From assembly GCF_009915155.1 (NCBI RefSeq), contig NZ_JAABLM010000003.1, positions 62,001 through 126,000 on the forward strand: a DNA stretch of 64,000 nt. The letters are read 5' to 3'. The notes under the pieces were generated by a model, which saw only the letters and a program-made list of their open reading frames with translations, searched no databases and was not told the DNA's origin. This DNA is from Flavobacterium ichthyis. Its GTDB lineage: Bacteria; Bacteroidota; Bacteroidia; Flavobacteriales; Flavobacteriaceae. Position numbers and translations under genes: made by a program. Positions 1 to 64,000 of the stretch are shown piece by piece. The stretch's first letter is position 1. Each line of letters begins with the position of its first letter.

Positions 1-363
1 CTCATTCCATAAACAAGTGTGCATTTCTAAAAAAATTTCGGCAAATTCGCCAGCATTCAAAGCATGGGAATATTTCATTTGCATGGCATCTTCAGGAGTT
101 ATTGGAAAAGCTTCAATTCCCACATAATTAATTTTTTGTGCAGACTTTATAGTTTCTAAAAAAGTGATAAAGGCATTCAAGCCAGTTCCAAAACCAATTT
201 CTAAAATTGATATAGGCTTCCCTTGTAAGATAGAAAGCCCATTTTTAATGAATACATGTTTCGCTTCCTGGATTGCTCCATGACGCGAATGATAGGTTTC
301 ATCCAAATCTGGCATATAAATCGTTTGGGACCCATCTGCCGTTTGAATGATTTCTCTTTTCAT
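1..363 (-). CDS. mnmD: MnmD-type tRNA (mnm5s2U34) methyltransferase, partial
   Basis: This is the N-terminal 121 residues of a gene whose C-terminus lies beyond the left edge. The complement translates from ATG at 363 as MKREIIQTADGSQT..., followed by DETYHSRHGAIQEA and the SAM-binding glycine loop LEIGFGTGLNAF. These are hallmarks of the MnmC N-terminal (DUF752) methyltransferase, which makes the final methylation of the wobble uridine in some tRNAs. Bacteroidota usually carry it as a stand-alone protein without the MnmC oxidase half; that cannot be checked here because the end is missing. Its start codon overlaps the stop of the upstream membrane-protein gene by one base, so the two are probably cotranscribed. 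Confidence 0.8.
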   Translation of the reverse strand, partial: MKREIIQTADGSQTIYMPDLDETYHSRHGAIQEAKHVFIKNGLSILQGKPISILEIGFGTGLNAFITFLETIKSAQKINYVGIEAFPITPEDAMQMKYSHALNAGEFAEIFLEMHTCLWNE

Positions 364-827
364 TAAATATTAAACTTTAGAAGTGTTTTTCTTTGAATAA
401 CGTATCCAAATAGACATACGAGAAACATTTGAATTATAACAAAATAAATTGGATCAATCAAATAGGAACCTGCATTTAATTCTTTAGAAGCCATTATATC
501 AAATGCCGTGACATAGGTCAATACGGCAACAAAAAAGATAATTGACACCAATAAAATGGTATTTGCAATCGCATTAGAAAATTTGTCAATGACACTTTTT
601 AAACTATATATGATGAAAAATGTAAGTGTACCTACGAAAAAAAACATAAAAAATTTAGGCAGTAAAATTTCTTTTTCCTTGACATTAATCGTCACCGTGC
701 CGTTCACGAAATCCTGAAGTCCAAATTGGGAGCTAAAAAATATAATTAAAGCTAGCAGAATGACCGCAATCCATACAATTTCAAGAGCGTTATTTCGTTT
801 TTTAGCAATTTTAATGTCTTTTTTCAT
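363..827 (-). CDS. Hypothetical four-helix membrane protein
   Basis: A 154-residue protein that I do not recognise. After a basic N-terminus it has four hydrophobic stretches (about residues 17-34, 55-75, 88-110 and 126-145) and a short basic C-terminus, so it should be an inner-membrane protein. Eight bases separate it from the heme lipoprotein gene upstream, and its stop overlaps the mnmD start, so it sits inside a minus-strand operon. No catalytic or binding motif is visible. A link to the neighbouring heme protein is possible only by position. Confidence 0.65.
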   Translation of the reverse strand: MKKDIKIAKKRNNALEIVWIAVILLALIIFFSSQFGLQDFVNGTVTINVKEKEILLPKFFMFFFVGTLTFFIIYSLKSVIDKFSNAIANTILLVSIIFFVAVLTYVTAFDIMASKELNAGSYLIDPIYFVIIQMFLVCLFGYVIQRKTLLKFNI

Positions 828-835
828 TATTGATT

Positions 836-1300
836 TTATTCTATATATAATTTTTTAATTCTCGGTATAGGTCCTGTACATTTTACTTCGTGACAACTTA
901 CGCAAGCTGATATGGCGCTGTTAAAATGTAATTTTGCGTTTTTAGGATCTTTATAAATTTTTTCTTGTGCGTCAATAAAAATAGCGGCTTGTTTTTTAAA
1001 AAAAGCGTCGTTCTCACTCTCATCGGTCATGCTTCGTTCGTGTATTTCTAGAAAATGTTGCGGAAACTGACCTATCGTATCACCTTTCGAAATTTGATTT
1101 TTAAGCCTTTGGTTATCAACATACATCTGCTCCATTAAAGCTGCCATTTCTGACATTTCATACATTTCAAAACCCGAAGAAACCGTGTCTTTAACCGCAG
1201 TTTTTTCCTGTGCAGGATTTTTTTTTGTAGCATCATTTTTATTACATGAAAGTACGAAAAAAGTACCAGCTAAGAAAGCTAAAACAAAGTTAAACTTCAT
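836..1300 (-). CDS. Small c-type heme lipoprotein
   Basis: A 154-residue lipoprotein. The signal peptide ends in a lipobox (FVLSC, Cys19). A single heme-attachment motif CVSCH lies at residues 133-137, followed by a conserved-looking CTGPIPRI stretch. One heme motif close to the C-terminus of a mostly helical protein recalls the topology of cytochrome c' (class II), but a fold assignment is inference. The protein should be anchored on the periplasmic face of a membrane and carry one covalent heme. It is one base from the DUF4920 lipoprotein gene upstream, so both are on one transcript. The electron partner is unknown. Confidence 0.7.
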   Translation of the reverse strand: MKFNFVLAFLAGTFFVLSCNKNDATKKNPAQEKTAVKDTVSSGFEMYEMSEMAALMEQMYVDNQRLKNQISKGDTIGQFPQHFLEIHERSMTDESENDAFFKKQAAIFIDAQEKIYKDPKNAKLHFNSAISACVSCHEVKCTGPIPRIKKLYIE

Positions 1301-1301
1301 A

Positions 1302-1943
1302 TTATTTGCTTATTAAAACACCATCTGCTAAAAACGCATAAGTGAATTTTGGTTGGGTAATTTTATCAATTTCTGCTTGAGATTTACCGCCGTCTTTTGC
1401 GTAATGTTTTAATTCTGCCACAGTAGTCTCGGTAAGAAATGCTTTTCCGCTTACAATTGCTTCATGATTACCTTCGTCTGCATTGAGAGGTACAAAAAAT
1501 CCGTAATCTTTAAAACGCACAAATGATTCATTTGCTGCCGGAAGTTCTAATTTCATCCAGCAGCCTTTTTTCTTACATACTGACTTTATTTTAGACTTAA
1601 ATTTAATGGATACGGTATCGCCAGATTTTAGCGATTTATATTTGTCAATCATTTGTTGCGATGTCAACGCTTTTTCTTTTGAAATTTTATTTCCAAAAGA
1701 AGCATAGTCAACTTTAAGATCATTGGAAGCGGTTACTTTTAATTCTGTAGCATCTTCTTCTTTCTCATTTTTTAATTCAGTTGAAGCATGATCTTTTACC
1801 CAAACAACTGTATCAGTTTCAGTCCTTGATATAGTGTCATTTACACTTTCTATCTTTTCTTCTGGCGAATTTGCTTCTTTATTTTTATCAGCGCAAGCGA
1901 AAAATGAAGCTAGAGCTACCGCAAAAAACAATGTCTTTTTCAT
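1302..1943 (-). CDS. DUF4920 domain lipoprotein
   Basis: A 213-residue lipoprotein (lipobox ending FFAC, Cys17) with a charged, probably flexible linker to about residue 75 and a C-terminal DUF4920 domain. Family features visible are YASFGNKISKEKALTS, a CKKKGCWM segment, VRFKDYGFFVPL and a final KFTYAFLADGVLI. The function of DUF4920 is not established; the paired cysteines suggest metal binding or redox, which is inference. It is the first gene of the minus-strand group that includes the heme lipoprotein. A CAAAnnTA sequence at 1976-1983 (TATTTTTG on the minus strand) is a likely -7 element. Confidence 0.75.
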   Translation of the reverse strand: MKKTLFFAVALASFFACADKNKEANSPEEKIESVNDTISRTETDTVVWVKDHASTELKNEKEEDATELKVTASNDLKVDYASFGNKISKEKALTSQQMIDKYKSLKSGDTVSIKFKSKIKSVCKKKGCWMKLELPAANESFVRFKDYGFFVPLNADEGNHEAIVSGKAFLTETTVAELKHYAKDGGKSQAEIDKITQPKFTYAFLADGVLISK

Positions 1944-1975
1944 AAATATTGACTATTTAAATGTGTATATAGTTG

Positions 1976-1983
1976 CAAAAATA
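1976..1983 (-). promoter_or_regulatory. Candidate -7 element for the DUF4920/heme lipoprotein operon
   Basis: Read on the minus strand this is TATTTTTG, which fits the Bacteroidota TAnnTTTG consensus, 33 bases upstream of the ATG at 1943. No TTG at a good -33 spacing was found. The 291-base gap 1944-2234 between this gene and ilvE otherwise shows only AT-rich sequence. Confidence 0.4.
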
Positions 1984-2234
1984 GTAGAATTCTCTAGAAA
2001 CCGATTATAACTGCAATATTTTTTTGGAAAATCTATAAAACTTGTTGACGAGAAAATTATAAATTAAGAGAAAATTATTGCTAGCTAAATAATTCTTTGC
2101 AACTATCTTTTGGATTTTAATGAAACGTAACATTTTTTACTAATTTAGCAAAATGTTATCCAGTTATTGTGTTTTGCCAGCAAAAAAGTCTAACCAATTA
2201 ATTGATAACACTTTAAGAAAACTCATTATAACGA

Positions 2235-3302
2235 ATGACTGATCATACTCCTTTCGAAATCGATATAGTTAAGGCAAAAAGTAGTAAAATTGATACTGTA
2301 GATTTTGAAAACCTCGCTTTTGGAAATATTTTCACTGATCACATGTTAGTTTGCGATTTTAAAGATGGAAACTGGCAAAATCCTGTGATTAAACCTTACG
2401 AACCGTTTTTAATCGATCCTTCTTCTAAAGTTTTTCATTACGGTCAAGCTATTTTCGAAGGAATGAAAGCTTACAAAGATGAATATGATGATGTTTGGCT
2501 TTTTCGTCCGGATGAAAATTTTAAAAGATTCAATGCTTCTGCAACAAGAATGGCAATGCCAGAAGTTCCCGAAAATGTTTTTATCAATGGTTTAAAAAAA
2601 CTATTAAACATTGAAAAAAATTGGGTAAAAAAAGGTTTGGGAAACAGTTTGTACATCCGTCCATTTATGATAGCAACTGGAACTGGTGTTGTTGCAGCTC
2701 CATCCAATAATTATCGTTTCATGATTATTTTATCGCCGGCAAAATCATATTATTCTGGTGAAGTAAAAGTAGTTATTGCCGAACATTATAGTCGTGCCGC
2801 AAATGGCGGAATTGGTGCTACAAAAGCCGCCGGAAATTATTCTGCTCAATTTTATCCCACCAAGTTAGCCAATGATCAAGGTTTTCAACAAATTATATGG
2901 ACTGACGATGCCACGCATACAAAACTGGAGGAAGCCGGAACGATGAATGTTTTTTTTAGAATTAACGATACACTTTTCACAGCGCCAACAAGTGAAAGGA
3001 TTTTAGATGGCGTTACCCGAAAAAGTATAATTACTCTAGCTGAACATTTGGGAATCAAAGTAGAAGTACGCTCGGTTTTGGTTTCGGAATTAATTGAAGC
3101 TGCTAAAAATGGCACTTTAAAGGAAATTTTTGGAGCAGGAACGGCAGCGGTCATCAACCCCATTGTGGGTTTTTCGTACAAAAATGAATACCACGAATTA
3201 CCAAAACTGGAGCAATCAATGGCATTACAATTGAAACAAAAGCTAACCAACATTCAATATAAAAATGATGAAGACATTTTTAATTGGACGGTGAAGATAT
3301 AA
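2235..3302 (+). CDS. ilvE: Branched-chain amino acid aminotransferase
   Basis: A 355-residue class IV PLP enzyme that interconverts Val, Leu and Ile with their 2-oxo acids, using glutamate/2-oxoglutarate, in the cytosol. Visible signatures are FHYGQAIFEGMKAY near residue 70, the PLP-lysine region GATKAAGNYSAQF near 200, and the class IV signature EEAGTMNVFFR...ILDGVTRKSI near 235-265. The length matches the larger BCAT form. It is a single gene with its own upstream gap and is followed by an inverted repeat at 3336-3395 that may act as a terminator. There are no other ilv genes nearby. Confidence 0.92.
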   Translation: MTDHTPFEIDIVKAKSSKIDTVDFENLAFGNIFTDHMLVCDFKDGNWQNPVIKPYEPFLIDPSSKVFHYGQAIFEGMKAYKDEYDDVWLFRPDENFKRFNASATRMAMPEVPENVFINGLKKLLNIEKNWVKKGLGNSLYIRPFMIATGTGVVAAPSNNYRFMIILSPAKSYYSGEVKVVIAEHYSRAANGGIGATKAAGNYSAQFYPTKLANDQGFQQIIWTDDATHTKLEEAGTMNVFFRINDTLFTAPTSERILDGVTRKSIITLAEHLGIKVEVRSVLVSELIEAAKNGTLKEIFGAGTAAVINPIVGFSYKNEYHELPKLEQSMALQLKQKLTNIQYKNDEDIFNWTVKI

Positions 3303-3335
3303 GATTTAGGATTTTAGATTTAGGATATAAAATTT

Positions 3336-3395
3336 TGCCAGAGATTAAGGATTAAAAAGATTTTTCCAGTCTTTAAAGTCTTATAATCTGTGGCA
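3336..3395. repeat. Long inverted repeat downstream of ilvE
   Basis: The arms are 3336-3347 (tgccagagatta) and 3384-3395 (taatctgtggca), complementary at 11 of 12 positions with about 36 bases between. The flank 3303-3330 also holds repeated TTTAGGAT/TTTAGAT words. I recall similar CACAGATT-type palindromes scattered between flavobacterial genes, so this may be a dispersed repeat rather than a gene-specific terminator. Confidence 0.5.
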
Positions 3396-3477
3396 TTTAT
3401 TTTTAAACACAATTTTTTTTGTGAGAGATTTTTCTATCTTAAAATTATAGAAATCACGTAAACTCTGAAAAAAGATT

Positions 3478-3861
3478 TTACTTCAAAATAACTGAAAAGT
3501 CAGGTTTAAAATAATTTGGACCTTTGATAACCTTGCCGTCTTCGCGATAGATTGGTTTTCCGTCTTCACCTAATTTACTCATGTTGCTGCGTTGAATTTC
3601 ATCAAAAACGGCTTCAATTTTGTGTTGCAAACCGTGTTCGATAATTGTTCCGCACAAAATGTAAAGCATGTCTCCCAAAGCGTCGGCAATTTCTACAATA
3701 TCATTATTTTGAACGGCTTCCAAGTATTCTTCATTTTCTTCTTTCATTAAATTATAACGAAGTAAGTTTTTTCTTTCGCCTAAACTTCCCATCGGAAATT
3801 CGCTGGAACCTAAGCCAAAAGTGTCGTGAAATTCTTTAACTGCGTTAAGTTGCTTTTGCAT
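3478..3861 (-). CDS. Nucleoside triphosphate pyrophosphohydrolase (MazG/PRA-PH-like)
   Basis: A 127-residue all-helical protein with the metal-binding pattern of the MazG/HisE-type pyrophosphohydrolase superfamily: KEENEEYLEA (ExxE) near residues 40-50 and EIADALGDMLY (ExxD) near 57-67. Members hydrolyse (d)NTPs or phosphoribosyl-ATP to monophosphate and pyrophosphate. The C-terminal KLGEDGKPIYREDGKVIKGP segment is typical of this stand-alone subgroup. No histidine genes adjoin, so a HisE role is unlikely and a nucleotide-pool cleaning role is inferred. It is transcribed alone. Confidence 0.8.
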   Translation of the reverse strand: MQKQLNAVKEFHDTFGLGSSEFPMGSLGERKNLLRYNLMKEENEEYLEAVQNNDIVEIADALGDMLYILCGTIIEHGLQHKIEAVFDEIQRSNMSKLGEDGKPIYREDGKVIKGPNYFKPDFSVILK

Positions 3862-3914
3862 AAATTATCAATTTTAATAATGTGCAAAATAGTTATCTTT
3901 AGATTACAATTGAT

Positions 3915-3922
3915 TAATTTTG
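3915..3922 (+). promoter_or_regulatory. Candidate -7 element (TAATTTTG)
   Basis: A TAnnTTTG match 14 bases before the ATG at 3936 of the small membrane protein gene. No clear TTG at -33. Confidence 0.4.
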
Positions 3923-3935
3923 CAAAAAAAATACC

Positions 3936-4124
3936 ATGTTTACCTCCGGACAACTCGTTTTTGCTGCTTTTTTTGTTGTAGCTTTTGTAATCGCAATGAT
4001 TTATGCTTACCGAAAAGATTTAAAATTACATCAGGTTTTTTACAAAAAAAGCTATTTAGTTTTGTTAGGATTTCTAGTTTTTATCGGACTTCTTTTTGTG
4101 ATAAAAGTTTATTTGAAGCACTGA
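3936..4124 (+). CDS. Small two-helix membrane protein
   Basis: A 62-residue protein with two hydrophobic helices (about residues 7-24 and 40-58) separated by a basic loop containing YRKDLKLHQ. The start at ATG 3936 is supported by the -7 element just upstream. I recognise it only as the kind of short conserved hypothetical common in flavobacteria. Loop charge suggests that both termini are periplasmic, which is inference. It is transcribed alone and divergently from the pyrophosphohydrolase gene. Confidence 0.6.
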   Translation: MFTSGQLVFAAFFVVAFVIAMIYAYRKDLKLHQVFYKKSYLVLLGFLVFIGLLFVIKVYLKH

Positions 4125-4132
4125 TTTTATTG

Positions 4133-4167
4133 GATAAAAAAAACGCCCCAATTAAATCGAGGCGTTT
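4133..4167 (-). terminator. Rho-independent terminator of the DPP III gene
   Basis: Stem aaacgcc (4141-4147) with ggcgttt (4161-4167). On the minus strand the stem is followed by a U run (A run on plus at 4136-4143), so it ends the dipeptidyl peptidase transcript. Confidence 0.7.
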
Positions 4168-4183
4168 GAATTGAAATTAAAAA

Positions 4184-6217
4184 TTAATTTTCTGTTGGTA
4201 AAAAACCATAATTTTTGGAGTAATAAAGCATTTGCTCTGCAAAAGTTTTTGGCTGTTGAATTTCAAAAGAAACAATCTCGCCGTTTTTGTCCGTTTTTGG
4301 AACAATCACCGGATTTACAAATCCGCTGTAAGGCGCTGATTTAAACTTTTTGTTTCGTTCGAGAACTTCTTTATGGATTTTTTGATCCACTTTTACACCA
4401 TAATTTTCCACCAAAGCCTTTGCTGCTGCAAAATCACCTTCGGATTTGATGCGTTGGGTTTCTTTCAACAATTCCCCAAAAAGTTGGTGTAATTTTTCGT
4501 AATTGGTCACATTAAAATATGTTTTTCCATTACGGATTACTTTCTCAATCACATTGTCTTTTTTTCCTTTTTCAAAAACCCAAGCACTAACCCATTGACG
4601 GTTTCTCATGTGTGCCTCTTCGATATTTGCTCCAGGTTCCAAACGAATTAATTGTGTCATCAAACCATTTCGGATGTAACCGTCGTAAGCCGTCATCCCG
4701 ATTTTTTTCCAATCATCCACCAAACCTAATTCTTGCAATTTTGGATTGTACAAATAATATAATCCCACTAAATCTGCTCTTCCCTCTTCCAAAGTTGAAG
4801 CATAACTTTTCAAGGTTTCTTTAGGCGTTCCAACTCCAGGATTAATTTGCCCGGAAGCATGGCCAATTACCTCGTGCAAAGCCGTATGTAATTTGTCAGA
4901 AAGTTCGCCATATTTTTCCTGCAATTTAATTTCTTCCTCATCGTGGGCAAATTCTTTCAAACGATCTGAACCACCCGAATTATTGTAAGCTTCCACAATA
5001 TTTCCTAAAGAAACGGACTTTGAACCATGTTCTGCTCGAATCCAATCGGCATTTGGCAAATTCACACCAATTGGCGTACTTGGTGAAGAATCTCCTGATT
5101 CTCCTGCAACAACTACCACTTTGTAAGATACGCCAACTACATTTTTCTTTTTATGTTCAGGCATTAAAGTAGAATTATCTTCAAACCATTGTGCATTTTT
5201 AGAGATAACCGCCATTTTTTCGGACATGTCAAAATCTTTAATTTGCACCACAGATTCGTACGAACCTCTATAACCTAACGGATCATTGTAAACTTCCACA
5301 AAACCGTTGATGTAATCGATGTTACCTTCGGTAGCTTCTGTCCAAGCGATGTTATAATCATCCCAAATTTTTAAATCTCCGGTTTTATAGTATTGAATTA
5401 ACAATCCAATTGCATCACCTTGTTTTTTATTTTCAGCAACGGATTGTGCTTTTTCGAGCCAAAAAATAATTTTGTCGATTGCAGCACCGTACATTCCGCC
5501 ACTTTTCCACACTTTTTCTTCAATTTGCCCGGAAGCATTTTTCACCAATTTAGAATTTAATCCGAAAGAAACCGGACGAGCCGGATCAGCACTTTTTTTA
5601 GTTTTGTAGAATGCTTCGGCTTCGGCATCTGTAATTCCATCTTCGTAAAAATTCACGGCAGAACCGGCAAGTAAACCTTTGGATTCATCCAAATTTACCT
5701 TTTTTGCATCTTTGTCATTGAACAAAATTTCCACGATTTCGGGTGATAAGGTAGTTTTAGTTTCGGAAAGCAAAGTATTAAAATACGCTTTTGAAAACGC
5801 AGGTTTAATTTTATCCGAAGAATAATGATGGTGGATTCCGTTAGAAAACCAAACACGTTTTAAGTAGGTTTCAAAATTTTTCCAATCTTCAGTATTTTTA
5901 TCGCCTTCGTAATTTTGGTAAATACTTTCTAAGGCTTTTCTTATTGATAAATTGTGTTTGTAATTTTGGTCCCAATGAATATCGCGACCTGCCATCCCGG
6001 CTTGTGTAAGATAATACACCAATTTTTGTTCCTTAAGGGTTAATTTTTCCCAACCCGGAATTTGATATCGTAAAACTTTTATATCCGCAAATTGCTCTAC
6101 TTCATACTCAAATTCGTTTGAGTTTGAGCCAACAACTCCCGCTTCATCATTATTTTTTCCGCAAGAAGACAGCAAAGCTCCAGCCAAAAAAACAGCGGCG
6201 AAATTTCGTAAATTCAT
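4184..6217 (-). CDS. Dipeptidyl peptidase III (M49), lipoprotein
   Basis: A 677-residue zinc metallopeptidase that removes N-terminal dipeptides. The M49 signature HEVIGH lies near residues 448-453 and the second zinc-ligand motif EEGRAD near 476-481, both intact. The N-terminus is a lipoprotein signal ending LLSSC (Cys19), so this protein is exported and lipid anchored, unlike the cytosolic eukaryotic enzymes. The family length fits. A likely role is peptide scavenging in the periplasm or at the surface. It is a single-gene unit with a good promoter at 6251-6279 and a terminator at 4133-4167. Confidence 0.9.
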   Translation of the reverse strand: MNLRNFAAVFLAGALLSSCGKNNDEAGVVGSNSNEFEYEVEQFADIKVLRYQIPGWEKLTLKEQKLVYYLTQAGMAGRDIHWDQNYKHNLSIRKALESIYQNYEGDKNTEDWKNFETYLKRVWFSNGIHHHYSSDKIKPAFSKAYFNTLLSETKTTLSPEIVEILFNDKDAKKVNLDESKGLLAGSAVNFYEDGITDAEAEAFYKTKKSADPARPVSFGLNSKLVKNASGQIEEKVWKSGGMYGAAIDKIIFWLEKAQSVAENKKQGDAIGLLIQYYKTGDLKIWDDYNIAWTEATEGNIDYINGFVEVYNDPLGYRGSYESVVQIKDFDMSEKMAVISKNAQWFEDNSTLMPEHKKKNVVGVSYKVVVVAGESGDSSPSTPIGVNLPNADWIRAEHGSKSVSLGNIVEAYNNSGGSDRLKEFAHDEEEIKLQEKYGELSDKLHTALHEVIGHASGQINPGVGTPKETLKSYASTLEEGRADLVGLYYLYNPKLQELGLVDDWKKIGMTAYDGYIRNGLMTQLIRLEPGANIEEAHMRNRQWVSAWVFEKGKKDNVIEKVIRNGKTYFNVTNYEKLHQLFGELLKETQRIKSEGDFAAAKALVENYGVKVDQKIHKEVLERNKKFKSAPYSGFVNPVIVPKTDKNGEIVSFEIQQPKTFAEQMLYYSKNYGFLPTEN

Positions 6218-6250
6218 GTTATTTATTTAATTTTTTAAAAAGTTAGAAAG

Positions 6251-6279
6251 CAAATATAGGATTTTTGATTTGAACGCAA
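6251..6279 (-). promoter_or_regulatory. Promoter of the DPP III gene
   Basis: On the minus strand: TTG at 6279-6277, an 18-base spacer, then TATATTTG at 6258-6251. This is a full match to the Bacteroidota TTG/TAnnTTTG promoter, 34 bases before the ATG at 6217. Confidence 0.6.
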
Positions 6280-6315
6280 AATTGTTCAAAACCACAATTC
6301 TTGCCCTAAATTTTG

Positions 6316-6323
6316 TACTTTTG
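6316..6323 (+). promoter_or_regulatory. Candidate -7 element (TACTTTTG)
   Basis: TAnnTTTG match 23 bases before the ATG at 6347 of the SRPBCC gene; no well-spaced -33 TTG seen. Confidence 0.45.
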
Positions 6324-6346
6324 TAACACAAAACACTTTTTCATTT

Positions 6347-7453
6347 ATGCGAATTTTAAAATATTTGTTGCTTTTAATTCTATTGTTGGTCATTGGTGCG
6401 GTGGTTTTTGTGGCCACTCAAAAAAATGAATTTGAAGTGAAACAATCAGCCGTAATACATGTCAAAAAAAATGTGGTTTTCAGCTACGTAAATGACTTGA
6501 GAAACTGGGAAGAATTTGGCGTTTGGAAAGATGATGATCGTTCCATGCAATTTATTTTTGGCGATACAACTATTGGAAAAGGGGCAAAATATTCTTGGAA
6601 AAGTTCGGCAAATGATGGTGAAACCATAACGGTTTTTGAAAAGGAAAATGACAGTATTGCCCAAAAAAGTATTATTTCGGGTGAAAAAGTGCAAACTTAT
6701 TTTACGTTTAAAGATACCGTTGGTGGAACTAAAGTGACTTGGTATTCTAAAGGAAAGTTAACTTTTAAAGCAAAAGTTTTAGCGTTACTTGATGGTGGTG
6801 CCGAGAAAATGATTGGTTCGGTTTACCAACGATCGCTAAAAAAATTGGACAAAATTATTACCCACGAGATTAACACTTATAATATTAAGGTTAATGGCGT
6901 GGTTCAAAAAACGGGTGGCTGGTATTTCCAACAAAAAATTACTTGTAAAATTGATGAAACACAAAAAAACATTAGTTTGATTACAGCAAAAATGATGTTG
7001 TTTTTTAAGGAAAACCAAATTAAATTAACGGGAAGTCCATTTGTAATTTATCATGAAGTCAATCGTACCGAAAACACAAACACCATTTCGGTATGTTTGC
7101 CCATGCCCGATGAAATTTACACCGCTCCGGGAAGTGATTATTTTAGCGGAAATTTAGCGCCTTATCAAGCCGTGAAAACCACTTTGTATGGAGATTATTC
7201 ACACTTGGCGGAAGCCAAAATGGAAACCATTAACCACATTAGAAAAAATAATTTACAGCAAAATTTAGCCTTTCCAATAATTGAAGTGTATAAAAAATCA
7301 GCTTCGGAAATAAAAAGCCCGTCAAAATGGGAAACCGAAATTTTTGTAGCTACCGGTAATCAACCAGCTCAAAATCAAACCGTTGTAAAACCTACACCAA
7401 AACCTCAACCCGTAGTTGTTCCAGCACCAATGGTAACTACTCCAACTGAATAA
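6347..7453 (+). CDS. SRPBCC / GyrI-like effector-binding fusion protein
   Basis: A 368-residue protein with an N-terminal membrane segment (residues 5-23), a START/SRPBCC (polyketide cyclase-like) domain at about 30-170, a GyrI-like effector-binding domain at about 175-325 and a Pro-rich tail (PTPKPQPVVVPAP). Both folds bind hydrophobic or small cationic ligands in other proteins; no ligand can be deduced here. It should be membrane tethered. This architecture is common in Bacteroidota and is often annotated as a SRPBCC or transcription-activator effector-binding protein, although no DNA-binding domain is present. Confidence 0.7.
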   Translation: MRILKYLLLLILLLVIGAVVFVATQKNEFEVKQSAVIHVKKNVVFSYVNDLRNWEEFGVWKDDDRSMQFIFGDTTIGKGAKYSWKSSANDGETITVFEKENDSIAQKSIISGEKVQTYFTFKDTVGGTKVTWYSKGKLTFKAKVLALLDGGAEKMIGSVYQRSLKKLDKIITHEINTYNIKVNGVVQKTGGWYFQQKITCKIDETQKNISLITAKMMLFFKENQIKLTGSPFVIYHEVNRTENTNTISVCLPMPDEIYTAPGSDYFSGNLAPYQAVKTTLYGDYSHLAEAKMETINHIRKNNLQQNLAFPIIEVYKKSASEIKSPSKWETEIFVATGNQPAQNQTVVKPTPKPQPVVVPAPMVTTPTE

Positions 7454-7518
7454 TTTTTGCAAATAAAATTTTAAATTAAACCAAATCGATTAACTTTAGT
7501 CCAATAAGAAAAAAAGAG

Positions 7519-8061
7519 TTGGTTAACGAGAAAGATTTTATCGCAAAATTGATGCATCCGGAAACGCGGGAAACTGCATTTGCGCAACTCGTTCGTGATT
7601 ACCAAAAACCACTTTATTATCACGTTAGAAACATCGTTTTGAACCATGATGATGCTGACGATGTCATTCAAAACACGTTTATAAAAGTTTTTCGACACTT
7701 GCCAAATTTTAAAGGTGATAGTAAACTTTTTTCGTGGATTTATCGCATTGCCACCAATGAAGCCATTGATTTTATTTCGGCGAAAGCCAAACGAAACGGC
7801 ATTTCTAACGGTGAATATTTAGAGAAAGAAATTGAAAAATTACCAGCTGATATTTATTTTGAAGGTGATGAAATTGCTTTAAAACTTCAGAAAGCCATTA
7901 CCAAACTTCCAGAGAAACAGCAACTGGTTTTTAAAATGAAATATTTTGAAGAATTAAAATACGAGGAAATGTCCGAAATTTTAGGTACTTCGGTTGGAGC
8001 ATTGAAAGCTTCTTATCACCATGCCGTGAAAAAAATTGAAGAATTTTTGTTAACCCATTAA
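7519..8061 (+). CDS. ECF RNA polymerase sigma factor
   Basis: A 180-residue sigma-70 family factor of the extracytoplasmic-function class. Region 2 is near residues 25-95 (HDDADDVIQNTFIKVF, then KGDSKLFSWIYRIATNEAIDF). Region 4 is near 125-178 (LPEKQQLVFKMKYFEELKYEEMSE..., a helix-turn-helix). The start is a TTG at 7519, preceded by a purine-rich stretch; the next ATG (7552) would cut into the conserved N-terminus. It is followed by two short genes that look like a membrane partner and an exported sensor-like protein, so it probably controls an envelope response. Confidence 0.85.
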   Translation: MVNEKDFIAKLMHPETRETAFAQLVRDYQKPLYYHVRNIVLNHDDADDVIQNTFIKVFRHLPNFKGDSKLFSWIYRIATNEAIDFISAKAKRNGISNGEYLEKEIEKLPADIYFEGDEIALKLQKAITKLPEKQQLVFKMKYFEELKYEEMSEILGTSVGALKASYHHAVKKIEEFLLTH

Positions 8062-8091
8062 ACCATTTTACCAAAAAATAGTCTTACCAAT

Positions 8092-8508
8092 ATGAAAATT
8101 GATTTAGAAAAAGACCCCAAAATTAAAGGCGGATTTTCCGTTCCTGACGATTACTTTTTGTCGTTAGAACGGCGCATTTTGGAACAAATTGACGGGCAAA
8201 AAGAGGTTCCGGTAATTTCATTTTTTCAAAAAAATAAAGCCAAAATTTTTGCCGTTGCCGCATCGCTTACCGCTGTTGCTTTGGCATTAACAGTTACATT
8301 TCAACAATTGGCTAATCCAGAAATTACTGATGTTACCATCGAAAATTATTTAGCCGAACAAAGCAATTTGAGCCAATACGAAATCATCGAACAGTTAAAT
8401 GACGCTGATATTTATGCGTTAGAAAATGAACTTTTGGCAATAGATGAATCTTCAGCAGAAAATTACCTTGCTGAAAGCAATTATATCGAAAATTATTTAT
8501 CCGAATAA
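8092..8508 (+). CDS. Small membrane protein, candidate anti-sigma partner
   Basis: A 138-residue protein with a cytoplasmic-type N-terminal segment (about 1-45, containing FSVPDDYFLSLERRI), one transmembrane helix (about 52-72) and an acidic C-terminal region rich in Glu, Asn and Tyr. It starts 30 bases after the sigma factor gene and precedes a small exported protein. The layout matches an anti-sigma factor, but I see no zinc-binding or known anti-sigma motif, so the role is inference from position and topology. Confidence 0.6.
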   Translation: MKIDLEKDPKIKGGFSVPDDYFLSLERRILEQIDGQKEVPVISFFQKNKAKIFAVAASLTAVALALTVTFQQLANPEITDVTIENYLAEQSNLSQYEIIEQLNDADIYALENELLAIDESSAENYLAESNYIENYLSE

Positions 8509-8512
8509 AATT

Positions 8513-8941
8513 ATGAAAAATTATATTACGTTTATATTGTTGATGTTAAACATAGTTTCTTTTGGGCAAAATGACAGCAAAAGAGAACAAATTAAGTCGT
8601 TAAAAACTGCTTTCATCACATCAGAATTATCGCTTACGTCTGATGAGTCGTCAAAATTTTGGCCTATTTACAATGCTTACGACAATGAGCAATTCGAACT
8701 TCGGCACAAAAAAATGCGACCTTTAGGAAAAAAATTGGCAAATGCTGACCAGCTTTCGGAAAAAGAAGCGCAAAATTTATTGAGCGAAATGCAGCAAATT
8801 GACGACGATTTGTACCAAAATAGAAAAAAATTGATGACAAATTTGAGGAATGTGATTAGCCCGCTAAAAATTTTAAAATTAAAAAAAGCAGAAGATGACT
8901 TTAACAGGAAACTGCTTCGTCAATATAAAAAGAAAGATTAA
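8513..8941 (+). CDS. Exported sensor-like protein of the ECF sigma operon
   Basis: A 142-residue protein starting at ATG 8513, four bases after the previous stop. It has a signal peptide (cleavage near SFGQ, residue 17) and a helical, charge-rich mature part with the pattern LTSDESSKFWPIYNAYDN...LRHKKMRPL, which resembles the Spy/CpxP-like sensor-of-ECF proteins annotated in flavobacteria. It probably acts in the periplasm and may tell the upstream membrane protein about envelope state. A long perfect hairpin follows at once. Confidence 0.6.
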   Translation: MKNYITFILLMLNIVSFGQNDSKREQIKSLKTAFITSELSLTSDESSKFWPIYNAYDNEQFELRHKKMRPLGKKLANADQLSEKEAQNLLSEMQQIDDDLYQNRKKLMTNLRNVISPLKILKLKKAEDDFNRKLLRQYKKKD

Positions 8942-8980
8942 AAAAGAAACCCGTTTCAAAGTTGAAACGGGTTTCTTTTT
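8941..8980. terminator. Bidirectional terminator, perfect 19-bp stem
   Basis: Arms 8941-8959 and 8962-8980 are perfect complements with a two-base loop, with A and T runs at the two ends. It serves both the sigma operon (+) and the nitroreductase gene (-), which converge here. Confidence 0.85.
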
Positions 8981-8982
8981 TT

Positions 8983-9582
8983 TTAGCGGATTTCTACAAT
9001 TGTTTCTCGACCAATTCTCGATTTTGGCCTAACATTAGGTTGGTTTGAATCATCATTATCTCTAGCTCCTAAAGCCACAGCTACTAAAGGCTGATAACCT
9101 TCTAAACCTAAAATTTGTTTGTATTTTTCGGGTTCAATCCCTTCCATTGGCGTAGAATCAATTTCCATGTTTGCGGTAGCACTTAATAATATTCCCAATG
9201 CAATGTAAACTTGACGCGACATCCAGATTTTAGCGTGTTCTTCGCCTAAAGGCTTGATAAAAGTTTTATAATAATTTAAAGCGCCTTCTGGTAAATTTTC
9301 GGCAACTTGTTTTTCGAATAGTTCTAAATCATCGATAACATTTAAGACTACCAAATGGCTTCCCTGATTGATTTTTTCTTTATTGAACATGGAAGCTTCG
9401 GCTAATGCTGCTTTTAAATTTTCATCGGAAATAATCACAAATTTCCAAGGTTGGCTGTTGATTGAAGATGGAGTTAAAAGCAGGATTTCTGCCAATTGAT
9501 CAATTTTTTCAGAGGGTATCTTCTTGGTTGCGTCATATTTTTTTGTGGTATATCGCAACTGCATTGATTGTAAAAAAGTCAT
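8983..9582 (-). CDS. NAD(P)H-dependent nitroreductase family oxidoreductase
   Basis: A 199-residue FMN-binding protein of the NfsB-like nitroreductase family. Visible features are the N-terminal RYTTKKYD segment (FMN phosphate binding), TPSSINSQPWKF near residue 36-48, and GIEPEKYKQILGLEGYQPLVAVALG near the C-terminus. Such enzymes reduce nitroaromatics, quinones or other electrophiles with NAD(P)H in the cytosol. It is divergent from an HxlR regulator with overlapping promoters, so its expression is very probably controlled by that protein. Confidence 0.88.
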   Translation of the reverse strand: MTFLQSMQLRYTTKKYDATKKIPSEKIDQLAEILLLTPSSINSQPWKFVIISDENLKAALAEASMFNKEKINQGSHLVVLNVIDDLELFEKQVAENLPEGALNYYKTFIKPLGEEHAKIWMSRQVYIALGILLSATANMEIDSTPMEGIEPEKYKQILGLEGYQPLVAVALGARDNDDSNQPNVRPKSRIGRETIVEIR

Positions 9583-9604
9583 TTTTTTAAAGTAATTTTA
9601 TTAA

Positions 9605-9674
9605 ACTATCATTTTTATAGTTGCAAAAGTAAGTATAGTTATTTACATTTGCAATAACGGTTAAAAATGATAGT
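9605..9674. promoter_or_regulatory. Operator pair and overlapping divergent promoters
   Basis: A perfect 12-base inverted repeat, actatcattttt (9605-9616) and aaaaatgatagt (9663-9674), flanks two face-to-face promoters. Forward: TTG 9621-9623, 20 bases, TACATTTG 9644-9651, for the HxlR gene. Reverse: TTG 9654-9652, 20 bases, TACTTTTG 9631-9624, for the nitroreductase. A dimeric regulator bound at these arms would cover both promoters. Confidence 0.7.
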
Positions 9675-9677
9675 ACA

Positions 9678-10034
9678 ATGTTTACAATAGATGATAAAAA
9701 TTTTCCATGTAGTACGAGCGTGACTATGCGATTTATTGGCGGTAAGTGGAAAGCCGTTATTTTAATACATTTGGCAAAAAAGACTCAAAGGTACAGCGAA
9801 TTGCGAAAGATGATTCCTACTATTACAGAACGAACTTTGAGTTTACAACTGAAACAATTGGAAGAAGATGGTTTAATTTTACGCCAAGTTTTTACAGAAA
9901 AACCACCATTGACGGTAGATTATAGTTTGACCGATTTTGGAAAATCATTGATCCCGGTTTTAAAAAGTATTGCCGAATGGGGGATTTTGGCACAAACTCA
10001 TTCTAATAAAATAAAAGAACTTCGAAGTAGTTAA
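9678..10034 (+). CDS. HxlR (DUF24) family transcriptional regulator
   Basis: A 118-residue winged-helix regulator. The core runs from about residue 17 (MRFIGGKWKAVILIHL) through RTLSLQLKQLEEDGLI (recognition helix) to YSLTDFGKSL. Its only cysteine is Cys11, in the N-terminal position that is redox- or electrophile-active in family members such as YodB, CatR and HypR of Bacillus subtilis. It is divergent from a nitroreductase gene, a pairing reminiscent of HypR and its nitroreductase target. A thiol-based switch responding to electrophiles or quinones is therefore a reasonable inference. Confidence 0.88.
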   Translation: MFTIDDKNFPCSTSVTMRFIGGKWKAVILIHLAKKTQRYSELRKMIPTITERTLSLQLKQLEEDGLILRQVFTEKPPLTVDYSLTDFGKSLIPVLKSIAEWGILAQTHSNKIKELRSS

Positions 10035-10078
10035 ATGTGTAGCAGTTGAATTAACTTTGTCCTATAAAATAAAAATAA

Positions 10079-10468
10079 ATGTTTACTATTCTACAAATTA
10101 AAGACGCACATTCAAAGGTTAAATCCGGGGCAGATTTTCCGGCATACGTTCGGGAAATAAAAAATTTGGGCGTTACGGGTTACCAATATTTTGTTACTGA
10201 TGGTCGTTCGGAATATTTTGGAACAAATGATTATCAGCAAGTTGGGGAAGCAAAATATGATGTGCTAAAAATTTCGGAAATCACTAATTCTGAACAATTT
10301 AAAGCAGATTTAAAATTACATCAACAAGGTAATACTGATTTCATCACGTTTTGTAATGATTGTGCAAAGTCAGGTATTGAAAAATGGGTACTTGACTTAA
10401 ACGAAATGACTTGCACTTATTTTGACTCGCAAAAAAATACTATTTTAGTAGAAAATATTCCACAGTAA
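10079..10468 (+). CDS. DUF1398 family protein
   Basis: A 129-residue cytosolic protein matching the DUF1398 (YbcV-like) family: AHSKVKSGADFPAYVREIK at the N-terminus, GVTGYQYFVTDGRSEYFG in the middle, and SGIEKWVLDLNEMTCTYFD near the end. The family has no established function. It starts 45 bases after the HxlR gene in the same direction and may be on the same transcript. No signal peptide or membrane segment is present. Confidence 0.75.
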   Translation: MFTILQIKDAHSKVKSGADFPAYVREIKNLGVTGYQYFVTDGRSEYFGTNDYQQVGEAKYDVLKISEITNSEQFKADLKLHQQGNTDFITFCNDCAKSGIEKWVLDLNEMTCTYFDSQKNTILVENIPQ

Positions 10469-10483
10469 ATTTATCTTTTGCCC

Positions 10484-11041
10484 ATGAAAAAACAACTTTC
10501 TTCATCAGAAACCAATGATTTGTTAGCTGTTTTATACGAAAGATTTCAGGAAAATATGGATCGTCATCCTAGAATAAATTGGGATGATATTGTTACAAAA
10601 TTGAAAGCAAATCCTGAAAAATTATGGTCATTATTTCAAATGGAAATTTCGGGAGGCGAACCAGATTTAGTGGTTTTAGATGCTAACGCAAATGATTATT
10701 TTTTTGTGGATTGTTCCGCCGAAACTCCAAAAAATAGAAGAAGTTGTTGTTTTGACCAAAAAGCACTCGACGGGAGAAAACTCAATAAGCCAGCCACAAA
10801 TGCGATGGAAATGGCGAAGCAAATGGGAATTGAAATTTTAGATGAAGAGCAATATCGAATACTTCAAAATTTAGGGAAATTTGATTTAAAAACCTCAAGC
10901 TGGATTGCCACTCCTGAAAATATAAGAAAATTAGGTGGTGCCCTTTTCTGTGACAGGCGTTATGATTCAGTTTTTACGTACCACAACGGTGCAGATTCTT
11001 ATTATGCTGCACGAGGTTTTAGAGGCATTCTAAAAATATAA
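10484..11041 (+). CDS. DUF4256 family protein
   Basis: A 185-residue protein of the DUF4256 family, recognised from RFQENMDRHPRINW, MEISGGEPDLV, FVDCSAETPKNRRS and the C-terminal YHNGADSYYAARGFRG. The function is not established. The ATG at 10484 is preferred to a TTG six bases upstream. It follows the DUF1398 gene by 16 bases, probably in one operon. A 201-base gap follows, ending in the promoter of the TonB receptor gene. Confidence 0.78.
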   Translation: MKKQLSSSETNDLLAVLYERFQENMDRHPRINWDDIVTKLKANPEKLWSLFQMEISGGEPDLVVLDANANDYFFVDCSAETPKNRRSCCFDQKALDGRKLNKPATNAMEMAKQMGIEILDEEQYRILQNLGKFDLKTSSWIATPENIRKLGGALFCDRRYDSVFTYHNGADSYYAARGFRGILKI

Positions 11042-11172
11042 TTTAATTTAGACTATTTTTAAATAGTTTTCTGTTTTTCGAGACTTAGTTTTAAAATTTT
11101 AAATTAAAACTTTAAAAATTCAATTGAATTCATAAATCGCATTTTTTAATTTATATTTATTCTAAATAAACT

Positions 11173-11202
11173 TTGACTGAATTTGGTTTAACAATACCTT
11201 TG
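11173..11202 (+). promoter_or_regulatory. Promoter of the TonB receptor operon
   Basis: TTG at 11173-11175, a 19-base spacer, TACCTTTG at 11195-11202: a full consensus match 40 bases before the ATG at 11243. I see no Fur-box-like palindrome that I could defend. Confidence 0.6.
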
Positions 11203-11242
11203 CAAAAAAAAACAAAACCCTTGTTAAACCAATTTATCTCAA

Positions 11243-13660
11243 ATGAGTAAGCAATTTAAATTAGTACTAATCGCAGTCTTTTATAGTGTTATTCTTACAG
11301 CCCAAAATACGGGTACAGTTATTGGAAAAATTACTGATTCCGAAAATTTTCCTCTCGAAAAAGTTCAAGTTACTTTAATTTCGCCCAAGTACGTTACGCA
11401 AACGAACGCTAATGGCGAATTTGAGTTCAAAAATATTACTACTGGAAACTACTTTATACGCTTTTCCATCTTAGGGTATAAATCTAAAGAAGTTAGTATC
11501 AGCGTATTTGAAAATCAAACTACGGAAATCCCAACCGAAAAACTGCTTTCAAACAGCGAACAATTAAACGAAATTTTTATTGAAACGTATTATAACAGAT
11601 ACACAAAAACAGAAAGTGAATATGTTTCTAGAATGCCGATAAAGAATTTAGAAAATGCATCGGTTTATAATGTTGTAACTAAAGAATTGATGAAAGATCA
11701 ATTAATTACAAGTCAAGATGAAGCATTAAAAAATGTTCCGGGATTGTATCAAATTTGGGCAGCAACAGGAAGAACAGGAGACGGCGGATCTTTATTTGCT
11801 TCGCGAGGATTCGTCACTCAAAGTTTATTGAGAAACGGAATAGCAGGAAAAATTACCAATAATGTTGATGCCTCAAATTTAGAAAGGTTAGAAGCCATTA
11901 AAGGCCCGTCTGCCACACTTTTTGGAAGTCTTTTAACTTCTTATGGTGGATTAATAAACCGCGTTACTAAAAAACCTCACGAAAATTTTGGTGGAGAAAT
12001 TTCATATCAAGCGGGAAGCTACGGGTTAAACCGCATTACTGCCGATGTAAACACAGCGTTGAATAGTGATCAAACAGCGTTGCTTCGCGTAAATGGCGCA
12101 TATAATAACAGTAATACATTTCAAGATTTTGGAAAAACAAGAAGTTTTTTTGTCGCACCTTCTTTTATATATAAAGTAAACGACAGATTTACCTTATCAA
12201 TTGATGCTGAACTTTCAAATGTAGATGCCTCATCAATGCCATTGGTTTATTTGCATTGGGGACAAACTCCAAGTACTTTAGGTCTTTCAAATGCAAGCGA
12301 AATTCAAATGGATTGGAAACGTTCATTTACTGGTGGAGAATTTATGATGAATACTAAAACCGCTAATGTTTTTGCGCAAGCAGATTATATAATAAACGAT
12401 AATTGGAAATCGAGCACGGTTTTTAGTACCAGTTCGAATCAATCTTTTGGTCCACAAACATGGTTTTATTTATTGCCGAATAATACCATGGAAAGAAATG
12501 TTTGGAATATCGATGGAAGAGACAACATTGTAGAATTTCAACAAAATTTTAATGGCGAATTTAATGTCCTTGGTTTAAAAAACAGGTTTCTTGCAGGAGG
12601 AGATATTTATAGATTAGAAACCAAAGCGGCAATTGGATATTTACCTACTTTTTGGACATTTGACACCATCAACTATTCTGGTGAGGTACCTAATTATTAT
12701 GATTTTAACCCTACAAATGCCGAAGCACTTTTCGCTCAAGGAACCCAAGCCATCACTCACAGTTCTTTAACAACTTATAGTGCTTATTTGGCCGATGTTA
12801 TTAATGTAACAGAAAATATTTTGCTTTCGGCGGCATTGCGCTTTGATCATTTTGAAAACCATGGTATTTATAATCCAACTAATAATACTACGAGTGGAGC
12901 ATTTTCACAAAATGCGCTTTCTCCAAAATTTGGGGCTGTAATCCAAGTATTAAAAGATCAAATTTCATTATTTGGAAATTACCAAAACAGTTTTAAAAAT
13001 GTAATGAATACAAATCCAGGAGCTACTGAAACTTTTAAACCCGAAACAGCAAACCAGTTTGAAGCAGGTGTAAAAATTAATGCATTTAACAACCGTTTGA
13101 GTGCCTCGTTAAGTTATTATAACATCAACGTTGAAAATATTGTTCGCGCTTCAACAGCTCCAGGAATTAACGTTCAAGATGGCAATCAAACCAGCAAAGG
13201 TTTTGAAGCAGAAATAACTTCTAACCCAATTCCTGGATTAAACTTTATTTTTGGTTTTGCACACAACAACAGCAAATTGAACAAGGTAAACGACCAAAGA
13301 GTTCAAGGACTTCGACCAGAAACTGCAGGACCCGAAAATATGATTAATTATTGGGTAAACTACAGTTTACAAGATACATCACTAAGAGGTTTAGGATTTG
13401 GATTTGGCGGAAATTACGGCAGTAAAAATTATGTTTATAACCAAAATCCTTCGGCCGATGGAAATCCTGCAAATGTAGAAACCTATTATTTACCTGAATA
13501 TTTTGTAATGAATGCAGCACTTTATTATGACCAGCCAAAATACAGATTTTCATTTAAAGTAAATAACTTAACAGATGAATTATATTTCAATGGCGGTTAT
13601 ACTACTACTAACGTACAGGCTCCAAGAACATTTATGGGAAGCGTGGCTTACAAATTTTAA
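11243..13660 (+). CDS. TonB-dependent siderophore receptor
   Basis: An 805-residue outer-membrane receptor. A signal peptide (about 1-20) is followed by a carboxypeptidase-like regulatory domain at about 23-100 (GTVIGKITDSENFPLEKVQV), a plug domain at about 125-240 (ASRGFVTQSLLRNGI, ERLEAIKGPSATLFG) and a beta-barrel ending in Phe (FMGSVAYKF). The RGF and ERIEVIKGP-type plug motifs are those of FhuA-like ferric siderophore receptors. It takes up a ferric chelate using TonB energy. Its stop overlaps the start of the PepSY membrane protein gene, consistent with an iron-acquisition operon. Confidence 0.9.
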   Translation: MSKQFKLVLIAVFYSVILTAQNTGTVIGKITDSENFPLEKVQVTLISPKYVTQTNANGEFEFKNITTGNYFIRFSILGYKSKEVSISVFENQTTEIPTEKLLSNSEQLNEIFIETYYNRYTKTESEYVSRMPIKNLENASVYNVVTKELMKDQLITSQDEALKNVPGLYQIWAATGRTGDGGSLFASRGFVTQSLLRNGIAGKITNNVDASNLERLEAIKGPSATLFGSLLTSYGGLINRVTKKPHENFGGEISYQAGSYGLNRITADVNTALNSDQTALLRVNGAYNNSNTFQDFGKTRSFFVAPSFIYKVNDRFTLSIDAELSNVDASSMPLVYLHWGQTPSTLGLSNASEIQMDWKRSFTGGEFMMNTKTANVFAQADYIINDNWKSSTVFSTSSNQSFGPQTWFYLLPNNTMERNVWNIDGRDNIVEFQQNFNGEFNVLGLKNRFLAGGDIYRLETKAAIGYLPTFWTFDTINYSGEVPNYYDFNPTNAEALFAQGTQAITHSSLTTYSAYLADVINVTENILLSAALRFDHFENHGIYNPTNNTTSGAFSQNALSPKFGAVIQVLKDQISLFGNYQNSFKNVMNTNPGATETFKPETANQFEAGVKINAFNNRLSASLSYYNINVENIVRASTAPGINVQDGNQTSKGFEAEITSNPIPGLNFIFGFAHNNSKLNKVNDQRVQGLRPETAGPENMINYWVNYSLQDTSLRGLGFGFGGNYGSKNYVYNQNPSADGNPANVETYYLPEYFVMNAALYYDQPKYRFSFKVNNLTDELYFNGGYTTTNVQAPRTFMGSVAYKF

Positions 13661-14763
13661 TGAGTTTTAAAAAAAATATTCGTTTTTTACACAAATGGCT
13701 CGGATTACTTTCCGGGCTTATTGTGTTTATTGTGAGTATAACAGGTTGTATTTATTGTTTTCACGATGAAATAAAAGATGCCACAAGATCTTATCGGAAA
13801 GTATCAATAGAAGTCCATGATTATGTGCCTCCTTCCTATCTGCAGCAAAAAACAAAAAAATTATTCTCTGGTGCCACTACAGAAATGGTAATTTTTTATG
13901 GAAAAGATAGATCTGCAATTGTCTATGGAAGTTTAAATCATAGGTCTTACCGCTTTTATTACAATCCTTACTCTGGAGTATTTTTAGGCGAAGAAGATGT
14001 TGAAAAAGACTTTTTTACTATTATTGAAAATATTCATATGCATCTTCTATTTCCACCCGAAATTGGGAAACAAGTGGTAGGAATCTCCACGATAATTTTC
14101 ATCGTTATGCTTATTTCGGGAATTATTTTATGGTGGCCAAAGAAGAAAAAAGATTTCAAAAACCGCTTTAAAATTAAATGGAGTGCTAAATGGAGACGTG
14201 TTAATTATGATTGGCATAATGTTACCGGATTTTACATTTCAGTCGTAGCTTTTGTAATAGCAGTTACTGGTCTTTCATTTTCATACCATTGGGTTCACGA
14301 CGGACTGTATTATGTAGGTAATTTAGGTCAAAATTATCCGAACGAAAATGTGGCAATAAGAATTACGCCAGCTGTTGCTTCGGTAAAAGCACCGGTAGAT
14401 TTAGCATTACAAACAGCGATGAACATTAAACCTGAAGATGAAATGTTTTTTGTTTGGGAACAAGGAAACAAAAATCCTATTATCACCGGATCATATCCAA
14501 AAGCGTGGCATTTTGATCACCAAACGAACTTATCATTTCACCCTACTTCTGGTCAATTACTTCAGCAAAATCTTTACGAAAATAAAAGCGCCGGAATGAA
14601 ATTACAAGAGATGAATTATGGACTTCATACCGGCCAATATTTTGGTTTGACTGGAAAAATACTCGCTTTTATTGCAAGTTTTTTTGTGGCACTTTTACCA
14701 ATTACTGGGTTCGTAATTTTATACGGACGAAAAAACAAAAAACTCAAAAAAAACCAAAAATAA
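13660..14763 (+). CDS. PepSY-associated membrane protein (siderophore operon)
   Basis: A 367-residue PepSY_TM family protein with four membrane helices (about residues 13-35, 145-165, 193-215 and 330-352) and two periplasmic PepSY-like regions. Conserved features include FLHKWLGLLSGLIVF, IHMHLLFPPEIGK, YDWHNVTGFY and LHTGQYFGLTGK. Histidines near the helix ends could bind heme. Relatives sit beside TonB-siderophore receptors, and some are proposed to reduce ferric siderophores. The start overlaps the receptor stop (TAATG), so translation is coupled. Confidence 0.85.
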   Translation: MSFKKNIRFLHKWLGLLSGLIVFIVSITGCIYCFHDEIKDATRSYRKVSIEVHDYVPPSYLQQKTKKLFSGATTEMVIFYGKDRSAIVYGSLNHRSYRFYYNPYSGVFLGEEDVEKDFFTIIENIHMHLLFPPEIGKQVVGISTIIFIVMLISGIILWWPKKKKDFKNRFKIKWSAKWRRVNYDWHNVTGFYISVVAFVIAVTGLSFSYHWVHDGLYYVGNLGQNYPNENVAIRITPAVASVKAPVDLALQTAMNIKPEDEMFFVWEQGNKNPIITGSYPKAWHFDHQTNLSFHPTSGQLLQQNLYENKSAGMKLQEMNYGLHTGQYFGLTGKILAFIASFFVALLPITGFVILYGRKNKKLKKNQK

Positions 14764-14862
14764 ACTTTTCTCTTGTATAATGAGTGTTTACATTCATCAA
14801 ACATTCAAATAAGACCAAACGTTTTCTTATCCCAACAAATTAATTATCAATTAGTTGATCAT

Positions 14863-14870
14863 TATTTTTG
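14863..14870 (+). promoter_or_regulatory. Candidate -7 element (TATTTTTG)
   Basis: TAnnTTTG match about 90 bases before the ATG at 14961. The 197-base gap 14764-14960 contains nothing else that I can support as a gene. Confidence 0.35.
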
Positions 14871-14960
14871 TATGACATTTGATTTTGGCACAGATATTGG
14901 TTTTAGACTATCAAACGATCGCTTTAGACCATTACAAAAAATCTCAAAAACTTAGAAATC

Positions 14961-16184
14961 ATGAAAACCAAATATACTTTTTTAGCACTATTACTTGCAT
15001 TTTTTACAATACACGCTCAAGATAGAACTACGGTTACTGCAAACAGTACAGATATTAGTGACAATCTTGATTTAAGAGCAGTTGCCTCAATTTTTGGAGA
15101 TTCGAGAGATTTAGCTGATTTTGAGCAACGCTTGAATGACCCTAAAATGCAAATTTCAAACCTTGATTTAAATGGCGATAACCGAGTTGATTATTTACGA
15201 GTAATTGAAGCAACTGAAAATGGTTTGCATCTCATTATCATCCAATCGGTTTTAGAACGCGATGTGTTTCAGGATGTGGCTACAATTGAGGTGGAAAGAG
15301 ACCGCAATAACAATGTTCAAGTACAAGTCGTTGGGGATGTTTTTATGTACGGAAACAATTACATCTATGAGCCGGTTTATGTAACAAGACCTGCTATTTT
15401 CAACATTTTTTGGACCAATTATTACCGTCCCTATGTTTCACCTTGGTATTGGGATTATTATCCAACTTATTATTATGCTTGGAATCCATATCCAATTTTT
15501 AGATACAGAAGAAATGTTCACGTTCATATCAATGTTCACAACCATTACAACTATGTTGACGTTAGAAGGAGTACACGAGCGGTTGCCTTGCACCAAACGA
15601 GAAGAAGTGATGGCTATGCGGTTAGAAATCCGCAACGATCTTTTGTAAACCGAAATACGAATGTAACTAACAGATACGAATTAGACAGAAATAGAAACAC
15701 TCTAACAAACGGAACCAGAACTGCTGAGTCGCAATCTGTAAGAGCCACCGGAACAAGAGGTTCATCAACTAGAAATACAGCGATAATCAACAACGAAACA
15801 AGTACTACGAGAAACGTAGAAACTAAAGCCGTTAGAAACAATTCTGGACGAAACAATTCTGGACGAAACAATTCTGGACGAAATAATTCTTTAACTACGG
15901 AAAAAGCCACTCGCGTAAATAGGGATAGTAGTAACGAAAATTCTATGATTAGAAGCAATAATACTAATCTTACAAGAAATACAGGTAACGACCGTGTAGA
16001 AGCTACATCAAGAAAAGCAGCGACAAGAACTACGCAACCAAATGTAACTCCAAGAACACAACGTAATCAGCCCGCAAGAAGTAATATAAGTAGATCAGCT
16101 CAAAACAATCAACGTGCTACTATTCCAAGCCAATCTCGAGGAAATTCTTCAAGAGAAAATAGTACTTCAGGTTCACGACGATAG
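14961..16184 (+). CDS. Exported protein with Tyr/Trp/His-rich core and Arg/Asn/Ser-rich tail
   Basis: A 407-residue exported protein (signal peptide to about residue 19, HAQD). Residues about 30-125 form a conserved-looking domain (DLRAVASIFGDSRDLADFE, LDLNGDNRVDYLRV with an EF-hand-like acidic loop). Residues about 135-200 are extremely rich in Tyr, Trp and Pro and then His (HVHINVHNHYNYV). The rest is a basic, low-complexity Arg/Asn/Thr/Ser tail with an NNSGR repeat. Similar proteins occur in Bacteroidota, but I know of no function. The tail is probably disordered and may bind acidic polymers, which is inference. A terminator follows at 16203-16234. Confidence 0.7.
   Translation: MKTKYTFLALLLAFFTIHAQDRTTVTANSTDISDNLDLRAVASIFGDSRDLADFEQRLNDPKMQISNLDLNGDNRVDYLRVIEATENGLHLIIIQSVLERDVFQDVATIEVERDRNNNVQVQVVGDVFMYGNNYIYEPVYVTRPAIFNIFWTNYYRPYVSPWYWDYYPTYYYAWNPYPIFRYRRNVHVHINVHNHYNYVDVRRSTRAVALHQTRRSDGYAVRNPQRSFVNRNTNVTNRYELDRNRNTLTNGTRTAESQSVRATGTRGSSTRNTAIINNETSTTRNVETKAVRNNSGRNNSGRNNSGRNNSLTTEKATRVNRDSSNENSMIRSNNTNLTRNTGNDRVEATSRKAATRTTQPNVTPRTQRNQPARSNISRSAQNNQRATIPSQSRGNSSRENSTSGSRR
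15836..15890 (+). repeat. 15-bp in-frame tandem repeat
   Basis: The unit aaacaattctggacg occurs three times exactly (15836-15880) plus a partial fourth with one change (15881-15890). It encodes NNSGR repeats in the tail of the exported protein and is short enough to vary in copy number by slippage. Confidence 0.85.
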
Positions 16185-16202
16185 TAAACCAACATGTAAA
16201 AG

Positions 16203-16234
16203 AAAAGGCGTTTTTGGAAAAAAAAACGCCTTTT
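16203..16234 (+). terminator. Rho-independent terminator
   Basis: Stem aaaaggcgttttt (16203-16215) with aaaaacgcctttt (16222-16234), followed by a T run, 18 bases after the stop of the exported protein gene. Confidence 0.8.
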
Positions 16235-16280
16235 TTGCTTAGCTGCTTTTTACAGCAATAAATTCTGCCAAAAAATGTAA

Positions 16281-16288
16281 TACCTTTG
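16281..16288 (+). promoter_or_regulatory. Candidate -7 element (TACCTTTG)
   Basis: TAnnTTTG match 18 bases before the ATG at 16307; likely promoter of the RsmB-type gene. Confidence 0.45.
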
Positions 16289-16306
16289 CAGTTCAATTAA
16301 TTTAGA

Positions 16307-17524
16307 ATGAGATTACACAGAAATTTAGTTTACACTACAATAGATTCTTTAAACGCCATCTTTAATGAAGGCGAATATGCCGATAAAGTAGTTGCCCGAG
16401 CTTTAAAAAAAGACAAGCGTTGGGGAAGTGCAGATCGAAAATTTGTAGCCGAAACTATTTATGATATCGTAAGGTGGAAACGCCTTTACATGGAAATTGC
16501 CGGAGTAAAAGAACCAATGGATCGCGATCAATTGTGGCGAATTTTTGGCGTTTGGGCGGTTTTAAGAGGTTACCCAATTCCGGATTGGAGACAATTAGAA
16601 GGAACTCCAGAAAGAAGAATCAAAGGGAAATTTGATGAGTTGTCTAAGATTAGAAAATTTCGCGAATCAATTCCGGATTGGATGGATGAATTAGGAAAGG
16701 CGGAATTAGGTGAAGAACTTTGGAACAAAGAAATTGCTGCGCAAAATCAGCCAGCAAAAGTAATTTTGCGCGTGAATACTTTAAAAACAACACGCGAAAA
16801 ACTTCGAGCCATTTTGATGGATTTAGACATTGAAACCGAATTTTTACAAGATCAGCCAGATGCATTAGTTTTAAAAGAGCGTGCCAATGTATTTTTAACT
16901 GATGCTTTTAAAGAAGGATTTTTTGAAGTTCAGGATGCAAGTTCTCAATTAGTTGCACCATTTTTAGAGGTAAAACCAGGAATGAGGGTAGTTGACACTT
17001 GTGCTGGAGCTGGAGGAAAAACCCTCCACATGGCTTCATTAATGGAAAATAAAGGCCAGTTGATTGCCATGGATTTGTACGAAAGTAAACTGAAACAACT
17101 AAAAATAAGGGCTAAACGAAACGGTGCTTTTAACATAGAGTACCGAATCATCGACGGAACGAAACCCATCAAAAAATTACACGAAAAAGCTGATCGTGTA
17201 TTGATTGACGCACCTTGCAGTGGTTTAGGCGTTTTGAAAAGAAATCCAGATGCAAAATGGAAACTCCAACCAGAATTTATCGATAATATTAAAAAAGTTC
17301 AAGCGGAAGTTTTAGACAGTTATTCCAAAATTGTAAAACCGGGCGGAAAATTAGTGTACGCCACTTGTTCCGTTTTGCCTTCAGAAAATCAAAACCAAGT
17401 GAAAAATTTTCTAGAAACGGAAAACGGAAAACAATTTTCTTTCGTAAAAGATGTAAAAATTTTAGCGTCAGAATCTGGTTTTGATGGTTTTTATATGGCT
17501 TTATTAGAAAGAAAAGAAAAATAA
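16307..17524 (+). CDS. RsmB/NOL1-type RNA (cytosine-5) methyltransferase
   Basis: A 405-residue SAM-dependent m5C RNA methyltransferase. An N-terminal NusB-like region (about 1-130) precedes the Rossmann methyltransferase domain. Key motifs are DTCAGAGGKTLHMA (SAM binding, near 229), DAPCSGLGVLKRNPDAKW (motif IV with catalytic-type Cys near 303) and YATCSVLPSENQ (motif VI, nucleophile Cys near 354). It probably methylates 16S rRNA like RsmB, although target identity is inference. The first secreted nuclease gene begins seven bases after its stop. Confidence 0.88.
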   Translation: MRLHRNLVYTTIDSLNAIFNEGEYADKVVARALKKDKRWGSADRKFVAETIYDIVRWKRLYMEIAGVKEPMDRDQLWRIFGVWAVLRGYPIPDWRQLEGTPERRIKGKFDELSKIRKFRESIPDWMDELGKAELGEELWNKEIAAQNQPAKVILRVNTLKTTREKLRAILMDLDIETEFLQDQPDALVLKERANVFLTDAFKEGFFEVQDASSQLVAPFLEVKPGMRVVDTCAGAGGKTLHMASLMENKGQLIAMDLYESKLKQLKIRAKRNGAFNIEYRIIDGTKPIKKLHEKADRVLIDAPCSGLGVLKRNPDAKWKLQPEFIDNIKKVQAEVLDSYSKIVKPGGKLVYATCSVLPSENQNQVKNFLETENGKQFSFVKDVKILASESGFDGFYMALLERKEK

Positions 17525-17531
17525 TTATTTT

Positions 17532-18617
17532 ATGAAAAAACTTTACTCGTTATTTGCCGGATTAAGTATAATGATGGCTTTTGGACAAGCAGGAGCTCCA
17601 GCCACACCGTATTATAATGGATTCAATTGGAACCAAACTGGATCCGCTTTGCGAACAGCTCTGGCATCAAAAATTTCGCTTACCCATAGTAGAAACTTAA
17701 GTTACGATGAGGTATGGGAAGCCTTAAAAGTTACCGACTTGCTACCAAGTCAAACCTCCAACGTAATGTTAATTTATGGGTTTAGTAATAATATTTGTCC
17801 AAGTTCAAGCTCGGACGATAATGATCATAAATTAAGAAATAAAAATAGTAACGGCGGTAGCGCAAATTGTGAATGGAATAGAGAACATACATTTGCACAA
17901 TCACTTGGAAATCCTGAACTTGGACAAACCGGTCCAGGAGCCGATGCACATCATTTACGAGCTTCAGACGTTCAAAGAAACGGACAAAGAGGAAACTTAA
18001 AATTTGCTGCTGGCTCAGGAAATTCTGGAACAGTTTCGGGTGGTTGGTATCCTGGAGACGAATGGAAAGGCGACGTGGCGAGAATGATGATGTACATGTA
18101 TCTTCGTTATGGAAATCGTTGTTTACCAACAGCAGTTGGGACAGGATCTACGGCAGCATCGGATAGCAATATGCTAAATTTATTTTTGCAATGGAATGCT
18201 GAAGACCCGGTTTCACAATATGAAGACAACAGAAATACCTATTTAGGAACAACTTCAAATGCATACGGACAAGGAAACAGAAATCCTTTTATTGACAATC
18301 CCTATCTGGCAACCCTGATTTGGGGTGGTCCAATTGCGCAAAACAGATGGCCATTCTTAGATACAGAAACTTTTGAAATGCTTGATGCTGTGGCGGTTTA
18401 TCCAAATCCTTCAAATAATCATAGAATTAATATTGACTCTGATGTGGTTTTAGATGAAATTGAATTGATCAACATTAACGGACAAATCATTCAAAGAATT
18501 CAAAGACCATACGCATCAGGAAATACTTATTCTCTAGAGAATTTACCTTCCGGATTTTATTTCTTAAAAATTTCAGCGGAAAATCAATCTACAACTAAAA
18601 AAGTAATTGTTAACTAA
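17532..18617 (+). CDS. Secreted endonuclease I with T9SS sorting domain (copy 1)
   Basis: A 361-residue secreted nuclease. The signal peptide is followed by an endonuclease I (EndA/NucM) domain at about 35-275, with the His-Me-finger motif WNREHTFAQS, GADAHHLRASDVQRNG and GDVARMMMYMYLRYGNR. The last 73 residues, from VYPNPSNN to STTKKVIVN, are a T9SS type A sorting domain, so the enzyme should cross the outer membrane. It probably degrades extracellular DNA for nutrients or biofilm turnover. It starts seven bases after the RNA methyltransferase gene with no promoter of its own visible, and is followed by a terminator. It is the first of three tandem paralogues. Confidence 0.9.
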   Translation: MKKLYSLFAGLSIMMAFGQAGAPATPYYNGFNWNQTGSALRTALASKISLTHSRNLSYDEVWEALKVTDLLPSQTSNVMLIYGFSNNICPSSSSDDNDHKLRNKNSNGGSANCEWNREHTFAQSLGNPELGQTGPGADAHHLRASDVQRNGQRGNLKFAAGSGNSGTVSGGWYPGDEWKGDVARMMMYMYLRYGNRCLPTAVGTGSTAASDSNMLNLFLQWNAEDPVSQYEDNRNTYLGTTSNAYGQGNRNPFIDNPYLATLIWGGPIAQNRWPFLDTETFEMLDAVAVYPNPSNNHRINIDSDVVLDEIELININGQIIQRIQRPYASGNTYSLENLPSGFYFLKISAENQSTTKKVIVN

Positions 18618-18639
18618 TTGATTTTTAACAAATAACTAT

Positions 18640-18673
18640 AAGTCTGCATGATCATTTGCAGACTTTTTTTTTG
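18640..18673 (+). terminator. Terminator after nuclease copy 1
   Basis: Stem aagtctgca (18640-18648) with tgcagactt (18657-18665), then a T run. Confidence 0.8.
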
Positions 18674-18704
18674 CTAAAAATGTAGGTCAACCAATTTATT
18701 AGCT

Positions 18705-18712
18705 TAAATTTG
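18705..18712 (+). promoter_or_regulatory. Candidate -7 element of nuclease copy 2 (TAAATTTG)
   Basis: TAnnTTTG match 20 bases before the ATG at 18733. The preceding taggtcaac and atttat words are shared with the region upstream of copy 3, so the two promoters are probably duplicates. Confidence 0.5.
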
Positions 18713-18732
18713 CCGTTCCATAAATATATTCA

Positions 18733-19812
18733 ATGAAAAAAATTTTTACCCTAAATCTTTTATTATCAAGCTTTTGTTTGCTTGCGCAAATTCCTAATGG
18801 ATATTACAACAACGCAACCGGAACCGGATATAATTTAAAAACACAACTCAAAACCATAATTTCTAATGGTCATTCCGGAAAATCTTACGATAATCTTTTT
18901 ACCGATGTAAAAGGTTTTAAAGCTACGGACGTGGATATTTTTTATGAAAATGATGGCAGTATTTTAGACATGTATTCGGAAAATCCAACCGGAGCTGACG
19001 CATACAATTATAGCTATTATGCAAATGACAAATGCGGAAATTACCAAGGCGAATCGGATTGTTACAATGGCGAACATTTTGTTCCACAAAGTACTTACAA
19101 TTCAGCAATGCCGATGGTTGGCGACATTCACCAATTAACTCCAACTGACGGCTATGTGAACAACCGAAGAAGTAATTTTCCTTTTGCTAATATTTCTAAT
19201 CCAACTTGGACATCAAACAATGGTTCAAAATTAGGCAGGATTAACATATCTGGTTATTCCGGTTTTGCATTTGAACCAATTGACGAATTTAAAGGCGATG
19301 TTGCCCGAATTTTATTTTATTTCGCAACAAGATACGAAAATCAAGTATCTAACTATTCGTTTCCAATGTTTAATGGAACAAGTAATCAAGTATTTAAAAC
19401 TGATTTTTTGAATATGTTATTACAATGGCATCAAAATGATCCGGTTAGCAATCGCGAAATTCACCGAAACAACAAAGCTTATTTGTACCAAGGAAACCGT
19501 AATCCATTTATCGATCATCCTGAATATGTGCAACAAATATGGGGAAGTTCGCTTTCAACCGAAGATTTAAACCTTTTAGCAGATTTGTCAGTTTATCCAA
19601 ATCCTTCTAATAATCACAAAATAAATATTGAAATTGATATAGTTTTGGATGAAATTCAATTAATTTCAATTAACGGGCAAATGATCCAAAAAATCCAAAA
19701 ACCCAATGCTTCTGGAAATACATATTCTTTAGAAAATTTACCTTCTGGATTTTATTTCTTAAAAATTTCAGCAAAAAATCAATCAACAACTAAAAAAATT
19801 GTAGTAAACTAA
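18733..19812 (+). CDS. Secreted endonuclease I with T9SS sorting domain (copy 2, divergent)
   Basis: A 359-residue paralogue with the same layout: a signal peptide to LLAQ, a nuclease domain and a C-terminal T9SS domain. The catalytic domain is clearly divergent. The finger motif reads CYNGEHFVPQS (Gly where copies 1 and 3 have Arg), and DIHQLTPTDGYVNNRR and DEFKGDVARILFYFATRY replace the copy 1/3 sequences. By contrast the 73-residue tail is about as close to copy 1 as copy 3 is. The active-site His is kept, so it is likely an active DNase with altered preference. It has its own promoter and terminator. Confidence 0.87.
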   Translation: MKKIFTLNLLLSSFCLLAQIPNGYYNNATGTGYNLKTQLKTIISNGHSGKSYDNLFTDVKGFKATDVDIFYENDGSILDMYSENPTGADAYNYSYYANDKCGNYQGESDCYNGEHFVPQSTYNSAMPMVGDIHQLTPTDGYVNNRRSNFPFANISNPTWTSNNGSKLGRINISGYSGFAFEPIDEFKGDVARILFYFATRYENQVSNYSFPMFNGTSNQVFKTDFLNMLLQWHQNDPVSNREIHRNNKAYLYQGNRNPFIDHPEYVQQIWGSSLSTEDLNLLADLSVYPNPSNNHKINIEIDIVLDEIQLISINGQMIQKIQKPNASGNTYSLENLPSGFYFLKISAKNQSTTKKIVVN

Positions 19813-19834
19813 TTGATTTTTGATAATTAATAAA

Positions 19835-19861
19835 AAGCCTGCAATAATACTGCGGGCTTAA
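19835..19861 (+). terminator. Terminator after nuclease copy 2
   Basis: Stem aagcctgca (19835-19843) with tgcgggctt (19851-19859); weak T run. Confidence 0.6.
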
Positions 19862-19907
19862 TTCTTTTACGAAAAGTTAAAGTTTAGGTCAACGAAATTT
19901 ATCGCCC

Positions 19908-19915
19908 TAAATTTG
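19908..19915 (+). promoter_or_regulatory. Candidate -7 element of nuclease copy 3 (TAAATTTG)
   Basis: TAnnTTTG match 20 bases before the ATG at 19936, the same distance as for copy 2, in related flanking sequence. Confidence 0.5.
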
Positions 19916-19935
19916 CACCTCCAAAAATTTATTGA

Positions 19936-21003
19936 ATGAAAAAATTGTTTTCGGCAGTAGCACTTTATTCTTTCGCTATTGCTACGGCACAAAATGGAGC
20001 TCCGGCATCTCCTTATTATGACGGGTTTAATTTTCAGCAAACTGGTATTAATTTAAGGAATGCTTTAACTACTAAAATTACCGCTACACATGTGAACACA
20101 ATCAGTTATGATGAAGCAAGAGAGGCCTTGAAAATTACTGATTTAGAATCGTCAACATCCAATAATGTTTTGCTTTTATACGGTTGGGCAAATGGTTCAG
20201 GCGATGTTACTAAAGACCGAACAAGGAGCAAATCAAATTTTGGTGGCGGAAATGGCCAATGGAATCGTGAACATACTTATGCAAAATCTCAAGGAACGCC
20301 CGCTTTGGGAACTTCCGGACCTGGAGCTGATGCGCATCACCTTCGCGCATCTGACGTTAGAAGAAACGGAAATAGAGGGAATAAAGATTTTGCAGCTGGA
20401 CAAGGATTTTCTGGAGATGTTAGTGGAGGTTGGTATCCTGGAGATGAATGGAAAGGAGATGTGGCACGAATGATCATGTACATGTACGTGAGATATGGAA
20501 ATCGTTGTTTACCAACTAATATTGTAAGTGGAAGTAGAAATTCAATTGATAGTAATATGGTAAATTTGTTATTACAATGGAATGCCGAAGATCCCGTTTC
20601 AGAATATGAAGACCGACGAAATACTTATTTAGGAAACGCTTCTAACACATACGGTCAAGGAAACCGAAACCCTTTTATTGACAATCCTTATCTAGCCACG
20701 ATGATTTGGGGTGGTCCTGCGGCACAAAATCGTTGGCAAAATCTTTCATCTGAAAATTTTGATGCTTTAACAGCGCTTTCAGTTTACCCAAATCCTTCCA
20801 ATAATCACAGGATTAACATTGATTCAGAAATTATTTTAGACGAAATTCAATTGATTTCTACCAACGGTCAAATCATTCAAAAAATTGATAAACCAACAGC
20901 ATCTGGAAAAACATATACGTTAGAAAACTTGCCTTCCGGATTTTATTTCTTGAAAATTTCGTCAGAAAATATTACGACTACGAAGAAAATTTTGGTGAAT
21001 TAA
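19936..21003 (+). CDS. Secreted endonuclease I with T9SS sorting domain (copy 3)
   Basis: A 355-residue paralogue whose catalytic domain closely follows copy 1: PASPYYDGFNFQQTG at the start, WNREHTYAKS finger motif, GPGADAHHLRASDVRRNG, and GDVARMIMYMYVRYGNRC. The tail is again a T9SS type A domain, ending TTTKKILVN. It should be secreted to the cell surface or medium as a DNase. It has its own promoter-like element and terminator, so each of copies 2 and 3 can be expressed alone. Confidence 0.9.
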   Translation: MKKLFSAVALYSFAIATAQNGAPASPYYDGFNFQQTGINLRNALTTKITATHVNTISYDEAREALKITDLESSTSNNVLLLYGWANGSGDVTKDRTRSKSNFGGGNGQWNREHTYAKSQGTPALGTSGPGADAHHLRASDVRRNGNRGNKDFAAGQGFSGDVSGGWYPGDEWKGDVARMIMYMYVRYGNRCLPTNIVSGSRNSIDSNMVNLLLQWNAEDPVSEYEDRRNTYLGNASNTYGQGNRNPFIDNPYLATMIWGGPAAQNRWQNLSSENFDALTALSVYPNPSNNHRINIDSEIILDEIQLISTNGQIIQKIDKPTASGKTYTLENLPSGFYFLKISSENITTTKKILVN

Positions 21004-21027
21004 TTTTTTTCAAACTAAAATAACAAG

Positions 21028-21060
21028 AAGCCTTTTTGAGAAATTAAAAAGGCTTTTTTT
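21028..21060 (+). terminator. Terminator after nuclease copy 3
   Basis: Stem aagccttttt (21028-21037) with aaaaaggctt (21046-21055), then a T run. Confidence 0.8.
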
Positions 21061-21087
21061 ATACATTTATTCCAAAATTATTAGCTC

Positions 21088-21882
21088 ATGGAAGATTATC
21101 TGGAAATCAATAGAAAAGCTTGGAACGACCGGACGGAATTTCACATTGCCTCGGAATTTTACAACCAACGCGAATTTTTACAAGGGAAAAACTCGCTAAA
21201 CGAAATTGAATTATCGCTATTGAGAGCTATTCAAAACAAAAAAATATTACACCTTCAATGTCATTTTGGGCAAGACACCATTTCGCTTTCAAGACTTGGG
21301 GCAATTGCTACCGGAGTTGATTTTTCGGATAAAGCCATTGATTTTGCCAAGAAAACTGCAAAAGAACTAAAGCTCGACACTCAATTTATTAACTGCGATA
21401 TTTACAGTTTGCCTCATTTTTCAAATGAAAAATTCGACATCGTTTTTACCAGTTACGGAACGATTGGTTGGCTTCCGGATTTAGAAAAATGGGCAAATAT
21501 TGTGGCTATGTTTCTAAAACCTGGAGGCAAATTCATCATGGCAGATTTTCATCCTGTGGTTTGGATGTTTGACAATAATTTTAAAGAAATTCAATACCGA
21601 TATTTTAAAGATGAACCAATTATTGAAGAACTAACTGGTACTTATGCTGAAAAAAATGCACCCATTTCTCGCAAAGAAATTAGCTGGAACCACAGTTTAA
21701 GCGAGTTAATCAATAGTTTGCTAAAGCAAAATTTAGAATTGAACGAATTTCACGAATATGATTGTTCGCCATACGATTGCTTCAACGAAACGGTTGAAAT
21801 CAATCCGGGAAAATTCAGAATCAAACATTTAAAAAATAAAATTCCCATGGTATATTCTATTTTGGCAACTAAAAAACCGTGA
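21088..21882 (+). CDS. Class I SAM-dependent methyltransferase
   Basis: A 264-residue Rossmann-fold methyltransferase of the type-11 kind. Motif I appears as ILHLQCHFGQDTISLSRLG near residues 52-70, with the acidic end of strand 2 at GVDFS and motif IV near FDIVFTSYGTIGWL. The N-terminal LEINRKAWNDRTEFH is typical of small-molecule methyltransferases in this group. The substrate cannot be inferred. It is transcribed alone and converges on rho across a bidirectional terminator. Confidence 0.8.
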   Translation: MEDYLEINRKAWNDRTEFHIASEFYNQREFLQGKNSLNEIELSLLRAIQNKKILHLQCHFGQDTISLSRLGAIATGVDFSDKAIDFAKKTAKELKLDTQFINCDIYSLPHFSNEKFDIVFTSYGTIGWLPDLEKWANIVAMFLKPGGKFIMADFHPVVWMFDNNFKEIQYRYFKDEPIIEELTGTYAEKNAPISRKEISWNHSLSELINSLLKQNLELNEFHEYDCSPYDCFNETVEINPGKFRIKHLKNKIPMVYSILATKKP

Positions 21883-21897
21883 TTTATTTAAAAATAA

Positions 21898-21933
21898 AAA
21901 ACTCCAACCATTAGCTGATTGGAGTTTGTTTTT
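21898..21933. terminator. Bidirectional terminator between methyltransferase and rho
   Basis: Stem aaactccaa (21898-21906) with ttggagttt (21919-21927), flanked by A-rich and T-rich runs, between converging genes. Confidence 0.75.
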
Positions 21934-21952
21934 CTATAAAAATTGTTCAGAA

Positions 21953-23704
21953 TTAATCGTTCATTGAGATTAAAAATTCTTCGTTATTTCTGGTTTTTTT
22001 GAAACGATCGTTGATAAAATCCATGGCTTCCACCGGATTCATATCAGCCAAATATTTTCGCATAATCCACATTCTTTGAATAGTTCCCTCGTCTAAAAGT
22101 AAATCGTCACGTCTTGTACTTGAAGAAGTTAAATCAATAGCAGGGAAAATTCTTCGGTTGGCAATTTTTCGATCTAATTGAAGTTCCATATTTCCAGTTC
22201 CTTTAAATTCTTCAAAAATTACTTCATCCATTTTAGAACCTGTTTCTGTCAAAGCCGTGGCAATGATACTTAATGAACCGCCATTTTCAATATTCCTCGC
22301 AGCCCCGAAAAATCTTTTGGGTTTTTGCAAAGCATTCGCATCTACACCACCACTCAACACCTTACCAGATGCTGGTTGAACTGTGTTATAAGCTCTTGCT
22401 AAACGCGTTATTGAATCTAAAAGAATTACCACATCATGCCCACATTCTACTAATCGTTTTGCTTTTTCCAAAACAATATTGGCTACTTTAACGTGTCTTT
22501 CCGCAGGTTCGTCAAACGTTGAAGCAATCACTTCTCCCCTAACGCTTCGTTGCATATCAGTAACTTCCTCGGGACGTTCGTCAATCAATAAAACAATTAA
22601 ATAAACTTCAGGGTGATTGGCAGCAATTGTGTTAGCGATGTCTTTTAGCAAAACTGTTTTTCCGGTTTTCGGCTGTGCTACAATCATGCCACGTTGTCCT
22701 TTTCCAATTGGTGAAAATAAATCGATAATTCTGGTTGAAATTGAACTTTGTTTTCCAGCCAAATCAAATTTTTCGTTAGGAAATAATGGAGTTAAATGTT
22801 CAAATGAAACACGATCTCTTACCACTTGCGGGTCATGACCATTGATTTTCAAAACTTTAACTAATGGAAAATATTTTTCTCCTTCTTTTGGAGGACGAAC
22901 AACTCCTTTTACAGTATCTCCGGTTTTTAAACCAAATAATCTGATTTGGGAGGTTGAAAGGTAAATATCATCTGGCGAAGCCAAATAATTATAGTCAGAC
23001 GAACGTAAAAATCCGTAACCATCTGGCATCATTTCAAGAACGCCTTCACTTTCAATAATTCCGTCAAATTCATAGTCGGCATCACGGAAATTGGTCGTTT
23101 TCTTGTTGTTTTTAAAATTCTGATTTTGGTTAGAACTTTGATTTTGATTAGGGTTAGAATTCTGGTTTTGGTTGTTATTAGAATGAGACGCCTGATTTTG
23201 ATTTTGGTTCTGATTCGGATTTTGTTTTTTATTTTGATTAGGATTTTGTCCCTTAGGTTTTTGCTTGTGCCCATTTTCCTTAGCAACAGTTTTGTCATTA
23301 ACCGCTATGTAAGAAGCATCTGATGAATCTTTATCTCGATTTTCAACTGATTTATTGGGGACTTTGTCAACCTTTTTTTGAATTTTGTGTTTGTTTGACT
23401 TTGCTTCCTCCTCATTTTTAACGGGAGGTTTATCAGTCTCGAGGTTATTTTTTTCGTCTTTTAATTGAGCAGTTATTTCAGTTTCTTCTGCTTTTTTGGG
23501 AGCGATAATTCGGGTGCGTTTAGGTTTTTCGTCAGTAGTTTTACTATCGTCAGCAATATCTTTAGGATTAGCTGCTTGATAATCAAGTATTTTGTAGATA
23601 AGTTCGTCTTTTTTAACGCCGTGAAATTTTATTTTTTTTGTGGCTTTTGCAATATCTTGAAGCTCAGAAAGCTTCATTTCTTTTAAAACAGAAATGTCAA
23701 ACAT
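21953..23704 (-). CDS. rho: Transcription termination factor Rho with Asn/Gln-rich insert
   Basis: A 583-residue Rho helicase, much longer than the roughly 420 residues of E. coli Rho. The ATG at 23704 ([16 protein letters not shown]) is chosen because the Rho_N domain begins there; an ORF extension to 23800 lacks homology. Order: Rho_N 1-45, a charged linker, an Asn/Gln-rich low-complexity stretch at about 148-202, the RNA-binding cold-shock-like domain from about 208 ([15 protein letters not shown]), then the RecA-type ATPase with Walker A QPKTGKT and [10 protein letters not shown]. It is essential for factor-dependent termination. The insert is the striking feature and is likely disordered. 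Confidence 0.93.
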
Positions 23705-23851
23705 AAAAAATTTGAAGAATAAATTAATGTAGTATAAAAGTGTGGATTTTTTTAATAAGTACAATCCGCGGAATGAAGCTAATACGGATTTACAATGCAA
23801 TATTACAATTATTTTTTAAATATGCAATAGTAATACTTAAAAATAATCATT

Positions 23852-23859
23852 TATTTTTG
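23852..23859 (+). promoter_or_regulatory. Candidate -7 element (TATTTTTG)
   Basis: TAnnTTTG match 20 bases before the ATG at 23880. Its position rules out translation from a TTG at 23859 and supports the downstream start. Confidence 0.5.
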
Positions 23860-23879
23860 TGCAACAAATTATCAGTAAT

Positions 23880-24293
23880 ATGATTCAACGAATCCAAACG
23901 GTATATCTATTCCTATCTTTTTTAGCGATGGGTGTGATGCCATTTTTATTTCCCTTGGAAACGGACATTTCCGGAAATAAGGCGGTTTATTTTACTGATT
24001 ATACCCTAGACGTTGTTTTATTTTTAGGAAGCGCTGCATTGTCGCTGGTAACTATTTTCCTTTACAATAACAGAAAACTTCAGTTTGTACTTTGCAGATT
24101 GAATATGATATTAAATTTAATTTTATTAGGTTTATTTGTATATCATTCGCTAAACTTACCCGGAGGAGTGGCGACTCCAGAGAAGGGTATTGGGATGTTC
24201 ATGCCTATTTTTTCTATCGTTTTTCTTGTGCTCGCTAATAGAGCCATAAAAAAGGATGAAGATCTCGTAAAATCTGCGGATAGATTGAGGTAA
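23880..24293 (+). CDS. DUF4293 membrane protein
   Basis: A 137-residue four-helix membrane protein starting MIQRIQTVYLFLSFLAMG, the typical opening of the DUF4293 family, which is commonly divergent from rho in flavobacteria. Helices lie at about 7-25, 50-70, 75-100 and 110-128. No function is established. The ATG at 23880 is preferred because a promoter element ends at 23859. A strong terminator follows. Confidence 0.82.
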   Translation: MIQRIQTVYLFLSFLAMGVMPFLFPLETDISGNKAVYFTDYTLDVVLFLGSAALSLVTIFLYNNRKLQFVLCRLNMILNLILLGLFVYHSLNLPGGVATPEKGIGMFMPIFSIVFLVLANRAIKKDEDLVKSADRLR

Positions 24294-24322
24294 ACCTATA
24301 AACTTAGTTTATTTAGTGCGTC

Positions 24323-24354
24323 AAAAGCCCATCTTCAAAGATGGGCTTTTTTTT
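24323..24354 (+). terminator. Terminator after the DUF4293 gene
   Basis: Stem aaaagcccatct (24323-24334) with agatgggctttt (24339-24350), then T run. Confidence 0.85.
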
Positions 24355-24425
24355 GTAGTTCATCTATTTTTTAGACTTTTCACCGTTTAATCAAAAAAAA
24401 AATACCTGTTATCTAAAATTAATGT

Positions 24426-24433
24426 TAAATTTG
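24426..24433 (+). promoter_or_regulatory. Candidate -7 element (TAAATTTG)
   Basis: TAnnTTTG match 23 bases before the ATG at 24457 of the response regulator. Confidence 0.45.
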
Positions 24434-24456
24434 AAAATGTTCAATCCCCCTGAAAA

Positions 24457-25119
24457 ATGAACGATAAAATTAAGATATACTTAGCAGATGACCATCAAGT
24501 TCTAATTGAAGGTATAACACTGTTGCTAAATACTAATCCAAAATTTGAAATTTTAGGTTATGCACTTAACGGTGAGCATCTAGTAGAGGAAATTTTCGAA
24601 AAGAAACCGGATATTTTAGTGATGGACATTAATATGCCAAAAAAAGACGGCATTGATGTTTTAAGAGAATTTCAAGAAAAAGGTTATTGCTGTAAAGTAA
24701 TTATTCTCTCAAGTTATGACGATGTAAAAATCATCAAACAAGTTTTAAAACTTGGTGCAAGTGGCTATTTGAGTAAGCAAAGTGCTGGCGAAAGTATTCA
24801 AGAAGCCATCGAAACTGTTTATCATGGGGAACAATATTTTTCTCAAAGTATTCGAAACCGCGTTTTTCAGTCGTTTGCCAATATTGTACAACCTTCTTAT
24901 GTTCAGGAAGAATTACCGCTTTCCGCTATAACGGAACGTGAACTCGAGGTTTTAAGATTAATTTCTTTAGAATACAGCGGTGTTCAAATTGGCGAAGAAC
25001 TTCATATCAGCCCAAATACAGTCGAAACGCATCGAAAAAATTTAATTAAAAAATTAAATGTAAAGTCAACCATTGGGTTGGTTAAATATGCCATGAAACA
25101 CAACCTTTTGAGTAATTAG
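24457..25119 (+). CDS. NarL/LuxR-type response regulator
   Basis: A 220-residue response regulator. The receiver domain (1-125) shows the acidic pair in LADDH (near 9-13), phosphoacceptor Asp57 in MDINMPKKDG, the switch Ser in ILSSYDD and Lys in YLSKQS. The C-terminal LuxR-type HTH at about 150-215 shows ITERELEVLRLIS and SPNTVETHRKNLIKKL. It should be phosphorylated by the histidine kinase encoded two genes downstream and act as a transcription factor. No target site is evident in the window. Confidence 0.92.
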   Translation: MNDKIKIYLADDHQVLIEGITLLLNTNPKFEILGYALNGEHLVEEIFEKKPDILVMDINMPKKDGIDVLREFQEKGYCCKVIILSSYDDVKIIKQVLKLGASGYLSKQSAGESIQEAIETVYHGEQYFSQSIRNRVFQSFANIVQPSYVQEELPLSAITERELEVLRLISLEYSGVQIGEELHISPNTVETHRKNLIKKLNVKSTIGLVKYAMKHNLLSN

Positions 25120-25142
25120 TAACCTAATAACTTTTTAAATAT

Positions 25143-25448
25143 ATGTCAACTTACTTAAGAACTTACGGCTTAGAAAAAACGCTAACAGATTTTGTACTGT
25201 CTTTCGACATTCCCGTAAACTGTGATTACGCTGTTTCTACAGATAGTAATGATTTAAATGTGGTAACAGTTACGCTTCAATCTGGTGAAACTTCGCCTTC
25301 GCCTGACTTTCAAACCCATACCGAAAATTTCGAGTCGAAAGACGAAGTTTTACAAGTAGGATTTGAATTACCTGACCAACAATTGGCAAGCGTAGGTAAA
25401 AAAGTTGTAAAGCCAAGATTCCGTGTAGATGATCTTATCTCGCTCTAA
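25143..25448 (+). CDS. Unrecognised 101-residue protein between regulator and kinase
   Basis: A small soluble protein (MSTYLRTYGLEKTL...) without signal peptide, membrane helix or Cys motif beyond one Cys. It is Thr/Ser/Asp rich in the middle (SGETSPSPDF) and ends KPRFRVDDLISL. Its stop lies 20 bases inside the kinase reading frame (overlap 25429-25448), so translation of the two is likely coupled. The regulator stop is 23 bases upstream. The position suggests an accessory role in this two-component system or simply a shared operon. I do not recognise the family. Confidence 0.6.
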   Translation: MSTYLRTYGLEKTLTDFVLSFDIPVNCDYAVSTDSNDLNVVTVTLQSGETSPSPDFQTHTENFESKDEVLQVGFELPDQQLASVGKKVVKPRFRVDDLISL

Positions 25449-27195
25449 AAAATATGTACTAATCGTGTTGCTGTTGTTCTCCTGCAACACGATTTTTCCA
25501 AACACCTTTAATGATTCCATAGCGCATTATCAAAAGCATAAGGAATTTTATAAAGGTTTAAGGTATTCTCGTGCCTTATCCGAACAACATTTAAAAAATA
25601 AAAAGTATCCAGAATATTGCGATTCAAGCATAGAGAATTCTCGATTTTACTTTTATCTTAATGACACTAAAAAATCTTTAGAAACACTTTTTAATGCGTT
25701 AGCTGTCGCCGAAAAACAAAACCTCAATGAGCACAGAATAAAAATCATTCAAGAAATTGGACATAGATATTCAACCCTTCGGGATTACAAAAAAGCAAAA
25801 CAATATTACCATAAATCTTTGGCCTTAGCAAAAGACAAAAAAATTATAAATCCCGATATTTCACTTTACCAACATTTGTATAAACTCCACTTGGAAACTA
25901 AATCTGATAGTGCTTCCTATTATTTGAAACTCATTCGTGACGAAGCGTTCAAAACTTCAAACGCAAATGATTTAGCGATTAGTTACAACAATTACTACAC
26001 CTTTTATGCAACCAGAGAAGATTTTGCTACCGCCAAAAAATATTTAGATTCTTCGGTTCATTTTGCCTACAAATCCAATAATAAAGACCGCATTGCCACG
26101 GCTTTACACAACTTAGGATATCATTATTTAGCAGCTGAAGAAAATTATAAAAAAGGAATCCATGAATTCGAAAAATTACTTGACTTAATTCCGCAAGACA
26201 GTATTTCTCAAAAAGTTGGCGATGTTTATATCAACCTTTCTTACGCTTATGAACAAAGCGGTGATTTTAAAAACGCACTTCTTTATGCTAACAAATACAT
26301 GGAAGTAAACGAAACCATTTACGAGGACAACATTAAAAAAGCCATAAATGAAGTCGAAAAACGTTATCAAATCGAAAAAATTGAACGCCTCAATGCCGAA
26401 AAACAAAAAGCTTTAGAAGAACGGCAACGCAACAACCACAAGGTAATTTTAATTTTCATCGCCTTATTTGCCTTCAGTACCATCATGTTTTACTTTTTTT
26501 ACCAAAACTTACGCTTGAAACAAAAAAACAGTTTCATTGAAATGGATCGAGAAGTAAAACAAAACATCATTAACGCTACACTTGACGGACAAGAATCTGA
26601 ACGACAGCAAGTTGCATCCGTACTTCATGACGGCATCAGTGCATTACTCTCCTCGGCTAATTTGCATCTTTCCGCTTTTTTAGCCGCCAACTCAGACAAA
26701 AATAACCTCGAAATCAAAAAAGTACAGGAAATTATCAAAGAAGCCCATGACAACGTTCGCGATCTATCACATGAACTCGTGCCTCCTTTACTATCTAAAT
26801 TCGGGTTATTCCACGCCTTGCAAGACCTTTGCGAAAAAAATTCAAACTCCATTATTAAGTTCGAATATTACAACTATATCCCGGAAAGTCGTCGTTTTGG
26901 AGAAGATTTTGAACTAAAAATTTACTACATCGTTACCGAACTTTTTAACAATATCATCAAGCACAGCAAAGCCAAAAAAGCATACCTCACGCTCGAAGAA
27001 AACCTCAATCAACTCCTCATTACAGTTGAAGATGACGGAATTGGATTCGACACCTCAAAATCTAAAACAAGCGCCGGATTTGGCCTCACACAAATCAAAT
27101 CTCGCGTCAAACACCTCGGAGGAAGCTTTTCAATAACTTCAAAAAACCAAGCCGGAACCATCGTTTTCATCAAAATTAAAAATCTCAAAAAATAA
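25429..27195 (+). CDS. TPR-containing sensor histidine kinase (HisKA_3)
   Basis: A 588-residue membrane kinase. A hydrophobic N-terminus (about 8-22) leads into an extracytoplasmic TPR-like helical region (about 75-300). A coiled segment, a transmembrane helix (about 338-358) and a NarL-type dimerisation domain with the phosphoacceptor His400 in ASVLHDG follow. The HATPase_c domain (about 490-587) shows N-box TELFNNIIKHSKAKKA and G1 box DDGIGFD. It should sense a periplasmic cue through TPRs and phosphorylate the regulator encoded at 24457-25119. The start overlaps the preceding small gene. Confidence 0.9.
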   Translation: MILSRSKKYVLIVLLLFSCNTIFPNTFNDSIAHYQKHKEFYKGLRYSRALSEQHLKNKKYPEYCDSSIENSRFYFYLNDTKKSLETLFNALAVAEKQNLNEHRIKIIQEIGHRYSTLRDYKKAKQYYHKSLALAKDKKIINPDISLYQHLYKLHLETKSDSASYYLKLIRDEAFKTSNANDLAISYNNYYTFYATREDFATAKKYLDSSVHFAYKSNNKDRIATALHNLGYHYLAAEENYKKGIHEFEKLLDLIPQDSISQKVGDVYINLSYAYEQSGDFKNALLYANKYMEVNETIYEDNIKKAINEVEKRYQIEKIERLNAEKQKALEERQRNNHKVILIFIALFAFSTIMFYFFYQNLRLKQKNSFIEMDREVKQNIINATLDGQESERQQVASVLHDGISALLSSANLHLSAFLAANSDKNNLEIKKVQEIIKEAHDNVRDLSHELVPPLLSKFGLFHALQDLCEKNSNSIIKFEYYNYIPESRRFGEDFELKIYYIVTELFNNIIKHSKAKKAYLTLEENLNQLLITVEDDGIGFDTSKSKTSAGFGLTQIKSRVKHLGGSFSITSKNQAGTIVFIKIKNLKK

Positions 27196-27260
27196 TTTTT
27201 TTTAGAAACGAATCGTTCGGGCATTTTTGGAAACCATTTTCCTGCCGTCCTTCCAGAAAT

Positions 27261-27287
27261 TTTTTGCCACAAAAAAAGTGGCAAAAA
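27261..27287. terminator. Perfect 10-bp hairpin between convergent genes
   Basis: tttttgccac (27261-27270) and gtggcaaaaa (27278-27287) with a seven-A loop, midway between the converging kinase and phosphoesterase genes. The T-rich arm could support termination in both directions. The surrounding 27196-27362 is otherwise unassigned and more GC-rich than typical gaps here. Confidence 0.45.
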
Positions 27288-27362
27288 TGTTCTTCCCTCC
27301 CGTCAGGGTTATAAATTAAAGTTTAGGCATTTCAGTAATCTTTTGAGAAAAAAATAAAACAT

Positions 27363-27860
27363 TTAACCGCGATTGCCCAATTCAATCACTTCCAGATTCG
27401 TAATTTTTTCTCCATCAATAATAAACCGTAACATCGTTCTCACCTGATGAAATCCGTGAACACCGCAAGCTCCAGGATTCATGTGAAGCAAATTTAATTT
27501 TTTATCAAACATCACTTTTAAGATATGTGAATGCCCACAAATAAATAATTTCGGCGGATTTCTTGTCATCTCCTCCCGAATGGTTTGCTGATATTTTCCC
27601 GGATAACCACCAATATGCGTCATCCAAACAGCTACTTTTTCACAAACAAACCGGTTGTGAAGTGGAAATTCAAGTCGCGCTTGATTATTATCAATATTTC
27701 CGTAAACACCTCGCAAAGGCTTTCGTTTTTTAATTTCATCCGTTACTTTTAAATCTCCAATATCTCCCGCATGCCAGACCTCGTCAGCCCAATCCACGTG
27801 TTTTAAAATGGCCTCATCAAGATAACTATGTGTGTCCGAAAGCAGTAAAATTTTTTTCAT
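27363..27860 (-). CDS. YfcE/MJ0936-type metallophosphoesterase
   Basis: A 165-residue calcineurin-like phosphodiesterase. All metal-ligand motifs are present: LSDTHSY near residue 6-12, HAGDIGD near 34-40, GNID near 55, GHSH near 106-109 and HMNPGACG near 121. The start is ATG 27860; a TTG one codon upstream is less likely. Relatives hydrolyse phosphodiesters in vitro but the cellular substrate is generally unknown. Transcribed alone. Confidence 0.85.
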   Translation of the reverse strand: MKKILLLSDTHSYLDEAILKHVDWADEVWHAGDIGDLKVTDEIKKRKPLRGVYGNIDNNQARLEFPLHNRFVCEKVAVWMTHIGGYPGKYQQTIREEMTRNPPKLFICGHSHILKVMFDKKLNLLHMNPGACGVHGFHQVRTMLRFIIDGEKITNLEVIELGNRG

Positions 27861-27964
27861 CAATAATAAATCTCAAAAACAAAATTAGCATATCAAACCC
27901 GAAAAATCTAAACATATCGCTTTTTCATCTTCAGATAAATCAACTAAATTTTCTCCCGAATGTG

Positions 27965-27972
27965 TATCTTTG
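27965..27972 (+). promoter_or_regulatory. -7 element of truA (TATCTTTG)
   Basis: TAnnTTTG match 27 bases before the TTG at 28000. It overlaps an upstream in-frame TTG at 27970, which therefore cannot be the start used from this promoter. Confidence 0.5.
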
Positions 27973-27999
27973 CATTTCAAATTTTCTACAGCTATTATC

Positions 28000-28743
28000 T
28001 TGAGATATTTTATTGAATTTTCTTACAACGGTAAAAATTATCATGGTTGGCAATCACAACCTAATGCTTCTTCTGTTCAGGAAACTTTAACAAAAGCATT
28101 GATTACGTTGTTATGTTCTGATTTGGAAATCGTTGGAGCCGGACGAACAGATTCTGGCGTTCACGCGAGCCAAATGTTTGCCCATTTTGATTTCGAAGAA
28201 AATTTTGACCAAAAAAATTTAATCCAAAAACTCAATTCGTATTTGCCAAAAGACATTGCCGTTACCAATATTCATCAAGTTCCAAACGATGCTCACGCCA
28301 GATTTGACGCTACCAAAAGAACTTACGAATACCACATTGACACGCAAAAAAATGTTTTCAATAATGAGCAAAGTTGGTTTTGTCACCTCGCTCCAGATTT
28401 AAAACTGATGAATGAAGCGGCAAAAATTTTATTTGACTACACTGATTTTGAATGTTTTTCAAAAACCCATAGCGACGTAAGAACATTTAATTGCAAAATT
28501 ATGGAAGCTTATTGGGTTCAACACGGCTCGAAACTTATTTTTACCATTGCAGCTGACAGATTTTTGCGTAATATGGTTCGCGCAATTGTAGGAACAATGG
28601 TAGAAATTGGCACCGAAAAAAAATCTATAGAAAATTTGAGAACCATCATTGAAAGTAAAAACCGCGGAAATGCTGGTGCTTCGGCACCTGCACATGGATT
28701 ATATTTAACCCGTGTTGAATATCCGTATATTAGTAACAAATAA
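28000..28743 (+). CDS. truA: tRNA pseudouridine(38-40) synthase
   Basis: A 247-residue TruA. The protein begins at TTG 28000, read as MRYFIEFSYNGKNYHGWQSQ, which is the usual start of the family; an upstream in-frame TTG lies inside the promoter. The catalytic Asp is in GAGRTDSGVHA near residue 50-60. Other family features are KRTYEYHI near 107 and FLRNMVRAIVGTMVEIG near 187. It isomerises U38-U40 in the anticodon arm of several tRNAs. It lies 31 bases before an ABC exporter gene, probably in one transcript. Confidence 0.92.
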   Translation: MRYFIEFSYNGKNYHGWQSQPNASSVQETLTKALITLLCSDLEIVGAGRTDSGVHASQMFAHFDFEENFDQKNLIQKLNSYLPKDIAVTNIHQVPNDAHARFDATKRTYEYHIDTQKNVFNNEQSWFCHLAPDLKLMNEAAKILFDYTDFECFSKTHSDVRTFNCKIMEAYWVQHGSKLIFTIAADRFLRNMVRAIVGTMVEIGTEKKSIENLRTIIESKNRGNAGASAPAHGLYLTRVEYPYISNK

Positions 28744-28774
28744 TTTTGGGCAAAAAAATTGCTCCACAAAATAA

Positions 28775-30523
28775 ATGGCAAAATCAAGTACTTCTGTTTT
28801 TAAACGTATCATGCATTATACAAAACCGTATAAAGCGATGTACTATTGGGTGATAGTTTTTGCGATTTCGTTGTCGGTTTTTGCTGCACTTCGCCCCTAT
28901 TTACTGAAACTTACGGTTGACGAATATATTGAACCTGAAGACCAATCTGGGTTATTAAATTATATCTTGTTAATGGGATTTGTACTAATGCTAGAAGTAA
29001 TTTCACAGTTTTATTTTGTGTATCTGGCAAATTGGTTAGGGCAAGATATTATTAGAGATATTCGGGTAAAATTATTCTCGCACATCAGTCAATTTAGAAT
29101 GAAATTTTTTGACAATGAGCCTGTTGGAAAATTAGTAACAAGAACTGTTTTTGACATTGAAAGCATTGCAAAGATTTTTAGTCAAGGTTTATTTATGATT
29201 ATCAGTGACTTACTAAAAATGTTTGTGGTTCTTGGATTTATGTTTTACATGAACTGGAAACTCACCTTAATTGTGATGTGTGCAATGCCAATTTTAGTAA
29301 TTGCCACGAGAATTTTTCAGAAAAAAATGAAATCGGCTTTTGAAGAAGTGCGAACTCAGGTTACCAACCTTAATACTTTCGTTCAGGAACGTGTCACCGG
29401 AATGAAAATCGTGCAGCTTTTTTCGCGAGAGGATATTGAATACGAGAAATTTAAAGTGATCAATGACAAGCATAAAAAAGCGTGGATTAAAAACGTTTGG
29501 TACAATTCTATTTTTTTTCCCATTGCTGATATCATTTCGTCTATTTCACTCGGATTAGTAGTTTGGTATGGTGGTTTGCAAATTATTGCGGGTGACACCG
29601 GAACCACTTTTGGCGATTTATTTTCCTATACAATGTACATTGGAATGTTGTACAATCCGTTGAGACAAATTGCCGATAAATTTAATGAGATGCAAATGGG
29701 AATGATTGCCGCCAACCGTGTTTTTGATGTGTTAGACATGCACCAAGATATTCAGGATAATGGGCAAAAAATTGCTCCAGTATTCGAAGGCAATATTAAA
29801 TTTAATAATGTTGTTTTCAGCTATACAGGAAAAGAAAATGTATTAAAAGGCATTAACCTTTCGGCAAAACCTGGCGAAACGATTGCAATTGTTGGCGCCA
29901 CTGGTGCTGGAAAATCAACGATAATTAACTTGTTAAATCGTTTTTACGAAATTAATTCAGGAGAAATTACAGTGGATGGAACGAATATTAAAGAATTTAC
30001 ACTCGATAGTTTACGTCGTCAAATCTCGGTAGTTTTACAAGATGTGTTCCTTTTTGCCGATACAATTTTTAACAACATCACACTCGAAAACCCAACCATT
30101 TCTCGAGAAACTGTTATCGCTGCCGCAAAAGAAATTGGCGTTCACGACTTTATCATGGGATTGCCAAACGGTTACGATTATAATGTGAAAGAACGTGGTG
30201 TGATGCTTTCGTCCGGACAAAGACAATTGATTGCTTTTTTACGTGCTTTTGTAAGTAATCCCAGTATTTTGATTTTAGACGAAGCTACTTCTTCTATCGA
30301 TTCTTATTCCGAAGATTTAATTCAAAAAGCGACGGAAACCATTACCAAAGGTAGAACTTCAATTGTGATTGCGCATCGATTGGCAACGATTGTAAATGCT
30401 GATAAAATTATTGTGATGGATGCTGGAAACGTAGTTGAAGAAGGAACTCATTACGAACTCATTAATAGAGAAACGGGATATTATAAAAACTTGTATTATT
30501 CGCAGTTTGCCGCGGAAGTTTAG
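28775..30523 (+). CDS. ABC exporter, fused permease and ATPase (MsbA-like)
   Basis: A 582-residue half-transporter. Six membrane helices fill about residues 1-325 and the nucleotide-binding domain about 345-582. Walker A is GATGAGKST near 375, the signature LSSGQRQ near 484, Walker B ILILDEA near 506, with the H-loop in IAHRLAT. It should work as a homodimer or with another half to export lipids, drugs or peptides across the inner membrane. Most flavobacterial relatives are annotated only as ABC transporter; MsbA identity is not claimed. Confidence 0.88.
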   Translation: MAKSSTSVFKRIMHYTKPYKAMYYWVIVFAISLSVFAALRPYLLKLTVDEYIEPEDQSGLLNYILLMGFVLMLEVISQFYFVYLANWLGQDIIRDIRVKLFSHISQFRMKFFDNEPVGKLVTRTVFDIESIAKIFSQGLFMIISDLLKMFVVLGFMFYMNWKLTLIVMCAMPILVIATRIFQKKMKSAFEEVRTQVTNLNTFVQERVTGMKIVQLFSREDIEYEKFKVINDKHKKAWIKNVWYNSIFFPIADIISSISLGLVVWYGGLQIIAGDTGTTFGDLFSYTMYIGMLYNPLRQIADKFNEMQMGMIAANRVFDVLDMHQDIQDNGQKIAPVFEGNIKFNNVVFSYTGKENVLKGINLSAKPGETIAIVGATGAGKSTIINLLNRFYEINSGEITVDGTNIKEFTLDSLRRQISVVLQDVFLFADTIFNNITLENPTISRETVIAAAKEIGVHDFIMGLPNGYDYNVKERGVMLSSGQRQLIAFLRAFVSNPSILILDEATSSIDSYSEDLIQKATETITKGRTSIVIAHRLATIVNADKIIVMDAGNVVEEGTHYELINRETGYYKNLYYSQFAAEV

Positions 30524-30571
30524 TTTATGAATTTTTTAAAACAAAAAATATCTCGTATTAGCACTTTGCCA

Positions 30572-30639
30572 TAGCCCTGATTGAAGCGGCATCCCTGTAG
30601 CGAAGCGGAAGGATACAGCGGAAAGCAGGAAACAGCTCC
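30572..30639. repeat. GC-richer dispersed-repeat-like element
   Basis: The sequence tagccctgattgaagcggca ... cggaaagcaggaaacagctcc stands out from its AT-rich surroundings. Its two halves (cctgattgaagcggcatcc and ggatacagcggaaagcagg) form an imperfect hairpin around a cgaagcgg centre. I recall very similar intergenic sequences repeated through Flavobacterium genomes; only one copy is in this window, so repeat status is recollection, not shown here. It occupies the gap between the ABC exporter and lpdA. Confidence 0.55.
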
Positions 30640-30707
30640 AAAAAAACTTTATTTCTAGAAAATATTTGCGTAATTTCGTGCCGAAAAATTTTGAAAATCC
30701 TTTATAG

Positions 30708-32096
30708 ATGAAATACGATATTATTGTTGTAGGAAGTGGTCCAGGCGGTTATGTAACTGCTATTCGTGCTTCGCAACTTGGTTTTAAAGTAGCCGTAGTT
30801 GAAAAAGAAAATTTGGGTGGAATTTGCCTTAACTGGGGATGTATTCCTACAAAAGCGCTTTTGAAATCGGCTCAGGTTTTTGATTATTTGAAACATGCTT
30901 CGGATTACGGATTAACGATTAAGGAGTATGACAAAGATTTTAATGCCGTGATTTCACGTTCCAGAGGTGTTGCCGAAGGAATGAGCAAAGGTGTTCAATT
31001 TTTGATGAAAAAAAATAAAATTGAAGTCATTAACGGTGCCGGAAAAGTAAAACCAGGTAAAAAAGTAGAAGTTACTGACAAAGATGGAAAAGTAACTGAA
31101 CTTACTGCAGATCATATTATTTTGGCTACGGGAGCTCGGTCGCGAGAATTACCGAATCTTCCTCAAGACGGTAAAAAAGTAATTGGTTACCGCCAAGCCA
31201 TGACCTTGCCAGAACAACCAAAGTCAATGATTGTGGTAGGTTCTGGAGCAATTGGTGTTGAGTTTGCTCATTTTTACAATTCGATGGGAACTCAAGTGAC
31301 AATTGTAGAATTTATGCCAAATATCGTTCCGGTGGAAGACGAAGATATCTCAAAGCAATTTGAGCGTTCGTTGAAAAAAGCGGGAATCAACATCATGACA
31401 AATGCGTCAGTTGAAAAAGTGGACACGTCTGGAAATGGTGTGAAAGCTACCGTAAAAACAGCCAAAGGCGAAGAAATTTTGGAAGCTGACATTGTACTTT
31501 CTGCAGTAGGAATTAAATCGAACATTGAAAACATTGGCTTAGAAGAAGTAGGCATTGCAACTGACAGAGATAAAGTTTTGGTGAACAAATATTACCAAAC
31601 GAACATTCCAGGTTACTACGCAATTGGTGACATCGTTCCCGGTCAGGCTTTGGCTCACGTGGCATCTGCCGAAGGAATTATTTGTGTTGAAAAAATTGCT
31701 GGTCTTCACGTAGAAGCGCTTGATTACGGTAACATTCCGGGTTGTACTTACGCAACTCCAGAGATTGCATCTGTAGGTTTAACCGAAAAACAAGCCAAAG
31801 AAAAAGGGTACGAATTAAAAATCGGAAAATTCCCATTTTCAGCTTCAGGAAAAGCACAAGCCAGCGGAACTCCTGATGGTTTTGTAAAAGTAATTTTCGA
31901 CGCCAAATACGGCGAATGGTTGGGTTGCCACATGATTGGTGCTGGTGTTACCGACATGATTGCTGAAGCCGTTGTAGCCCGAAAATTAGAAACCACAGGT
32001 CACGAAATCATCAAATCTGTACATCCGCATCCCACCATGAGCGAAGCCGTGATGGAAGCTGCAGCAGCCGCTTATGACGAAGTGATTCACCTTTAA
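30708..32096 (+). CDS. lpdA: Dihydrolipoyl dehydrogenase
   Basis: A 462-residue FAD flavoprotein, the E3 subunit of 2-oxoacid dehydrogenase complexes. An N-terminal GSGPGGYVTAIRA dinucleotide-binding loop precedes the redox-active disulfide motif GGICLNWGCIPTKALL (near 38-53). The NAD-binding loop VVGSGAIGVEFA is near 175-187, and the active-site HPHPTMSEAVMEA lies near 440. No other dehydrogenase-complex subunits adjoin. The length is standard and a terminator follows. Confidence 0.93.
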   Translation: MKYDIIVVGSGPGGYVTAIRASQLGFKVAVVEKENLGGICLNWGCIPTKALLKSAQVFDYLKHASDYGLTIKEYDKDFNAVISRSRGVAEGMSKGVQFLMKKNKIEVINGAGKVKPGKKVEVTDKDGKVTELTADHIILATGARSRELPNLPQDGKKVIGYRQAMTLPEQPKSMIVVGSGAIGVEFAHFYNSMGTQVTIVEFMPNIVPVEDEDISKQFERSLKKAGINIMTNASVEKVDTSGNGVKATVKTAKGEEILEADIVLSAVGIKSNIENIGLEEVGIATDRDKVLVNKYYQTNIPGYYAIGDIVPGQALAHVASAEGIICVEKIAGLHVEALDYGNIPGCTYATPEIASVGLTEKQAKEKGYELKIGKFPFSASGKAQASGTPDGFVKVIFDAKYGEWLGCHMIGAGVTDMIAEAVVARKLETTGHEIIKSVHPHPTMSEAVMEAAAAAYDEVIHL

Positions 32097-32141
32097 TTTT
32101 TGATTTTAGATATTAGATTTTAGAGATTTGAATATAAAAAG

Positions 32142-32172
32142 TCCGTTTTGAAATTCAAAACGGATTTTTTTT
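32142..32172 (+). terminator. Terminator of lpdA
   Basis: Perfect stem tccgttttgaa (32142-32152) and ttcaaaacgga (32154-32164), then eight T bases. Confidence 0.8.
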
Positions 32173-32184
32173 GTTGTTAAACTT

Positions 32185-32247
32185 GGCATTCCGACGCAGG
32201 AGGAATCTTTCGGTGGTAGAGTGATTTCTACTATATTGGAATGACGA
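32185..32247. repeat. Palindromic repeat-like element (ATTCCGACG...GGAATGACG)
   Basis: An unusually GC-rich intergenic stretch beginning ggcattccgacgcaggagga and ending ttggaatgacga; the ends attcc and ggaat are complementary. I recall closely similar GACGAAGGAGGAATCT-type palindromes dispersed in Bacteroidota genomes. It lies in the 321-base gap 32097-32417, which holds no gene that I can support: only this element, the lpdA terminator and the short direct repeat further right. Confidence 0.5.
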
Positions 32248-32346
32248 AATATCAGGGCCATCGCGAAGCGTTGGGACCAATTCAAAAGGCATTTTTGAAA
32301 GTCGGTAACCAATTGGAACGTAAAGAAATACTCATACCAAAATTTG

Positions 32347-32407
32347 AAAATTTGAAGCTTTGTAACTTCAAAACCCTGTAATTCTAAAAATTTGAAGCTT
32401 TGCAACT
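32347..32407. repeat. 21-bp direct repeat, 40-bp period
   Basis: aaaatttgaagctttgtaac plus one base (32347-32367) recurs at 32387-32407 with one change (t to c). The second copy ends just before the cysteine desulfurase stop codon region. Confidence 0.7.
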
Positions 32408-32417
32408 TTGTAAAAAA

Positions 32418-33542
32418 TCAAATTGCTTTCAAAGCTTCTACAAAAAAATCAATTTCTTCCAATGTATTTTCGTGGCTGAAAGAAATTCTAAGCGAAGGTT
32501 TTAAGATTTCATTTTCGGGTAAAATTTCCTGCAACACGTGCGACGGCTTGATACTTCCGGATTGGCAAGCGCTTCCACGCGAAACTGCAATACCTTTCAT
32601 ATCTAAATTAAATAAAATCATCGCGGTTTTATCTTCCGTAAAAGGCAACAAAACATTCACTATATTATAAAATCCTTCATGATGTCCATTAATTTTCGCA
32701 TCTGGAAAATGTTGCGAAAGCTTTTCGATCAAATATTTTTTTAGCGAAAAAACTTTTGCTTTTTCATCACCTAAATTGGCAACGGAAATTTCCAAAGCCT
32801 TTGCCATTCCAACAATATTATGAACAGATTCGGTTCCGGCACGAAGTCCTTTTTCTTGTTCGCCACCAAAAATAATGGGTTGCAATCCGGTATTTTTTCT
32901 CACAAATAAAAATCCAATTCCTTTGGGTCCGTGAAATTTGTGAGCCGAAGCCACCATAAAATCTATTGGAATTTCCTGTAAATCAATTGCAGTTTTTCCC
33001 ACAGATTGTACGGTATCTGAATGAAAAAGCGCTTGATTTTGTTGGCAAATTTTGGCTACTTTTCCAATATCTAAAATATTTCCTGTTTCGTTATTCACGT
33101 GCATGAGCGAAACCAAAGTGGGCTCTTTTTCTTCTAATAATTTTTCTAAATGGGATAACGAAATATTTCCGTTGTCTTCTAATTCCACAAAATCGATTTG
33201 GAAATTATTCGTTTTTTGCAACGCTTCCACGGTATGCAAAACCGCATGATGCTCAATTTTGCTGGTGATAATTCTCTCTATTCCTAAATTTTCCACCGCC
33301 GAACGCAAAACCAGGTTGTTCGCTTCTGTTCCGCCGGACGTAAAAATAATTTCCTGAGCGGTTGCGTTAATCTGTTTGGCAATATTTTTTCGTGCGGTTT
33401 CAATAGCAGTTTTTGAACTTCTGCCGTAACTATGCGTTGACGATGGATTGCCAAAATCTTCTTGCAACGAACGCGTCATTTCGGCAATTACTTCCGGGCG
33501 AATTGCGGTGGTTGAAGCGTTATCGAAATAAATTTTCTTCAT
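32418..33542 (-). CDS. Cysteine desulfurase (NifS/IscS-like)
   Basis: A 374-residue class V PLP enzyme that takes sulfur from cysteine as a persulfide, giving alanine. The opening KIYFDNASTT, the PLP-Lys in SAHKFHGPKGIG near 200 and the active-site Cys in SRGSACQSGS near 320 are intact. No isc or suf genes adjoin, so whether it feeds Fe-S clusters or tRNA thiolation is open. It begins six bases after the RarD-like gene stop and is probably cotranscribed with it. Confidence 0.9.
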   Translation of the reverse strand: MKKIYFDNASTTAIRPEVIAEMTRSLQEDFGNPSSTHSYGRSSKTAIETARKNIAKQINATAQEIIFTSGGTEANNLVLRSAVENLGIERIITSKIEHHAVLHTVEALQKTNNFQIDFVELEDNGNISLSHLEKLLEEKEPTLVSLMHVNNETGNILDIGKVAKICQQNQALFHSDTVQSVGKTAIDLQEIPIDFMVASAHKFHGPKGIGFLFVRKNTGLQPIIFGGEQEKGLRAGTESVHNIVGMAKALEISVANLGDEKAKVFSLKKYLIEKLSQHFPDAKINGHHEGFYNIVNVLLPFTEDKTAMILFNLDMKGIAVSRGSACQSGSIKPSHVLQEILPENEILKPSLRISFSHENTLEEIDFFVEALKAI

Positions 33543-33548
33543 AACAAA

Positions 33549-34451
33549 CTACATTTTAAGCACCAACGGTTTTCTTTTGGCGAAGACCGAATAATTAAAA
33601 ATAACAACTGCAATCATGATTAGCGAATACGCAACGATTTGCATTTCGGAGATTTTTTCGTGAAATAAAAATACTGCCAGAAAAAAATTAATGATTGGGT
33701 TGATATAAATTAAAATTCCTACCGTGGACGAGTTGACTTCTTTTAAAGCGTACAAGCTTAAATACATCGGGATAATCGTAAACAGGACGGAAATGATTGG
33801 AATAAAAATAATAAAATTAGTTTCCGTAGGAAAAGGCTGGCTGTAAAATGGATAAAAAGGTAAAAGAATACACGCCATACCAAACAACTGAATGCCAAGC
33901 ATTAAAAATTTGTCAATTCTAGTATTTTTTCTTTGGCTTACTAAATACAAAGCGTATGTTGCTCCTACAATCAAACTGTAAACAACATCTTTTAAATAAC
34001 TCATTGCCAAAATTGTACAGCTAAAAAAACTTATAGCAACGGCAACTTTTTGCAAGGTCGATAATTTTTCTTTTAAAATAATGGATGCAAATACAGCGGT
34101 TAAAATTGGGCAAACCAAATAGGCAAACCCGGCCGCTTTGACATTAATGTGATTCATTACGTAAATGAAGAAAAACCAGTTTGCCGTTAATAAAAACGTT
34201 CCGGAAATGATGAGGAAAATGATTGATTTTTTTTCTTTTTTATCTAAGGATTTGAATTCGTTGTAAGTTTCTTTGATTACTTTTTTTCGGAATAAAAAAT
34301 TAATTGCTACCATTAAAATCACGCACAGAAAAACCCTGTGAAATAAAATGTCGAGCGATGCAATGTTAGCTAAAGGTTTTAATCCAAGACTAAAAAATCC
34401 CCAGATTATGTAGGCTGTAATTGCCGAAAGGTAGTATTTTGAAAATTTCAT
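33549..34451 (-). CDS. RarD-type EamA family permease
   Basis: A 300-residue ten-helix inner-membrane protein of the drug/metabolite transporter superfamily. The opening KYYLSAITAYIIWGFFSLGLKP-type sequence and the second EamA half (VGILIYINPIINFFLAVFLF) fit the RarD subgroup. The ATG at 34451 is preferred to an upstream TTG. The substrate is unknown; RarD was named for chloramphenicol sensitivity in Pseudomonas. A strong hairpin separates it from the sugar transporter gene upstream, so it is not part of the polysaccharide locus. Confidence 0.82.
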   Translation of the reverse strand: MKFSKYYLSAITAYIIWGFFSLGLKPLANIASLDILFHRVFLCVILMVAINFLFRKKVIKETYNEFKSLDKKEKKSIIFLIISGTFLLTANWFFFIYVMNHINVKAAGFAYLVCPILTAVFASIILKEKLSTLQKVAVAISFFSCTILAMSYLKDVVYSLIVGATYALYLVSQRKNTRIDKFLMLGIQLFGMACILLPFYPFYSQPFPTETNFIIFIPIISVLFTIIPMYLSLYALKEVNSSTVGILIYINPIINFFLAVFLFHEKISEMQIVAYSLIMIAVVIFNYSVFAKRKPLVLKM

Positions 34452-34463
34452 AACCAATAAAAA

Positions 34464-34501
34464 AACCGGGACAAAGGTAATGATAACTTTTTGTCCCGGT
34501 T
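34464..34501 (-). terminator. Terminator at the end of the polysaccharide locus
   Basis: Perfect 12-bp stem aaccgggacaaa (34464-34475) and tttgtcccggtt (34490-34501), with a U run on the minus strand. It closes the transport gene unit. Confidence 0.85.
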
Positions 34502-34526
34502 GGTATTTTATTTTTTCTTTAGCAGA

Positions 34527-36191
34527 TTAATGTCCGCCTTCGGCTTCAATGGCATCAACGTCGATATTTTGTTTTTTCAAGATTCCTTTTACAATAAATC
34601 CATAGAAACCTAAATACGCAAAACACAATACCGGAATAAAATACGACTCGTGAATTCCGATGATGTCAGAAATTTTCCCTTGTAATGGCGGGATAATTCC
34701 ACCACCTAAAATCATCATCACCAAAAATGCCGATCCTTGCGAAGTATATTTTCCTAGACCTGTGATTCCTAATGCAAAAATTGCTGGCCACATGATACTA
34801 CAAAATAAACCGCCACTCATGAAAGCGTAAATTGCAGTTGTTCCGGTAGAAAATAATCCGATGATCATGGCAATCATTCCCATTAACCCGAAGATCATTA
34901 AGGTTTTTGCTGGTTTATCTTGACCTAAGAAAAATCCTGCAATTTGCAACGCCACCACTCCAGCATAAGCATACAAAGGTGTGATATCTTGCCCGGAAAT
35001 TGAATTTGCTAACAAAACCACGCCGTAAGCAATATATGGAACCACGATTAACAAAATTTTTCGCATGCTGTTTGATGGGTTGAAAACGGTTATAGCTCCA
35101 GCCCAACGACCAATCATCAAACTTCCCCAATACATTGAAATATAAGGTGCAATTCCTGAACCTTCAATATTCCCGAAAGCGTCAGTTCCTAATAATTCGG
35201 CTAAATTACTTTGAATGGTAACTTCTACCCCAACATAGGTAAAAAGGGCTAACATTCCCAAAACTAGTTGCGGATATTGCATAGCTCCCCAACCTTCCGG
35301 TTTGCTTTTTGCAGCAAAATTTGCGTATAATAATCCAACTACAATTACCAATAATGAGGCAATGGTTAAGCCTAAACCTAAATAATCAACTTCTTTATTT
35401 TCGATAAAACGGCTGATGAATTCCGGATCTTCGTAACGAGAAAAAATGTAAGCAAAAATGGCTATTAACGCCAGTGTAATTACGATTAACGTAGTGGTAG
35501 CTTTGTTAGCGGTTTCAAATCGAGAATCACTTTTACCATGAGGTAATTTTTTTGAAAAATAAAAATAACCTGCCACTAACAAGAATAACGCTCCAACGCA
35601 AGAATATAAAATTTCCATTTTGCTCAATGAATCTGCTTTTTGGGCAAATTCCTCAATATTTACTCCCGAAACTACTCCAAATAAAGCAATTGAAACCACA
35701 ATTGGTCCGATGGTTGTTCCGAAAGAGTTTATTCCTCCGGTTAAATTTAACCTGTGTGACGCTGTTTTAGGTTCACCCAATGAAGCGGCAAAAGGTTGTG
35801 CGGAGGTTTGTTGCAACGAAAATCCTAACGCCACCACGAATAATGCACCCAGAATTAAAGCATAGCTTCCAACGGTCACGGCATAAATCATAAATGCGGC
35901 ACCAATGGCACTAATCAATAAACCATTAACGATACCTTTTTTGAAACCCCAAGCATTTAAAATATCTTTTTTGGCAATGCCACTAAAAATAAAAAGCAAA
36001 AGTGCTCCTAAATAATAAGCTCCGTAAAACGCAAAATCAATGAGTTGACTCTGAAATTGATCTAAACCGAATTTTGCTTTACAAAATGGAATGAAAACAC
36101 CGTTAGAAGCACCTATAAAACCCCAAAAGAAAAATACTGTTGTAAGCGTGTAAAGTGCTGAATTGTTTGAGTTTGAATGTTGAGAGGCCAT
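34527..36191 (-). CDS. Sugar MFS transporter (FucP-like) of the polysaccharide locus
   Basis: A 554-residue major facilitator, longer than typical FucP/GGP-type transporters (about 410-440) because of extra loops near residues 205-300. Signatures are [21 protein letters not shown] at the N-terminus and the [19 protein letters not shown] segment, both typical of glucose/fucose-type symporters of Bacteroidota. It should import the monosaccharide or small oligosaccharide released by the neighbouring hydrolases, with proton coupling. It is the last gene of the locus, 117 bases after the GH43-like gene. Confidence 0.85.
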
Positions 36192-36308
36192 ATTTGTCTC
36201 AGTTAAAAATTAAAGTTTATAAATGGGTTGATGTAAATAAAATTTATAAGTGCTAAATATACGTTAATACTTGACTAAAATAGTTGTTATTGTAAAAAAA
36301 TCTGTGGA

Positions 36309-38099
36309 TTAAGGTACTTTTTGCGTATCCGATTTTGGACCAATTCCGTTATTGTTGAAAGCTTCAATCTGAAAATAATATTCGTCAGTTCTATCCAAAG
36401 CCGTCATGAAATATTCGTTTTTGCCATAGACCATAATGCTACCGTACAATTTGTCCGGTGATTTCCCGAAATAAATTACGTAACCATCTGCATTTTCGTT
36501 CTGTTTCCACTTGAGCCAAGCACTTCTGCGTTCGCCAAATTTTTTGGGATCGGCTCTTAAAACGATAAATTTCTCCACTTCGCCAGGTATTTTTCCGGCT
36601 CCTTTTCCGAAAACTCTTATACCTGAAAGGGCAAATTTTCCGGTTGGCATTTTGATATTTTCTAAACGAAGGTATCTGGCTTTAGCGGGTTTTTCGAGTT
36701 CAATATAATCGTGTGGGACATCGGTTTTATTCTGACTTTTGTCAACCAAAGTAATCCATTTTTTTCCATCATTCGATATTAAAATTTTATACTGATGAAA
36801 AGTTCCTTGTTTTTTTCCCAAGAAATCATCGGCAACATCTTGATCGGCATAATTAACTTGAATGGCATTGATGGTCGAAACTTCGCCTAAATCCGTTTGA
36901 AACCACTCTCCTTTTTCACCAGATTTTGCAGACCAATACGTTTTCATGTCTTCGTCAACCGCAAAATTCGCATGGTAACCTCCTAACGTTGACGACACCT
37001 GAACCGGTTTGTTATAATTCAACAACATCCAACCCGAAAATAATCCTTGGATATGATTGGCATTTTTTTGTGGTAAAAATGTAGGATAATCGCCATAAGC
37101 TGTGTTGCAATACATCACATCGTCTTTGTCAAAACCAGCTGGCCAAATTCCCAAACGGCGTTCAAAATTATTTTTTACGCCTAAAATGATGGTAGAAACG
37201 TGCCACCAGTTTCCAAAATTATCTTGGTAAGTCGCACCATGTCCGGCACCTCTTGCAAAACCTCCCGGTTTGTAGGAAAAAGGATTATGTGATTGATATT
37301 CAAAACCATCCAAAGGATTCTTGCTGACGTAAACACCATCTGCATAACCGCTAAATTCAGTTGCTGGAGCTCCATATTGCAAATAATATTTGTCTTTGTA
37401 TTTGGTCACCCAAGCACCTTCCATAAAAGGTTGAAGGAAAACATTATCGTTGTATTCGCCAAAACGCTCCCAACCGTGATCTTCCGGTTCAAGCGTCATC
37501 AAAGGTTTTACGTGACCGTCAGATTGCAAGGTTTTGGTATTGATTTCGGTTCCAAGCAATGGAAATTTGTTGCTCGAATTCCAATACAAAAATAATTTAT
37601 CTTTTTCTTCATCATACAAAAATGCGGGATCCCAAGCGCCAACTTTTAAGGAATCAACTGCAATTTCCCAATCATCAACTGTAGGATTTTTACTTTTCCA
37701 AATTGGGAAAGTTGGACCATGAGTAGAACCAATCACATACATTTCATCTTTCATTACCCAAACAGCTGGTGCACAAAGTTCATCGTACACTTTGTGTTGC
37801 GGGAGCAAAAATTTTCTCGACACAAATTTCCAGTTGAGCATATCTTCACTCCACCAATACCCCCATTGATTGGTAGAAAACAGAAAATATTTTCCTTTAA
37901 AATTTACAATCACCGGATCGGCAGTTGCTCTGTGTTTTCCGTTGTCGGCAAAGTTGGGAATTGGCGTGTAACCGTAATCCACGTTTATCGGGTTACAGAA
38001 AGTTTTTTGTTGTGCCAAAATTTCTTCAGAAGTAAAAAAAGCGGCGACAGCAAAAGTTCCAATGACAATCTTTTTATATTTATTTTTAAAAATATTCAT
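36309..38099 (-). CDS. GH43-like glycoside hydrolase with F5/8C and Fn3-like modules
   Basis: A 596-residue exported enzyme (signal peptide to about residue 29, ILAQ). The five-bladed propeller at about 32-350 keeps the GH43-type acidic triad: base Asp in ATADPVIV near 60, modulator Asp in GAWDPAFLY near 157 and acid Glu in FMEGAW near 230. A discoidin (F5/8C) module at about 355-490 (VQVSSTLGGYHANFAVDED) and an Fn3-like module to the end follow, as in carbohydrate-binding fusions. The sugar specificity of this subgroup is uncertain. Six bases from the GH97 gene. Confidence 0.8.
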   Translation of the reverse strand: MNIFKNKYKKIVIGTFAVAAFFTSEEILAQQKTFCNPINVDYGYTPIPNFADNGKHRATADPVIVNFKGKYFLFSTNQWGYWWSEDMLNWKFVSRKFLLPQHKVYDELCAPAVWVMKDEMYVIGSTHGPTFPIWKSKNPTVDDWEIAVDSLKVGAWDPAFLYDEEKDKLFLYWNSSNKFPLLGTEINTKTLQSDGHVKPLMTLEPEDHGWERFGEYNDNVFLQPFMEGAWVTKYKDKYYLQYGAPATEFSGYADGVYVSKNPLDGFEYQSHNPFSYKPGGFARGAGHGATYQDNFGNWWHVSTIILGVKNNFERRLGIWPAGFDKDDVMYCNTAYGDYPTFLPQKNANHIQGLFSGWMLLNYNKPVQVSSTLGGYHANFAVDEDMKTYWSAKSGEKGEWFQTDLGEVSTINAIQVNYADQDVADDFLGKKQGTFHQYKILISNDGKKWITLVDKSQNKTDVPHDYIELEKPAKARYLRLENIKMPTGKFALSGIRVFGKGAGKIPGEVEKFIVLRADPKKFGERRSAWLKWKQNENADGYVIYFGKSPDKLYGSIMVYGKNEYFMTALDRTDEYYFQIEAFNNNGIGPKSDTQKVP

Positions 38100-38105
38100 C
38101 TAAAA

Positions 38106-40190
38106 TTATTTTACAGGAATGATACTCACAGCAGTTCCTCCACCAGCTGCTAAATTTAATTTTAGCTTGGTTTTAGAAGTAACTTCCATCGTTTTTATTT
38201 CATAATTAATCGGGTCATTTTGCCAATGCGCATTTTTGCCGTCTTGGTAAATCGTGGCTTTGTATCTTTTTCCAGGCGTTAAGAAATCTAAATTTACGGT
38301 TGTCGCTCTCGGATTTTCGTCAGTAATCGCACCTAAAAACCAATTTTCTTTCTTTTTTTCTTTTCGGGCAACGGTTAAATAATCGCCAGGTTCTGCTTCG
38401 AGGTACAAACTTTCATCCCAATCCAATGCTACATCTCTAATAAATTGAAATGCATCTAGATATTTTTCGTAATTCTGCGGTAAATCGGCAGCCATTTGCA
38501 AGGGCGAATAAAGCGTTACATAAAGCGCCAATTGTTTTGCCAAAGTAGTATGAACTTGCTCGGTTTTTTCAGGATTGTAAACGTTCATTTTTATTTCAAA
38601 AATTCCCGGAGTGTAATCCATCGGACCGCCTAATAATCTCGTAAAAGGTAAAATTGTTTCGTGAGTTGGAGGATTTCCGTCACTCCAGCCGTTGAACTCG
38701 TTTCCTCGTGCGGCTTCCGCTGCAATGTAATTTGGCCAAGTTCTATGAACGCCAGTTGGACGCGAAGATTCGTGTGAATTGACCATCACTTTGTATGCTG
38801 CGGCACGTTGTGGTACATAATTAAAATGGTTGACCATGGCTTGACCATCGTGAAATTCGCCACGCGGAATAATTTTTCCTACATAACCTGTTTTTACGGC
38901 CGGGTATCCATACTTTTGCATAACGTCAAGTGCACGATCCAATCTTCTTTCGTAATTAGAAACCGAACCCGATGTTTCATTGTGCATAATCATTTTTACA
39001 TTTTTCGATTTGGCATAACGGCTAATTTCTTCAATATCAAAATCGGGGTAAGGCGTTTCAAAATCGAAAACATCTTCTTTCCAATTGCCAAACCAATCTT
39101 CCCAACCCACGTTCCAGCCTTCGACCAAAACGCCATCAAAGCCATATTTTGCGGCGAAATCAATGTATCGTTTTGTGTTTTCTGTTGTCGCGCCATGTGG
39201 TTTTTTTCCAGTATTTTTTTGCGAAGCGTCTTGCGTTCCGCTGAAATCCCAGCTCGAAATTTGAGCATGCATTTCCCACCAAACACCTACGTATTTCATA
39301 GGTTTAATCCAAGAAACATCTTTAATTTTAGATGGTTCGTTCAGGTTTAAAATCATTTTTGAAGAAACAATTTTTCGGGCATCATCACTCACTATAATTG
39401 TTCTCCATGGTAAAACTGCGGGAGTTTGAAGGTAGGCTAAATCACCAATTGCGTTTGGCGCAAAGCGAGATTTCATTTGATAATCTTTTACCAAAACATC
39501 TAAATGCATAACTGGATAATTTACAACCGCGGCTTCAAAGATATTTAGGTATAGATTATCAGCGGTTTTCATCATCAACGGGGTTTGAACCGTATATCTT
39601 CCTGCTAATGATTTTACCGAAATTCCGTTGTTAAGATTCAACTTATTGTTATCGATTTCTGAAATTTTTGTTTCGTTGAAATTGTATTCCTGACTATCAA
39701 AATCGCCTGGAATCCAAAATGTTTTATGATCTCCGGTTAGGTTAAAGTGTGTTTCTTCGTCTTTAACGATGAAATAATTTAGGTGAGGTTGCTTGGGAAA
39801 TTCGTAACGAAATGCCACGCCTTCATCAAAAACCCGGAAAATAATATTGATTTTTCTATTAGTATTTTTTTGAATCAAATTAAAAACCATTTCATTGCAA
39901 TGATTTTTGATATTGGCTTGTTCGCCCAAAACCGGCTGCCAAGTTTCGTTGATTGTTTTTTGAGAAGCATTTTCGATAGAAAAACCTTGATTTAAGGGTT
40001 CTTCTTCTTTTAAAACAATTCCCAAACCGCTTTTATCCACCACGGTTTTGTTTTTGTATAAAATATTGTAAGTAGGTTTTCCGGATTTATCCAATTGAAA
40101 ATTCACCGAAATTTCTCCTGAAGGAGATTTTATTTGTTGGGCATTGGCATAAAAAATTCCCAGACAAAATAACAAGATACTTTTTTTCAT
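38106..40190 (-). CDS. GH97 alpha-glycosidase (SusB-like)
   Basis: A 694-residue exported GH97 enzyme with signal peptide (to ANAQ, residue 17), an N-terminal beta-sandwich (about 18-270), a TIM barrel (about 280-570) and a C-terminal beta domain. Conserved features are MKYVGVWWEMH, DGVLVEGWNVGWEDW, NSHESSRPTGVHRTWPN and EAARGNEFNGW. Glu residues in HES and GNEF fit the calcium-dependent inverting alpha-glucosidase group rather than the retaining galactosidase group; that subgroup call is inference. It should hydrolyse alpha-glucosidic linkages in the periplasm. Confidence 0.88.
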   Translation of the reverse strand: MKKSILLFCLGIFYANAQQIKSPSGEISVNFQLDKSGKPTYNILYKNKTVVDKSGLGIVLKEEEPLNQGFSIENASQKTINETWQPVLGEQANIKNHCNEMVFNLIQKNTNRKINIIFRVFDEGVAFRYEFPKQPHLNYFIVKDEETHFNLTGDHKTFWIPGDFDSQEYNFNETKISEIDNNKLNLNNGISVKSLAGRYTVQTPLMMKTADNLYLNIFEAAVVNYPVMHLDVLVKDYQMKSRFAPNAIGDLAYLQTPAVLPWRTIIVSDDARKIVSSKMILNLNEPSKIKDVSWIKPMKYVGVWWEMHAQISSWDFSGTQDASQKNTGKKPHGATTENTKRYIDFAAKYGFDGVLVEGWNVGWEDWFGNWKEDVFDFETPYPDFDIEEISRYAKSKNVKMIMHNETSGSVSNYERRLDRALDVMQKYGYPAVKTGYVGKIIPRGEFHDGQAMVNHFNYVPQRAAAYKVMVNSHESSRPTGVHRTWPNYIAAEAARGNEFNGWSDGNPPTHETILPFTRLLGGPMDYTPGIFEIKMNVYNPEKTEQVHTTLAKQLALYVTLYSPLQMAADLPQNYEKYLDAFQFIRDVALDWDESLYLEAEPGDYLTVARKEKKKENWFLGAITDENPRATTVNLDFLTPGKRYKATIYQDGKNAHWQNDPINYEIKTMEVTSKTKLKLNLAAGGGTAVSIIPVK

Positions 40191-40209
40191 CCTCTTAAAA
40201 AATTAGAAA

Positions 40210-40239
40210 AAACCCTTTAACAATTATGCTAAAGGGTTT
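40210..40239 (-). terminator. Internal terminator between GH3 and GH97 genes
   Basis: Stem aaaccctttt-like arms (aaaccctt at 40210-40217, paired with aagggttt at 40232-40239); on the minus strand a U-rich run follows. It lies inside an otherwise same-direction gene group and may reduce transcription of the distal genes. Confidence 0.6.
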
Positions 40240-40260
40240 CTTCAAACAAACATGAAATAA

Positions 40261-42558
40261 TTATTTAACTAACTCAAACTCTTTGGTCAAAACTTCATCA
40301 GAATTTGTTCCGACAAAAACTTGGAATTTTCCAGGTTCTGCTACAAAATCTAAATTGGAATTATAGAATTTTAAATCTTCTACGTCAATTTCAAAGGTCA
40401 CAGTTTTGGTTTCACCTTTTTTGAAATTGATTTTTTTGAAATCTTTAAGCTCTTTCATTGGTCGGGTTACTGAACCTACAATATCACGAATGTATAATTG
40501 AATGACTTCTTTTCCATCATAATTCCCGCTGTTTTTTACATCAATCGATACTGTGATTTTTTGGGTTTCGGTCATTTTTTCGGACGAAAGACTAAGGTTG
40601 CTGTACTCAAATTTTGTGTAACTTAATCCAAATCCGAACGGAAACAATGGTTCGTTTCTTTCATCGATGTAATTTGAACGGAATTTTTCAAATTTTCCTT
40701 CAGTGTTAGCAATCGGGCGACCGGTATTTTTGTGATTATAAAAGATGGGGACTTGACCAAGGCTTCTTGGAAAAGTGGCCGATAATTTTGCCGAAGGATT
40801 TTCATCTCCAAAAAGAACATCGGTAATTGAGTATCCCGCTTCACTTCCCGGAAACCAAACGTTTAGCATCGCATTGGCTTTAGCCATATCATCAGTTAAA
40901 ACTAACGGACGACCTGTGAAAAGCACAACCACCACTGGTTTCCCGGTTTTGTGTAAAGCCTCTAACAAATCTTTTTGTGCTTGTGGAATTTCAATATTGG
41001 TTCGGCTGCTGCTTTCGCCACTCATTTCTGCAGATTCACCGATAGCTGCAATAATCACATCTGATTTTTGTGCTACGGCAACAGCTTCAGCGATAATTTC
41101 TTGTGGATTTCTATTATCTCGAGCAATGTCTTTTCCGAACATCGTTGCATTTTTTTGAAACTCTGCATCATAATCTAAGTTAGAACCTTTGGCGTACAAA
41201 ACGTTTACATTTTTACCCAAAACTTCAGTCATTGCTTCTTTTAAAGATTTTGTACGACCTTGATTAGTAGCCACGCTCCAAGTTCCTGCCATATTATTTC
41301 CGGCATCTGCTAACGGACCGATTAAAGCAACAGTTCCAGATTTTTTTAGAGGAAGTAATTGGTTTTCATTTTTCATCAAAACCATAGATTCTGCTGCGAT
41401 TGCTCTTGCTTCTTTGCGGAAGTTATCGTTATAGACTTCGGTTTTGGCACGTTTTTCATCGCAATATTTGTACGGGTCGTGGAAAAGTCCCAAATCGTAT
41501 TTTGCATTTAAAATTAAACGGGTTGCATTATCAATTTCTGCCATTGTTACTTTACCTTCTTGTAACGATTTTTTTAAAGTTGTCAAAAAACCATCCCCAA
41601 CCATATCCATGTGAACGCCAGCTTTTAACGCCAATGCTGAAACCGTTTGTAAATCGCCCATTCCGTGCTCAATCATTTCTGGAATTCCGGTATAATCAGT
41701 TACCACGAAACCGTTAAATTTCCATTGGTTGCGAAGGACTTCTGTTAACAACCATTTATTTCCAGTTGCAGGAATTCCGTCAATTTCGTTGAATGACGCC
41801 ATCACACTTCCGGCTCCAGCTTCAATTGCAGCTTTATATGGAGGAAGGTATTCGTTGTACATTCTTATCTTACTCATGTCCACAGTATTGTAATCACGTC
41901 CTGCTTCGGAAGCTCCATAAAGTGCAAAATGTTTTACGCAAGCCAGCATCGTATTATTTGCCATCAAATCGTTTCCTTGATAACCCTGAACCATAGCTTT
42001 AGCAATCTCGCTTGCTAAATATGGATCTTCTCCGTTTCCTTCTGAAACACGACCCCATCGAGGATCGCGAGAAATGTCTAACATGGGAGAAAATGTCCAA
42101 TTGATTCCGTCAGCGGTTGCTTCTGAAGCGGCAATTTGTGCACTTCTTTTAATGATTTCCATGTTCCAAGAAGTTGAAAGTCCTAACGGAATTGGGAATG
42201 TAGTTTCGTAACCGTGAATCACATCCATCCCAAAAATCAATGGAATTTTGAGACGCGATTTCTCGACTGCAATTTTTTGAACGTCCTTGATTTTCGCAAC
42301 TGATTTTATGTTGAACAAACCTCCTACTTCGCCTTGTTCTATTTTTTTTGCAATGTTTGAACTCTTTGCTTGGCCGGTAGTGATATCTCCAGAACTTGGC
42401 AAATTTAACTGCCCGATTTTTTCTTCGAGTGTCATTTTCGACATTAATTCTGCCACAAATTCTGCCTTTGGCTTGATTTGTTCTTTCTTTTTACTTTTTT
42501 GTGCATTTGCCGAAAATGTAATGGCTAAAGACAATAAGAGTACACTTTTGAATTTCAT
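40261..42558 (-). CDS. GH3 beta-glucosidase (BglX-like)
   Basis: A 765-residue exported GH3 enzyme with signal peptide to ANAQ (residue 19), the TIM-barrel domain, the alpha/beta sandwich and a C-terminal Fn3-like domain. The catalytic nucleophile is Asp in FVVTDYTGI near residue 290. The acid/base Glu is in SGESSSR near 513, matching the BglX pattern. KHFALYGASEAGRDYN is the substrate-binding Lys-His motif. It removes terminal beta-linked glucose from oligosaccharides in the periplasm. It begins 46 bases after the esterase gene. Confidence 0.92.
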   Translation of the reverse strand: MKFKSVLLLSLAITFSANAQKSKKKEQIKPKAEFVAELMSKMTLEEKIGQLNLPSSGDITTGQAKSSNIAKKIEQGEVGGLFNIKSVAKIKDVQKIAVEKSRLKIPLIFGMDVIHGYETTFPIPLGLSTSWNMEIIKRSAQIAASEATADGINWTFSPMLDISRDPRWGRVSEGNGEDPYLASEIAKAMVQGYQGNDLMANNTMLACVKHFALYGASEAGRDYNTVDMSKIRMYNEYLPPYKAAIEAGAGSVMASFNEIDGIPATGNKWLLTEVLRNQWKFNGFVVTDYTGIPEMIEHGMGDLQTVSALALKAGVHMDMVGDGFLTTLKKSLQEGKVTMAEIDNATRLILNAKYDLGLFHDPYKYCDEKRAKTEVYNDNFRKEARAIAAESMVLMKNENQLLPLKKSGTVALIGPLADAGNNMAGTWSVATNQGRTKSLKEAMTEVLGKNVNVLYAKGSNLDYDAEFQKNATMFGKDIARDNRNPQEIIAEAVAVAQKSDVIIAAIGESAEMSGESSSRTNIEIPQAQKDLLEALHKTGKPVVVVLFTGRPLVLTDDMAKANAMLNVWFPGSEAGYSITDVLFGDENPSAKLSATFPRSLGQVPIFYNHKNTGRPIANTEGKFEKFRSNYIDERNEPLFPFGFGLSYTKFEYSNLSLSSEKMTETQKITVSIDVKNSGNYDGKEVIQLYIRDIVGSVTRPMKELKDFKKINFKKGETKTVTFEIDVEDLKFYNSNLDFVAEPGKFQVFVGTNSDEVLTKEFELVK

Positions 42559-42604
42559 TCTTATATAAATTTGAAGGAAAAAATTTTCCTAATTGAGCTC
42601 GATA

Positions 42605-43306
42605 TTAATTGTTTTTTCGTTGTTGTAACATCCAATTGTAAATTTCCGGATTGTCATAAACGCGCGTCCAACTGTCATGGTTGGCATCGTCAAAAATGGT
42701 AAATGTAATATTTTTGTTGCACTTTTGAAGTTTTCTATATATTTCAATTGAATAATTGACATCAACCACATCATCTAATAAGCCATGATACATGCGGATA
42801 GGCATATTTTGAATTTTACAGTTTTCAATCATGGGAACGCGATCCACGAAACCACAAATTGGAACCAAACAAGCAAACATTTCCGGATGGGCAAAAGCGA
42901 GATTCCAAGCTCCCCAACCTCCCATGCTTAAACCGGTAAGGTAAATTCTGGATTCGTCAATTTTGTACTCTTTTTGTATTTTTTGAATCAATTTGTAAAG
43001 CGTTTCAGAATCCCAATATTCATTTTCCGGACATTGAGGTGCCAAAACATAACTGTCGATGTTATTTGTTTTTAAATATTTGAAAGGCCCATGAACCTTC
43101 ACTTTTTCGATATCCGATCCTTTTTCGCCAGAACCGTGTAAGAAAACAATAAGCGGTTTTTTAGATTTTAAATCTTCCGGAAGATGCAAAGCGTATTGCA
43201 ATTCTTTCTTTTGGGAAATTTCGACTTTAAAATTGCCACTGATTTGTTTTTGCGCGAACACAGAAACTGATACGAATAAACTGAATAAAATTGTTTTTAA
43301 TTTCAT
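42605..43306 (-). CDS. Exported serine esterase of the polysaccharide locus
   Basis: A 233-residue alpha/beta hydrolase, starting at ATG 43306 (MKLKTILFSLFVSVSVFAQ, a clear signal peptide), with the start overlapping the stop of the GH144-like gene. The nucleophile Ser is in TGLSMGGWG near residue 122, the acid Asp in HGLLDDVVD near 181 and the His in DANHDSW near 212. HGSGEKG forms the oxyanion-hole region. It resembles phospholipase/carboxylesterase-type and CE1-like enzymes beside polysaccharide loci, which remove acyl groups. Actual ester unknown. Confidence 0.82.
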   Translation of the reverse strand: MKLKTILFSLFVSVSVFAQKQISGNFKVEISQKKELQYALHLPEDLKSKKPLIVFLHGSGEKGSDIEKVKVHGPFKYLKTNNIDSYVLAPQCPENEYWDSETLYKLIQKIQKEYKIDESRIYLTGLSMGGWGAWNLAFAHPEMFACLVPICGFVDRVPMIENCKIQNMPIRMYHGLLDDVVDVNYSIEIYRKLQKCNKNITFTIFDDANHDSWTRVYDNPEIYNWMLQQRKNN

Positions 43307-44679
43307 TAAAATCCGTGTTTGCCCGAATGAAATCCTAAAGAAACTAATCCTTGACGAATTTCGGGAGCGTTCATAAATAAATTCCATAATAATCCTGAAC
43401 GGTGGTTCTCGATCATCACTACCATCGGACCTTGATCGATTGCCAAATATTGTTTTGCCACCCAACCAAAATGTTTGCTATGAGCATCGTAAAATCCAGC
43501 GGGACCCCACATTGTTACGCTATTATTTACGTAAAAATTTCGCATTGCTGCTAAGGATTCTGTTGGGGTATAAGGAATTGACGAAATGGCTGCCGTTGGC
43601 GAAATTACCCCTTTGTCATTTTGTGGCATATGAGCGTCGTAACCCACAGAACCATCAGAATTTCTGGAATATGAAGCGGTTAACCCCCAATAATCAGTTC
43701 CGTAACCACCAAAATTATTTGGATTTTCAACACAATGTTGGTAATTTATTTTTGAATGATTAACGTTTACATCCCAATAATTAGCGTATTGGTCAGTAAG
43801 TTGTTGCGGATCGAGACCCAAATACGAATAATGTGCCCAAAAAAGTGGCCCTCCGCTTTGTTCAGCTCCGTTATGTTTTAAAATTAAGGGAATTCCATAT
43901 TTAGTATTAGCAGAAGTAATTCCGCCGTTTCTTGCCCAACCTTCGTGGTAAGCTGCTGTAGGAATAGGATGTGTTGGCGAAGCGGCTGCCATCACGTAAG
44001 TGATTAAACATTCGTTGTAGCCTTCAAGTGGAAAATTCATTTCCCAGTTATAATTTGGTGACCAATGCCAATACAATACGTTTTGATTGTTTCGGTACCA
44101 GTTCCAATCGACACCTTTCCAAAGATTGTCGAATTTTTGTGCCAAAGCTTGTTCTTCGGGAGAACCATTTTTAAAAAATTCACGAACACAAATCATTCCT
44201 TGGCAAAGGAAAGCGGTTTCAACTAAATCGCCACCATTGTCCTTTGTTCCAAAAGGTTTTACATGTCCGGTATTTCCGTCAATCCAATGTGGCCAAGCCC
44301 CGTGGAATCTGTCGGCGTTTTCAAGAAAATTTGCAATAGTATTTAATCGTGAAACAGCTTCGCTACGAGAAACGTAGTTTCTAGAAACTGCTGCTACAAT
44401 TGACATTAAGCCAAAACCCGAACCACCAGTGGTCACGATATGAGCATCGTTAGAAGGGTAATTCCCGTCAGGATGATACCGTTCTCTGGCGAGTTTAGAA
44501 TTGGGTTCGGCAAAATCCCAAAAATATTTAAACGTTTGTTTTTGTACAATGTCCATCAATTGCTCGTCAGAAATTGTAACTGGTGGTGTTACCGGAGTGG
44601 TAGAATCGTCTCCCGAAGAAGACGATTCGCTTGATCCACAACTGGTAAACAAAAATAATATGAAAGCGAAATATTTCAT
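43306..44679 (-). CDS. GH144-like glucanase (PF10091), lipoprotein
   Basis: A 457-residue lipoprotein (lipobox LFTSC, Cys14) with a Ser/Thr/Pro linker and an (alpha/alpha)6-barrel domain of the PF10091 'glucoamylase' family. Visible features are KQTFKYFWDFAEPNSKLARER, TTGGSGFGLM, GGDLVETAFLCQGM and YWGLTASYS. The characterised bacterial family GH144 (founder in Chitinophaga pinensis) contains endo-beta-1,2-glucanases and belongs to this fold group, so this may start cleavage of a beta-1,2-glucan. The old 'glucoamylase' label should not be taken as function. It follows susD by 22 bases. Confidence 0.8.
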   Translation of the reverse strand: MKYFAFILFLFTSCGSSESSSSGDDSTTPVTPPVTISDEQLMDIVQKQTFKYFWDFAEPNSKLARERYHPDGNYPSNDAHIVTTGGSGFGLMSIVAAVSRNYVSRSEAVSRLNTIANFLENADRFHGAWPHWIDGNTGHVKPFGTKDNGGDLVETAFLCQGMICVREFFKNGSPEEQALAQKFDNLWKGVDWNWYRNNQNVLYWHWSPNYNWEMNFPLEGYNECLITYVMAAASPTHPIPTAAYHEGWARNGGITSANTKYGIPLILKHNGAEQSGGPLFWAHYSYLGLDPQQLTDQYANYWDVNVNHSKINYQHCVENPNNFGGYGTDYWGLTASYSRNSDGSVGYDAHMPQNDKGVISPTAAISSIPYTPTESLAAMRNFYVNNSVTMWGPAGFYDAHSKHFGWVAKQYLAIDQGPMVVMIENHRSGLLWNLFMNAPEIRQGLVSLGFHSGKHGF

Positions 44680-44701
44680 TAAAATTGTTTAAAGTAGTCT
44701 A

Positions 44702-46126
44702 TTAATAATCAGGATTTTGTGTCATTCCTGGAGTTTGAATCAACTGATTGTTAGGAATAGGGAATAATTCGTGTCTTCCTACAATAAATTGTTTTCCGTT
44801 TGCCGCCATAGCAGCTGGAGCTTGACCTGTACGAATTAAATCAAACCAACGATCGTGTTCGAACGCTAATTCTAATCTTCTTTCTTTCCAGATTGCCAAA
44901 CGGATGTCTGCTTGAGTTGTTGCGGGCGTGACACCTAAATTTACACGATTACGTACTAAATTTAAAGATGCAACAGCAACACCTGTATTATTCAACTCGT
45001 TTGCAGCTTCTGCGTGAATTAAATAAATTTCAGCTAAACGAAGTACACGAATGTTTTTGTCTCCATCACCATCACCTAAGTTGGCACTTGAATACGCTTT
45101 TTCGTTGTACATTGGGTTTTCAACAGCAGCACTAACTACTCTTCCATCCCATAAAGTTTCGCCAGCGAAAATAATAGTTGCATCTCTACGGATCACATCG
45201 CCTTCAGCATTAAATGCATCTAACAAATTTTGTGAAGGTGTGTTGAAACCCCAACCCCAGCCGCTTGTTCCACGGGCTCCTTGTGTTTGAGAATATTGTT
45301 GCACTCCATGAGCAATTTCCACACCGCGAGCTTGAACTTCAAAAATAGATTCCACACCGTTTTCGGTAGATTCTCTCCAAAGTGTAGCATAATCTCCTTC
45401 TAAACCATATTCACCAGAAGTGATGACTTGGTTGGCGTAATCATAGGCGTTTTGCCAATCTCTTTGGTACAAATATACTTTTGCCAATAAAGCTTTTGCA
45501 GCTCCTTTAGTAGCACGACCTAAATCTTTTGCAACATATTCGCTTTTTTCCGGCAAAAATTCAATTGCAGCTAACAAATCTTCTTCGATGTAATCGTAAA
45601 CTTGCTCTTTTGGCGCTCTGTTTACAAGGTCAACGTGTTGTAAAGGCACATCTCCGAAAGCCCTAACCAAATAAAAATAGTTGAAAGCACGAAGGAATCT
45701 AGCTTCCCCAATTAAACGATTTTTGTAAGCTTCATCAGTTAACCCGAAGTTTTCTGTGTATTCAATAGCATTTGTAGCACGACCAATAGATTTGTACCAG
45801 TTGGTCCACATGGCTCCAACAGAACCTGCGTTAGCACTTGTAAATTGTAAATTGTCTAAAAATGCTTTGTCTGATCCTGAATCCGAAGGGGAACTTCCTT
45901 TATCAGCATTATCCGAAATAATTTCTGTAATTCCTAAGTAAGAAAACGCATAATCCCATTCGGTTAACATTCCATAAATACCGTTCACGAAGGCTTCTGG
46001 TTCTTGGATTTCTCCATCTTCAACAGCAATTCGCTCTCTAGAATCTACATCTAGATAATCATCACAGCCCGCTAAAACACCTATTGCAAATGCAAGACAA
46101 ACTGCTTTTGTATAATTAATTTTCAT
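44702..46126 (-). CDS. SusD/RagB family glycan-binding lipoprotein
   Basis: A 474-residue SusD-like surface lipoprotein with lipobox VLAGC (Cys21), a TPR-like helical core and the usual start DDYLDVDSRERI. LIGEARFLRAFNYFYLVRAFGDVPL near residues 135-160 is the family hallmark, and WKERRLELAFEHDRWFDLIR near the end is also typical. It forms the lid on SusC and captures glycan at the cell surface. It starts 11 bases after the susC-like stop, the standard arrangement. Confidence 0.93.
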   Translation of the reverse strand: MKINYTKAVCLAFAIGVLAGCDDYLDVDSRERIAVEDGEIQEPEAFVNGIYGMLTEWDYAFSYLGITEIISDNADKGSSPSDSGSDKAFLDNLQFTSANAGSVGAMWTNWYKSIGRATNAIEYTENFGLTDEAYKNRLIGEARFLRAFNYFYLVRAFGDVPLQHVDLVNRAPKEQVYDYIEEDLLAAIEFLPEKSEYVAKDLGRATKGAAKALLAKVYLYQRDWQNAYDYANQVITSGEYGLEGDYATLWRESTENGVESIFEVQARGVEIAHGVQQYSQTQGARGTSGWGWGFNTPSQNLLDAFNAEGDVIRRDATIIFAGETLWDGRVVSAAVENPMYNEKAYSSANLGDGDGDKNIRVLRLAEIYLIHAEAANELNNTGVAVASLNLVRNRVNLGVTPATTQADIRLAIWKERRLELAFEHDRWFDLIRTGQAPAAMAANGKQFIVGRHELFPIPNNQLIQTPGMTQNPDY

Positions 46127-46137
46127 AGTTTAAATTT

Positions 46138-49100
46138 TTAAAGTTCTAAATTGATACCAAAAATGAACGTTTTAAGTGTTGGATAAGCCGAAAGTTCGAT
46201 CCCTGCAGTTTCTCCTGGGTTTCCGTTTTGATTTAACTCTGGTGTAAATCCTGAATATTTAGTAAACATAAACGGATTTTGAGCAGTACCGTAAACTCTT
46301 AATTTAGAAATACCAGGTAATTCTTTAAATGTGTAACCTAATGTAATATTGTTAATTCTGAAATAATCTCCGTCCTCTAAATAATAATTAGAAGCCAATG
46401 CATCTCTGTTTGCTCCCGGGTTAGAATTAGTAGAACCTTCGCCGGTCCAACGGTTATTAAATGTTTCAGCTGCGATGTTTTCTCCACCATCGATACGCGT
46501 TCCTTTCAACCCATTATAAACTTTGTTTCCACCTACTCCGATTCCATCAACTGAAAAATCGAAATTTTTATAGTTTACATTAACACTCAAAGCATAAGTG
46601 AACTTAGGAATATATGATCCGAAGAATTTTTTATCTCTATCATCAATTAAACCATCACCATTTTGGTCTTTGTAACGCAATTGACCTGGTTGCGGATTTC
46701 CGATTCGAGGATTTGAATCAATTTCTGCTTGGTTTTGCCAAACACCTTCGGTTTCAAACATCCACCAAGAATAAATTGGTTGACCTTCTCTTAATTGTTT
46801 GGTGATTTGACCATTACCTAAACTTCCTCCAATATAACCATCATAAGCTGGTTTTACGCTTTCCAAAGTATTTGTGTTTCTTGAGTAATTTCCACCAATA
46901 CTATAGGAAAAATCATCGTTAATTTGATCTCTCCAGTTTAATCCAACTTCAAAACCTTCATTACGTACTTCTCCACCATGGTCAAAGAAATCTTGCATAT
47001 TTGGAGAGTTCATAATAGGTTTAATTTTTAAGATTGAATTGGTATTTAAACGGTTGTAATAATCAATATTTCCACTTAATTTGTTATCCAATATTGCAAA
47101 ATCAATACCTGCATTAATCTCTTTTGTTACTTCCCACATCAAGTCTGTTGCCGGAGTACCGTAAGCAGCACCGTAAATAAAATCTTGGTTTGGACCAAAA
47201 ACATAATTCACACTATTACTTCCAGGATTGGTAATCACAGACGACTGGTTTCTTGGAATATTAGAATTACCAACTTCTCCATAACCCGCTCTTAACTTTA
47301 AGAAATCAAAAGTTTTAGATTCTGCCATAAAAGATTCATTAGAGATTACCCAACCCGCAGAAACTGAAGGGAAAGTTCCCCAATAATTTCTGTTGTTACG
47401 GAAATCACTGTTTCCATCTCGTCTGATAACACCACTGATAAAATAACGCTCGTCAAAATTATACTGCAAACGCCCGAAGTAAGATAAAATTTGCGTTGGT
47501 GTTGAAAACTGTTGTTCAGCGATTTTTACGCCTTCGGCAAAATTGATATTCCAATAATTTGATTGTGTTGGAACGTCAAACCCTCTGATAGTAGAAGTAT
47601 AAACATCGTTTCTTCTATCTTGCGTAGCACCCAAAACCGCATCAAAATTATGTTTACCAAAAGAATGTTCGAAAGTTAAAAAGTTATCCCAGTTATAACG
47701 ATAGCTTTCCACATCAGCATAAGATAATGAATTATATGACCAAGTGGTTACATTGTCTTCCATGGCATCATGGTTTGCTTCATATTCCGCTTGCGTTCTG
47801 GTTGGATCACCTGCTAACCAAGTTCCCATCAAATCACTGTAAACTCTTCGTTTGCTAAAAGATTTTGTAGCACCAAAACGAGAAGTAATTTTCAACCAAT
47901 CAGTAATTTTGTATTCTGCCTCAATTGATCCTTGTAGCTCTGTCATTTTGTTTCTTTCATTCGCAAAATGCACTGATGCTACAGGATTTGCTGCAGTATT
48001 TAGTCTACCAATTCTATCACCCGGATTTGTTGGCAAATAACCAATCACTCCTGTTGTTGCGTTTACAAAGTTTTGACCCCATTGACCTGTTGGATAATAT
48101 ACCGGTGTTAATGGAGATTGACGATAAGCATCAGAAAAAGCACCAAATGGTTTCGGAGTTGATTTTGTGAAAGTTAAATTTACATTATTTGTAATTTTCA
48201 ATCTGTCGTTAAGTGCTTTAAAACTTGTGTTAGAACGAAGTGTGTTTCTGGTAATATCTTGATTTTTTAAGATACCATCTTCGTTAAAATTATTGAAGCT
48301 AAAGAAATATGTTGAGCTTTCTCCACCTCCAGAAAATGAAATATTATTACTGTTAATCATTCCAATATCGGTCAACTCATCATACCAATCCGTATCATAC
48401 GGCTGATTTTCTTGTAAGAAATAAGTATTGGCCGTTTGTGGGCTAAATCTTTGAAAATCGTTAAAATAAGTGATGTATTGATCTGCATTTGCCATTTTTA
48501 CAGCATTGACTGTAGATCTCGCACCGTAAAAAGAATCAACGTTTACACGGGTTTTTCCAGTACGTCCTCTTTTAGTCGTAATCAAAACAACACCATTTGC
48601 AGCATTCGAACCATAAATTGCAGCAGTTGCCGCGTCTTTCACAATATCGAAAGATTCAATGTCTGAAGGCGCTAAATTGGCAATACTTCCTGTGATGACA
48701 CCATCAACAACAAAAATTGGAGTTCTTCCTCCTTCTGCAGTTCCTAAACCACGAATAATAATGGTAGGTGTCGCTCCTGGAGCATCGTTGGCAATAATGT
48801 TAACACCTGCTGCTTTACCTTGTAATGATTGTAAGGCATTGAAAGCAGGTTGTTTGGTAATTTCGCCCGATTTAATTGTGGACACAGATCCCGTTAATTC
48901 CGAACGTTTTGCGGTACCGTATCCAATTACAACAACTTCCGATAAATCTGTTGCGGAAGAAGACATGCTAATAGTCATTCCGGAAGCCGCAGGAAGCGAA
49001 ACCGAATTGTAACCTAAAAAGGAAAATGTTAACTGTTGTCCGACTTCGGCATTAATTGAGAAATTTCCATCAAAGTCGGAAACCGCACTCGAATTTGGTG

Positions 49101-49224
49101 CCGTAATGGTTACTCCCGGAAGCGGAAGTCCATCCTGATCTTGCACCTTACCTGTTATTTCTTGTGCAACCATCGCACCGTGAAATAACAAAAATGCAAA
49201 CACTCCAAAAATAAAGTTTTTCAT
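46138..49224 (-). CDS. SusC/RagA family TonB-linked outer-membrane transporter
   Basis: A 1028-residue SusC-type transporter with signal peptide (to MVAQ, residue 20), a carboxypeptidase D-like regulatory domain (about 21-100, ITGKVQDQDGLPLPGVTI), the plug (about 105-230, with VVIGYGTAKRSELTGSVS and PIFVVDGVI) and a large 22-strand beta-barrel ending FIFGINLEL. No N-terminal sigma-regulatory STN domain is present, so regulation should be through the adjacent regulator. It imports oligosaccharides captured by SusD using TonB energy. It is the first structural gene of the locus. Confidence 0.94.
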   Translation of the reverse strand: MKNFIFGVFAFLLFHGAMVAQEITGKVQDQDGLPLPGVTITAPNSSAVSDFDGNFSINAEVGQQLTFSFLGYNSVSLPAASGMTISMSSSATDLSEVVVIGYGTAKRSELTGSVSTIKSGEITKQPAFNALQSLQGKAAGVNIIANDAPGATPTIIIRGLGTAEGGRTPIFVVDGVITGSIANLAPSDIESFDIVKDAATAAIYGSNAANGVVLITTKRGRTGKTRVNVDSFYGARSTVNAVKMANADQYITYFNDFQRFSPQTANTYFLQENQPYDTDWYDELTDIGMINSNNISFSGGGESSTYFFSFNNFNEDGILKNQDITRNTLRSNTSFKALNDRLKITNNVNLTFTKSTPKPFGAFSDAYRQSPLTPVYYPTGQWGQNFVNATTGVIGYLPTNPGDRIGRLNTAANPVASVHFANERNKMTELQGSIEAEYKITDWLKITSRFGATKSFSKRRVYSDLMGTWLAGDPTRTQAEYEANHDAMEDNVTTWSYNSLSYADVESYRYNWDNFLTFEHSFGKHNFDAVLGATQDRRNDVYTSTIRGFDVPTQSNYWNINFAEGVKIAEQQFSTPTQILSYFGRLQYNFDERYFISGVIRRDGNSDFRNNRNYWGTFPSVSAGWVISNESFMAESKTFDFLKLRAGYGEVGNSNIPRNQSSVITNPGSNSVNYVFGPNQDFIYGAAYGTPATDLMWEVTKEINAGIDFAILDNKLSGNIDYYNRLNTNSILKIKPIMNSPNMQDFFDHGGEVRNEGFEVGLNWRDQINDDFSYSIGGNYSRNTNTLESVKPAYDGYIGGSLGNGQITKQLREGQPIYSWWMFETEGVWQNQAEIDSNPRIGNPQPGQLRYKDQNGDGLIDDRDKKFFGSYIPKFTYALSVNVNYKNFDFSVDGIGVGGNKVYNGLKGTRIDGGENIAAETFNNRWTGEGSTNSNPGANRDALASNYYLEDGDYFRINNITLGYTFKELPGISKLRVYGTAQNPFMFTKYSGFTPELNQNGNPGETAGIELSAYPTLKTFIFGINLEL

Positions 49225-49297
49225 TTGTTTAAAATTTGTTAAAAGTTAGTGAAACGAAAGTAAGGAATTACAACGTTGTAGTAAAACAATATCTATC

Positions 49298-49421
49298 ACT
49301 ACATTACTACATCAAAAATAATTTACTATAACTTAATCAAATGATTGTCAATAAAATACAATGGTAAAAATGTATATAAATACGAGGTGTTAAAATTTCA
49401 ATGATGTATATTTGATGTAGT
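49298..49421. promoter_or_regulatory. Candidate regulator sites and promoter upstream of susC-like gene
   Basis: The 231-base gap 49225-49455 holds a likely minus-strand promoter: TTG 49340-49338, 17 bases, TATTTTTG 49320-49313. It overlaps actacatcaaa (49306-49316), which has a perfect inverted copy tttgatgtagt at 49411-49421; a further actacat lies at 49298-49304. A palindrome aaaacgtttt is at 49438-49447. These are candidate sites for the locus regulator; the protein that binds is inferred. Confidence 0.5.
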
Positions 49422-49455
49422 GCTAAATGTTAAAACGAAAACGTTTTAAATGCGA

Positions 49456-52236
49456 TTAAATTTTCATCATGAAATTGTTTAAACTTTCATCTTGTGCTAA
49501 ATTGAGTTTTTTTCGCAAACGATATCGGTGTAATTCCACTCCTCTAAAAGTAATGTTCATCAACGGAGCAATTTCTTTAGATGATAAATTCATTTTAAGA
49601 TAAATGCAAAGTTTGATATCTTTTGAAGTTAAATTCGGAAATTGGGTGGTGAGTTTTTGCACAAATTCCTCATTGCTTTGCATTAAATTTTGTTGGAAAC
49701 TTTCCCACTCATTTTTGTTCAAAGCGTTTACTTTAATCGACTTTCTAATTTTTTCTTTTATTTTTCTGGATTCATTTTCACTTTCTAAAATTTGCTGAAT
49801 GCTATCAATCATTTCGCTTTGTTTTGCAATAGATAATGATTTCCCTGCTACTTCATAAGCTTTATTTTGCACTTCGATTTCCAAAATATGTTTTTCGTAC
49901 TCTTGTAATTTTCTATTATTTTCAGCTTTTAACTCTAATTCCAAAATTTCTTGTTGGTGTTTTAATTCCTCTTCTCTTAATTTTAGCTTTTCTGAATATC
50001 TTACTTGATTCCAGCGATAGTACAAAAACAAGGCAGCCGCAATCACAAAAATATACACTAAAATCATCCAAAATGAATAGTACCAAGGCCAACGAACATC
50101 AAATTGATAATCCGCAATCTTGGTAAAACTAGTTCCATTATTCACATAAAAATTGACGATGTGACTTCCGCTGGTTAAGTTATTGAGGACGAGCGTTCCA
50201 TTTTTTAGCGGGATAAATTTTTCTTCTTGATCTAAACGGTAGAAAATTTCTGGACGGTTAAAACCTAAATATTCACTTATAATGTTGATTTCTACAGGTT
50301 GTCCGTTTGCAATTTTGTTTCCTTCTACAATAAGCTCTCCTTGAAAATAACCTTCGGTAATAAACTTTTGATTTGAAACTTTAGTTTTTTGAGATGTTAT
50401 TGAGAAAAACCCATCGTCAAGGTTTATTAGAAATTGATTTTGGTCTTTAAAAACCTTTATATTCTCTAATATAATTCTACCCCGGTAATATTTTTCTGGG
50501 ATAAGATTCCAGACAAATTTATTGTTTTTTTGGTGAACGGTGTATAGCATATCATCTCTTAAAACCATAAAATTATCTTGGTCAATTTCAATAACTTCGG
50601 TAACATTTTTGAAATCTTTGTTGAAGGCATCACTTTTTACTAATTTCCCCGAAATAGAATTATAAGTGTACCAATTATTGTCAATTAAAAATAGAATTTC
50701 GTTTTTGTACGAAAATAATTTGACTGCAAAGTCATTGATAATTCCATTACTTTGCGATACATTTTCTACTTTTTCAACTTCAAAATTTTTGTTGTAAATA
50801 ATTCTATACAAACTTCTATAACTATCTGCTGCCCATAATTCTCCGGGTTTATTTTGGGCAAGATTACGGATAGGCTTAGTAATTTTTGCTAGATTTTTAT
50901 ATTGCGAAAGATCATTAGGATTCTCATAAACCACAATACCAGAGTAATTTCCTTGAAAATAAACTTTTTCAAATTTACTTTCTAATAATTTCCAGCCACC
51001 GTTTACGGGATTTACTCTTTTTAAAACACCATCATAATAATAAGTACCATCATTGTGACCTATTATAAAATCGTTATCCTTTTTAAATATGTCCCAAACT
51101 TGCCCTTGCGAATTTGGAATTACTTCTAAATCCTTATTCTTGCAGGTAAAAATCCCATGGTTAGTAACAAACAAGTATCCTTTTTGTAAAGTTGCCAATG
51201 AATAAACTGAACCTAAAATTCCAGAATTATCGGTAAAAATTTCCACTGGCGAATTGATTTCAACATGGCTAATCCCATTGTCTAATCCAAGCCATAAATC
51301 GCCTTCTTTATCAGTGGTAATCGTTAAAATACAGTTGTTTTTCAACGTATTTTGCCGATTTAAGTTTTGGTATTTCCCTGATTTTAAATCTACTAAAAAT
51401 AAGCCTTGCAAGCTCGTTCCAACTGCCATTTTATCATCATCAATAATTTTGGCAGTAATAATTACTTTTTCTTTAAAAACATTGTTAAGTGCATGATTCC
51501 AAGGCACAAGTTTGTCATTTTCTTCAACAAAAATTCCATTGTGTTTGGTAAAAATATGGAGCTTCCCATTGAATTTCTCCATATTGTGTATCACATTATT
51601 TTCAAGAATTTTCCAATTTTCTTTTTTTATAAAAGTTTTGTTTTCAAAAACGTAAACCCCATGTTTCACGGTAGCTACATAAATCGTATCATCAATCTCA
51701 TAACAGTAGGAAATTTGATGGGGAAACTTTATTTTTTCGAGTTTTTGATTAGCATTTAAAATGAATAATTCGTTGAAAGTTTGAAAATACAATTTGTCTT
51801 TCGATTTAAAAATTTTCCAAATTTCTTCGTTGTCCGGACTATTTCTAAGCAACTCATTATTTTCTGTGAGCGACTGGTATTGCATCACACCATTTTTTCT
51901 TTGCCAAAAACCAAACTCTTTGTAGGAACCACAATAAATTTTATCACCATGACTATAAATGGACCTAATAATGGTTTTATTAGGTAAAGTATAACGTTCC
52001 CATTTTACACCATTGTATCTAATAAAATAATGATTATTGGCAAAATAAATTGCATTGTCATTCCCTTGAACCACGTTCCAAACCTGATTATCACCAGAAT
52101 ATTCATGCTTGGTAAAATTTTCAACAAATGGCAAAAGTTCTTGAGCCGTAATATGTTGAGTAAAAAGGAGGATTAATAAAATTTTGAAAAACTTAAAATT
52201 CACTTTGCAAGTTTTGTTTTCAAAGATAAAAAACAA
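49456..52236 (-). CDS. Membrane-spanning one-component regulator (Y_Y_Y, LuxR HTH)
   Basis: A 926-residue regulator. An N-terminal signal or membrane segment (about 15-32) is followed by beta-propeller-type sensor repeats (about 35-630), a Y_Y_Y-like Ig domain (about 640-710), a transmembrane helix (about 720-740), a cytoplasmic coiled coil (about 745-800) and a LuxR-type HTH (about 865-915, LTSKDIKLCIYLKMNLSSKE). No kinase or receiver domain exists, so glycan sensing outside is linked directly to DNA binding inside, as proposed for SusR-like proteins. The start could also be GTG 52203. It lies just upstream of the susC-like gene, same strand. Confidence 0.85.
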   Translation of the reverse strand: MFFIFENKTCKVNFKFFKILLILLFTQHITAQELLPFVENFTKHEYSGDNQVWNVVQGNDNAIYFANNHYFIRYNGVKWERYTLPNKTIIRSIYSHGDKIYCGSYKEFGFWQRKNGVMQYQSLTENNELLRNSPDNEEIWKIFKSKDKLYFQTFNELFILNANQKLEKIKFPHQISYCYEIDDTIYVATVKHGVYVFENKTFIKKENWKILENNVIHNMEKFNGKLHIFTKHNGIFVEENDKLVPWNHALNNVFKEKVIITAKIIDDDKMAVGTSLQGLFLVDLKSGKYQNLNRQNTLKNNCILTITTDKEGDLWLGLDNGISHVEINSPVEIFTDNSGILGSVYSLATLQKGYLFVTNHGIFTCKNKDLEVIPNSQGQVWDIFKKDNDFIIGHNDGTYYYDGVLKRVNPVNGGWKLLESKFEKVYFQGNYSGIVVYENPNDLSQYKNLAKITKPIRNLAQNKPGELWAADSYRSLYRIIYNKNFEVEKVENVSQSNGIINDFAVKLFSYKNEILFLIDNNWYTYNSISGKLVKSDAFNKDFKNVTEVIEIDQDNFMVLRDDMLYTVHQKNNKFVWNLIPEKYYRGRIILENIKVFKDQNQFLINLDDGFFSITSQKTKVSNQKFITEGYFQGELIVEGNKIANGQPVEINIISEYLGFNRPEIFYRLDQEEKFIPLKNGTLVLNNLTSGSHIVNFYVNNGTSFTKIADYQFDVRWPWYYSFWMILVYIFVIAAALFLYYRWNQVRYSEKLKLREEELKHQQEILELELKAENNRKLQEYEKHILEIEVQNKAYEVAGKSLSIAKQSEMIDSIQQILESENESRKIKEKIRKSIKVNALNKNEWESFQQNLMQSNEEFVQKLTTQFPNLTSKDIKLCIYLKMNLSSKEIAPLMNITFRGVELHRYRLRKKLNLAQDESLNNFMMKI

Positions 52237-52273
52237 TTCCGACTTTTAGCAACGCATAAAAAGACGTTATAGA

Positions 52274-52305
52274 TTGCGGTATTTAATCATAAAAAACTAT
52301 TTTTG
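52274..52305 (+). promoter_or_regulatory. Candidate promoter of the duplicated-domain lipoprotein
   Basis: TTG at 52274-52276, a 21-base spacer and TATTTTTG at 52298-52305, 17 bases before the ATG at 52323. Confidence 0.45.
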
Positions 52306-52322
52306 CTTAAAAAAATTTTGCA

Positions 52323-53342
52323 ATGAAAAAATATTTAAGCCTCTCGTTCCTAGCATTGATACTTTGCGGCTGCGATGATGGCGATTTAACATTCGATTCT
52401 TTTGATTTTTCTCAGGTTCAAGCAAAAAGGTGTTCGAACAATTCAGATATTTTAAATTCTATTTTTAAAATTAATGAAAATGAAGCACTTATATTGCAAT
52501 TTCCTCAAAACGAATTTCCTTTTCTTAATAAATCAAAAGATACTACTTTTTTACTAAACGCTAACCGGAAATTAACTTACAGGGTTTTCGATGAAAATGT
52601 ATCGGATGGTTATTTTTGCTCACTTTTACCTCCAATCACTCCAAAAGTTATTGATGAATGGACAAGTGGTGCCAATGCACAAGGACAATATCGTGTTGTA
52701 ACCCGACCAGTTGAAGGAACCTCTACGCTCGAAACTGCAAAATATGAACATGCAATCACTTTGAATAATATTGCTATGTCTAGCAGCACACAATCCGGTT
52801 CAATTATATACGAAACTTTAAACTTTGGTGTTTTCCAAACCAATACTGATGTTACGTTTAATTTTAATAACGCAAATATTTTCAGATGCAGTGATGCTAA
52901 AATTTTTAAAATTTTAGATAAAAATCCTGGAAACGTAGTTAATTCTCCTAATATTAATTGTGTTTTAGAGGTTACAATCCCGGATTCGCTTTTGCCTGAA
53001 GCAGGAAATACCGAAGCGCAACCTATTTTTATCGATAATAATTTGGTAAAAGTTACCTATAAAGTTTTTTATGGCGATGTTTTTCCTGCAAATTATTGTG
53101 CAAGTGCTAACTTACCCACACTTTTCGAACAATGGAATGGCGATAACGGAATTGATCAGGTAAATGATATTGACGATCAAGGCTATATTTCGGTAACCAG
53201 AAGCGAAGCGACTGGTCAAGTTTCTTTTAATTTAGTGCTGCGAAATGTGACCTACCGTCGCGTAACTCCAGTCGCAAGTTCAACCGAATTTCAAAGTACT
53301 TTTGTACGACAAAATGATACTTTTGGAATCTACATTCCTTAA
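52323..53342 (+). CDS. Lipoprotein with two copies of an unrecognised domain
   Basis: A 339-residue lipoprotein (lipobox LILCGC). It contains two related halves, about residues 36-185 and 188-339. Each begins with an RCS motif, continues with LTYRVFDENVSDGYFC in copy 1 and VTYKVFYGDVFPANYC in copy 2, then a DEW/EQW segment and a VTR strand, and ends with a FGVFQ / FGIYIP strand. The fold is probably beta-rich and stabilised by the paired cysteines. I do not recognise the family. It is divergent from the locus regulator, but nothing ties it to the polysaccharide locus. Confidence 0.68.
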   Translation: MKKYLSLSFLALILCGCDDGDLTFDSFDFSQVQAKRCSNNSDILNSIFKINENEALILQFPQNEFPFLNKSKDTTFLLNANRKLTYRVFDENVSDGYFCSLLPPITPKVIDEWTSGANAQGQYRVVTRPVEGTSTLETAKYEHAITLNNIAMSSSTQSGSIIYETLNFGVFQTNTDVTFNFNNANIFRCSDAKIFKILDKNPGNVVNSPNINCVLEVTIPDSLLPEAGNTEAQPIFIDNNLVKVTYKVFYGDVFPANYCASANLPTLFEQWNGDNGIDQVNDIDDQGYISVTRSEATGQVSFNLVLRNVTYRRVTPVASSTEFQSTFVRQNDTFGIYIP

Positions 53343-53360
53343 TATTTGTTCCAAAAAAAA

Positions 53361-53390
53361 AAATTTAAGCTCCAAATGGAGCTTAAATTT
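53361..53390. terminator. Bidirectional terminator
   Basis: Perfect 14-bp stem aaatttaagctcca (53361-53374) and tggagcttaaattt (53377-53390) with A and T runs, between the converging lipoprotein and Smr-domain genes. Confidence 0.8.
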
Positions 53391-53938
53391 TATCTATTCT
53401 TGTTTTGTTTAACATACACTTCCGTTGCTCCAGAACCGTATTTTTGATAATCAGCGTCTTGAAAATTAATTTCTTCAAAACGATTGAGCATGTAATCAAT
53501 CTCGGTTTTCAGAGTTCCTTCTCCTACTCCATGAATTAAAACAATTTTCGGAATTCTATTTTTGATGGCAAATTCAACGTGGCGTTGTGCCGTTTCAAGC
53601 TGAAGTGTTAAAATTTCGTGGTTTGACATCCCTTTTTTGTTGCGCACTAACTTCTCGATGTGCAAATCAAATTCTGGAATACCACGTTCGTGCTTATCTT
53701 TCTTTTCTTTAACAAAACTTCTCGGTTTCGGGATTTCTTTTTCCTTTAAAACCTGATTTATGTTTTGTACCGAAAAATTAATTTTCAAAGGGGTTTCTAT
53801 CAAAATTAATTCTGAATCGTTGAATTCTAAAACAAAACCATCAGTAGTTTCAATTTTCACACGATTTTGATTTACCGAAATAACCTCGCCACTAAAATCA
53901 TCGTCCAAAACAGTTACCTTATCGCCTTTTTTAAACAT
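53390..53938 (-). CDS. Smr-domain protein
   Basis: A 182-residue protein. An N-terminal SH3-like/DUF2027-type barrel (1-50, FKKGDKVTVLDDDFSGEV) and a linker precede a C-terminal Smr domain (about 90-178). The Smr hallmarks are FDLHIEKL near 94 and IHGVGEGTLKTEI near 143. Smr domains of MutS2 and its stand-alone relatives nick DNA or RNA. Role here is unknown; recent work on MutS2/Smr points to ribosome-collision RNA cleavage in some bacteria. It overlaps the upstream small membrane protein gene by eight bases. Confidence 0.83.
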   Translation of the reverse strand: MFKKGDKVTVLDDDFSGEVISVNQNRVKIETTDGFVLEFNDSELILIETPLKINFSVQNINQVLKEKEIPKPRSFVKEKKDKHERGIPEFDLHIEKLVRNKKGMSNHEILTLQLETAQRHVEFAIKNRIPKIVLIHGVGEGTLKTEIDYMLNRFEEINFQDADYQKYGSGATEVYVKQNKNR

Positions 53939-54113
53939 TATCTGAAGGATTTTCGTCGTTTTTCCCCGGGGTTTTTGCCGTTAACCACATCATTGTCATC
54001 ATAAAAACCGCAATGGCTGTTACCATAATATATACATTTGGTTTTTCTTTTCCTTGTTCGAAAATGGCTACAAAACCAGCAATGATAAGTAACGGAATGT
54101 ATATTTTTTTCAT
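53931..54113 (-). CDS. Small two-helix membrane protein
   Basis: A 60-residue protein with two hydrophobic segments (about 4-18 and 27-45) and a charged C-terminus. It overlaps the Smr-domain gene by eight bases and is probably cotranscribed with it. No motif is recognised. Conserved gene order would be needed to claim a functional link. Confidence 0.6.
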   Translation of the reverse strand: MKKIYIPLLIIAGFVAIFEQGKEKPNVYIMVTAIAVFMMTMMWLTAKTPGKNDENPSDNV

Positions 54114-54216
54114 TTTGATAACGGCTTTAGAGATGGTTCAAAAATAGCAAAGTTTCGAGGAAAATCATTAGTTTCTTCTTATTTTTTCGTAAAATTGTAT
54201 TTTAAAAGTCATTTCT

Positions 54217-54501
54217 ATGGAAGAATATATGCTTCCCTGTTTTACGAAAAAATATTTGGGAATTGATTGTCCTGGATGCGGTACACAAAGAGCTTTTGTG
54301 ATGGTTTGTAAAGGTGAATTTGCCGATGCTTTCCATATGTTTCCGGCAATATACACCACTATTTTATTTTTCGTCTTACTTGGGCTTCATCTTGTAGATA
54401 AATCTCGAAATTATTCTAAGTTAATTATCGTTGTTGCTATAATTAATGCAATAATTATGTTTGCGGCATTTGTAAATAAATATCTTTTTATATTTTTATA
54501 G
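54217..54501 (+). CDS. DUF2752 membrane protein
   Basis: A 94-residue protein of the DUF2752 family, recognised by the motif LGIDCPGCGTQRAF (here residues about 12-25), followed by two or three membrane helices. The CPxCG pair may bind metal or form a disulfide; the family function is not established. It lies 35 bases before the next membrane protein gene on the same strand. Confidence 0.82.
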   Translation: MEEYMLPCFTKKYLGIDCPGCGTQRAFVMVCKGEFADAFHMFPAIYTTILFFVLLGLHLVDKSRNYSKLIIVVAIINAIIMFAAFVNKYLFIFL

Positions 54502-54536
54502 AAAATTTTAACCAACCAAATAAACATTTAAAAATT

Positions 54537-54902
54537 ATGGAACACCAAAACTTTCAAGAAAATGAATCTTTAACCAATCAAAAATTACCTAATGCAACGC
54601 CTTCATTAGTGTTAGGAATTATTTCCATCGTACTTTGCTGGTGCTACGGGCTTATTGGTTTAATTTTGTCAATTATCGGCTTAGTTCTAGCTAATAAAGA
54701 CAGAAAATTATATTCTGCAAATCCAACACATTATACTAACTACTCAACAAGCAATACGGGGAGAATTTTAAATATCATTGGGTTGATTTTAAACATTTTA
54801 TCAATTATTTATTTTATCTTCATCATTGCTTATATTGGGTTTGATGCATTACAAGATCCGGAATTATTACAAGAAAGAGTCAGAGAAATGCAAGGAATGT
54901 AA
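54537..54902 (+). CDS. Small membrane protein of the 'CCC motif' type
   Basis: A 121-residue protein with two long hydrophobic regions (about 22-50 and 75-105) and the sequence LGIISIVLCWCYGLIGLILSIIGLVLA, split here as a helix containing LCWCYG, typical of proteins annotated as CCC-motif or DUF4190-like membrane proteins. Function unknown. It often neighbours DUF2752 genes in flavobacteria by my recollection. A terminator follows. Confidence 0.7.
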   Translation: MEHQNFQENESLTNQKLPNATPSLVLGIISIVLCWCYGLIGLILSIIGLVLANKDRKLYSANPTHYTNYSTSNTGRILNIIGLILNILSIIYFIFIIAYIGFDALQDPELLQERVREMQGM

Positions 54903-54920
54903 TCTCTTGATAATCAAAAC

Positions 54921-54948
54921 AAAAACCAGCTTTCGAGCTGGTTTTTTT
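54921..54948. terminator. Bidirectional terminator
   Basis: Stem aaaaaccagct (54921-54931) with agctggttttt (54936-54946), between converging genes. Confidence 0.85.
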
Positions 54949-55351
54949 ATACTTTTTGGCTAAGTACTACGGCGTCAATTTCGCTATGCGAAGTATCATA
55001 AATAGCTTTCCCTTCTTTGAGCAAAATTATTTGTGGCGATTGGTGAATCACGTGAAATTTTTGCGCAATTTCATTCGAAATCTCTCGGTAGTTGAGCAAA
55101 TCTAAAAAGTGAGGAGTGATTTTTTCGGATAAATTTTCTTCACCAAATTCTCTTTCAAAATTTTTCAACGCCATTCTACTAATGCTGCATCGGGTGGAAT
55201 GTTTGAAAATCACAACCGGCTTCGTGTAAGATTCTTCGGTAATTTCTTCCAAATGTTTTAGTTCTGTTAAAAGATTCCACTGCATTGCACTAGAGTTCGT
55301 ACCTTTATTTTGCGGTTCATCTGAACCAAATAATTTATTGAAAATTCCCAT
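54947..55351 (-). CDS. ytxJ: YtxJ-type bacillithiol-system redox protein
   Basis: A 134-residue thioredoxin-fold protein. The ATG at 55351 (MGIFNKLFG) is chosen because homology to the family starts there; an ORF extension upstream looks noncoding. The active-site segment is FKHSTRCSISRMALKNF near residues 49-65, with a single catalytic-type Cys, and SPQIILLKEGKAIYDTSH near 105-122 is the cis-Pro region. YtxJ-like proteins are predicted to remove bacillithiol from proteins (bacilliredoxin-like). It is divergent from clpB. Confidence 0.82.
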   Translation of the reverse strand: MGIFNKLFGSDEPQNKGTNSSAMQWNLLTELKHLEEITEESYTKPVVIFKHSTRCSISRMALKNFEREFGEENLSEKITPHFLDLLNYREISNEIAQKFHVIHQSPQIILLKEGKAIYDTSHSEIDAVVLSQKV

Positions 55352-55480
55352 AAATTCAGTTTTCAAGACTTTTTGTCGGTTAATTTTATAGTATAAAGCA
55401 GTTTTTATGTCAATTTGGCATTTATTAATGAATGGAATATAAATTGAAATTGCTTTCATAAATTTAAAAAATAATTCAAT

Positions 55481-58093
55481 ATGAACTTTAATAATTTTAC
55501 CATAAAATCTCAAGAAGCAATCCACAAGTCTCAACAAATTGCGCAAGGTTTTGGTCATCAGCAAATTGAAAATGAACATATCTTAAAAGCGATTTTTGAG
55601 GTGGATGAAAATGTCGCTCCTTTTTTGCTCAAAAAATTAAACGTTAATGTTGGACTTTTAGAGCAAATTCTAAATAGTACATTGCAATCTTTCGCAAAAG
55701 TTTCTGGCGGAGAAATTATGCTTTCCAGAGAATCGAACGCCACTTTGCTGGAAGCTTCGAATATCGCCAAAAAAATGAACGACGAGTTTGTTTCTGTTGA
55801 ACATTTGTTGCTTGCCATTTTTAATTCAAAAAGTAAAATTGCACAAATTTTAAAAGACCAAGGTATTACCGAAAAAAGCCTTAAAGCGGCAATTGAAGAA
55901 TTGCGAAAAGGCGAACGCGTAACTTCGGCTTCGGCAGAAGAAACCTATAATTCTTTGAATAAATATGCTAAAAACCTCAACGATTTAGCCCGAAATGGAA
56001 AATTGGATCCCGTAATTGGAAGAGATGAAGAAATTCGCAGAGTTTTGCAAATTTTAACCAGAAGAACGAAAAATAATCCAATGTTAGTGGGAGAACCTGG
56101 AGTGGGAAAAACTGCCATTGCCGAGGGTTTGGCTCACAGAATTGTGGACGGCGATGTTCCCGAAAATCTGAAAGAAAAAATCGTCTATTCTCTTGATATG
56201 GGTGCTTTAATTGCGGGCGCAAAATATAAAGGAGAATTTGAAGAACGTTTAAAATCCGTAGTGAAAGAAGTAACTTCCGCCGAAGGCGACATTGTACTTT
56301 TTATTGACGAAATCCATACATTAGTTGGAGCTGGTGGTGGCGAAGGTGCGATGGATGCTGCTAACATTTTAAAACCAGCTTTAGCAAGAGGAGAATTAAG
56401 AGCCATTGGTGCAACAACTTTAGACGAATATCAAAAATATTTTGAAAAAGACAAAGCACTTGAAAGACGTTTTCAAAAAGTATTAGTGGATGAACCTGAT
56501 ACCGAAAGTGCCATTTCTATTTTACGTGGAATCAAAGAAAAATACGAAACGCATCATCAAGTTCGCATTAAAGATGAGGCAATTATTGCTGCTGTAGAAC
56601 TTTCGCAACGCTACATTACCAACCGATTTTTACCGGATAAAGCCATTGATTTAATGGACGAAGCGGCTTCTAAGCTCAGAATGGAAATCAATTCTAAACC
56701 TGAAGAATTAGATGTTCTTGACCGAAAAATCATGCAACTTGAAATCGAAATGGAAGCGATTAAACGTGAAAATGACGAAAACAAACTGAAAACCCTCGGG
56801 ATGGAATTGGCAAATTTAAAAGAAGAAAGAAATGAAATTTTTGCCAAATGGAAATCGGAAAAAGATGTGGTAGATCAAATTCAGGCAGCAAAATTAGATA
56901 TCGAAAACTTCAAAATTGAAGCCGAACGTGCAGAACGTGACGGTGATTATGGAAAAGTAGCTGAACTTCGATACGGGAAAATTAAAGAGGCACAAACCAA
57001 ACTTGATGAATTACAGCGACAATTACAGGAAAATCAAGAAAACTCTTTAATTAAAGAAGAAGTGAATCGCGAAGATATTGCAGAAGTTGTGGCAAAATGG
57101 ACCGGAATTCCAGTAATGAAAATGCTTCAAGGCGAACGCGAAAAATTATTGCATCTTGAAGAAGAGTTACACAAAAGAGTTGTGGGTCAAGAAGAAGCCA
57201 TCGAAGCCGTTAGCGATGCCGTGAGACGTAGTCGTGCCGGTTTGCAAGATGCGAAAAAACCAATTGGTTCGTTTTTATTTTTAGGAACTACAGGAGTTGG
57301 AAAAACCGAATTGGCAAAAGCCTTGGCCTCGTATTTATTTGACGATGAAAATGCCATGACAAGAATTGACATGAGCGAATATCAGGAACGCCACAGTGTG
57401 AGTCGATTAGTTGGAGCACCTCCGGGATACGTGGGTTACGATGAAGGCGGACAATTGACGGAAGCCGTTCGGAGAAAACCTTATTCTGTGATATTGTTAG
57501 ATGAAATTGAAAAAGCGCATCCGGATACTTTCAATATTTTATTACAAGTTTTAGACGAAGGACGACTTACGGACAATAAGGGTCGATTGGCGGATTTTAA
57601 AAATTCGATTATTATCATGACTTCAAATATGGGAAGTTCGATTATTCAAGAGAAATTTGAATCTCGAGACTTCGGGATAAAAGGCGATGTTGAAAGCGCT
57701 ACTGAAGCGGCAAAAGTGGAAGTTTTAGGTTTGTTGAAGCAAACGGTTCGTCCGGAATTTATTAACCGAATCGACGATATCGTAATGTTCACACCTTTAA
57801 ACGAAAATAATATTCGTGAAATTGTGGGACTTCAACTAAAATCAATTACTAAAATGCTGGCGTTACAAAACATTACTTTAGACGCCACTCCGGAAGCGGT
57901 TGAGTATCTTTCTAAAAAAGGTTTTGATCCGCAATTTGGCGCAAGACCAGTAAAAAGAGTAGTTCAAAAAGAAGTTTTAAACCAGCTTTCTAAAGAAATT
58001 CTTTCGGGAAAAGTAACTACGGAAAGTATTATTTTACTCGATAGTTTTGACGGACAATTGGTTTTTAGAAATCAAACTGAAATGTCCAACTAA
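55481..58093 (+). CDS. clpB: ATP-dependent disaggregase ClpB
   Basis: An 870-residue Hsp104-family chaperone. Order: Clp_N repeats 1-145, first AAA+ domain from about 160 with Walker A GEPGVGKT near 205, the coiled-coil M domain about 410-530 that binds DnaK, and the second AAA+ domain with Walker A GTTGVGKT near 607 and the substrate loop PGYVGYDEGG near 655. It pulls aggregated proteins apart with DnaK. Length and motifs are standard. It is monocistronic with a terminator. No CIRCE-like inverted repeat or other heat-shock operator was identified upstream. Confidence 0.95.
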   Translation: MNFNNFTIKSQEAIHKSQQIAQGFGHQQIENEHILKAIFEVDENVAPFLLKKLNVNVGLLEQILNSTLQSFAKVSGGEIMLSRESNATLLEASNIAKKMNDEFVSVEHLLLAIFNSKSKIAQILKDQGITEKSLKAAIEELRKGERVTSASAEETYNSLNKYAKNLNDLARNGKLDPVIGRDEEIRRVLQILTRRTKNNPMLVGEPGVGKTAIAEGLAHRIVDGDVPENLKEKIVYSLDMGALIAGAKYKGEFEERLKSVVKEVTSAEGDIVLFIDEIHTLVGAGGGEGAMDAANILKPALARGELRAIGATTLDEYQKYFEKDKALERRFQKVLVDEPDTESAISILRGIKEKYETHHQVRIKDEAIIAAVELSQRYITNRFLPDKAIDLMDEAASKLRMEINSKPEELDVLDRKIMQLEIEMEAIKRENDENKLKTLGMELANLKEERNEIFAKWKSEKDVVDQIQAAKLDIENFKIEAERAERDGDYGKVAELRYGKIKEAQTKLDELQRQLQENQENSLIKEEVNREDIAEVVAKWTGIPVMKMLQGEREKLLHLEEELHKRVVGQEEAIEAVSDAVRRSRAGLQDAKKPIGSFLFLGTTGVGKTELAKALASYLFDDENAMTRIDMSEYQERHSVSRLVGAPPGYVGYDEGGQLTEAVRRKPYSVILLDEIEKAHPDTFNILLQVLDEGRLTDNKGRLADFKNSIIIMTSNMGSSIIQEKFESRDFGIKGDVESATEAAKVEVLGLLKQTVRPEFINRIDDIVMFTPLNENNIREIVGLQLKSITKMLALQNITLDATPEAVEYLSKKGFDPQFGARPVKRVVQKEVLNQLSKEILSGKVTTESIILLDSFDGQLVFRNQTEMSN

Positions 58094-58123
58094 AGATTCT
58101 TCAAAATAATTTAATTCAAATTT

Positions 58124-58152
58124 AGACCTGATTTTTTCGGGTCTTTTTTTTT
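58124..58152 (+). terminator. Terminator of clpB
   Basis: Stem agacctg (58124-58130) with cgggtct (58138-58144, one G-U pair), then a long T run. Confidence 0.75.
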
Positions 58153-58257
58153 GGGTTAAAATAAATTTACAAACGTTAATATTATTCTTAAAACAATTCA
58201 CAATTTGTAGAAAATGGCGTAAATTTAATGGTAACTAAACTTAAAAACTTACGCAAC

Positions 58258-58452
58258 ATGAACCTTAAAAGAATTTTTGGAAGTATTCTAACCATCCTTG
58301 GAATTGTAGGATTGATTTATGCCGCTTACATTTTCATGAACACTTCAGGTAGCGAACGAAGCTACAAATCGCTTGCTGTTTACGGCATATTAGGTTTAAT
58401 TTTTTTCATGTCCGGCATTGGCTTGGTAAAACAAACAAGAGACGAATCATAA
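58258..58452 (+). CDS. Small two-helix membrane protein
   Basis: A 64-residue protein starting MNLKRIFGSILTILGIVGL, with helices at about 5-24 and 37-55. The ATG at 58258 is preferred to an in-frame ATG at 58228. It resembles short flavobacterial membrane proteins found near stress genes. It lies 22 bases before the SRPBCC gene and probably shares its transcript. Function unknown. Confidence 0.6.
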   Translation: MNLKRIFGSILTILGIVGLIYAAYIFMNTSGSERSYKSLAVYGILGLIFFMSGIGLVKQTRDES

Positions 58453-58474
58453 AATAACTTAAAAAAATAATGCT

Positions 58475-58918
58475 ATGAACCACACACTTATTGTAAAAAA
58501 CAATATCAAGATTAATGCAACTCCTGAGAAAGTTTGGGAAATACTTACCAATCCTTATTATATTAAACAATGGGACAAATTACCTGAAGATTTTGGTGAC
58601 AACGCTGTTTCAGCTTCCACAACAATAAATTTTCCGGGATTTTCTAAATTAACCGTAACAGGTTACGAGCCTGGCCGCGTGATTCGGTACCAACTTTATG
58701 TAGATGCTTGGGGCGAAACTGTAATTCCCGACATTAATTATTCTTACCAAATTTCCCAAGATGCCAACGGCGAAACTTGGCTTGGTATTGAAATTGGTGA
58801 TTTTGCTGTACTAAATAATGGCTCAGAATATTATGATGAGTCGATAAATTTTGGAAATACAGCTTCACAAAAAATAAAAGAATTGGCAGAAAATCATACT
58901 GCAATCAGCATCCACTAA
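58475..58918 (+). CDS. SRPBCC (AHSA1-like) domain protein
   Basis: A 147-residue soluble START-like protein: INATPEKVWEILTNPYYIKQWD at the N-terminus, split as the typical first strand and helix, PGFSKLTVTGYEPGRVIRY in the middle, and a C-terminal helix. Such proteins bind hydrophobic ligands or, in AHSA1, Hsp90. No ligand can be named. A strong terminator follows. Confidence 0.72.
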   Translation: MNHTLIVKNNIKINATPEKVWEILTNPYYIKQWDKLPEDFGDNAVSASTTINFPGFSKLTVTGYEPGRVIRYQLYVDAWGETVIPDINYSYQISQDANGETWLGIEIGDFAVLNNGSEYYDESINFGNTASQKIKELAENHTAISIH

Positions 58919-58923
58919 AATCA

Positions 58924-58960
58924 AAAAAGCCCAATCCATTAATAATCGATTGGGCTTTTT
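58924..58960. terminator. Bidirectional terminator
   Basis: Perfect 13-bp stem aaaaagcccaatc (58924-58936) with gattgggcttttt (58948-58960), between converging genes. Confidence 0.85.
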
Positions 58961-58976
58961 ATTCAAATATAAATTT

Positions 58977-59219
58977 TTATCGAGTGCTTCTTTGCAAATA
59001 ATATTGTCTAATAGTGCGAATGCCGTTGTATCTTTTCATTCGTATAAAACTTATTACTCCCGAAAAAATAATTAATAAACAAACAATAAACAATGCGGTA
59101 AAACCAACTTTTAGCAAGAAGTTATTAAGGTTGGACGAATGGTCTGCAAATCTTCCGGGAATGGCAAAACCCGAAATAACAAGCAATACGGTTGCGATGG
59201 CTAAAGTAATACGTTTCAT
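58977..59219 (-). CDS. Small membrane protein
   Basis: An 80-residue protein with an N-terminal hydrophobic segment (about 5-20) and a second strong helix (about 37-58), ending in a basic tail (TIRQYYLQRSTR). It is not recognised. It lies 46 bases downstream of the acidic protein gene on the same strand. Confidence 0.55.
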   Translation of the reverse strand: MKRITLAIATVLLVISGFAIPGRFADHSSNLNNFLLKVGFTALFIVCLLIIFSGVISFIRMKRYNGIRTIRQYYLQRSTR

Positions 59220-59265
59220 AACAAGGAAGGTTTCAGTTTTATAGCATTTTTCTGGGGCGAAAATT

Positions 59266-59547
59266 TTAAACAGCTGCTCTCAAATATTCATATTCAAATT
59301 CTTCATGATGATCGTAAGCCACTTCTAAAATATCAATTTCATTGTATGCCACTTCGTCATCAGTATCTTCAATAATGCATATTCCTAAAATTTCAAATGG
59401 ACGCTCAATTTGCATATTATTACTTTCAATATATTCCATGGCTAACTCATCAAAATTTTTCGGATGCAGCACAATCATTACGCTGTCAGTCAGCTCATTA
59501 TCAATAATATATTCTTTAATACTCAATAGGTTGATTAAATTTTTCAT
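59266..59547 (-). CDS. Acidic hypothetical protein
   Basis: A 93-residue soluble protein rich in Glu, Asp and Ile (IEDTDDEVAYNEIDILEV, HHEEFEYEYL). No domain is recognised and no signal or membrane segment is present. Its strong negative charge might suit binding to a basic partner, which is inference. Start and frame look coding by amino-acid composition. Confidence 0.55.
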   Translation of the reverse strand: MKNLINLLSIKEYIIDNELTDSVMIVLHPKNFDELAMEYIESNNMQIERPFEILGICIIEDTDDEVAYNEIDILEVAYDHHEEFEYEYLRAAV

Positions 59548-59899
59548 AGCGGTAGTTGTTTGAGTTAATTAATTTTATTGGTTGGTTGTTTTACAAATTT
59601 GGTAGAATTTATTGAGTTGATAGGTTAGATAAATATTAAACTTTTGTTAACGAATTAGCCTTTTTTATGTTAAAAAATAGGTGTTTTCAATCTTTTTTAT
59701 ATGATAAAATTTATGTTTATACAATTGCCATTTTTAACAATTCTGAAAACCACAATTTTTCAAAATTTAATGCTTCATTTTTTGCTAAAAAATTGGCTTT
59801 TTTTAGTTTGCATAAGTGATGGTTTTTTTTGAATCTTAGCAAAGTGGAATTTTTCTTAGATTTTCTTACAAAATTTCCCACTTAATAGTATAATTGATT
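59548..59899. other. 352-base AT-rich gap without a supported gene
   Basis: Very AT-rich, with several T runs and short repeated words. I found no supported reading frame, tRNA or hairpin of note, and no full promoter match for either flanking gene. Confidence 0.6.
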
Positions 59900-60295
59900 A
59901 TGAAAAAAAACACACTTCTTATTTTACTTTTTATTTTCTCATTTTTCTTAAACGCTTGCAGCGGTGATGAAGGCGGTCAAACCATTGTTTTTGAAGAAGC
60001 TTTGGTTACAGCAGCGGAAGGCCCAGCAACGGTAACAGTGAACCAATCGGCCACTTATACTTTAACTTACCAAACAAAAAATGACTGCGGAAATTTTGAA
60101 AATTTTGTAGAAACGTTGACCGGAACTACTAAAACCATTAGCGTAAGACTAAAATATGTTGGAGATTGCAACGAAAATGTACAAACTAAAACTATCACCT
60201 ATCCATTTATGGTAAACACTCCGGGAACTTATACATTTAAATTCCGGAACACAAGTACATCGTTCCTTACCCGAACGGTTGTGGTTACAGAGTAA
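59900..60295 (+). CDS. Small Ig-like lipoprotein
   Basis: A 131-residue lipoprotein with signal ending LNAC (lipobox) and an all-beta mature part (VTVNQSATYTLTYQ, GTYTFKFRNTSTSFLTRTVVV, each under one strand pair) that looks like a bacterial Ig-like fold. Two cysteines (DCGNF and DCNEN) may form a disulfide. The ATG at 59900 is used rather than a TTG six bases upstream. Function unknown. Confidence 0.62.
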   Translation: MKKNTLLILLFIFSFFLNACSGDEGGQTIVFEEALVTAAEGPATVTVNQSATYTLTYQTKNDCGNFENFVETLTGTTKTISVRLKYVGDCNENVQTKTITYPFMVNTPGTYTFKFRNTSTSFLTRTVVVTE

Positions 60296-60315
60296 ATTTT
60301 TCAAAAAAAATAATC

Positions 60316-60346
60316 AAAGCCAGCCTAAAAAGCTGGTTTTTGTTTT
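60316..60346 (+). terminator. Weak terminator
   Basis: Short stem ccagc (60320-60324) with gctgg (60332-60336) extended by A/T pairing, then a T-rich run. Confidence 0.5.
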
Positions 60347-60367
60347 TTAAATTAGAGTAAAAAATAA

Positions 60368-61216
60368 ATGATGATTTCTATTTCTAACCAATATCTAACA
60401 GCAACGATTAATCCTAAAGGTGCCGAACTTTCTTCATTAAAACATCAGGATCGAGAAATTATGTGGGAAGGCAATCCGGATTTTTGGGGAAAGCACGCTC
60501 CTGTACTTTTTCCTATTGTAGGAACTTTAAAAAATAACGAGTTTGAATATTCCGGAAAAAAATATTCGTTACCACGTCATGGTTTTGCAAGAGATTTGGT
60601 TTTTGAAGTTTCAGAAAAAAGAGTTGATCGTGTGACCTTTACCCTCAAATCTTCCGCAGAAACATTAGAGAAATTTCCTTTTACGTTTGAGTTTTCGGTT
60701 ATTTTTATTTTAAAAGAAAAAACTCTTTTGCAATATTTTCAGATAAAAAATGAAGGGCAAGACACCATGTATTTTTCCGTTGGTGGTCATCCTGCTTTTG
60801 CCCTGCCTGGAAATTTTGAAGATTATTCGATTCATTTTGACCAAGACGACAAGTTAGAAGTTTTTGCTCTAAAAGATGATTTACTTTCGGGCAAAACCTC
60901 TATTTTAAATTTAGAAAAACAAAATTTACCGCTTTCGCAAAAATTATTCGAGAACGATGCATTAGTGGTAAAAAAATACGTTTCTAAAGTAATTTCAATC
61001 TTAAAAAATGGAAAAGATTTTCTTCATTTTTCAACCGGAAATTTCCCAAATTTAGGACTTTGGACAAAACCTAACGCTCCCTTTATTTGTATCGAACCTT
61101 GGTTTGGTTATGCTGATGATATTACGTGTACAGGAAAATTAACCGAAAAGGAAGGAATTGTAGCTATTGATTCTCAAGAAATTTTTGAAACCCATTTTGC
61201 CATTTCAATTCCTTAA
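60368..61216 (+). CDS. Aldose 1-epimerase family protein (LacX-like)
   Basis: A 282-residue galactose-mutarotase-fold protein. Features: ATINPKGAELSSLKHQDREIMWEG at the start (shown in parts), FWGKHAPVLFPIVG, the active-site-like LPRHGFAR near residue 61-68, and SVGGHPAFALPG near 138-149. This subgroup is annotated as LacX-like aldose epimerase or sugar-phosphate epimerase; the true substrate is not known. The ATG at 60368 or the adjacent one at 60371 may be used. It lies 38 bases or so before an ABC ATPase gene. Confidence 0.82.
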   Translation: MMISISNQYLTATINPKGAELSSLKHQDREIMWEGNPDFWGKHAPVLFPIVGTLKNNEFEYSGKKYSLPRHGFARDLVFEVSEKRVDRVTFTLKSSAETLEKFPFTFEFSVIFILKEKTLLQYFQIKNEGQDTMYFSVGGHPAFALPGNFEDYSIHFDQDDKLEVFALKDDLLSGKTSILNLEKQNLPLSQKLFENDALVVKKYVSKVISILKNGKDFLHFSTGNFPNLGLWTKPNAPFICIEPWFGYADDITCTGKLTEKEGIVAIDSQEIFETHFAISIP

Positions 61217-61263
61217 AATTATTTTGATAAAAATTTTAATTAATAAATAATTTTTTGTTAAAA

Positions 61264-62451
61264 ATGAAGTTATATTTGAAACAAACATTTCATAATATGG
61301 CTGAATTTGAAAAACATTTTGAAGAGATTCAATCGTATCTAAATTTTAAAGATTATACGCTTCTCACCAAGCGAATTATTGATTTAACCCTTGATACCGA
61401 AAATATTTCTTTTTATCAAAAAACCAATTTACTGCTGGACAAAATCGATCGGGAAACGGAATTGAGCAATTTACACAACGATTTTTCAGAGTTGTTAAAG
61501 GAGCTGAAGACTTTTCTCCAAACTAAACCCATTGTCGCCCCAAAAACTTTGATTACGGCTTCGGCTGTGAAAAAAAATTATGGACACAGTGCTTTTGCGC
61601 TTGGAGCTATCGATTTGAAAGTAAATCAAGGAGAAATTTTAGGACTTGTGGGCGAAAACGGAAACGGGAAAACCACTTTACTACGTTTACTTTGTGGCGA
61701 GCTTTACGTTACATCAGGAAAAATAGAATTTCACATTCCGCATCAAGACTTGTATGATCTTCGTGCAAAACTGATTTATATTCCGCAAAGAACTGCCACG
61801 TGGTATGGTTCAATGTTCGAAAATTTACAATTTACCGCCACGAGTTATGGCTATCAACCGGAAGAAAATGAGCTGATTGTAAACTTAGTGATTTCACGCT
61901 TAGGACTTCGGAAATTTAAAAATCATCTTTGGAAAAACCTTTCTTCCGGATACAAAATGAGGTTTGAATTAGCCCGAATGTTACTTAGAAAACCTGATGT
62001 TTTGCTCATTGACGAACCTTTGGCAAACCTTGATATTTTGGCACAACAAACAATATTAGAAGATTTTCGATCCATTGCAAAATCCCCTTTTAGACCCATA
62101 GGAATTGTGTTAAGTTCACAGCAATTATACGAAGTAGAAAAAACTTCGGACCAAGTAATTTTTCTAAAAAATGGCGTTCAGAAAAATTTGAGAAACGAGC
62201 CATCTTCTGAAGAAACTATTCCGGAAACTCAATTGGTAATTGAGTTAGAAAGTTCGCTTTCGCAAATGCAACTCAGCGAAGCTTTAGGCGAAAAGTTAAT
62301 CAATTTACAATTTAACGGAGGTACATTTATCGCTACATTTTCTGGAGAAACTTCGGTTTTTGATTTTCTTCAGATGATTTCGGAAAAAAGAATTCCGTTA
62401 CAATATTTTCGTGACATCACACATTCTACCAGACGTTTTTTCGTATCCTAA
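61264..62451 (+). CDS. ABC transporter ATPase with N-terminal extension
   Basis: A 395-residue ATPase from ATG 61264 (ATG 61297 is also possible). About 95 residues of unrecognised helical sequence (MAEFEKHFEEIQ...) precede the ABC domain. Walker A is GENGNGKTT, the signature LSSGYKMRFELAR and Walker B VLLIDEPLANLD. A C-terminal tail of about 90 residues resembles the regulatory region of CcmA/YhaQ-type ATPases. It lies 14 bases before the gene for a large membrane protein and is very likely its energy partner. Confidence 0.8.
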   Translation: MKLYLKQTFHNMAEFEKHFEEIQSYLNFKDYTLLTKRIIDLTLDTENISFYQKTNLLLDKIDRETELSNLHNDFSELLKELKTFLQTKPIVAPKTLITASAVKKNYGHSAFALGAIDLKVNQGEILGLVGENGNGKTTLLRLLCGELYVTSGKIEFHIPHQDLYDLRAKLIYIPQRTATWYGSMFENLQFTATSYGYQPEENELIVNLVISRLGLRKFKNHLWKNLSSGYKMRFELARMLLRKPDVLLIDEPLANLDILAQQTILEDFRSIAKSPFRPIGIVLSSQQLYEVEKTSDQVIFLKNGVQKNLRNEPSSEETIPETQLVIELESSLSQMQLSEALGEKLINLQFNGGTFIATFSGETSVFDFLQMISEKRIPLQYFRDITHSTRRFFVS

Positions 62452-62465
62452 AAATTTAAAAAATT

Positions 62466-64000
62466 ATGTTTCAAAATATACAAAAACACTTGTTGTTACG
62501 ATATCCTTTACTCTGGAATACCAAGGTAATTCCGGCTTGTATTGCAGCAATTATCTTTCATATTATCTTTTTCATAGCAGGATTTTCACAAGGTACAATT
62601 AATTTTCAATCAGTTAACGAAGCCTATTCCATCTCAGAAGAACTAACTATTTTTTTTAGCGTTTTAATCTCGGTTTTTGGCATAATCATTTGGCTGGTTT
62701 ATTATGCCAGAAATAATGGTTTTAAAGCTTATTATCCAAAAACTGCAAACAGCGTTTTTAAAGAATGGTTGATTATTTTTGTCATTTGTTTGCTCCAAAT
62801 TTCTTACACTGTAACCTTTTTATTTGGAAAAGATTACAGAGCGAGAAGTTACTTTCCTTACGAAGAATTAGTAGAACGATGCGAAATTATTAGCAAGGCT
62901 TCTTTGTTTGCAGAAGGTCCTTTTGAAATTTCGGACACCGAATATTTTTATAAAGAAGGAAAACAATATGAGATTAGGAGGAATTCATTTTTATTCGAGG
63001 GAAAACAATACAGCCTAAAATCTTTACTTAATAAAGGAACCGTTAAGTTCGACATTTATACGGATGAGCAAGACAGCTTAATAAAACGCGATATTAAACT
63101 TTTGCTAAAAAACAACCAAAAAGGCGAAGTGGAAAAGTTGATGAATCAATTTTTAAACATCGCTAAAGGTCATGATTTAAAAGCGAATATTGATGCAAAA
63201 AAATGGTTGGATTTAACCTACAATGCTCCCGATTTTACCAAATATAGTATTGTAGGCAAAAAACGTTTCAGACATCCGCATCATTATGAAAATACTTATC
63301 AATATGGAGATGATGTCGCCATTGCTGAAGCCGCTGTGACGGTTGATGATACAGGAGGCACTGTTAGTCAAATTGCTATTGATACGACATCTGAAAGATT
63401 GATTATGGTGAACGGTTATGAGCAAATTGAATCAAAATATTATGTGCCTTTCGAACCCATTCTTTTTAACTATTCAAAAGTGGTTGAGGCTTGGGACAGG
63501 CCGAGTTTAAACTTGGATTTTTGTTTATTTATCGGATATTTTGCAATGTTTTTATCGTTGGCTTTGTTTAGCTTTAGGGTAACTTCGGGGAAAAACTGGC
63601 TGATAGCTTTGATAGTTACGGGAGTTACAAATATGGTTATTGGAATTTTTACGGCAATTTCAGCGTCAGAACATTTTTATTTTATTTCCGCAATCTTTAT
63701 TATTACGGCTCTATTGATTTATTTCTTTTCGATAATAAACGGTAGAAGAGCCAAAGAAATTTCGGGAATTACTTTAAATATTACACTTTGGACATTACCA
63801 GCAATCGTTCCAGTAGTTTATTTTTATTTGGATAGAATTGTGAAAGAGTCAACTGGCTATTATGATTATAATGTGGGAATTGATCGAAAAATATCACCAG
63901 CTGTTGAATTTATCGAACGTCATTTTGTAACCATGGCATGGTTAAATTTGTTAGTTGTAGGACTTTTTATTCTTGCATTGTCACATTCAATAAAAAAGTG
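62466..64000 (+). CDS. Large polytopic membrane protein, partial (ABC permease candidate)
   Basis: The first 511 residues of a gene that continues past the right edge; no stop occurs in frame from ATG 62466. Three membrane helices (about 20-41, 60-82 and 104-124) precede an extracytoplasmic region of about 220 residues (about 125-345). At least five more helices follow. I do not recognise a family. Position directly after an ABC ATPase suggests it is the permease, with the loop serving ligand binding or assembly; both are inference. Confidence 0.65.
   Translation, partial: MFQNIQKHLLLRYPLLWNTKVIPACIAAIIFHIIFFIAGFSQGTINFQSVNEAYSISEELTIFFSVLISVFGIIIWLVYYARNNGFKAYYPKTANSVFKEWLIIFVICLLQISYTVTFLFGKDYRARSYFPYEELVERCEIISKASLFAEGPFEISDTEYFYKEGKQYEIRRNSFLFEGKQYSLKSLLNKGTVKFDIYTDEQDSLIKRDIKLLLKNNQKGEVEKLMNQFLNIAKGHDLKANIDAKKWLDLTYNAPDFTKYSIVGKKRFRHPHHYENTYQYGDDVAIAEAAVTVDDTGGTVSQIAIDTTSERLIMVNGYEQIESKYYVPFEPILFNYSKVVEAWDRPSLNLDFCLFIGYFAMFLSLALFSFRVTSGKNWLIALIVTGVTNMVIGIFTAISASEHFYFISAIFIITALLIYFFSIINGRRAKEISGITLNITLWTLPAIVPVVYFYLDRIVKESTGYYDYNVGIDRKISPAVEFIERHFVTMAWLNLLVVGLFILALSHSIKK

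Follow-up and report, generated by a model that had tools for sequence, protein, structure and literature searches.

How does a single short intergenic region serve two genes that are read away from one another? The window analyzed here is a stretch of 64,000 nucleotides from Flavobacterium ichthyis, numbered from its first base, in which 95 bases separate a minus-strand gene for a nitroreductase-family enzyme (8983–9582; 199 aa; PF00881, E 8.2e-21) from a plus-strand gene for an HxlR/DUF24 regulator (9678–10034; 118 aa with a cysteine at position 11; PF01638, E 1.1e-28, 99.3 bits against a curated cut-off of 20.8). Both Pfam matches agree with a sequence-only reading of this DNA, which had named the genes an HxlR-type regulator and a nitroreductase, and the best PDB sequence matches of the enzyme are oxygen-insensitive NAD(P)H nitroreductases and NAD(P)H:FMN oxidoreductases. 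The answer that we consider probable is that HxlR represses both genes from both start sites, and that modification of Cys11 by an electrophile lifts this repression.

Several further features surround the pair. Genes with DUF1398 and DUF4256 domains lie downstream of hxlR on the same strand (10079–11041). A 19-bp stem, perfect and accompanied by an A-run and a T-run, occupies 8940–8981, between the nitroreductase gene and a plus-strand gene (8444–8941) that converge there, and is likely a two-way terminator. An identical 20-base sequence, CAAATTTAATTGTAAATTTG, occurs on either strand at five places in the same genome, 83–84 bases into three contigs (C3:83–102, C7:84–103, C9:84–103) and at two others (C2:253802–253821, C6:199345–199364), and is perhaps a repeat breaking the assembly.

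The relatives came from two sources: 150 genomes belonging to the window's genus, 76 of which gave a match at E 1e-15, and a genome contig set (best 80 of 327). This gave close HxlR relatives at 102 loci (L006–L027 and L036–L115; L006 is the window's own copy, and L001 was dropped as its duplicate). A divergent nitroreductase gene adjoins hxlR in 90 of the 102 and is replaced in 12; L013 and L014, where the nitroreductase match is not adjacent, are outside the 90, and L103, which has no nitroreductase match, was read separately. Eighty-nine intergenic regions, the window's included, were aligned and contain 69 distinct cores, one locus being left out (L019, whose 296-nt intergenic region holds two copies). 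The counts are not independent, since 73 of the 89 rows come from Chryseobacterium or near it; the other 16 are the window, nine genomes of its genus, Parapedobacter, two Sphingobacterium, Maribacter, Pedobacter and one Bacteroidetes metagenome-assembled genome. Throughout the 89 aligned regions (69 distinct), the 70-bp core at 9605–9674 carries no insertion or deletion. The strong evidence for the predicted element is comparative, and conservation decides over chance statistics.

Predicted promoters on a common 34 bases

The predicted promoter toward hxlR (plus strand, 9621–9651) reads TTG-N20-TACATTTG, with TTG at 9621–9623 and TACATTTG at 9644–9651, and that toward the nitroreductase gene (minus strand, 9624–9654) reads TTG-N20-TACTTTTG, with TTG as the complement of 9654–9652 and TACTTTTG as the complement of 9631–9624. 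The 34 bases 9621–9654 are common to both, as had been proposed earlier in describing fully overlapping divergent promoters, and each TTG abuts the opposite −7 element to form a dyad. In F. johnsoniae, as described in PMC6847099, the −7 consensus is TANNTTTG, revised to TAHHTTTG, and the full −33 element is TTTG, the latter being much less evident in general. Both −7 elements in the window fit TANNTTTG and the revised form, at the 20-base spacing noted in the sequence-only reading, and both −33 elements are TTG, short of the full TTTG. The spacing from the −7 element to the start is 4–5 nt in F. johnsoniae according to the same source. The predicted starts in the window would lie at about 9656/9657 for hxlR (plus strand) and about 9618/9619 for the nitroreductase gene (minus strand), 37–39 bp apart, and given the full overlap of the promoters, polymerase binding in the two directions is expected to be mutually exclusive.

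An opposed pair of TTG-N20-TAnnTTTG promoters at most 10 bases off full overlap was found once in the window and never in 200 first-order Markov sequences. Across the 89 aligned regions, the nitroreductase-ward promoter TTG-N20-TAnnTTTG is present in every row, and its −7 element takes the revised form TAHHTTTG in only 59, which counts against the preferred reading. The hxlR-ward −7 element matches TAnnTTTG in 84 rows (11 of the 16 outside Chryseobacterium) and is unmatched in five, and its −33 element is TTG in 34 rows and TTA in 50. Over the window's own genome as a whole, CAAAnnTA-N12-TAnnTTTG dyads number two against one in a control, and with spacers of 0–30 the numbers are 80 against 43, a comparison uncorrected for base composition in which the places are listed in part. 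One such N12 dyad was also read by eye upstream of a more distant HxlR gene (L030), without ACTAT/ATAGT operators.

This arrangement was compared with the bidirectional promoters of E. coli, which in PMC12825309 are defined by a shared −10 element with starts mostly 18, also 10 or 23, bp apart. The promoter pair here falls outside that definition and has two separate −7 elements 12 bp apart. According to the same paper, PacrA/acrR is a pseudo-symmetric DNA on which one polymerase may face either direction and on both directions of which the autorepressor AcrR acts. The 34-bp dyad resembles it in symmetric promoter DNA and in the autorepression of both directions proposed here, and would differ from the system as described there in that its −7 elements are separate and each adjoins the −33 element of the other promoter, its predicted starts are 37–39 bp apart, and its putative operators lie at both starts.

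Half-site pairs and the long inverted repeat

The 70-bp core is bounded by a perfect inverted repeat of 13 bp (9605–9617/9662–9674), which sits within an 18-nt repeat of 89% identity (9600–9617/9662–9679). The earlier observation of a perfect 12-bp repeat flanking the promoters was thus right as to its presence and perfection and one base short as to its length. Taken alone, the repeat is weak evidence: nine repeats in the window are perfect over at least 12 bp (spacer 3–60), where 200 first-order Markov sequences hold 1.1 on average. Among the 89 aligned regions, the 13-bp repeat stays perfect in six, mismatches over 12 bp ranging from 0 to 5, and positions 9610, 9611 and 9617 do not covary with 9669, 9668 and 9662 over the 89 rows. 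This gives no support to the 12-bp repeat as the binding unit, and the 13-bp repeat was rejected as an operator. A reading of the repeat as one long operator or as a hairpin, for which its perfection in the window would speak, is accordingly very improbable. For a hairpin, moreover, the arms fall in the predicted leaders of different divergent transcripts so that no RNA would hold both, and the interval 8900–11300 contains no Rfam match at gathering score. A small upstream open reading frame from the ATG at 9667 was also ruled out, as T9668 is G in 25 of the 89 rows.

What is conserved within the core is instead two pairs of half-sites, ACTAT/ATAGT and ACGGT/ATAGT, together with a third half-site at the center. 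Predicted operator site I, ACTAT-N7-ATAGT (9605–9621), lies over the predicted nitroreductase start, at about −3 to +14. Its halves are perfectly complementary in 82 of the 89 rows and have one mismatch in the remaining seven; 10 of the 16 rows outside Chryseobacterium are complementary. Predicted site II, ACGGT-N8-ATAGT (9657–9674), lies over the predicted hxlR start, at about +1 to +18, and retains ACGGT in 84 rows and ATAGT in 88. It is imperfect, its halves differing at two positions in 84 rows and at three in five. The centers of the two sites, 9613 and 9665.5, are 52.5 bp apart, equal to five turns of 10.5 bp. A putative third half-site, ATAGT on the plus strand (9635–9639), marks the middle of the promoter dyad; 18 bp separate it from the second half of site I. 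There, G9638 is present in 89 of 89 rows and T9639 in 88; the full ATAGT is found in 12 of the 16 rows outside Chryseobacterium and in none of the other 73, 62 of which have TAAGT. Exact ACTAT-N7-ATAGT occurs at four places in the window's own genome, compared with five for a backwards control, and the three other copies lie inside stop-to-stop open frames; a search of that genome for a wider regulon gave no further exact match outside open frames.

As the inverted repeat places the same 13 nt in both predicted leaders, these motifs could also act in RNA, with UAAAAAUGAUAGU near the start of each leader providing common translational or RNA-binding control. We consider this slightly more improbable even than a long operator or hairpin: conservation extends to a portion of site I that lies upstream of where the nitroreductase transcript is predicted to begin, the third half-site falls within the promoter and would be in neither predicted transcript, and site I and the third half-site recur together as a unit in two loci, L019 and L152. 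In each of these, the triple unit ACTAT-N7-ATAGY-N13-ATAGT is found twice in a long intergenic region (from about 1267 and 1402 in L019, and from about 1501 and 1637 in L152), with the second copy nearer hxlR.

Predicted operators beside other partner genes

Thirteen loci were used for comparison, namely the 12 with a neighbor other than a nitroreductase and L019, in which the nitroreductase is more distant and the spacer longer. Pfam scans of the partners in 10 of the 13 gave MRJP in L013 and L014, PEBP in L017, nitroreductase in L019, NmrA in L020, no family in L021, Flavodoxin_2 in L022, L023 and L026, and a metallo-beta-lactamase fold in L103; by eye, the partners of L024, L025 and L027 resemble that of L023. 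Flavodoxin-fold enzymes (PF02525) thus make up three of the nine non-nitroreductase partners scanned, a fold known from quinone reductases. In 12 of the 13 loci, site I departs from ACTAT/ATAGT by no more than one mismatch. The weak site I of L020, with two mismatches, and the degraded site II of L026 weigh against the preferred reading. In eight of the 13, the first half of site II is ACTAT instead of ACGGT. This switch at one identical place suggests that ACGGT-N8-ATAGT is probably a second operator rather than a leader element. The predicted operators persist beside MRJP, PEBP, flavodoxin-fold and metallo-beta-lactamase-fold partners and beside one that Pfam does not assign; on the sequence evidence they belong to the regulator and travel with hxlR.

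The nitroreductase-ward −7 element is likewise kept in 12 of the 13 loci, all except L024. The hxlR-ward −7 element is kept in five and lost in eight (L019, L020, L021, L023, L024, L025, L026 and L027), which, together with the five unmatched rows in the alignment, indicates that two-way use is not universal. In these eight loci, hxlR may start elsewhere.

A composite pattern was sought in 395 Bacteroidia genomes and matched in nine, the window's own included, while a control matched in none. Spacing is identical in all nine, under a pattern that allowed longer and not shorter gaps. An HxlR gene lies near the match in each of the nine (about 460 bases away in L153), and a nitroreductase in eight, by eye except for the window's own; in L160, the neighbor read by eye is another NADP-type reductase. 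A loose site II pattern over the 395 genomes was discarded as mostly noise. ACTAT-N5–9-ATAGT was absent from the 250 bases upstream in all 11 of the more distantly related HxlR loci that served as a negative control, of which three come from the same genome (L005 was excluded from this control for want of a tblastn match with the window HxlR). Position 11 is Cys in 10 of these proteins and Asn in one.

The putative sensor protein and its proposed mode of control

Cys11 is present in all 102 close relatives, both the 90 linked to a nitroreductase and the 12 with other partners. The window HxlR was previously described as a single-Cys protein, and it does have Cys11 alone, followed by Ser12, but only 6 of the 90 nitroreductase-linked relatives share this condition. 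In 70 of those 90, Cys11 and Cys12 are adjacent, possibly as a vicinal dithiol. An AlphaFold model of the window HxlR, built from a 31-sequence alignment (mean pLDDT 93.5), places Cys11 directly before helix 12–20, reminiscent of the N-terminal cysteine at helix 1 in regulators of the YodB/QsrR type. The top PDB match of the model is the HxlR-DNA structure 7bzg (Z 16.3, rmsd 1.6 over 107 residues), followed by HypR (4a5n, Z 16.1), YodB (5hs7, Z 14.2) and QsrR-DNA (4hqe, Z 13.9), of which 7bzg and 4a5n are tied within 1 Z with others.

These matches bear on whether HxlR might be an activator, the modified protein binding and recruiting polymerase to the nitroreductase promoter. The two nearest structures, BsHxlR and HypR, are both described as activators, which is a further point against our preferred reading: BsHxlR activates the hxlAB promoter, and HypR of B. 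subtilis, a DUF24 redox regulator activated by thiol modification, controls the flavin reductase HypO. BsHxlR is the top match in fold (43% identity) and in PDB sequence, with Cys11 at the same position. According to PMC7835342, Lys13 is needed with Cys11 for its intrahelical formaldehyde crosslink; the window protein has Thr13, as do all 90 nitroreductase-linked relatives, so that a Cys11–Lys13 formaldehyde bridge is unlikely as the switch, and its divergent neighbor is a nitroreductase. HypR is comparable as a DUF24 redox regulator paired with a flavin reductase, but relies on a further Cys from the opposite subunit, whereas the window protein has only one. Both putative operators, furthermore, lie downstream of the −7 elements and over the predicted starts, where a bound dimer should stop polymerase, which favors repression of both genes. 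From this position we infer repression in both directions, and we regard activation as unlikely.

YodB of B. subtilis and QsrR of S. aureus provide the closer analogy of function; as they are described, they rely on an N-terminal cysteine to control quinone reductases and the nitroreductase YodC, which fits the usual nitroreductase partner here. In common with the window protein are the family, the modeled fold, an N-terminal Cys (the reactive Cys6 at a helix start in YodB) and, if HxlR does control its neighbor, targets of the nitroreductase or quinone reductase kind, at 28% (YodB) and 27% (QsrR) identity in structural alignments. They differ in controlling several genes, compared with the divergent pair on one shared promoter proposed here, and YodB has a second reactive cysteine, Cys101, whereas the window protein, with one, does not fit an intersubunit disulfide. 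That the effector is an electrophile is a guess by analogy with this family; the sequence-only idea of a compact electrophile or quinone sensor is supported in part, by the HxlR family, by Cys11 and by the nitroreductase partner. The same repressor architecture might respond to another signal, be it a ligand, a persulfide or a metal, and in many relatives might do so by way of the adjacent Cys11 and Cys12. The varied partners (MRJP, PEBP, metallo-beta-lactamase fold, NmrA) and the frequency of that cysteine pair are consistent with such a signal, whereas the predominance of nitroreductase neighbors, the flavodoxin-fold enzymes among the other partners and the lone Cys11 of the window protein speak against it; we give it about one chance in four.

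The preferred reading, repression of both genes relieved by an electrophile, would then operate as follows. One 34-bp dyad-symmetric promoter could be read either way, with room for one polymerase at a time. HxlR dimers on ACTAT-N7-ATAGT at the nitroreductase start and on ACGGT-N8-ATAGT at the hxlR start would block both directions, the third half-site in mid-promoter perhaps helping HxlR to bind. An electrophile (quinone, diamide-like or nitroaromatic) would modify Cys11 at the start of helix 1, and HxlR would leave the DNA. The nitroreductase then made would presumably reduce the compound, and HxlR, made as well, would restore repression.

A more specific proposal, which we hold only tentatively and about as doubtful as a different signal, is a Bacteroidota module in which HxlR dimers on the two start sites, at a spacing of five helical turns, lock a dyad promoter from its two ends; each −33 element of this promoter abuts the opposite −7, and the third half-site lies between the dimers. 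Such dimers might bind jointly and shut the promoter as a single unit; the set of operators would move with the regulator between partners, the inner half of site II changing with the HxlR clade and the hxlR-ward promoter often being lost on a change of partner. The frequent loss of the hxlR-ward −7 element in the comparison loci lowered the probability that we assign to it.

Circuits of this type are already known; what is new is the arrangement, and the difference is modest. The circuit would work like the YodB/QsrR control of detoxifying reductases and like the autorepressed PacrA/acrR. Among the literature matches listed, no title or abstract opening describes the element, most subscription papers being outside the coverage; the comparisons draw on PMC7835342, PMC8063818, PMC6847099, PMC9723704, PMC6943732, PMC6212828, PMC6798810 and PMC12825309.

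If the preferred reading is true, one HxlR clade of Bacteroidota would gain a predicted operator, and the locus would present a bidirectional promoter whose geometry is unlike those of E. coli. Divergent overlapping promoters, two operators and autoregulation are also features of tetR/tetA in Tn10, which differs in its TetR-family regulator and in its promoters and operators. Operators of related Bacillus regulators are ACTAT/ATAGT-like. Regulators of Bacteroidota are less studied, and the element is small enough for the whole to be tested in one plasmid. The partner genes of the clade could then, if the reading is true, be taken as targets of a single type of sensor.
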